Part shown: one piece after another, positions 1-22,109 of the stretch
Layout: every line of letters begins with the position of its first letter
Numbering within the stretch: position 1 is the stretch's first letter
Source: a virus
DNA: 22,109 nt
Strand: one strand, 5' to 3'
Virus record (IMG/VR): IMGVR_UViG_3300044638_009143
Span: 1-22,109 of that record
The notes under the pieces: model-generated
What the model saw: the letters and a program-made list of their open reading frames with translations, nothing else
Database searches by the model: none
Told to the model about the DNA's origin: nothing
Translations under genes and position numbers: made by a program

Positions 1-489
1 ACCTGAACCGGTTGGGAGTGAGTAACCTTGGTTTAATGCACGAAGTGAATTTTCAGCATTTGGACCTGAGAGGCTGACACCACCGGTTAATTGTGAACCA
101 ACAACGCCACCACCGAATAGTGAAGTGTCTTGTAGATTTGCACCACGGGTGCGTTCAAATGTAAAGTCAAGGAAGAATATTAGACCGCTTGGGAGACTCA
201 TTGGCTGAACGCTGACGAGTTCGTTAGCAATTAAGCTACCGAAAACACGGCGAACGATTGGGAATGCAACCGCAGCGAAACCTTCTACATCACCTCCTGA
301 CATTGTGTTCGCTTCACGTAGTAATTCTTGTGCTTGATTTTCTAATAGACGGGCCATTGAAGCCTTTGCGCGATCATCGCCAATACCTTCTAATAGACCT
401 GTATCTGACCATTTTGACATTAAAGCGCCGCCTTCTTTTTCAAGGTCGCGTTTAACAACACCTTCTGTTAATTTTTTGATAACTGACAT
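1..489 (-). CDS. 23: Major capsid protein gp23, N-terminal part (runs off the left edge)
   Basis: The first 163 residues of a T4-type major head protein, which forms the hexameric capsid lattice. They begin MSVIKKLTEGVVKRDLEKEG. Around residues 75-110 comes the block FPIVRRVFGSLIANELVSVQ, followed by PMSLPSGLIFFLDFTF. This corresponds to the conserved gp23 stretch around 'VRRxxPxLIAxxxxxVQPMxxPTGLIF'. The ATG is preceded by AAGGAG at good spacing, and the gene directly follows scaffold gene 22, as in T4. The early LLE-G (about residues 31-34) fits the (L/I)xE cleavage consensus of T4 prohead protease, but which site is used cannot be told from sequence. The C-terminal part lies outside the window. 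Family assignment is firm. Confidence 0.93.
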   Translation of the reverse strand, partial: MSVIKKLTEGVVKRDLEKEGGALMSKWSDTGLLEGIGDDRAKASMARLLENQAQELLREANTMSGGDVEGFAAVAFPIVRRVFGSLIANELVSVQPMSLPSGLIFFLDFTFERTRGANLQDTSLFGGGVVGSQLTGGVSLSGPNAENSLRALNQGYSLPTGSG

Positions 490-517
490 TTTATAACTCC
501 TTAGAATATATTTGGTA

Positions 518-1783
518 TCATTTAATACCGGCTAATTTTAACCAACGATCTTTATTTGGATCAGCTGGTTGCTCTGCTTGTTTGTGAGGCAAACGGAATG
601 AACTCTTTTTACTAATTGCTTCATTCAGTGATTTTGGTGAACGTTCTTTTTCAGCTGTGCCACCCACTGAATTGATTAGTGTTTCATATACCGCTTTTGC
701 TTCACTTACAGAATCAGCCTTGGAAACAGCTTCGACAATATGTGTTTTTTGTCGCTCATTCAAGGAGGCGCTTTTCAAGACCTGATTTGAATAGAAGAGT
801 CTTGCATTTAATAGATTAACTTCATCAAGTTTTTTAAATGCTTCTGACATTTCTTCTATAATGGAAGTGAATTTTTTGTTCTCTTCCAAGAGTTTTTGAA
901 TTTGTGAATCTTTCTTTTCAACCAGTTTAACTGTATTCTGGTGTTCTTTTAACAATTGGGCAGATGTGCTCATCAATTGTTTTACAGTTGATTCATTTGT
1001 TTTCTTTTTTAATGCTTTAAAGTCATCACCTGTTATTTTGTCGTGAGGTGGTGCAGCTTTAGCAATTTTTTGTTGTTTTGGAGAAAGTTTCTTTTTTGCT
1101 TCTTCTAAATCTTCCTCATCTTCTTCATCTTCATCCTCTTCTTCATCTTGCTCTTCGTCTTCATCCTCGTCTTCTTCGTCTTCACTTTCATCTTCATCTT
1201 CGGATTCTTCGTCGTCTTCTTCTTCGCCTTCAAAAAGAACTTCGTCTAAATTAACTTCAACATTTTCATCTAATTCAATTGATTCCAAGTCTAATTCTTC
1301 CTGTAGTTGTGCAGCGACGCCAGCAGCTGGAGGCTGTTGATCTAATGCACTGCCGAGCATTGGTTGTTGATTAACATCTTGCTCTTCTGCTTCTCTACCA
1401 ATATTTAATTGTTTTGCTAAGTCAGTTAAATCTAAATTTAATTCAACTTCTGCATCATCGTCTGGACAAGGACATACTTTTTCACCATCTGTAGCAGCGA
1501 GTGGAACATCTTTTGCCTTACCTGATACATAACCTTTATTTGATTCATCTGGAGGAGCACCACCAAAATCTGTTCCTGGTGGAATATCTCCTGCAAGAGC
1601 ATCTGTAGGTGAACCGGCCATTCCAGCTGGATCTTCCTCTTCTTGCTCAAGAAGTTTTTCAACTGCTTCTTTAACTTGTGGAGCAAATTTTTCTAATAAT
1701 GTTGCTTGCGCACTTTTAAAGGCTGAATCTCGTAGGGCTTGAGCATCTACTATCGCTTGCTCTAATAGTTTTGAACTACTCAT
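518..1783 (-). CDS. 22: Prohead core scaffold protein gp22-like, with a polyacidic tract
   Basis: Likely internal scaffold of the prohead, 421 residues, placed directly upstream of gp23 as in T4. I chose the ATG at 1783 (MSSSKLLEQAIVDAQALRDS) because CAGGAGT sits just before it. The frame stays open to a TTG at 1816 without a comparable signal. The N-terminal 50 residues and the segment from about 270 to 370 are helical and charged, as expected for a coiled-coil scaffold. Near residues 185-230 lies a tract of more than 40 residues that is almost only Glu and Asp with scattered Ser. A short CPCPDDD cysteine motif lies near residue 105. The C-terminus ends in a basic segment. Assignment rests on position, composition and N-terminal style; direct sequence similarity to T4 gp22 is weak by eye. 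It is probably cleaved by gp21 during maturation. Confidence 0.75.
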   Translation of the reverse strand: MSSSKLLEQAIVDAQALRDSAFKSAQATLLEKFAPQVKEAVEKLLEQEEEDPAGMAGSPTDALAGDIPPGTDFGGAPPDESNKGYVSGKAKDVPLAATDGEKVCPCPDDDAEVELNLDLTDLAKQLNIGREAEEQDVNQQPMLGSALDQQPPAAGVAAQLQEELDLESIELDENVEVNLDEVLFEGEEEDDEESEDEDESEDEEDEDEDEEQDEEEDEDEEDEEDLEEAKKKLSPKQQKIAKAAPPHDKITGDDFKALKKKTNESTVKQLMSTSAQLLKEHQNTVKLVEKKDSQIQKLLEENKKFTSIIEEMSEAFKKLDEVNLLNARLFYSNQVLKSASLNERQKTHIVEAVSKADSVSEAKAVYETLINSVGGTAEKERSPKSLNEAISKKSSFRLPHKQAEQPADPNKDRWLKLAGIK

Positions 1784-1851
1784 TAAAAATACTCCTGAAA
1801 ATACACTTTTACTCAATTAAATAGTTTTATTTTAATGAACATACCATAAAA

Positions 1852-2403
1852 CTATAATTTCTTAATAAAACATTTAATTAAATTACTTTCCCCATCAGCA
1901 TTTTCTAATGCTTGGCCTATTACTTTGCCAAATAAATCTCTTTTAAAGCCAAATCTTGTTTTAGTTTGTGCTGCGCAACCGTGACCAATAAAGTCGCTGG
2001 TTACAATCCAGTCGCCCTCATTAACTTTACCGGTTACTAAAACATATTCTGCGCCTAATATTATTGGCTGATCTTTTCCTTCTAATGTGGCACCAACAAC
2101 TCTGTTGTCTTCTTTTGTTGTGCATGGTATAACTTTGCCACTTTCCCAAATAACTATTGTTCCTGTTGGATATTTTCCAATTCCCTCAGTTGTTAAACCT
2201 GTTTCAAATACAGCACCAACAGTTGTTTGTTGAGCATAGATGTCAAGCCATCTATTTTCTGGCGCTCCTATTGTTCTTAGGGCATCACCTTGTGGCACAA
2301 GTGTTCCTGTTATTTGAACTGAACCACTGAAACTTACGGTTCCATCATTCAATATCTTATGTATATGTGTTGAACCACTTACTACACTTAAGCCTTTTGA
2401 CAT
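1852..2403 (-). CDS. Virion appendage/fibre-type structural protein with G2-like C-terminal module
   Basis: 183 residues. The N-terminal 45 residues (KGLSVVSGSTHIHKILNDGT, then SGSVQITGTLV) resemble the start of the much larger fibre protein encoded upstream, so both probably share an attachment or folding module. A middle segment (GAPENRWLDIYAQQTTVGAV) looks like the β-rich linker seen in phage fibre proteins. The C-terminal part (YVLVTGKVNEGDWIVTSDFI, then GHGCA and GKVIGQALEN) has the pattern of the small β-barrel module found at fibre C-termini, including those related to peptidase G2 domains. I see no proof of autoproteolysis. A purine-rich GAAGTGAG precedes the ATG. The gene is separated from the upstream fibre gene by a strong terminator and so probably has its own promoter. 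Exact role and location on the virion are unknown. Confidence 0.6.
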   Translation of the reverse strand: MSKGLSVVSGSTHIHKILNDGTVSFSGSVQITGTLVPQGDALRTIGAPENRWLDIYAQQTTVGAVFETGLTTEGIGKYPTGTIVIWESGKVIPCTTKEDNRVVGATLEGKDQPIILGAEYVLVTGKVNEGDWIVTSDFIGHGCAAQTKTRFGFKRDLFGKVIGQALENADGESNLIKCFIKKL

Positions 2404-2471
2404 TTTTTACTCACTTCTTCAATAAATATGACTGAATATTTCGTTTTAACCTAATAAGTAGCATTTTATAA

Positions 2472-2501
2472 TAAAAAACCGGCACCCTTTCGGATGCCGG
2501 T
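2472..2501 (-). terminator. Intrinsic terminator after the repeat-rich fibre gene
   Basis: Read on the minus strand, CCGGCATCC-GAAA-GGGTGCCGG forms a nine-pair stem (one G-T pair) capped by a GAAA tetraloop and followed at once by TTTTTT. It lies 27 bases past the stop codon of the fibre gene and upstream of the 183-residue protein gene. It is a textbook Rho-independent terminator for leftward transcription. Confidence 0.92.
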
Positions 2502-2527
2502 CTATAGTTTAATTAAAAACTATTTGT

Positions 2528-5011
2528 TCATTCACCAAAGAATGGACTTGCGAACCACATACCATCTTCACAGAAATACCATTTCTGGCCTTGTGGGAAG
2601 GCTGGAACGGCATCGTCAGCAGCATTAAGATAGAACATATGTCCATTGTGTGCTGATTGATCGCCAGTTAAGTATGCAGCTGGGATTGTTTCAGCGGTAA
2701 ATCTTGGTGCTTGGAATTTACCATTTACTGTTACTTGATCAGCTGAACTATCACCGAGTGTTGCATTTCCATTTACAGTCAAATTACCAGCAACTGTAAC
2801 ATTGTCTGGTAAGCCGATTGTAATGGTTCCACTTAGACCAACTGCCGTTGATTCAGTGCCATTAACGGTTACTTCACCGGCTGTGCCAACAACAAGAACG
2901 CCTTCAAGTGTATCAACACGTGCATCAAGTGATTCATCACCAGAAATACGTGATGAAACTTCGCTTGATAGAGCAGTTGCTAATGAAGCATCGGCACTTG
3001 AACGTGAAGAAACTTCATTTGAAATAGCAGTTGCTAATGAAGCATCGGCAGTTGAGAGTTCACTTGCCAATGAAGCATCTGCACTTGCACGACTTGATGC
3101 TTCACTATCAATTCTTGTTGATAATGATGCGTCTGCAGTTGAGAATGCACTTGCTAATGAAGTTTCAGCTGATTGAGCACGAACAGTTTCTGCTGAAATC
3201 TTGCTATCTAAACTTGTATCAGCCGATTGACGATTAACAACTTCTGTGCTATCAGCTGCGGATAGTGCTGCTTCAACGCTTTCAGCACGTGATTGTTCTG
3301 TGCTGATTAATGAAGCAAGACTACTTTCAGCAGAAAGAGCACGTGAGGCTTCTGAAGAAATGTTTGCACTTAAACCGGTTGCAAGACTTGAAATTGCACC
3401 ATCAACACTGCCGTCTGCACTTTGGAATGCACTGACAATTTCTGCCAATGAATCAAGAGCAGCTGGATCGGTGTTTGAAAGAACATTATCAATTCTGGTT
3501 GATAATGATGCTTCTGCTGATGAAGCGCGTGAAACTTCACTGCTTAAATCTGCACTTAAAGCATCTTCAACTGATTCAGCACGTTCAATTTCATTTGAAA
3601 GAGCAGTTTCTAAACTTGTATCAGCAGATTGACGACCAGCAACTTCTGTGCTAAGATCGGCAGAAAGTTCTGCTTCAACAGATTGTGCACGTGCAGTTTC
3701 TGAACTGATTTCGCCACTCAATTCAGCTTCAACTGATTGAGCACGAACAACTTCACCACTTAAAGCGCTGCTTAAAGCGGTTTCAACTGAATCAGCGCGT
3801 TCTTCTTCGCTTGAAAGACGTGCTTCTAATGAAGAAAGATCTGCTGTTGCACCTGAATCAATTGAATCAATTCTTGCTGATAATGAAGCATCACCACTAA
3901 CACGACTTGATTCTTCACTTGATAATTGTGCAACAACACTTGCATCTGCACTTGCACGTGATGAAGCTTCTGTTGAAACAGCATTTGCAAGACTGCCATC
4001 ACCACTAATACGTGATGATTCTTCACTTGACAAAGCAGTTGCGAGGCTTGAGTCGCCACTTGCACGACTTGAAGTTTCGCTACTTATAAGACTTGCGAGA
4101 CTACCATCGCCACTAACGCGGGATGAAGCTTCACTTGAAATTGCATTATCAATACTGCCAACAGCACTTACACGGCTTGAAGTTTCAGCTGAAACTACTG
4201 CTGCTACACTTGCATCACCACTTACGCGGCTTGAAATTTCACTTGATAGAGCTGAATTTAAGCTTGAATCTGCGCTTTCACGAATTGATTCTTCGCTTGA
4301 TACGCGAGTTGTTAAACTTGCATCGCCACTAACACGTGCTGATTCTTCAGTTGACAAACGAACAGTTAAACTACTATCAGCTGAAGCACGTGTTGATTCT
4401 TCGCTGCTAACACGTGAATTTAAACTTGTAATACTACCAGTTAGAGAATTAACTTGTGAAGTTAAATCGCCAATACCTGATACTAATGCACCAGCGCCGT
4501 CACCATCAAGGAATTCTTGAATAGCAACAACAGTGCTGAGAGTGCCTGATAGACCTTCTGCACCAATTAGAGTATCAATTCTATTATCAACAGCTGTTTC
4601 TAAACTTGAAACTGCACTAATACGAGCATTTGTTTCACTGCTTAATGCACTGTTTAAACTTGCGTCAGCTGCAGCACGAACACTTTCTTCTGCAGATAGT
4701 CTATTATTTACTGATGTAAAATCAGAACCTTGACTACTTGAAAGAGCGCTTAATACTGCTTGAACATTACTACCATCGCTGGTTACAACATTTGCTGCAT
4801 CAACTGCTGCCAATGAAGCACTACCATTAGCGGCAACATGTAGAACCTTGCCAACGCCACCTGTTTGACCTTGAAGATCAAGAACAAGTGTGCCACTGAT
4901 ACGCATATCAACTGGCTTATGTTGACCGAATACTACTGTGCCATTTTCCATGATTTTAGCAACAACTGTGCTTGAACCTGAAACAACTGCAAAACCTTTT
5001 TGTTTTGACAT
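2528..5011 (-). CDS. Long repeat-rich tail fibre/appendage protein (827 aa)
   Basis: A fibrous structural protein. I chose the ATG at 5011 (MSKQKGFAVVSGS) because AGGGAGA precedes it and because the start then matches the neighbouring 183-residue protein (MSKGLSVVSGS). The open frame extends upstream to 5068 through unrelated sequence. Residues about 90-690 are mostly 18-residue repeats of the type SLATALSSEESSRISGDG, interrupted by two non-repeat insertions. One contains LSNTDPAALDSLAEIVSAFQ, a segment I recall from many marine phage fibres. The C-terminus (about 700-827) turns β-rich (VTVAGNLTVNGNATLG) and ends in an aromatic, Cys-containing tip (GQKWYFCEDGMWFASPFFGE). Predicted layout: small attachment module, long α-helical trimeric shaft, β-structured tip. 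It could be a tail fibre, whisker or head fibre; sequence alone does not decide. Confidence 0.75.
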   Translation of the reverse strand: MSKQKGFAVVSGSSTVVAKIMENGTVVFGQHKPVDMRISGTLVLDLQGQTGGVGKVLHVAANGSASLAAVDAANVVTSDGSNVQAVLSALSSSQGSDFTSVNNRLSAEESVRAAADASLNSALSSETNARISAVSSLETAVDNRIDTLIGAEGLSGTLSTVVAIQEFLDGDGAGALVSGIGDLTSQVNSLTGSITSLNSRVSSEESTRASADSSLTVRLSTEESARVSGDASLTTRVSSEESIRESADSSLNSALSSEISSRVSGDASVAAVVSAETSSRVSAVGSIDNAISSEASSRVSGDGSLASLISSETSSRASGDSSLATALSSEESSRISGDGSLANAVSTEASSRASADASVVAQLSSEESSRVSGDASLSARIDSIDSGATADLSSLEARLSSEEERADSVETALSSALSGEVVRAQSVEAELSGEISSETARAQSVEAELSADLSTEVAGRQSADTSLETALSNEIERAESVEDALSADLSSEVSRASSAEASLSTRIDNVLSNTDPAALDSLAEIVSAFQSADGSVDGAISSLATGLSANISSEASRALSAESSLASLISTEQSRAESVEAALSAADSTEVVNRQSADTSLDSKISAETVRAQSAETSLASAFSTADASLSTRIDSEASSRASADASLASELSTADASLATAISNEVSSRSSADASLATALSSEVSSRISGDESLDARVDTLEGVLVVGTAGEVTVNGTESTAVGLSGTITIGLPDNVTVAGNLTVNGNATLGDSSADQVTVNGKFQAPRFTAETIPAAYLTGDQSAHNGHMFYLNAADDAVPAFPQGQKWYFCEDGMWFASPFFGE
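2905..4718 (-). repeat. Array of 54-bp repeats encoding 18-residue units
   Basis: Within the fibre gene, successive units SLxxxxSxExSSRxSxDx recur with a period of exactly 18 residues in the clearest stretch (about 3890-4400), and in looser form over the rest. Roughly two dozen units are recognisable. The Glu-x-x-x-Arg and Asp positions are the best kept. The nucleotide copies have diverged, so this is an old repeat family rather than a fresh expansion. The low-complexity sequence also produces long spurious open frames on the opposite strand. Confidence 0.8.
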
Positions 5012-5138
5012 ATTTGAAAAATCTCCCTTAAATAAAGAAAACATATATATCGGCACAACGCCGAACATATGTGATAATAATTAGTAATAATTTTTATTAA
5101 AATCTATGCCACTTCACGACGATAAAAGGCACTTCAAT

Positions 5139-5945
5139 TTAATATATTGCACCAACAATATTTCCACCAATATTCGCCACCCACACTGTTGCAGCGCCAG
5201 AACCTGCAGACAATGTTATGGTGCTGACTGCTGGACTTCCAGATCTTGAACAACCAACATTTGTATATAAGTTTGTTGATGAAGCCTGTATTGTTAATGT
5301 TCTTGAAGAATTTGGAAATGTGTTTTGAATGTATAGATAGATTTCTCTTCCAGTTGTGAGGTTTGAAATTTGAGCAACAACATTACCCGTAAAAGCAGCA
5401 ATCCAAGTCACTCTTTCATGCAACGAAGCATCAAACACTGTAGGACTAACCAAAGTGTTTGATGTGAATGTTGAATTTGCAGACCAAGTTAGATTACCCG
5501 CTCCATCATTTCTTAAGCGAGTTAATGCTGAACCTTGAGAAGTTGGAAAATTAGTAATTACATTATTTATTCTTGTAATATTTCCAAACTGTGAATTAGA
5601 AGCACTCAGTGTATTTGTAGTATAATTAAAAATTAAATTAGAAGAACCACTAAAAACAGAGCCACTATTAAATTGAATTTGTTGATTGCTGCCAGCAGCG
5701 AGAAATCTTCCTTGATATGTAGAAGCAGAAACAATATTAGATGATATATTGTTAAATCTTCCAATAGAACCAGATATTGTATCTAAAACTGTTAAATCGT
5801 CATTAAATGTTGCTGTTGAAAATACTGTTAATGTATCTGTAAAATTATCACCTATTGTAACATTTCCGGAAATAGCCAAGCTGCCAGGAATGTTAATCCC
5901 GGCAGAACTTGATAATTCTCCATCTTTGATTACTATTTTAGCCAT
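5139..5945 (-). CDS. β-rich fibre/baseplate-type structural protein, function unknown
   Basis: 268 residues, Ser/Thr/Asn/Gly-rich and almost free of long helices. The N-terminus (MAKIVIKDGELSSSAGINIP, then GSLAISGNVTIGD) has the β-strand repeat style 'G-x-L-x-I-S-G-N-V-T-I-G' common in phage fibre and appendage proteins. The last 90 residues (EIYLYIQNTFPNSSRTLTIQ and TITLSAGSGAATVWVANIGG) look like a compact β-sandwich with a glycine-rich end. No catalytic motif is visible. It is the first of three consecutive fibre-type genes in the transcription direction, lying between bS21 and gp22. The Shine-Dalgarno candidate TAGGT lies inside a small inverted repeat (see 5951-5982). I can support 'structural fibre-like' but not a specific role. 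Confidence 0.55.
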   Translation of the reverse strand: MAKIVIKDGELSSSAGINIPGSLAISGNVTIGDNFTDTLTVFSTATFNDDLTVLDTISGSIGRFNNISSNIVSASTYQGRFLAAGSNQQIQFNSGSVFSGSSNLIFNYTTNTLSASNSQFGNITRINNVITNFPTSQGSALTRLRNDGAGNLTWSANSTFTSNTLVSPTVFDASLHERVTWIAAFTGNVVAQISNLTTGREIYLYIQNTFPNSSRTLTIQASSTNLYTNVGCSRSGSPAVSTITLSAGSGAATVWVANIGGNIVGAIY

Positions 5946-5950
5946 TTAAT

Positions 5951-5982
5951 ACCTATAGACAATTAAACACCTGTATATAGGT
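5951..5982 (-). promoter_or_regulatory. Inverted repeat overlapping the ribosome binding site of the 268-aa gene
   Basis: ACCTATA (5951-5957) and TATAGGT (5976-5982) can pair across an 18-base loop, in the gap between the bS21 stop and the next start codon. On the transcript the downstream arm contains UAUAGGU, the only Shine-Dalgarno-like sequence before that start. Pairing could therefore limit translation of the fibre gene. The stem is only seven pairs and AU-rich, so the effect may be weak or absent. An upstream A-rich stretch gives no U-tract, so it is unlikely to be a terminator. Confidence 0.3.
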
Positions 5983-5988
5983 AGTTTT

Positions 5989-6192
5989 TTATTCTTCTTT
6001 TGGAAGAGCAGCCTTTTCTTTTTCTAAGGCTCTTTGTTTTTGTCTGCGTTTTGTATGTTCTTCTTGTGAAGGTTTAACATAATATCTACGATCATAGCAA
6101 TCTTCAACAATTCTCATTTTTTTTGTTTTCTTTAGGAAACGCTTGATCATCTTTTCTATATTGCCATCAACTTCGTCTAAACTTACTTTCAT
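5989..6192 (-). CDS. rpsU: bS21-like ribosomal protein (phage-encoded)
   Basis: 67 residues matching bacterial small-subunit protein bS21 in length and pattern. A helix 'NIEKMIKRFLKKTKK' aligns with the family's 'xxxALRRFKRxxEK'. 'DRRYYVKPS' aligns with the conserved 'RRREFYEKPT'. A basic Lys/Arg/Glu tail follows (EEHTKRRQKQRALEKEKAAL). In cells bS21 binds the 30S platform next to the mRNA Shine-Dalgarno duplex, so a phage copy could alter initiation on phage messages. A GAGG motif precedes the ATG. The gene sits inside the head/fibre block, which suggests late expression. The upstream junction holds a palindrome AATGTCA/TGACATT (6204-6219) over the stop codon of the preceding gene. Phage bS21 genes are known, including in T4-like pelagiphages, from memory. 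Family call is fairly sure; function is inferred. Confidence 0.8.
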   Translation of the reverse strand: MKVSLDEVDGNIEKMIKRFLKKTKKMRIVEDCYDRRYYVKPSQEEHTKRRQKQRALEKEKAALPKEE

Positions 6193-6207
6193 TATTGCCT
6201 CGTAATG

Positions 6208-6648
6208 TCAAATGACATTAAATTTCTTTCTACCAAATAATTTACTTATATCAACACCGGGATCGTTTGGTGATACTCCACCCAATGGATTTGCTACACT
6301 TTCTTGCACTGTTGCTGGAGCAGGTTTTGTATCTTTAAATACATCAATTCCACCAACTTTCATAGAAATTGTTTTATTGACTTCTGAATTTTGTTTTCTA
6401 AACTCACTTGCCATTTCTTCTCTATCGCGCTTTAATTGCTCTAATAATTCATTGTTTTGCGCTGGTTTTTGTTTTGGCTGTTGAACCGGTGCTGTTCTGG
6501 TTTCTGTCAATACTGGAAGAGCACCCTTCATGACTTCTTTTATAACCGCAGCCAAAAGACCACTTTCAAGAAGTGTTTCTTGAATACTTTCTTGAACACA
6601 TTCTTTTACAATTGGTTTAATCAGTTCTTTTAATTCACTTTTTTTCAT
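6208..6648 (-). CDS. Small head-region protein of unknown function
   Basis: 146 residues. The N-terminal 35 residues (MKKSELKELIKPIVKECVQE, then SIQETLLESGLL) form a probable amphipathic helix containing LLE, a possible prohead-protease site. A Pro/Gln-rich linker follows, then a charged helix (NNELLEQLKRDREEMASEFR) and a Gly/Pro-rich C-terminal third. The start codon overlaps the gp21 stop by one base (TAATG), with AGGTGG as ribosome binding site inside gp21, so the two are translationally coupled. Position immediately after the protease suggests a prohead core or internal protein, like T4's small core proteins, but I recognise no family. Confidence 0.6.
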   Translation of the reverse strand: MKKSELKELIKPIVKECVQESIQETLLESGLLAAVIKEVMKGALPVLTETRTAPVQQPKQKPAQNNELLEQLKRDREEMASEFRKQNSEVNKTISMKVGGIDVFKDTKPAPATVQESVANPLGGVSPNDPGVDISKLFGRKKFNVI

Positions 6649-7250
6649 TATCCACCTATAATATCTGTTAGCAGGCGGTTGATTTTATCAGATTTATTGA
6701 AAATGTTTGGTGTTTTTTTGCTTTCACTTAAATTCATGAAAGCACCAACTGTTGAAGGTTCGCTTACGAAATCAAAACAAATAAGCTGGAAATCATCTTC
6801 AACATAAGTTAATCCGCCTTTTTCTTTTACACTTCCAAGACCGCGACTTGAAATACCAAGTTTAACACCGCTTTCAACAAGTGATTTAAGAATTTGACCG
6901 GATGGGGTTGTTAATACCTTTACTTTACCCATAACATCTTTTCCGTTCCACCAAATATCTGTAACAATATGTGAAGCGTTCTTTAAATTGATTACACTCT
7001 CATCTGGATGGTCAAGTTCTCCAAGAGCACGATTTTCTGCAATGAGTTTCTTATAGTTTTCTACTTCGCGACGAAGGATGTTTTCTGGGTATACACGACC
7101 ATTACCATTTTTGGCATCTGCTCTTTGAACAACACCTGAAAGCATCATGCCACCACTTTTAACAAATACTTTTTCTGCTTCTGTCAATAAATCCTGACAG
7201 ATGCCGCCTTCACAGAGTTCAAAATACTCTCTTAATAAAAACTTATTCAT
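6648..7250 (-). CDS. 21: Prohead core protease gp21
   Basis: Serine protease that matures T4-like proheads by cutting scaffold, capsid and internal proteins after (L/I)xE. The 200-residue protein carries the family's landmarks: RADAKNGNGRVYP near residues 43-55, ALGELDHPD with the catalytic His at about 81, and GVKLGISSRGLGS with the nucleophile Ser in the 134-140 stretch, followed by an acidic FDFVSEPS segment. Length is close to T4 gp21 (about 212). The ATG overlaps the upstream stop (ATGA) and has AGGAG before it. The N-terminus (EYFELCEGGICQDLLTEAEK) is acidic and may be removed by self-cleavage, as known for T4. Family assignment is firm. Confidence 0.93.
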   Translation of the reverse strand: MNKFLLREYFELCEGGICQDLLTEAEKVFVKSGGMMLSGVVQRADAKNGNGRVYPENILRREVENYKKLIAENRALGELDHPDESVINLKNASHIVTDIWWNGKDVMGKVKVLTTPSGQILKSLVESGVKLGISSRGLGSVKEKGGLTYVEDDFQLICFDFVSEPSTVGAFMNLSESKKTPNIFNKSDKINRLLTDIIGG

Positions 7251-8269
7251 ATTTTGACTCCTGTATATTTTTTCCAGTTGTTATAGAAATTGTTGTAAGA
7301 TTTGGATTCTTGCTGTGGCTCTGGTTGTTCTGTTGATAAATTATTTGTAATTCTTGGATCTTGTGTGTGTATTAATTTATTATATAATCTTTGACTTATT
7401 GCTAATCTACCTTCATTAAATAAAAATCCTATCACAAATTTTATTATTTCATCTGGTATAGAAGAGCCAGCAAAATGTTTTATTGTTGTATTAACAAGAC
7501 TGGCTATATACCAAGAGTTAAAATCAATTTGACCTATTTGTTGAAGAGAAGGGGTGGGTCTTGTATTATCTTCTTGTAATGGGCCAATTGTTGGATTTTG
7601 TATAATTCTTTTTGTTGATACAAGATGTTTTAAAACAGTATTAATATTATCTGAAGCATTCTTTTGTTGTTGAGAATTTAATTGAACATAATATGGAGTC
7701 TTAGAAAATTGAACTATACAACTATCGTATAAATTATTATAATCTTGTCCTTCTGCCGAAGACATAAGACTTCCATAATCAGGAACTACACCTATTCTTT
7801 TAGGTGCTGGTAATTGTAATGGTAATTTACCAGCCGGTGGCAATTCACCTGCAGTATCATCTTGCTGTTGTTGTGTTTTTTTACCAGAAGGTAAAGCAAG
7901 GCGAGGCTGCACAGTAGCGGATGCTGTTCCTCTTTCAACACCAGGTTCTTCAATTTCTGGTTCAATATCTATAACATCATTAGACATTGCTGTAGATGGA
8001 CGAGGAATTATTCCAGTTTGAGGTGTTTTTTCTGGCTTCTTTTCTGCTGGCTCTTTTTGTGGAACTTTATATCTTGCAAATGCTCTCCCAACACCAGCAG
8101 ATGCTTCCGGGTTTGGTTTGCGAGATATAATATTTGAAGCTTTACTTAATAATCCTTTACCAAGATCTTTTAAAGCAGAAAAAAGCTTTTCATCAATCTC
8201 TTCTTCGTTGATGAGATTGCTAAATTCCTCTTTTATAATCTGCTTTAATTCTTCTTCGGTAAGATGCAT
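7247..8269 (-). CDS. Probable internal head protein with capsid-targeting-like N-terminus (340 aa)
   Basis: No known family. Residues 1-15 (MHLTEEELKQIIKEE) follow the same pattern as two other proteins here: hydrophobic 3, Thr/Ser 4, Leu 8, Ile-Ile 11-12, Glu-Glu 14-15. An I-D-E at 25-27 fits the (L/I)xE site of gp21. Residues about 50-150 are Pro/Gln/Lys-rich and probably disordered. The C-terminal half (about 165-300) looks globular and helical (EIIKFVIGFLFNEGRLAISQ). The gene follows a similar-headed 213-residue gene by one base and overlaps gp21 by four bases (ATGA). Inference: a structural or ejected protein packaged in the prohead and trimmed by gp21. It could instead be a core protein without cleavage. 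Confidence 0.6.
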   Translation of the reverse strand: MHLTEEELKQIIKEEFSNLINEEEIDEKLFSALKDLGKGLLSKASNIISRKPNPEASAGVGRAFARYKVPQKEPAEKKPEKTPQTGIIPRPSTAMSNDVIDIEPEIEEPGVERGTASATVQPRLALPSGKKTQQQQDDTAGELPPAGKLPLQLPAPKRIGVVPDYGSLMSSAEGQDYNNLYDSCIVQFSKTPYYVQLNSQQQKNASDNINTVLKHLVSTKRIIQNPTIGPLQEDNTRPTPSLQQIGQIDFNSWYIASLVNTTIKHFAGSSIPDEIIKFVIGFLFNEGRLAISQRLYNKLIHTQDPRITNNLSTEQPEPQQESKSYNNFYNNWKKYTGVKI

Positions 8270-8270
8270 G

Positions 8271-8912
8271 CTATTCTCTTGGCATTATTCCAGATTGAGC
8301 GCCAATTGTTGGTGTTTTAATTCTTCTTCCAGAAGTGGGTGTTCCAGAAAATTTATCTTTTTGAACAATAGAATTTTCATATGTTTTTAAGAATTTTTGT
8401 TTTAATTTTTCATACCCAGTTGGATCTTGTTCTAATTTTGATAATTCTTTAGTAATAAATGTTTTATCAGCTCTTTTTCCATCATTTTCCATTTCATAAA
8501 CATATTTAATCAATCTCTCTGATGGAAGACGTTTCCCACCCTTTAAATCATCTACTGCGTTTTTGTAAGAAGTAGCTGCGGCTCCAATTCCTCTTTCTGA
8601 TGGAGTTATTCTTGATGAGCCTCGAGGAGTTATATTCGAATACATTTGAGTAACTTGATCCGATACTGCAGACACCAAATTTGTTAATGGTCTGTTTTCT
8701 TGTTTGCTTGCAGCGTTATGTAATTTGCCTAATGCTGTTTGAACGGAATCTATTTTGTTTTTTACTTCTTCATCCGAAACAAAGTCGCCAAATTGACTAT
8801 CACCTTTTCCGAGAAGTTTATCAAGAAAACCTTCGTCAAGCTCGCCCTCTTGTTGCATAGCTGCTAATTCTTCTTGAATTATTTTTTGTAATTGTTCTTT
8901 GCTTACTTTCAT
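8271..8912 (-). CDS. Probable internal head protein with capsid-targeting-like N-terminus (213 aa)
   Basis: I chose the ATG at 8912 (MKVSKEQLQKIIQEELAAM), with AAAGGAA upstream; the open frame extends 51 bases further without a signal. The first 15 residues match the motif of the next gene position by position, and L-D-E occupies residues 25-27, exactly where the neighbour has I-D-E. The rest is helical and charged, with a basic, Gly/Ser/Thr-rich C-terminus (SGTPTSGRRIKTPTIGAQSG). No enzyme motif is visible. The ATG overlaps the stop of a possible 42-codon ORF. The shared N-terminus and the location next to gp21 point to a packaged, protease-trimmed protein, but this is not proven. Confidence 0.6.
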   Translation of the reverse strand: MKVSKEQLQKIIQEELAAMQQEGELDEGFLDKLLGKGDSQFGDFVSDEEVKNKIDSVQTALGKLHNAASKQENRPLTNLVSAVSDQVTQMYSNITPRGSSRITPSERGIGAAATSYKNAVDDLKGGKRLPSERLIKYVYEMENDGKRADKTFITKELSKLEQDPTGYEKLKQKFLKTYENSIVQKDKFSGTPTSGRRIKTPTIGAQSGIMPRE

Positions 8913-9037
8913 TTTATAAATTCCTTTAAAGATAGAAGTGCGGGCGCAACCCGCACGATACAACTACCTTTGCAGCAGCGTCTTGAATTGGTTTGTGGTA
9001 AGAACCACTTGCGAACATTTTGATCTACTAAATTCAT
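8909..9037 (-). CDS. Doubtful 42-codon ORF between head genes
   Basis: ATG at 9037 is preceded by ACGAGGT at good spacing, and the stop overlaps the next start as ATGA. That is the same coupling seen at most real junctions here. The product would be 42 residues (MNLVDQNVRKWFLPQTNSRR, then CCKGSCIVRVAPALLSLKEF). Against it, the composition is odd and the 3' half is occupied by a GC-rich hairpin. A second frame over the same bases (8926-9018, starting MFASGSYHKPIQDAAAK) reads more like ordinary protein but lacks a ribosome binding site. Either a small gene, a frameshifted remnant, or simply a leader with a good ribosome binding site. Confidence 0.35.
   Translation of the reverse strand: MNLVDQNVRKWFLPQTNSRRCCKGSCIVRVAPALLSLKEFIK
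8938..8956 (-). promoter_or_regulatory. GC-rich hairpin before the 213-aa head gene
   Basis: GTGCGGG (8938-8944) and CCCGCAC (8950-8956) form a perfect seven-pair GC-rich stem around a five-base loop. It stands out in AT-rich surroundings. On the minus strand it is followed by UUCUAUCUUU, a poor terminator tail. It may be an attenuator, an RNA-processing or stability element, or part of a decayed gene. Confidence 0.4.
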
Positions 9038-9070
9038 ATATACCTCGTATACTCTATAAATATTCTCTAA

Positions 9071-9379
9071 TTAGCGTTTGTTCTTTAAATTTATTGTTAT
9101 TCCTTCATCGCTAAAACTTTTATCTAAAATATAACTGCAAAGTGATGAAATAAGGGCATATACCAAGCAGCCAATATAAAAATGTGGGAACAAACGAACG
9201 CCAGCATACCAAAAAAGCATAAACATCAAATAGCCAACATGAAATCCCATGCACATACTGCAGCGAAATAATTCGCCTAATAAACCATTTGTTGGTCTAA
9301 TCCAATTAAGTATACTGGCATAACACAATATCTGCGTTAAACCAGCACAACTTAAAATGAATACAAGTATTTTATCCAT
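9071..9379 (-). CDS. Small integral membrane protein with CxxC motif
   Basis: 102 residues with about three hydrophobic segments: residues 4-24 (ILVFILSCAGLTQILCYASI), about 48-66 (GYLMFMLFWYAGVRLF) and about 68-88 (YIGCLVYALISSLCSYIL). Between the first two lies RCSMCMGFHVG, a CxxCxGF motif like that of small phage and bacterial membrane proteins of the DUF1360 type; I offer that match from memory. The start overlaps the upstream stop as TAATG, so it is coupled to the 189-residue protein. Role unknown. Presence of a membrane protein inside the head block is notable, because T4 prohead assembly begins at the inner membrane, but a link is only a guess. Confidence 0.65.
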   Translation of the reverse strand: MDKILVFILSCAGLTQILCYASILNWIRPTNGLLGELFRCSMCMGFHVGYLMFMLFWYAGVRLFPHFYIGCLVYALISSLCSYILDKSFSDEGITINLKNKR

Positions 9380-9948
9380 TATAGACCATAAGCATAACGA
9401 CGAACCTGATGAATTGGCACTGAGCCTTTTTCTTGAGCCGCAGAAACATCTCCAAGTTCTGTGCTTTCTTTATCATCTGGTTCTGTCATTCTATCTGTAT
9501 AAGTATCATCAATTGCTTTCTGATATACAACAGATGGTTTTTCACTATCAATCCATTTTGAAATCAACATTAACATTAGTTCATCAATAGGTAATTCTTG
9601 TGCTGATTTTATTATTTTGCATTCCAAAGAACCATAAACATTACTACCAGAAACACTATCTGGACTTACAACGCCTTTTTTAACAAGATATTTCATTAAA
9701 CGATCTTGCGTTTGATAGATGTGATCATCAAAATTATCTTTTGAAAAGGCTATAACTTTTTTCTTCTCTGGCATTATTACAATATCAATATCTGGATGAT
9801 CTGAAACAATAAAATCACCATCAAGAGTTCTTCTTACTTTTAATTTAACAGTAAAAATGTGTTTTGGCTTTTTCTGTTCTGGTTCTGCGCCAAGTGCTTG
9901 ATCTGGTTGTGGATCATCATCTGTTATTTTTACATTAATATCAGCCAT
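9379..9948 (-). CDS. Conserved-type hypothetical protein in the portal-protease interval
   Basis: 189 residues, no recognised family. The N-terminal 30 are acidic and Pro-rich. Residues about 30-90 are β-rich and basic (HIFTVKLKVRRTLDGDFIVS, VIMPEKKKVIAFSKDNFDDH), and the C-terminal 70 are helical then charged. It overlaps the preceding gene by eight bases, has AGGAAAA before its ATG, and is coupled to the membrane protein downstream. Its place between gp20 and gp21 corresponds to where T4 has the small prohead core genes 67 and 68, so a head-assembly role is plausible by position only. Confidence 0.6.
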   Translation of the reverse strand: MADINVKITDDDPQPDQALGAEPEQKKPKHIFTVKLKVRRTLDGDFIVSDHPDIDIVIMPEKKKVIAFSKDNFDDHIYQTQDRLMKYLVKKGVVSPDSVSGSNVYGSLECKIIKSAQELPIDELMLMLISKWIDSEKPSVVYQKAIDDTYTDRMTEPDDKESTELGDVSAAQEKGSVPIHQVRRYAYGL

Positions 9949-10786
9949 TTGTATTGTTTTCCTGAGAATTTATTTCTTTTATCAAACTTTGTATTTTTAA
10001 AATTTCTTGAACCATCTTTTCATCAACGCTTCTTTTATTATATTCTTCTACTTTTTTCAGAACAATATTTGTTTTCTCATTTAAGAATTTATCTTCTGAT
10101 ATTTGTTTTGAACTTATTGATTCTTTTAGTGATAATTTTATTCTTTCTAATTCTTCGTTTAAGAATAGTTTAAATTCAATACCATTATCGGCAAAACTCA
10201 TTACATATTTTGTTAATAATTCTTTTTGCTCTTTTAATAGGCTTTCGCCGTATTGTTTGTTGAATTTATTGACGAACAATTTATAAGTTAATGCATCAAG
10301 TGTTTGCAGTTTTTCCCTTTCAGCATTTTCTGGTGAACAAGTCATTTTTGATACAACTGCGCTTTCAAGAAGCACTTTTTCTTTTATTCCAACAGTATTA
10401 TTAAATATTTGTGAAAGGGTTGCTAAATTTTTATAATCTGGAACAAAAGTATTAAAAATCTTTCCATTTGAAAACTTATTCAATACATTTATTAATCTTG
10501 TTTGTTCGTTAAAGATTTTACTCTTATCAAGCATTTCATATTGATACTTTGCTTCGTTTAGCAGTTTTTCTGCTAAATTTGTTTGCATTTCATAAGACTC
10601 ATTAACAGACTTATAGAGGTCTAATTCTTTTTTTAAAATTTTATCTTTTGAGAAAAATACCTTACAAACATTGAGAAGAAATTTTTTATTTTGTTCTTTC
10701 TTTTCAAGAATTGAATTTGTTATTTCACGAACAATAACTTCATATAGGAAAGCAGTATTTCTTTTCTTGTTATGTTTACTCTTCAT
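9941..10786 (-). CDS. Helical head-region protein following the portal (281 aa)
   Basis: Lys/Glu/Asn-rich and almost entirely helical by eye. The start is uncertain: ATG 10786 (MKSKHNKKRNTAFLYEVIVR) has AAGGA upstream and gives a short overlap with the portal gene. ATG 10807 (adding MQQGKKQ) has GGAG at better spacing. I prefer 10786 because proteins of this kind that I recall from T4-like phages begin at MKSKxxKKRNTAFLYE. There is no enzymatic motif. Position directly after gp20, where T4 has core genes 67/68, suggests a prohead core or portal-associated role. The overlap and continuity imply co-translation with gp20. Confidence 0.65.
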   Translation of the reverse strand: MKSKHNKKRNTAFLYEVIVREITNSILEKKEQNKKFLLNVCKVFFSKDKILKKELDLYKSVNESYEMQTNLAEKLLNEAKYQYEMLDKSKIFNEQTRLINVLNKFSNGKIFNTFVPDYKNLATLSQIFNNTVGIKEKVLLESAVVSKMTCSPENAEREKLQTLDALTYKLFVNKFNKQYGESLLKEQKELLTKYVMSFADNGIEFKLFLNEELERIKLSLKESISSKQISEDKFLNEKTNIVLKKVEEYNKRSVDEKMVQEILKIQSLIKEINSQENNTNG

Positions 10787-12899
10787 TTGTTTCTTTCCTT
10801 GTTGCATTTTTCTTCTCCAAAGAACTCAGTAATTTTTTCAAACTATCACCATTCTCCATAATCTTTTTTTCAACTGGATTTTCGTCTTTTGTCTCGTTTG
10901 ATTCTGTAATTATTTCTTTACTATAACTATTTTCATATTCTTCATAAATACCATTACCAAGACCAAATAAATCTTGTGCTCCAGAACCCATGACATTTCG
11001 CATGGAACCGCCACCTAATTCTTTACTAAATTTAGATTGATAGTTCCTCGTTCTTGCACCTGCAGGTCTTTTATCCCCACCACGATATTTTACTGGAAGA
11101 TACATTTTTCCACGCGATGCTGGCGTAGAAGTTAATCTATCATCTCGTTTTCCTGGTGCTGCTAATAATGGACTTGTTTTTTCTCCACCACCAGCTTCTG
11201 CACCAGCGGGAGGTGTTTCAGCGCCACCAGTTGGTGTAGGTGCTGCTCCACCAGCGGCTTCAGGTTCCGCTCCAAGAGCACCTAAATCTATACCACCAGT
11301 ATCTCCACCAGTTGGCGCACCACCACCAGTTGCTAATCCACCACCACCAGCAGCCAATCCTGCATCTTGATCTCCAGCAGCAGCTTGAGCTTCAGTGCCA
11401 GATTTTTCAACAGCGGCTTTAAATTTAAAGTCAAAGAACATTTCGCGTTGATTGCGTAGGAATTCTTCATCGGACATACCAAAGATTTTCTTGGCAACCC
11501 AACGCTTGCTAAAATATCCTTCAGTTGCAGCACTTGCAACTTCAAACTTTGTTTTCCAAGTTTCAAGTTCTTGTAATTCAGCAATCTTACTTGGATTGTT
11601 TAATCTTAATTTAAATTTAATAAGGTCTTCATTTCTATAACCAAGAACGAAAAGATGAATAATACCAATCTTTTCTAATTCGCTGATAACAGATCTTTGA
11701 AGGCGCTGAATTGTTCTTGAGAAACGAATATCTTTTTGTGCAAGAGTTGTTTTATCTTCTTCTCCACCTTCACCGCGAGCAAGATAAGATTGTGGAATTT
11801 TAATGGCAGAAAATAGTTTATCTCGTAGATATTTCACATCATCAATATCACCAGTATATTGACCGCCAGCAAGACTTTCAATCTTTGTTGATTGCTGACC
11901 GCGAACTGGAATGAAGTAATCTTCTTCTATTGAAAGAGGATTGTAGCGCAAATCTACACGGCCAGTCTTTTCATCAACAACTTGGTTGCGTTTTAATGCA
12001 GTCATTGCTTTTTGCATGAATTGTTCAACATCATTTGGAGCAACATTACCAACATCAACATAGAAAACACGGCGTTCAGCTGAACGAACAATACGATAGG
12101 CCATCATGGCATCTTCTAATAGTGTTAATTGACGCCAAATACGACGGGCCGCTTCCAGTATACTTGTTCCATATGGAGCATATTTATCGTTTCCAAGAAT
12201 ACGGAAATGACCCATCTGCCAATTTTCAAAAGTCATGCCACCACTATTCCACTGGAATTGGACATAGTTTGGATTTTTTTCATCTTCACCTTCAATACGT
12301 TCAACTTCATAAGGGGGAATACCAATAGCATTTTTAATACCATCTTTATCGTCAATATCAAGATAAAGAAAGAAGTCGCCAAACTTACACATTGTTCGGC
12401 ACCAGCCGAAAAGGTTAAATTCAATATTTAAAATATCATAGTAAAGACCGTTTAAGACATTTTTAATTTCTTCATTTGGACAATCAATTGTTAATACTTT
12501 TTCTAATGAATTGCTTGTTGTCATTTCATCGGCATAAATATCAAGTGCTGATGCAATTTCTGGAGTGTATTCCATTTGTTCAAAATCAACATATCTTTCA
12601 GCACGGTTTTGATTAGCCATGCTTTGCGACTGAACGAAATCAAAAGGATTATATGAGGATTTTTTAAACTGCTGACCTTGAGCAGATTGAAATTTATACT
12701 TATCTAATCTACGACGGCGTTCGCTTTTATAATTTTGTTGACGACGATTAACAATTGGGCCAGAAAATAACTTTGTTAATCTTTTGAAAAGGTTATTTTG
12801 TGGATTGTAAGGGCTGCGATCTTGATTGACATTTCCTCTACGAGAGGGGATCATATTTCTATAATCATTTTTATTTACTGGTTTATTATTATCTGGCAT
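10776..12899 (-). CDS. 20: Portal vertex protein gp20 with long C-terminal extension
   Basis: Forms the dodecameric ring through which DNA is packaged and ejected. The core (about residues 80-500) shows T4 portal features: YTPEIASALDIYADEMTT, FGWCRTMCKFGDFFLYLDID, DKYAPYGTSILEAARRIWRQ, LLEDAMMAYRIVRSAERRVF, FSAIKIPQSYLARGEGGEED and TLAQKDIRFSRTIQRLQRSV. At 707 residues it is about 180 longer than T4 gp20 (about 524). The extra part is a Gly/Ala/Pro-rich linker (about 515-585), then a basic segment (KMYLPVKYRGGDKRPAGART) and an acidic helical tail ending at ATRKETNEE. AAGGGA precedes the ATG, which lies five bases after the gp17 stop. T4 genes 18 and 19 are absent between 17 and 20 here. Family call is firm; the extension's role is unknown. 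Confidence 0.95.
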   Translation of the reverse strand: MPDNNKPVNKNDYRNMIPSRRGNVNQDRSPYNPQNNLFKRLTKLFSGPIVNRRQQNYKSERRRRLDKYKFQSAQGQQFKKSSYNPFDFVQSQSMANQNRAERYVDFEQMEYTPEIASALDIYADEMTTSNSLEKVLTIDCPNEEIKNVLNGLYYDILNIEFNLFGWCRTMCKFGDFFLYLDIDDKDGIKNAIGIPPYEVERIEGEDEKNPNYVQFQWNSGGMTFENWQMGHFRILGNDKYAPYGTSILEAARRIWRQLTLLEDAMMAYRIVRSAERRVFYVDVGNVAPNDVEQFMQKAMTALKRNQVVDEKTGRVDLRYNPLSIEEDYFIPVRGQQSTKIESLAGGQYTGDIDDVKYLRDKLFSAIKIPQSYLARGEGGEEDKTTLAQKDIRFSRTIQRLQRSVISELEKIGIIHLFVLGYRNEDLIKFKLRLNNPSKIAELQELETWKTKFEVASAATEGYFSKRWVAKKIFGMSDEEFLRNQREMFFDFKFKAAVEKSGTEAQAAAGDQDAGLAAGGGGLATGGGAPTGGDTGGIDLGALGAEPEAAGGAAPTPTGGAETPPAGAEAGGGEKTSPLLAAPGKRDDRLTSTPASRGKMYLPVKYRGGDKRPAGARTRNYQSKFSKELGGGSMRNVMGSGAQDLFGLGNGIYEEYENSYSKEIITESNETKDENPVEKKIMENGDSLKKLLSSLEKKNATRKETNEE

Positions 12900-12904
12900 T
12901 TATT

Positions 12905-14503
12905 TTATCCCTTATATAACCAATCATACATTTTATAAAATTCTTTAAGTTCTTTCAAGTTAACTTTTTGCTCGTCTAACGAGTAGTTTTTATTATAACC
13001 GATTTGACCTGGAATTTTAGTCTGCACTCTTACGTTAGCCATGGTTATAGCATTAAACATTGCCTTTGTATACTCAACATCTCGCTGAGAAGTTGCTAAA
13101 GCAGTATCTCTAACCCAACAAGCAATAGCCATAGACATAGTTAGATCATCATTTCTATTTTTCATTGCTTCTGGACGTCCGTTATTCCATACGAAAGTTG
13201 ATAGTTCTTCGGCTAAACGATTTGAATATACTTTAATTATTTTATTTCTTATAAATTCTTCAAGTTTAGCAACAATAAGTGGTCGTGTTTTACCGGTTGT
13301 TGTAAATCCTGGAACACTATTTGTCATGCTTTCTGCTTGCACTTGTTCAACGAATTCGTGAGTTGATTTAACTGAATAATAAAGATTTGGATATTGGCGT
13401 TCAATTAATTTTTCAAGAACATTATAGCCAATATTATTATTTTCTACAACAAGAAGTGCTCGGTTATATTCCTTGCCAGTTTGCAACAACATATCGGCAT
13501 AAATATCTGGTGCTAATTTACCTTGATATTCTGCAACTTGTTCCATTGTTTCAAGTTTAATAACATGAAAAGCAGAATAGTCTTTTCCATCACCGCGAGC
13601 AACATCGGCAACCATTAAATATGTAAACTCTGGTTTTGCTTCTTCCCATATCCAATAGTTGCGATCAAAGCCTGTGCGATATTTTGGTTCAACAATATTT
13701 TTTCTTATATCTTCCAGATCTTGAGAAGAAATGACGCCTTCACCAGAAGCATTAAAACTGCATTCATATTCTTGCGCTATGTCGCGCCTATTCATATTAC
13801 GAGTTGCAGCCTCAAACCAATCGCGATTACGGTCTGGGTGTGCATCCCAATTTAATTTAATTGCATGAAAATCATTTAATCCATTTTCAGCATTTGTATA
13901 AGTTTCATGAAACCAATTACCAACACCATTTGGAGTTGAAATAGCAATACAGCGACCACCTGTTGATAGTGTTGGGAATATACTCTTCCACAAATCTTCC
14001 ATACCATCAACGAATGCTGCTTCATCAATAACGAGCAAACTAAGCGCTTCTGAACGACCTGAATCTTCACTTGTTGAAGCAGCCTTGATCCATGAACCGT
14101 TATTCAATTCAAAACTGTTTCTATTGTCTATATTTATTTCAGCAATACGCAACCAATCTGGAACATTCTTGATCATCTTTTTAACTTTTTTAACAAGATT
14201 TGCCGCAACATCAAGCTTAGTTGCAACAACAAGAACGCTCTTTTGGCGACGGAAAAGCAACATCCAAGCAATATAACCCGCAACAGCGGTTGATAAACCA
14301 AGCTGGCGGGCTTTTAGAACTATATTAAAACGGAAATCTTCAAAATCTTTTATGGTTTCACTTTGATAGCCATAAAGACCGAATGGTATTAAGCCTTTTT
14401 CCGGGTGAGCAATCTTACAAAAGTTGTTAATAAAGTATGTCGGATCGCGACCACACTTTTTTATTTCTTCTTTAACTTGATCTTTTGTAAGAACATAACT
14501 CAT
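12905..14503 (-). CDS. 17: Large terminase subunit gp17 (DNA packaging ATPase-nuclease)
   Basis: Motor that pumps DNA through the portal and cuts the concatemer. The N-terminal ATPase has a Walker A of the T4 type (ARQLGLST, about residues 65-72; T4 has RQLGKTT), Walker B LLVIDEAAF (156-164) and coupling motif AISTPNG (187-193). The C-terminal RNase H-like nuclease has its acidic triad in VADVARGDGKDYS (Asp300), LLVVENNN (Glu354) and RNDDLTMSM (Asp452/453). At 532 residues it is shorter than T4 gp17 (610). The Walker A has Leu where T4 has Lys; deviant P-loops are common in terminases, where an earlier Arg or Lys may substitute. The start lies three bases after the preceding stop with only a weak ribosome binding site, so it is probably coupled. 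The family is certain. Confidence 0.97.
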   Translation of the reverse strand: MSYVLTKDQVKEEIKKCGRDPTYFINNFCKIAHPEKGLIPFGLYGYQSETIKDFEDFRFNIVLKARQLGLSTAVAGYIAWMLLFRRQKSVLVVATKLDVAANLVKKVKKMIKNVPDWLRIAEINIDNRNSFELNNGSWIKAASTSEDSGRSEALSLLVIDEAAFVDGMEDLWKSIFPTLSTGGRCIAISTPNGVGNWFHETYTNAENGLNDFHAIKLNWDAHPDRNRDWFEAATRNMNRRDIAQEYECSFNASGEGVISSQDLEDIRKNIVEPKYRTGFDRNYWIWEEAKPEFTYLMVADVARGDGKDYSAFHVIKLETMEQVAEYQGKLAPDIYADMLLQTGKEYNRALLVVENNNIGYNVLEKLIERQYPNLYYSVKSTHEFVEQVQAESMTNSVPGFTTTGKTRPLIVAKLEEFIRNKIIKVYSNRLAEELSTFVWNNGRPEAMKNRNDDLTMSMAIACWVRDTALATSQRDVEYTKAMFNAITMANVRVQTKIPGQIGYNKNYSLDEQKVNLKELKEFYKMYDWLYKG

Positions 14504-14506
14504 ATA

Positions 14507-14794
14507 TCATCTTATTTTGATTTCTAATTTATCTTTATTTGGTTTTGGTTCTATAACACCATTGCCTTTTTTGATAATCTGATCTTCCTCAACATCGTTT
14601 TCTTCTAATTTCCCATCTTCAGCCTGCTGAAGAATTCCTTCTGGATTTTTTACATTTCCATTTTCATCAGTTGGAACAGGTTTTTCTGTTGATGGAGCAT
14701 TTAAATCTTCTCCACTTATATCAAAAGTATTTTTTTCGTGAAGTTCAACTTCTTCACGAATAATTTGTAGTAATCGTGATTTAGTTATTTTCAT
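14507..14794 (-). CDS. Small acidic protein with capsid-targeting-like N-terminus (95 aa)
   Basis: ATG at 14794 (MKITKSRLLQIIREEVELHE) is chosen because AGGTGG lies upstream and the start overlaps the preceding stop as ATGA; the frame is open to 14821 without a better signal. The first 15 residues have Ser/Thr 4, Leu 8, Ile-Ile 11-12 and Glu-Glu 14-15, the same spacing as the two proteins next to gp21. L-H-E at 18-20 is a possible gp21 site. The remainder is acidic, Asn/Pro/Lys-rich and probably disordered, with no fold visible. It sits just before gp17. It might be an internal capsid protein, or a packaging accessory; I see nothing that makes it a small terminase. Confidence 0.6.
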   Translation of the reverse strand: MKITKSRLLQIIREEVELHEKNTFDISGEDLNAPSTEKPVPTDENGNVKNPEGILQQAEDGKLEENDVEEDQIIKKGNGVIEPKPNKDKLEIKIR

Positions 14795-15321
14795 TTTTTT
14801 AATCCACCTAATTTCAACCACTTCTGTAATTGTTCTGCTCGCTCAACATCTTTTTTGTCTTCTAATTTTGGCATATCAATACCGCCAATTTTATAATGAC
14901 ATTGTGCTGTAACGAAAACTCTTATTCTTGAGGTTTCTTCAACGAGCATCTTAATATCGCCGTGTTTTTGAACTGATAATTCTTTACCAGTAACTTTTTT
15001 AAATTCTTTCTTGAGATATTTAAGTGCTTCAGCAATATGGTCTTCAACTTGTTCTCCAAGTTTTGGACTATGTGCTTCTTCCAACTTTAATTCTGAGTGA
15101 TAACTGATGATGAGGCAAGGAAACGAACCATCTTTATCCGCATGATGCGTTACTCTGGCGCGAAAACCATCAAGGAGACGGCAATCACAGCTTGTGAATG
15201 CAGGAACTTCTTCACGGCGTAAACCGGCTTTTTTTAATTCGCCTTTTTCATCGCGAGCACCATCATAAGTTTGTGCCATTACTTGGGAAATTCCCTTTAT
15301 TACATCCATTAATTCAGCCAT
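14791..15321 (-). CDS. Conserved-type protein upstream of terminase, unknown function
   Basis: 176 residues, mixed α/β. Visible elements: an N-terminal helix (MAELMDVIKGISQVMAQTYD), a strand in a Cys/His-containing stretch (SFPCLIISYHSELKLEE), a long charged helix (VEDHIAEALKYLKKEFKKVT), then paired strands (SRIRVFVTAQCHYKIGGIDM) and a C-terminal helix. AAGGAGAC precedes the ATG. By position it could be compared with T4 small terminase gp16 (164 residues), but the α/β pattern does not look like gp16, which is largely helical. I therefore do not call it that. Similar proteins near gp17 in other T4-like phages are familiar to me as hypothetical. Confidence 0.6.
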   Translation of the reverse strand: MAELMDVIKGISQVMAQTYDGARDEKGELKKAGLRREEVPAFTSCDCRLLDGFRARVTHHADKDGSFPCLIISYHSELKLEEAHSPKLGEQVEDHIAEALKYLKKEFKKVTGKELSVQKHGDIKMLVEETSRIRVFVTAQCHYKIGGIDMPKLEDKKDVERAEQLQKWLKLGGLKK

Positions 15322-15347
15322 TAATACCGTCTCCTTGTGGTTTTATA

Positions 15348-15542
15348 TCAGCCTTCTTTTGACTTTGCTTCTTTAACAGTATCAAGAGCGGCAGCACGAA
15401 GTTCTTTTAGTAATTTAGCAACTGCAGCAGCGTCTTTACGAAGACGAGTGGCAGCTGAACGATTACCTTTATCAACTTTTGCAGCATCGGCCTTGCAGCC
15501 TTCTAACACTTTTAATACTTCTTCTAATTTACTTACTACCAT
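15348..15542 (-). CDS. Histone H1/Hc1-like small DNA-binding protein
   Basis: 64 residues. The central segment CKADAAKVDKGNRSAATRLR, continuing KDAAAVAKLLKELRAAA, matches the core of the Hc1/bacterial histone H1-like family: Chlamydia Hc1 has 'LLKAEKGNKAAAQRVR' followed by helical 'ESIKLEKIAKVYRKESIKAEK', and short Bacteroidota 'histone H1' proteins have 'KGNKAAGxRARK'. The protein is two helices with a KGN turn and lacks the long Lys/Ala/Pro tail of chlamydial Hc1. It overlaps the zinc-ribbon gene's end, with AAGGTGAT as ribosome binding site. Expected role: nucleic-acid binding or compaction, perhaps of phage or host DNA; that is inferred from the family. A coiled-coil structural protein with chance similarity is the alternative. 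Confidence 0.6.
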   Translation of the reverse strand: MVVSKLEEVLKVLEGCKADAAKVDKGNRSAATRLRKDAAAVAKLLKELRAAALDTVKEAKSKEG

Positions 15543-15921
15543 CTGTCATCACCTTCTTTCTTTCTTGCCAAAGTTCTTCGCGACCTTCAACAAATTTTAT
15601 ATAACACTCATAGCAACAATCATATTTATTCATATAAACATCATCTTTTAAACTAAAAGAATAACGCTTACAATCTTTCACAGGACAAACCCTGCTGGTT
15701 TTCGTAGTAAATAGTTTTTTCTTTACTAAAAACCCGTTTTCGTGGATTGTTTCTTGATTTTGAGACTTTTGTGAGATTATTTTGGCTTGCTCTTTTACCT
15801 GTTCTATATAATCTGCTTCTTTTTCTTCATTCCAATTTGCCTTTGGATTATGAATAGCATTATCGCCGTATTTTTCTTTTACGGCCCGTTCTATTGCAGC
15901 GATTTTATCCCAATCTGTCAT
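15529..15921 (-). CDS. Zinc-ribbon-like small protein
   Basis: 130 residues. The N-terminal half is a charged helical region (DWDKIAAIERAVKEKYGDNA; NEEKEADYIEQVKEQAKIIS). The C-terminal half carries CPVKDC (about 78-83) and, some 20 residues later, YDCCYECYIKF, together a plausible CxxxxC...CxxC zinc site in a treble-clef or ribbon fold. The start overlaps the upstream stop (ATGA). Small zinc-ribbon proteins in phages often bind nucleic acid or polymerase, but nothing here identifies a partner. The adjacent H1-like gene overlaps its 3' end, so the two are probably made together. Confidence 0.6.
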   Translation of the reverse strand: MTDWDKIAAIERAVKEKYGDNAIHNPKANWNEEKEADYIEQVKEQAKIISQKSQNQETIHENGFLVKKKLFTTKTSRVCPVKDCKRYSFSLKDDVYMNKYDCCYECYIKFVEGREELWQERKKVMTDGSK

Positions 15922-16346
15922 GGATTTACCTGATTAATGACTAAAACTATACTTATGGAAACAGCGGCGGCTGTTGCGGCACCTGCCACGACTCCACCAA
16001 CAAACCAATAAAGATTGCTACCACTATCAGAAATTGTATCGTATAGTCGGTCTTCTTGAACATCTCTTAATTTACTTATTTCATCATATTTACTTTTCTC
16101 ATAAGAAAGTTCATTTTTTAATAAATTCTTTTCATATTCACATTTATTCTTCTCTAATGAAACAGCAGCATCTTGATTTATTCTACATATTTCTGCTGCT
16201 GTTTGTTTTTCAGCAATTACTTTTGCTGCTTGTTCTTTTGTTAGAAAGACGCCAGTTTCTGGAGCGGGTTGTCCTTTTTCTAAAGCGACTTGGGCTAATG
16301 AGCCACTTGATAATAGAAATGATATTAAAAAACATATTGTTCTCAT
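15918..16346 (-). CDS. Signal-peptide, coiled-coil, C-terminal membrane anchor protein; spanin-like candidate
   Basis: 142 residues. Residues 1-18 (MRTICFLISFLLSSGSLA) look like a cleavable signal peptide with no lipobox cysteine at the cleavage point. Residues 35-105 are a charged coiled coil with two cysteines (AAEICRINQDAAVSLEKNKC). Residues about 114-138 (WFVGGVVAGAATAAAVSISI) are a membrane segment, leaving a short tail. This gives a periplasmic coiled coil anchored at the C-terminus. Unimolecular spanins have that layout plus an N-terminal lipid, which is missing here. The gene overlaps the upstream coiled-coil membrane protein by four bases, as many spanin pairs do. Lysis function is an inference from topology and neighbours only. 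Confidence 0.5.
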   Translation of the reverse strand: MRTICFLISFLLSSGSLAQVALEKGQPAPETGVFLTKEQAAKVIAEKQTAAEICRINQDAAVSLEKNKCEYEKNLLKNELSYEKSKYDEISKLRDVQEDRLYDTISDSGSNLYWFVGGVVAGAATAAAVSISIVLVINQVNP

Positions 16347-16708
16347 AGTTTAAATTCTTCTTTCATTTTATTTGCTAAATCTTCTGCAGACTTATCTTTC
16401 AATTCTTCAACAATTTGTATTTTTTTAGCACTTGCTTTTACTAAATCTTGTTCTCTTTTTTCTTGTATTTCTTTGGCTCTTTTTTCATAGATTTTTGCCA
16501 TTTGCTTATCTTTTTTAGATTTTTTATCAGAAAGATTATCTATTGTGTCAACTCTTTTTTTGTAATTTGTTGCTGTATGTTTTAGAGTTCTAACTAATTG
16601 TGCTATTTTTGTATTTTCTACAAAACTTACACCTATTACCAGCAATGTTAAACATAAAATAACAAACAAATACCAGTATTTTTCTAATATTTTAAATACT
16701 TTTTTCAT
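16343..16708 (-). CDS. N-terminally anchored coiled-coil protein; possible i-spanin
   Basis: 121 residues: a short cytoplasmic start (MKKVFKILEKYW), one membrane helix at about 13-30 (YLFVILCLTLLVIGVSFV), then a long Lys/Glu-rich coiled coil to the end (DKKSKKDKQMAKIYEKRAKE, IQEKREQDLVKASAKKIQIV). Size and layout resemble Rz-type inner-membrane spanins (T4 PseT.3 is similar in length). GGGAGAG precedes the ATG. It follows a terminator and so may begin a new transcription unit. The overlapping downstream gene has a signal peptide, compatible with a two-gene spanin arrangement, although that partner lacks a lipobox. Confidence 0.5.
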   Translation of the reverse strand: MKKVFKILEKYWYLFVILCLTLLVIGVSFVENTKIAQLVRTLKHTATNYKKRVDTIDNLSDKKSKKDKQMAKIYEKRAKEIQEKREQDLVKASAKKIQIVEELKDKSAEDLANKMKEEFKL

Positions 16709-16750
16709 TCATCTCTCCCAGAGAAAATTTCTATAATCAAAGTTATAAAT

Positions 16751-16791
16751 AAAATAAGCGCCAGCACATTAAAGGCAAGGCGCTTTATTTT
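16751..16791 (-). terminator. Intrinsic terminator after the holin-like gene (possibly bidirectional)
   Basis: AAGCGCC (16756-16762) pairs with GGCGCTT (16779-16785), and the stem can extend through AAAAT/ATTTT with one bulged base. On the minus strand the stem is followed by a T-rich run (ATTTTATTTAT). It overlaps the stop codon of the 80-residue gene and lies before the next start. The flanking A and T runs would also serve transcription from the other side. Confidence 0.8.
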
Positions 16792-17032
16792 ATAATAAAC
16801 TTTCTGGATTACTTCTGGTTGCTTGCCCTGATCTTGCTTTTGCATAATCTATAGCAAAGTTAGCAACAGCTTGAGTTCCAATATAAACCATGCTTATTTG
16901 CACCCAATCTTCGCCAGTTATAAAACCGAATGGAACACCAGCAGTAGCAACTAACCATACAAGGAGTTTTCTACTTACCATTTTTCCAACTAATTTATCC
17001 AAAACTTGTTGTTTAAACTTTGCCATATCCAT
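16790..17032 (-). CDS. Two-TM holin-like small membrane protein
   Basis: 80 residues: a basic amphipathic N-terminus (MDMAKFKQQVLDKLVGKMVS), two hydrophobic helices at about 23-41 (KLLVWLVATAGVPFGFITG) and 45-64 (QISMVYIGTQAVANFAIDYA), and a polar tail. Size and topology fit class II holins, and coiled-coil membrane proteins follow, but no endolysin lies in the window. The start codon comes directly after the stop of the gp46 remnant (TGAATG), and its strong GGAGG ribosome binding site is formed by the remnant's last codons. That shows it was once directly downstream of gp46. Holin is the leading guess; other small membrane proteins share this form. Confidence 0.5.
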   Translation of the reverse strand: MDMAKFKQQVLDKLVGKMVSRKLLVWLVATAGVPFGFITGEDWVQISMVYIGTQAVANFAIDYAKARSGQATRSNPESLL

Positions 17033-17221
17033 TCAAGCCTCCACATGTGCATAACCATCAACATTGTCAATAGTTATTTGTAGATCGGCAACATCTTTGA
17101 GTTCTGGAAGATGAGAAATAAGTATAATTGTTTTAAAGTGAGACTTCAACATATCAATTATACGCATAAATCCTTCCATGTTTTCTTCGTCAAGGGCAGT
17201 TGCCGGTTCATCTAATATAAA
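17033..17221 (-). pseudogene. Orphan 3' end of a gp46 (SbcC/Rad50-like ATPase) gene
   Basis: Translated on the minus strand this reads LIFILDEPATALDEENMEGF and on to DNVDGYAHVEA-stop. It is a second copy of the gp46 Walker B, D-loop and C-terminal H-loop region. Over the last 61 codons it differs from the intact copy (17999-18184) at six residues. In the first 25 of those codons I count ten changed codons, only one of which alters the amino acid. It has no start codon or ribosome binding site of its own and begins just behind the homing-endonuclease stop, so it cannot make a working ATPase. Its upstream LIF matches the usual Walker B context better than the intact gene's SDIM, suggesting it is the older resident sequence. 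Its end supplies the GGAGG for the next gene. Confidence 0.85.
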
Positions 17222-17223
17222 TA

Positions 17224-17937
17224 TTAATTTATATATGTTTTACCATATTTAATTCTTTTTATTGTAGAACGAGAAACATTATATTTTTCTGCTATTTGTT
17301 GTATTTTTAAAATATTTTCTTCTAAATCTCTCTTTATTAAATCAATTTTTTCTAAATTTAATTTAGAGTTTCCATTTTTAATACCTTTTCTTGTTTTAGC
17401 AAAATTACTTAATTTTTCTCTAAATTGTTTTGTTCTTTTAGAATTGTCTAATTTTTCTTTGTGAGGAATTATTTTTCCTTTTTTAGCATCACTCATTTTT
17501 TTTAATGTTTCATCCGTAAAAACTCTACCTTTTAAACTCTCACTAATTTTTTTCTTTACTTCTTCATCCATTTTTCTTCCAGTATTTAAAATAGATAAAT
17601 GCTTTTTTTGTTCTTCATTCATTTTTCTTCCGCGATTTGGACACTCTGTATATTTTGTTTTATTATAACCAAATTGTCTATCAAAAGACTTTGTTTCTTG
17701 GATGATATTTTCTTCTATAGATTTTAATAAAAATATTTCTTCAACCTCAATCATTACAATAAATTCAAAAGCATCTTCGCCGTACAAATTCCATGCATGT
17801 TGTAAATGTTCGTTCTCGTGTTTATTTTTTCTCAAAAGCGCTTTGTGTTTAACCCAGCGATTTTTTATATTAATACTGCTTCCAACATAAAATTTATTAT
17901 TTACTTTATTTAAAATTTTATATATCCCAGAAATCAT
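17224..17937 (-). CDS. GIY-YIG homing endonuclease, free-standing
   Basis: 237 residues from ATG 17937 (AGGTGGG upstream; a GTG nine bases earlier is less likely). The N-terminal GIY-YIG nuclease shows GIYKILNKVNNKFYVGSS at 4-21 with a following Arg (NIKNRW), and a later IEENIIQE segment that would carry the metal-binding Glu. Residues about 105-165 hold tandem NUMOD3-type DNA-binding repeats (GRKMNEEQKKHLSILNTG; GRKMDEEVKKKISESLKG; GRVFTDETLKKMSDAKKG). The C-terminus has a helix-turn-helix (ILKIQQIAEKYNVSRSTIKR) of the kind that ends I-TevI/Seg-like enzymes. The gene is even more AT-rich than its neighbours, typical of mobile genes. It lies between two copies of the gp46 C-terminus and is preceded by a hairpin over its ribosome binding site. 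Family call is firm; cutting in gp46 is inferred. Confidence 0.93.
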   Translation of the reverse strand: MISGIYKILNKVNNKFYVGSSINIKNRWVKHKALLRKNKHENEHLQHAWNLYGEDAFEFIVMIEVEEIFLLKSIEENIIQETKSFDRQFGYNKTKYTECPNRGRKMNEEQKKHLSILNTGRKMDEEVKKKISESLKGRVFTDETLKKMSDAKKGKIIPHKEKLDNSKRTKQFREKLSNFAKTRKGIKNGNSKLNLEKIDLIKRDLEENILKIQQIAEKYNVSRSTIKRIKYGKTYIN

Positions 17938-17940
17938 AAA

Positions 17941-17982
17941 ACCCACCTATTAAAATAGTTCATCTATAATAAATAGGTGGGT
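17941..17982 (-). promoter_or_regulatory. Hairpin sequestering the endonuclease ribosome binding site
   Basis: ACCCACCTATT (17941-17951) and AATAGGTGGGT (17972-17982) are perfect 11-base inverse complements. In the transcript the second arm contains AGGUGGG, which is the Shine-Dalgarno of the endonuclease ATG at 17937. The loop can form a further ATAG/CTAT pairing. Messages reading through from gp46 would thus hide the site, a control known for T4 I-TevI. The stem is followed by UUUUA, so weak termination is the other possible role. Confidence 0.65.
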
Positions 17983-17998
17983 CATCTAAAATAAATAC

Positions 17999-18184
17999 TT
18001 AAATTTCTACATGCGCATAACCATCAATATTGTCTATTGTTATTTGTAAATCTGCTATGTCTTTTAACTCGGGAAGATGAGAAATAAGAATAATTGTTTT
18101 AAATTGTGTTTTTAGCATATCAATTATTCTCATAAAACCTTCCATATTTTCTTCGTCAAGTGAAGTAGCGGGTTCGTCAAGTAT
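17999..18184 (-). repeat. Intact copy of the duplicated gp46 3' end
   Basis: The last 61 codons plus stop of the fused gene, repeated in diverged form at 17033-17218 in the same orientation. 55 of 61 residues are identical by my reading, while many third codon positions differ. This copy lacks the GGAGG that ends the other copy, so it could not have served as leader for the holin-like gene. Confidence 0.85.
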
Positions 18185-21172
18185 CATAATATCACTTACT
18201 GGAAGTGATGTTATTTTTGTTAAGGCAAGACGAATAGCCATAGCAGCAAGGCTCTTTTCAGCACCAGAGCAAAGTTCAAGTGGGCGAGCATCATATTTTG
18301 GATGTTTGATAAGAATGTCAAGTTTCTTGCCATCATCTTCAAAGAAAATTTCAAAGTTGACAATATTAGAAAGTATTTTAGCAATTTCCTCGTTGATTAC
18401 TGGGAGTTTCTTGCGAATAACATCATAACTAATTCCGTTGCTATGCATAGCCTTTTCAAACATGGCAATAGCAGCATATTCATCGCGCAGTTTTAGTAGT
18501 TCTGCTTTTGAATCCTGCAAATCTTTATATTTCTGTTCTAATGAGCCATATTCACGATGGAGTTTTAGAATGTTTGTTTCACAATCTGCAAGTTTCTTTG
18601 ATAATTTTGTTTTCTCCTCTGTTAGAGTTGATTTCTTGTTATTTAGTTCTTTTAGTTTTAGAGCAGTTTCTTCGTTCTTATAATAATCCTCAATTTTCTT
18701 TTCAAGTTTTTCAACTAAACCAATTGAAACAATAATTTTTCCATTTAGTTTTTCACTTTCAAGTTTCTTGTTTGATACAATCCCTTCCATATTCCGGATC
18801 TTTTCCAGAATAACATTGCGGGTTGTAATCACTTTTTCTATTTCATCTGGTTTTAGTGCCTTAACTTCTTCTTCAATCTGCTGCTTTTTGTTGCTTGAAA
18901 TCTTTACAAGTTCATTTTTCTTTTCCAGTCCATCTTTTTTAGCAAAAGCATCGGTCAAGAATTTACAAGTGGGGAAACTATCACCACAAGGAACTTCATC
19001 AAGAATTTTAATTGATTTCTGATCTCGTAGAATATCTTTTTCTACATCAGTTATTTCGCGCAATACTTTCTCTAAATCTTTATTTTTATCAGATAATAAC
19101 TGTTTCTTTTTGTTTAGATCATCAATTTTTATATCCGCAACAAGTTTTGCCGCATTATCTATTGCTGTTTGTTTTTCTTCAACAAACTTGGCATTTGCAG
19201 CAATATCACTCTGCCAACCTTCAATATCAGTTTCTATTTTCTTTAAAGATGTTTTTGCGGCATCAATATCAACTACTTCTATTTTTGGAAAAGAAGCAAT
19301 TTCAATATTAATATTGTTGATATTATCTGTGAGAACTTTAATATCTTCTTTTATGCTTTCACATTCAGTTGTTTGTAAATCAGCCTGCTTCTTTGATTCG
19401 CTCCCACGAATAAGTGTTTCGGCAATTTCTTTATCAAAGTCTTTGCTTTCAAGACGCTTTAGGGCTGCTTTTAATTCTGTAGCGTCATTATTTGATAGTT
19501 TATATTTCTTGGCAAAAAGTTCAAGGTCAAGGAATTTACCAAGGATTTCTTTACGACGAGTTGAACCCTCGTTGATAAAATCAAGAGAACCAAGTTGAGA
19601 AGCCATGGAGGTAAAAAGAAAATCTTCTAATGTTCCAAAAATCTTGCGAACATTCTTGTCGGTTTCATTACGATCAAGACCGTTTAAATTTCCCTTTTCA
19701 TAGGTAAGGCAATCTTCTTGTTCGCTTGCATCGCAAACACTAAATGCAACATCTGTTTTGGCTTCAAGCGTTTCTTCCCCGCCAAGTTTCTTGGTATATT
19801 TATCGGCTGTTCGTTCAATAATATAAAGTTTATCGTCAACAGTAATCTGGACTTCTGTTTTAGCCGATTGCTGATTTTGATTAATAATATTTACATTTTT
19901 ACGAACATTTTTGCTTGTTGAGTTTTGAATACCCCAAAGCAGACTATCAATAATACTTGATTTACCTGAGAAGTTTTTACCAAATACTCCAACAACGCCT
20001 TGCAGTTTTTCAAAATCTATTTTGTTGCCCGTGCCATAATTGAATAGGTTGTCCCATTTTAGGGACTTCAACGACCAACGGATATTACGAGAAATTTCTT
20101 CGTTCTCTTCGGCAATTGTATTATATTTTTTATTTATCTCAAATACTTTTTGTAGGACTTCTTCTGTTGGGTTGAAGTCTTTTAGATATTCACGAAGTAA
20201 TTTTTCTTGTGTTTGAAGATTGCGTAGATCTTCTGTATCAATCTTTTTGATTGTATCACTAATATCAATACGCTCGGTCGCTTTATTTAAAAATGATACA
20301 CTTTCAGGTAAGAATTTTACCTTGACTACATCAATAGATTTGCGAATATCGCTTACAGATAGGTTGTGCTCGGAAACAACACGAATACGAGCATCTGGCT
20401 TGATGTGAAGTGATTCATCAAATTTTCCATTCTCATCAAGTTTGATTGTGATAAATGGACGAGGATGAGGAACAATAATATGCCGAACATCAAATTTATT
20501 TTTATCTTGAATTTCCCAAATTAGGAAACCTTTATCGTCTGTTTCACCATGGTTCTGCTGGGCGGTGCTTCCTGGGTAACGAACGCGTCCTTCAGTATCA
20601 ACTATTTGATTTGTTTTGTGGATGTCCCCTAAAAAAGCATAATCGTGACCTTCAAAAATAGATACATCATGATCTGAATGCTCCAGTGTATAACCAATAT
20701 CGGTTGATACACCTGCAATAGCACCGTGATAAAGAGCGATATTGATACGCTCCGGATCACTTGGTTTTACCCATTTATCCTCATCAATAAGCGACATTAC
20801 ATTAAAAGAGAGTTTATCGCCAATTAATCTCTCTCCAGAATATTTCCAGAGAGTAAGATTTGGATGATTAAGAGCTGCAACAATAGGAGAAATACTATCT
20901 TGACGAGTATCGTTTTTTAGATTGCAGTCGTGATTGCCAAGAATAATATATGTTGGTGAAATATCTGCAAGTTCTTTGAGGAACCAAGAACACATTTCAA
21001 CAAATTCTGGTGAGATTTGATTTTTTGTGTGAGCGATATCACCCGTATGGACGATATAATCTGGCTTCTCTTGACGGAGAATATCAAAAATCTTGTTAAA
21101 AACAATCTTATATTCGTCGTGATATTTTAGGTTTCTTATGTGGGTGTCACTTATATGGGCGAGTTTAATCAT
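17999..21172 (-). CDS. 47/46: Fused gp47-gp46 recombination nuclease/ATPase (SbcD-SbcC, Mre11-Rad50-like)
   Basis: One 1057-residue chain joins the nuclease and ATPase that T4 encodes as separate genes 47 and 46; they resect DNA ends for recombination-dependent replication and host DNA breakdown. Residues 1-340 are the Mre11-like phosphodiesterase: ISDTH (7-11), HTGDIAH (42-48), LGNHDC (78-83), LYHGAI (147-152), LGDIHK (181-186). Residues 365-1057 are the SMC-like ATPase: Walker A GKNFSGKSS (398-406), long coiled coils around a CGDSFPTC zinc-hook-like turn (729-736), signature CSGAEK (968-973), Walker B IMILDEPATSLDEEN (996-1010) and ISHLPE near the end. The start overlaps the previous stop (ATGA). 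The last 61 codons are probably donated by the homing element, making the gene a hybrid. No stop or frameshift separates the halves. Confidence 0.93.
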   Translation of the reverse strand: MIKLAHISDTHIRNLKYHDEYKIVFNKIFDILRQEKPDYIVHTGDIAHTKNQISPEFVEMCSWFLKELADISPTYIILGNHDCNLKNDTRQDSISPIVAALNHPNLTLWKYSGERLIGDKLSFNVMSLIDEDKWVKPSDPERINIALYHGAIAGVSTDIGYTLEHSDHDVSIFEGHDYAFLGDIHKTNQIVDTEGRVRYPGSTAQQNHGETDDKGFLIWEIQDKNKFDVRHIIVPHPRPFITIKLDENGKFDESLHIKPDARIRVVSEHNLSVSDIRKSIDVVKVKFLPESVSFLNKATERIDISDTIKKIDTEDLRNLQTQEKLLREYLKDFNPTEEVLQKVFEINKKYNTIAEENEEISRNIRWSLKSLKWDNLFNYGTGNKIDFEKLQGVVGVFGKNFSGKSSIIDSLLWGIQNSTSKNVRKNVNIINQNQQSAKTEVQITVDDKLYIIERTADKYTKKLGGEETLEAKTDVAFSVCDASEQEDCLTYEKGNLNGLDRNETDKNVRKIFGTLEDFLFTSMASQLGSLDFINEGSTRRKEILGKFLDLELFAKKYKLSNNDATELKAALKRLESKDFDKEIAETLIRGSESKKQADLQTTECESIKEDIKVLTDNINNINIEIASFPKIEVVDIDAAKTSLKKIETDIEGWQSDIAANAKFVEEKQTAIDNAAKLVADIKIDDLNKKKQLLSDKNKDLEKVLREITDVEKDILRDQKSIKILDEVPCGDSFPTCKFLTDAFAKKDGLEKKNELVKISSNKKQQIEEEVKALKPDEIEKVITTRNVILEKIRNMEGIVSNKKLESEKLNGKIIVSIGLVEKLEKKIEDYYKNEETALKLKELNNKKSTLTEEKTKLSKKLADCETNILKLHREYGSLEQKYKDLQDSKAELLKLRDEYAAIAMFEKAMHSNGISYDVIRKKLPVINEEIAKILSNIVNFEIFFEDDGKKLDILIKHPKYDARPLELCSGAEKSLAAMAIRLALTKITSLPVSDIMILDEPATSLDEENMEGFMRIIDMLKTQFKTIILISHLPELKDIADLQITIDNIDGYAHVEI

Positions 21173-21312
21173 TTTACATCCATTTCTACGATAGAAAAAC
21201 TGCGTGAATTAGTTTGTTTGCTAATAAATTTTTCTGCTTCTTCTTTTCTACGGAAACAAGCAACTAAATCCGTATTGCTGTACCAAACTTCTATAAGAAC
21301 ATATACTTTCAT
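21169..21312 (-). CDS. 47-residue conserved-type small protein
   Basis: ATG at 21312 has AAGGAA upstream, formed by the last codons of the primase gene, and begins one base after the primase stop. Its own stop overlaps the gp47/46 start as ATGA. The product (MKVYVLIEVWYSNTDLVACF, then RRKEEAEKFISKQTNSRSFS and IVEMDVK) has a βαβ look: a strand, 'V-A-C-F-R-R-K-E-E-A-E-K-F' helix, then a strand. Small T4-like phage proteins with this 'strand, F-x-x-K-E-x-A-E-x-F/Y-I' form are familiar to me as uncharacterised. Perfect packing between two replication genes makes it very likely real. Function unknown. Confidence 0.7.
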   Translation of the reverse strand: MKVYVLIEVWYSNTDLVACFRRKEEAEKFISKQTNSRSFSIVEMDVK

Positions 21313-21313
21313 A

Positions 21314-22109
21314 CTAAATTCCTTGCAACTGATATTTGAAAAGGCTGTCAGCTGTCATTAAAGTAGCAGCATCTTTTCTTTCTTTGAATTCCTGTTTTGT
21401 CATGCTACCAACATCTTGAAAGCCACGAACATCAACTTTATAAAGTTCAATCCCATATTCCAACATGTCACGAATTAGATACTTCGCTTTTTTCTCCGCA
21501 TCCGGATCAAGCGCAATGTAAATCGGCGTGTCATGTTTCGCAACTTCTTGAAATAAGCGGCTGGTTTGCGGTAAAGTTGAACCGAGAATGGGTATAGCAT
21601 TACCTGCCACAATAGCATCAAATACACCTTCTGTCAAGGTCAAATCACTATCCCAATCAACATAAAGTTCATTAAATATAATTGAGTTCTTGTGGAGTGG
21701 TGGATTTTTATATTTCATCCAATCGTCACGATAAGAACGACCAATAAAATAATTTATTTTTCCATCAAGATTAAAACTGGGAACAATAATACGACCAGCA
21801 TATTCTCCATCTGGACAATAACCAATCTTCCACTTAAGAATATCCTCTTTACTCACTCCACGCTCATACAAATAACGCAGAGGAACATTGCTTAATGAAT
21901 TATGTTTGCCGGTTAAGGTAATAAATTCTTTAGGTAAGTTAAGTATCGCTTGATTTGTTTCTCGTTCTCCAAATAAAGTATCTGCAAGTGTAGTGGAAGA
22001 CAAATCAATTTTGTCATCATACTTACCCCATTCTTGTTTGTGTTTATACGAACCATAACGCTTTATGAGCCTCCTTATAGAATTTCCCGTAAAGTTGCAC
22101 ACCCAACAC
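21314..22109 (-). CDS. DNA primase (DnaG/gp61-like, TOPRIM), 5' end outside the window
   Basis: The frame is open to the right edge, so the start is missing; about 264 residues are seen. The first visible residues are CWVCNFTGNSIRRLI, which fit the second half of a primase zinc-binding motif ('C-x-x-C-G/N-x-x-G-N'). A linker follows, then the catalytic core region (GRIIVPSFNLDGKINYFIGR, and KYKNPP). The TOPRIM fold has LTEGVFDAI (Glu and Asp of the ExxxD motif) and YIALDPDAEKKAK (DxD). Primases of this kind make RNA primers for lagging-strand synthesis, with a DnaB-type helicase usually encoded nearby, not visible here. It is followed without a gap by a 47-residue ORF and the gp47/46 fusion. 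A primase-helicase fusion is excluded because the chain ends soon after TOPRIM. Confidence 0.88.
   Translation of the reverse strand, partial: CWVCNFTGNSIRRLIKRYGSYKHKQEWGKYDDKIDLSSTTLADTLFGERETNQAILNLPKEFITLTGKHNSLSNVPLRYLYERGVSKEDILKWKIGYCPDGEYAGRIIVPSFNLDGKINYFIGRSYRDDWMKYKNPPLHKNSIIFNELYVDWDSDLTLTEGVFDAIVAGNAIPILGSTLPQTSRLFQEVAKHDTPIYIALDPDAEKKAKYLIRDMLEYGIELYKVDVRGFQDVGSMTKQEFKERKDAATLMTADSLFKYQLQGI

Follow-up and report, generated by a model that had tools for sequence, protein, structure and literature searches.

The window, meaning the whole stretch of DNA analysed here, is a 22,109-nt virus record (IMG/VR IMGVR_UViG_3300044638_009143) that encodes a terminase large subunit, portal, head maturation protease, major head protein and primase. 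On its minus strand a fused gp47/46 gene is followed by a GIY-YIG gene, a repeat of the final 61 codons of gp46 and an 80-aa gene, all in the same orientation. The fused gene is a single complete ORF (21172-17999, 1057 aa) in which Pfam finds a metallophosphatase and an SMC/ABC-ATPase (Metallophos and SMC_N/AAA_23). The GIY-YIG ORF spans 17946-17224, with the ATG at 17937 as its likeliest start, and the second gp46 end (17223-17033) stops in a TGA that abuts the ATG of the 80-aa gene at 17032. We refer to the gp46 end now in use as tail 1 and to the downstream copy as tail 2.

18185-21172, minus: gp47/46 body (Mre11/Rad50-like recombination nuclease), the resident part (ORF; Pfam)
17999-18184, minus: tail 1, the C-terminus that gp46 now uses, from Walker B onward (nucleotide identity; tree; nucleotide alignment)
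17957-17997, minus: two near-copies of the predicted target half-site TATTTATATTAGATGAACC (site search; same pair in L003)
17940-17983, minus: hairpin across the endonuclease ribosome-binding region, CCCACCTATT...AATAGGTGGG (fold energy)
17224-17937, minus: predicted GIY-YIG homing endonuclease gene with GIY-YIG, NUMOD3 and C-terminal HTH parts (Pfam, PHROG, structure-sequence alignment)
17033-17223, minus: tail 2, read as the displaced resident gp46 C-terminus (L064 identity; tree; gene-end alignments)
16790-17032, minus: 80-aa gene, next to gp46 in insert-free relatives (protein identity in relatives)

Tail 1 and tail 2 form a 179-nt direct repeat of 82% identity, by far the longest repeat in the region, and a chance origin of their likeness is excluded. 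Of 61 encoded residues 55 are shared (56 of 62 over the alignment), a different codon is used for 22 of those 56, and the two copies are separated by a dS of 1.6 and a dN of 0.067. A preliminary description of the locus had reported a complete fused gp47/46 gene, then a GIY-YIG gene, then an in-frame 61-codon gp46 tail; the ORFs bear out its coordinates, its count of 55/61 and its TGA touching the next ATG are exact, and the many synonymous differences it pointed to are reflected in the codon and dS figures. Tail 2 lacks a conserved start codon of its own. It starts with the native half-site, exactly behind the endonuclease stop, and ends with GGAGGCTTGA, which includes the Shine-Dalgarno sequence for the 80-aa gene. 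Gene-end alignments place the GGAGG of the 80-aa gene within the last codons of native gp46, and this GGAGG has been lost from the end of tail 1, which thus lacks a Shine-Dalgarno sequence and is also recoded, reading DIMILDEP where the native sequence has D-F-ILDEP.

Elsewhere in the window, 2528-5068 encodes a fibre-like protein with many SSRVSGDASL-type repeats. Three different proteins (14507-14821, 7247-8269 and 8271-8963) share the N-terminal tag M-(K/H)-(I/V/L)-(T/S)-x3-L-x2-II-x-EE, which also occurs in the unrelated contig L186 and is possibly a virion-assembly or protease-cleaved leader.

The endonuclease, its leader and a second copy of the element

The GIY-YIG protein matches PF01541 (7e-11), with PF07460 (NUMOD3) and PF02796 (HTH) above cut-off, and a homing endonuclease family in PHROG (7e-31). 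It aligns to the I-TevI catalytic domain (1mk0/1ln0, 7e-11) with the catalytic R and E kept; these two reference chains each lack one catalytic residue, and the enzymes of the window and of L003 have both. Judged by these matches, it is an I-TevI-like GIY-YIG homing endonuclease with a modular DNA-binding part. The intact catalytic residues and the divergence between the window and L003-type enzymes (pS 0.51, pN 0.21) point to a protein under constraint. A search for relatives in GTDB genome contigs found none. Other GIY-YIG genes, about 32–35% identical, lie in relatives bearing gp47/46, at L001:127-879 (upstream of gp47) and L080:8807-9355.

The same order of gp46 body, tail, leader, endonuclease, second tail and 80-aa gene, with the same junctions, is found in L003 and L067, which come from two IMG samples and are identical in sequence across the locus. 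Their endonuclease is 66–67% identical to that of the window and sits at the same insertion site, and in both elements the native half-site TATTTATATTAGAYGARCC begins directly behind the endonuclease stop. Because a diverged copy thus occupies the same site, we regard the insert as an established element rather than an accident or misassembly; misassembly is further excluded by sample 3300047550, which holds both the insert-bearing L067 and the insert-free L065 of the same phage group. The tail 1 sequences of the two elements are not sisters (p-AU 0.032), so that tail 1 appears to exchange with resident alleles, and we rejected the idea that it is fixed cargo inherited with the endonuclease. 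The M-for-F recoding was likewise rejected as a mark unique to the element, as DIMILDEP also occurs in the distant gp46 of L133 and L134.

The leader that separates tail 1 from the endonuclease gene contains two near-copies of TATTTATATTAGATGAACC, the half-site, 22 nt apart, at 17979-17997 (2 mismatches) and 17957-17975 (3 mismatches); the search found three sites where 0.02 were expected. L003 has the same pair at the same spacing upstream of its endonuclease, and conservation over the 60 columns of the leader block is 85%, compared with 73% for the endonuclease coding DNA. In the window a strong hairpin covers the ribosome-binding region of the endonuclease (-20.1 kcal/mol, z -5.6), and the L003 leader folds as well (z -3.3), by a different stem. 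In T4, I-TevI has a homing-site-like operator upstream of its ORF that is bound but poorly cut, and homing-site-like operators stand, by sequence, upstream of the I-TevII and I-TevIII ORFs (PMC2988022). By analogy with I-TevI, the two copies are probably operators of the endonuclease gene, and we infer that the endonuclease may repress its own expression through them; alternatively, the copies could be relics of earlier insertions.

Origin of the two gp46 tails

At 28% identity, the named relatives of gp47/46 are remote, and IMG/VR contributed 67 loci with relatives, including six close ones that are free of the insert (L001, L002, L004, L064, L065 and L066). The preliminary description had expected that gp46 would run straight into the 80-aa gene where the insert is missing, and this is the arrangement in L001, L002, L004, L064 and L065; the L064 junction is the window's TGAATG, GGAGGCTTGAATG. 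In L066 a 26-nt gap separates the two genes. Across all six relatives the protein of the 80-aa gene is 64–86% identical to that of the window. There (L066:540-600) the insert-free gp46 end is tail 1-like and the 26 nt before the 80-aa gene carry their own Shine-Dalgarno sequence, an arrangement that could be another scar.

Tail 2 is 96% identical in nucleotides to the gp46 end of L064, with 7 differences, one amino acid change and a dS of 0.18, while tail 1 is 82% identical to L064 and closest to L066 (87%) and L004 (86%); with nearest matches at this level, tail 1 looks mosaic. Trees built on 177 nt only place tail 2 with L064 (support 99/96) and tail 1 with L004 (94/92); forcing tail 1 and tail 2 into one clade costs 19.1 log-likelihood units and is rejected (p-AU 0.019). 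The body of the gene falls with L064 and L004 in the tree, and in the alignment it is like both upstream of about 18200; from about 18200 onward the gene is L004-like and diverges from L064. Both tails are in frame and intact with low dN/dS. Because of the match of tail 2 to L064, the trees and the rejection of a joint clade, we read the downstream tail as the resident one and the tail now in use as foreign. The earlier proposal that the tails derive from two related phages rather than from a recent tandem duplication is thus upheld. Its companion, that a donor brought its own tail and pushed the resident one downstream, stands for the displacement and for the foreign origin of the tail in use, but the tail has not been inherited unchanged with the element.

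L004 carries no insert and yet is near-identical to the tail 1-type sequence of the window around the insertion site, with 4 of 120 nt mismatched there, the minimum along the gene (body mean 13.8%), after which its gp46 reverts to a native-type end. Such a pattern would be expected if the two tails had recombined and the element had been lost, or if the recoded allele spread alone; it is also possible that L004 represents the donor lineage.

Similar layouts at other genes

We surveyed 104 distinct places of GIY-YIG endonuclease genes, annotated phages included and the window counted once, by comparing the 900 nt before with the 900 nt after each endonuclease for translated repeats (score ≥45, starting -15 to +12 nt from the endonuclease stop). 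At 7 of the 104, compared with 0.10 expected (4 of 4000 random pairings), a copy of a gene end began at the endonuclease stop. Three are tail-type, namely the window, L181 with 57 aa of a dCMP deaminase (PF00383) and a weak case of 8 aa in L204. The other four are head-type, in which a short displaced N-terminus precedes the endonuclease and the full gene starts at the endonuclease stop: L198 (adenylosuccinate synthetase), L166 (PHP-domain polymerase), L168 (cold-shock protein) and L189 (no function assigned). At L198:3889-4642 the displaced 12-residue adenylosuccinate synthetase head is MIDYADVVVDLA and the used head lies behind the endonuclease; the two are identical at 12 of 12 residues and 27 of 36 nt (75%). 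In several cases the break falls in or beside a conserved motif: Walker B in gp46, next to HAE in the deaminase, before GDSGKGK in PurA, within the PHP signature and within the cold-shock domain.

The deaminase locus permits the same comparison as gp46. Up to HAEI, the L181 body is identical in amino acids and 89% identical in nucleotides to the insert-free L236/L237, and the gene after the deaminase is 88% identical to theirs. The displaced tail of L181 is 88% identical in nucleotides to the native tail of L236, the used tail only 56%, and the AU test rejects grouping the two tails of L181 together (p-AU 0.033). By these identities L181 is an independent parallel, with the displaced tail native and the used tail foreign. 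L239 (2501-3530) carries a dCMP deaminase, 12 nt and then a GIY-YIG gene, with no displaced tail, which is possibly the end state after loss of that tail, or the donor arrangement.

Other survey hits were discarded: L199 (clamp-loader paralogs), L206 (low complexity), L200 (a 47-nt repeat away from the junctions) and a hit in L186 caused by the recurring MKITxxxLxxIIxEE tag. A separate primase zinc-finger match in L186 is a possible head-type case with extra cargo. We found no comparable displaced gene end at T4 segG, mobE and I-TevI or beside the endonuclease genes of 15 further annotated phage records, where a short V1SA19 match (23 aa) was put down to putative intron-associated repeats and an LR745208 match to N-terminal paralogs. 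Among named phages, relatives of the head-type cases were absent for L189 and too distant for L198. The preliminary description holds in its main points but was too narrow in scope: the element also occurs in L003/L067 and its layout recurs at other genes, as in L181. We propose a class of phage elements in two polarities, well supported for the tail-type, which would rebuild a C-terminus (gp46, dCMP deaminase), and suggestive for the head-type, which would rebuild an N-terminus (adenylosuccinate synthetase, the DNA polymerase PHP domain, cold-shock protein and, possibly, primase).

Proposed mechanism, rival explanations and known systems

The locus very probably holds a mobile, intron-less homing element composed of a recoded gp46 C-terminus, an operator leader and an I-TevI-like GIY-YIG endonuclease, inserted at the Walker B codons of gp46; cutting at the Walker B site, homing, immunity and autorepression are what its sequence would imply. 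In a mixed infection, the endonuclease would cut insert-free gp46 just upstream of TATTTATATTAGATGAACC, a few nt from the TATTTATATTAG border of the site. Repair off the element-bearing phage would copy tail 1, leader and endonuclease gene and rejoin native sequence at the cut, so that the gp46 body would now read into tail 1, the protein staying whole and the old tail shifting behind the endonuclease stop. The new allele would be resistant to the enzyme by virtue of the recoding of tail 1 and the absence of the site's upstream half from tail 2. Tail 2 would be kept as the right-hand homology arm in any transfer, and because native gp46 ends in codons that include the GGAGG for the 80-aa gene, which tail 1 lacks. 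One-sided repair is the best single model: a cut gene end would invade the homologous gene of an endonuclease-bearing phage, that gene's end and the adjacent endonuclease gene would be copied, and the extended end would be reunited at the cut with the second broken end. Both flanks would serve in later transfers.

Classical intergenic homing of the T4 SegF/SegG type, with the tail differences as a co-conversion tract only, draws on the T4 norm of a free-standing endonuclease beside the gene it cuts (PMC2988022) and on L239, where the endonuclease follows the deaminase directly without a second tail. Such homing replaces the recipient tail and leaves none displaced, whereas in the window, L003 and L181 the native tail persists from exactly the endonuclease stop, and L239 may be what is left once a displaced tail is lost; we consider this explanation improbable. 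We give even less credence to an unrecognised self-splicing intron, by which the gp46 body would be spliced to tail 2, with tail 1 and the endonuclease intronic and tail 1 an alternative C-terminus. Both tails are in frame with low dN/dS, and T4-type GIY-YIG enzymes are frequently intron-borne, but body and tail 1 make a complete reading frame, neither this region nor L003 matched a group I or any other intron in Rfam at gathering or relaxed thresholds, and the roughly 60 nt that belong neither to tail 1 nor to the endonuclease gene could not accommodate a group I core. An intein was rejected because gp46 stops before the endonuclease and no single ORF runs through the insert. A local tandem duplication of the gp46 end, its copies now parted by an inserted endonuclease gene, would account for two tandem tails that agree so closely in protein, but the grouping of tail 2 with L064, the rejected joint clade and a dS of 1.6 between the copies, compared with 0.18 between tail 2 and L064, leave it a slighter chance again, and duplication was rejected at the L181 deaminase as well. 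Least probable of all is a device by which the phage recombines two tails to vary gp46, since, even if L004 with its tail 1-type start and native-type end shows that such recombination occurs, the near-identical proteins would offer little gain and the endonuclease and its target site explain the layout without it.

The homing element that we propose resembles the hybrid genes of fungal mitochondria, the atp6-type precedent that the preliminary description named: in Glomus atp6, atp9, cox2 and nad3 the gene uses a foreign C-terminus and its native one has been displaced (PMC3630166), and an Allomyces atp6 hybrid gene is cited there from Paquin 1994. In both, a conserved gene has received a foreign, mostly synonymously diverged C-terminus together with an endonuclease ORF, and the native C-terminus now lies farther downstream, where it matches that of relatives without the insert; the enzyme is of the GIY-YIG type, as in Glomus atp9. 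The gp46 element differs in its phage rather than organellar host, its recombination ATPase target, its different, I-TevI-like enzyme, the target-site copies upstream of the endonuclease and the ribosome-binding site of the next gene inside the displaced tail, and mirror-image head-type cases exist alongside it. It would thus work like the fungal elements, and we file it as a GIY-YIG homing element rather than as a member of that group, the likeness being likely convergence. We found no report of such an element in phages in open-access full text, which covers few subscription papers.

With T4 I-TevI of the td intron, the enzyme shares the catalytic domain (E 7e-11), NUMOD3 and the C-terminal HTH layout, a homing-site-like sequence upstream of its own ORF (an operator in I-TevI, PMC2988022) and a hairpin near the start, but it is not intron-borne and brings a replacement coding tail instead of splicing. 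Like the free-standing T4 Seg endonucleases, it is a GIY-YIG enzyme beside the gene that it probably cuts, without a splicing element, but here the native gene end is kept behind the enzyme gene, whereas the T4 segG, mobE and I-TevI loci have no duplicated gene end. In phage Aeh1, mobE in nrdA and similar split genes also place an endonuclease within the coding region of a conserved gene (PMC2988022); there the gene yields two polypeptides, whereas the gp46 element supplies a new end and leaves the protein whole.

Free-standing homing endonucleases are generally described as confined to intergenic targets, sparing genes (PMC13405050). The elements described here suggest a bypass of that limit, in which the missing gene end is brought along, recoded against cutting, and the layout may be a route for selfish endonuclease genes into coding sequence without an intron. 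In T4, gp46/47 is the nuclease that processes the breaks needed for homing, so that, by its T4 counterpart, the target here would itself be the homing-break-processing nuclease. On balance, we favour the broader view that phages host homing elements without introns whose points of entry are active-site codons of essential genes and which carry the short side of the gene in recoded form, the displaced native end being a transitional state whose loss leaves an apparently free-standing endonuclease. If true, loss of the displaced end would explain how free-standing endonucleases come to adjoin conserved phage genes and would give them a testable origin, and the hybrid core genes that such elements create could mislead phage gene trees.
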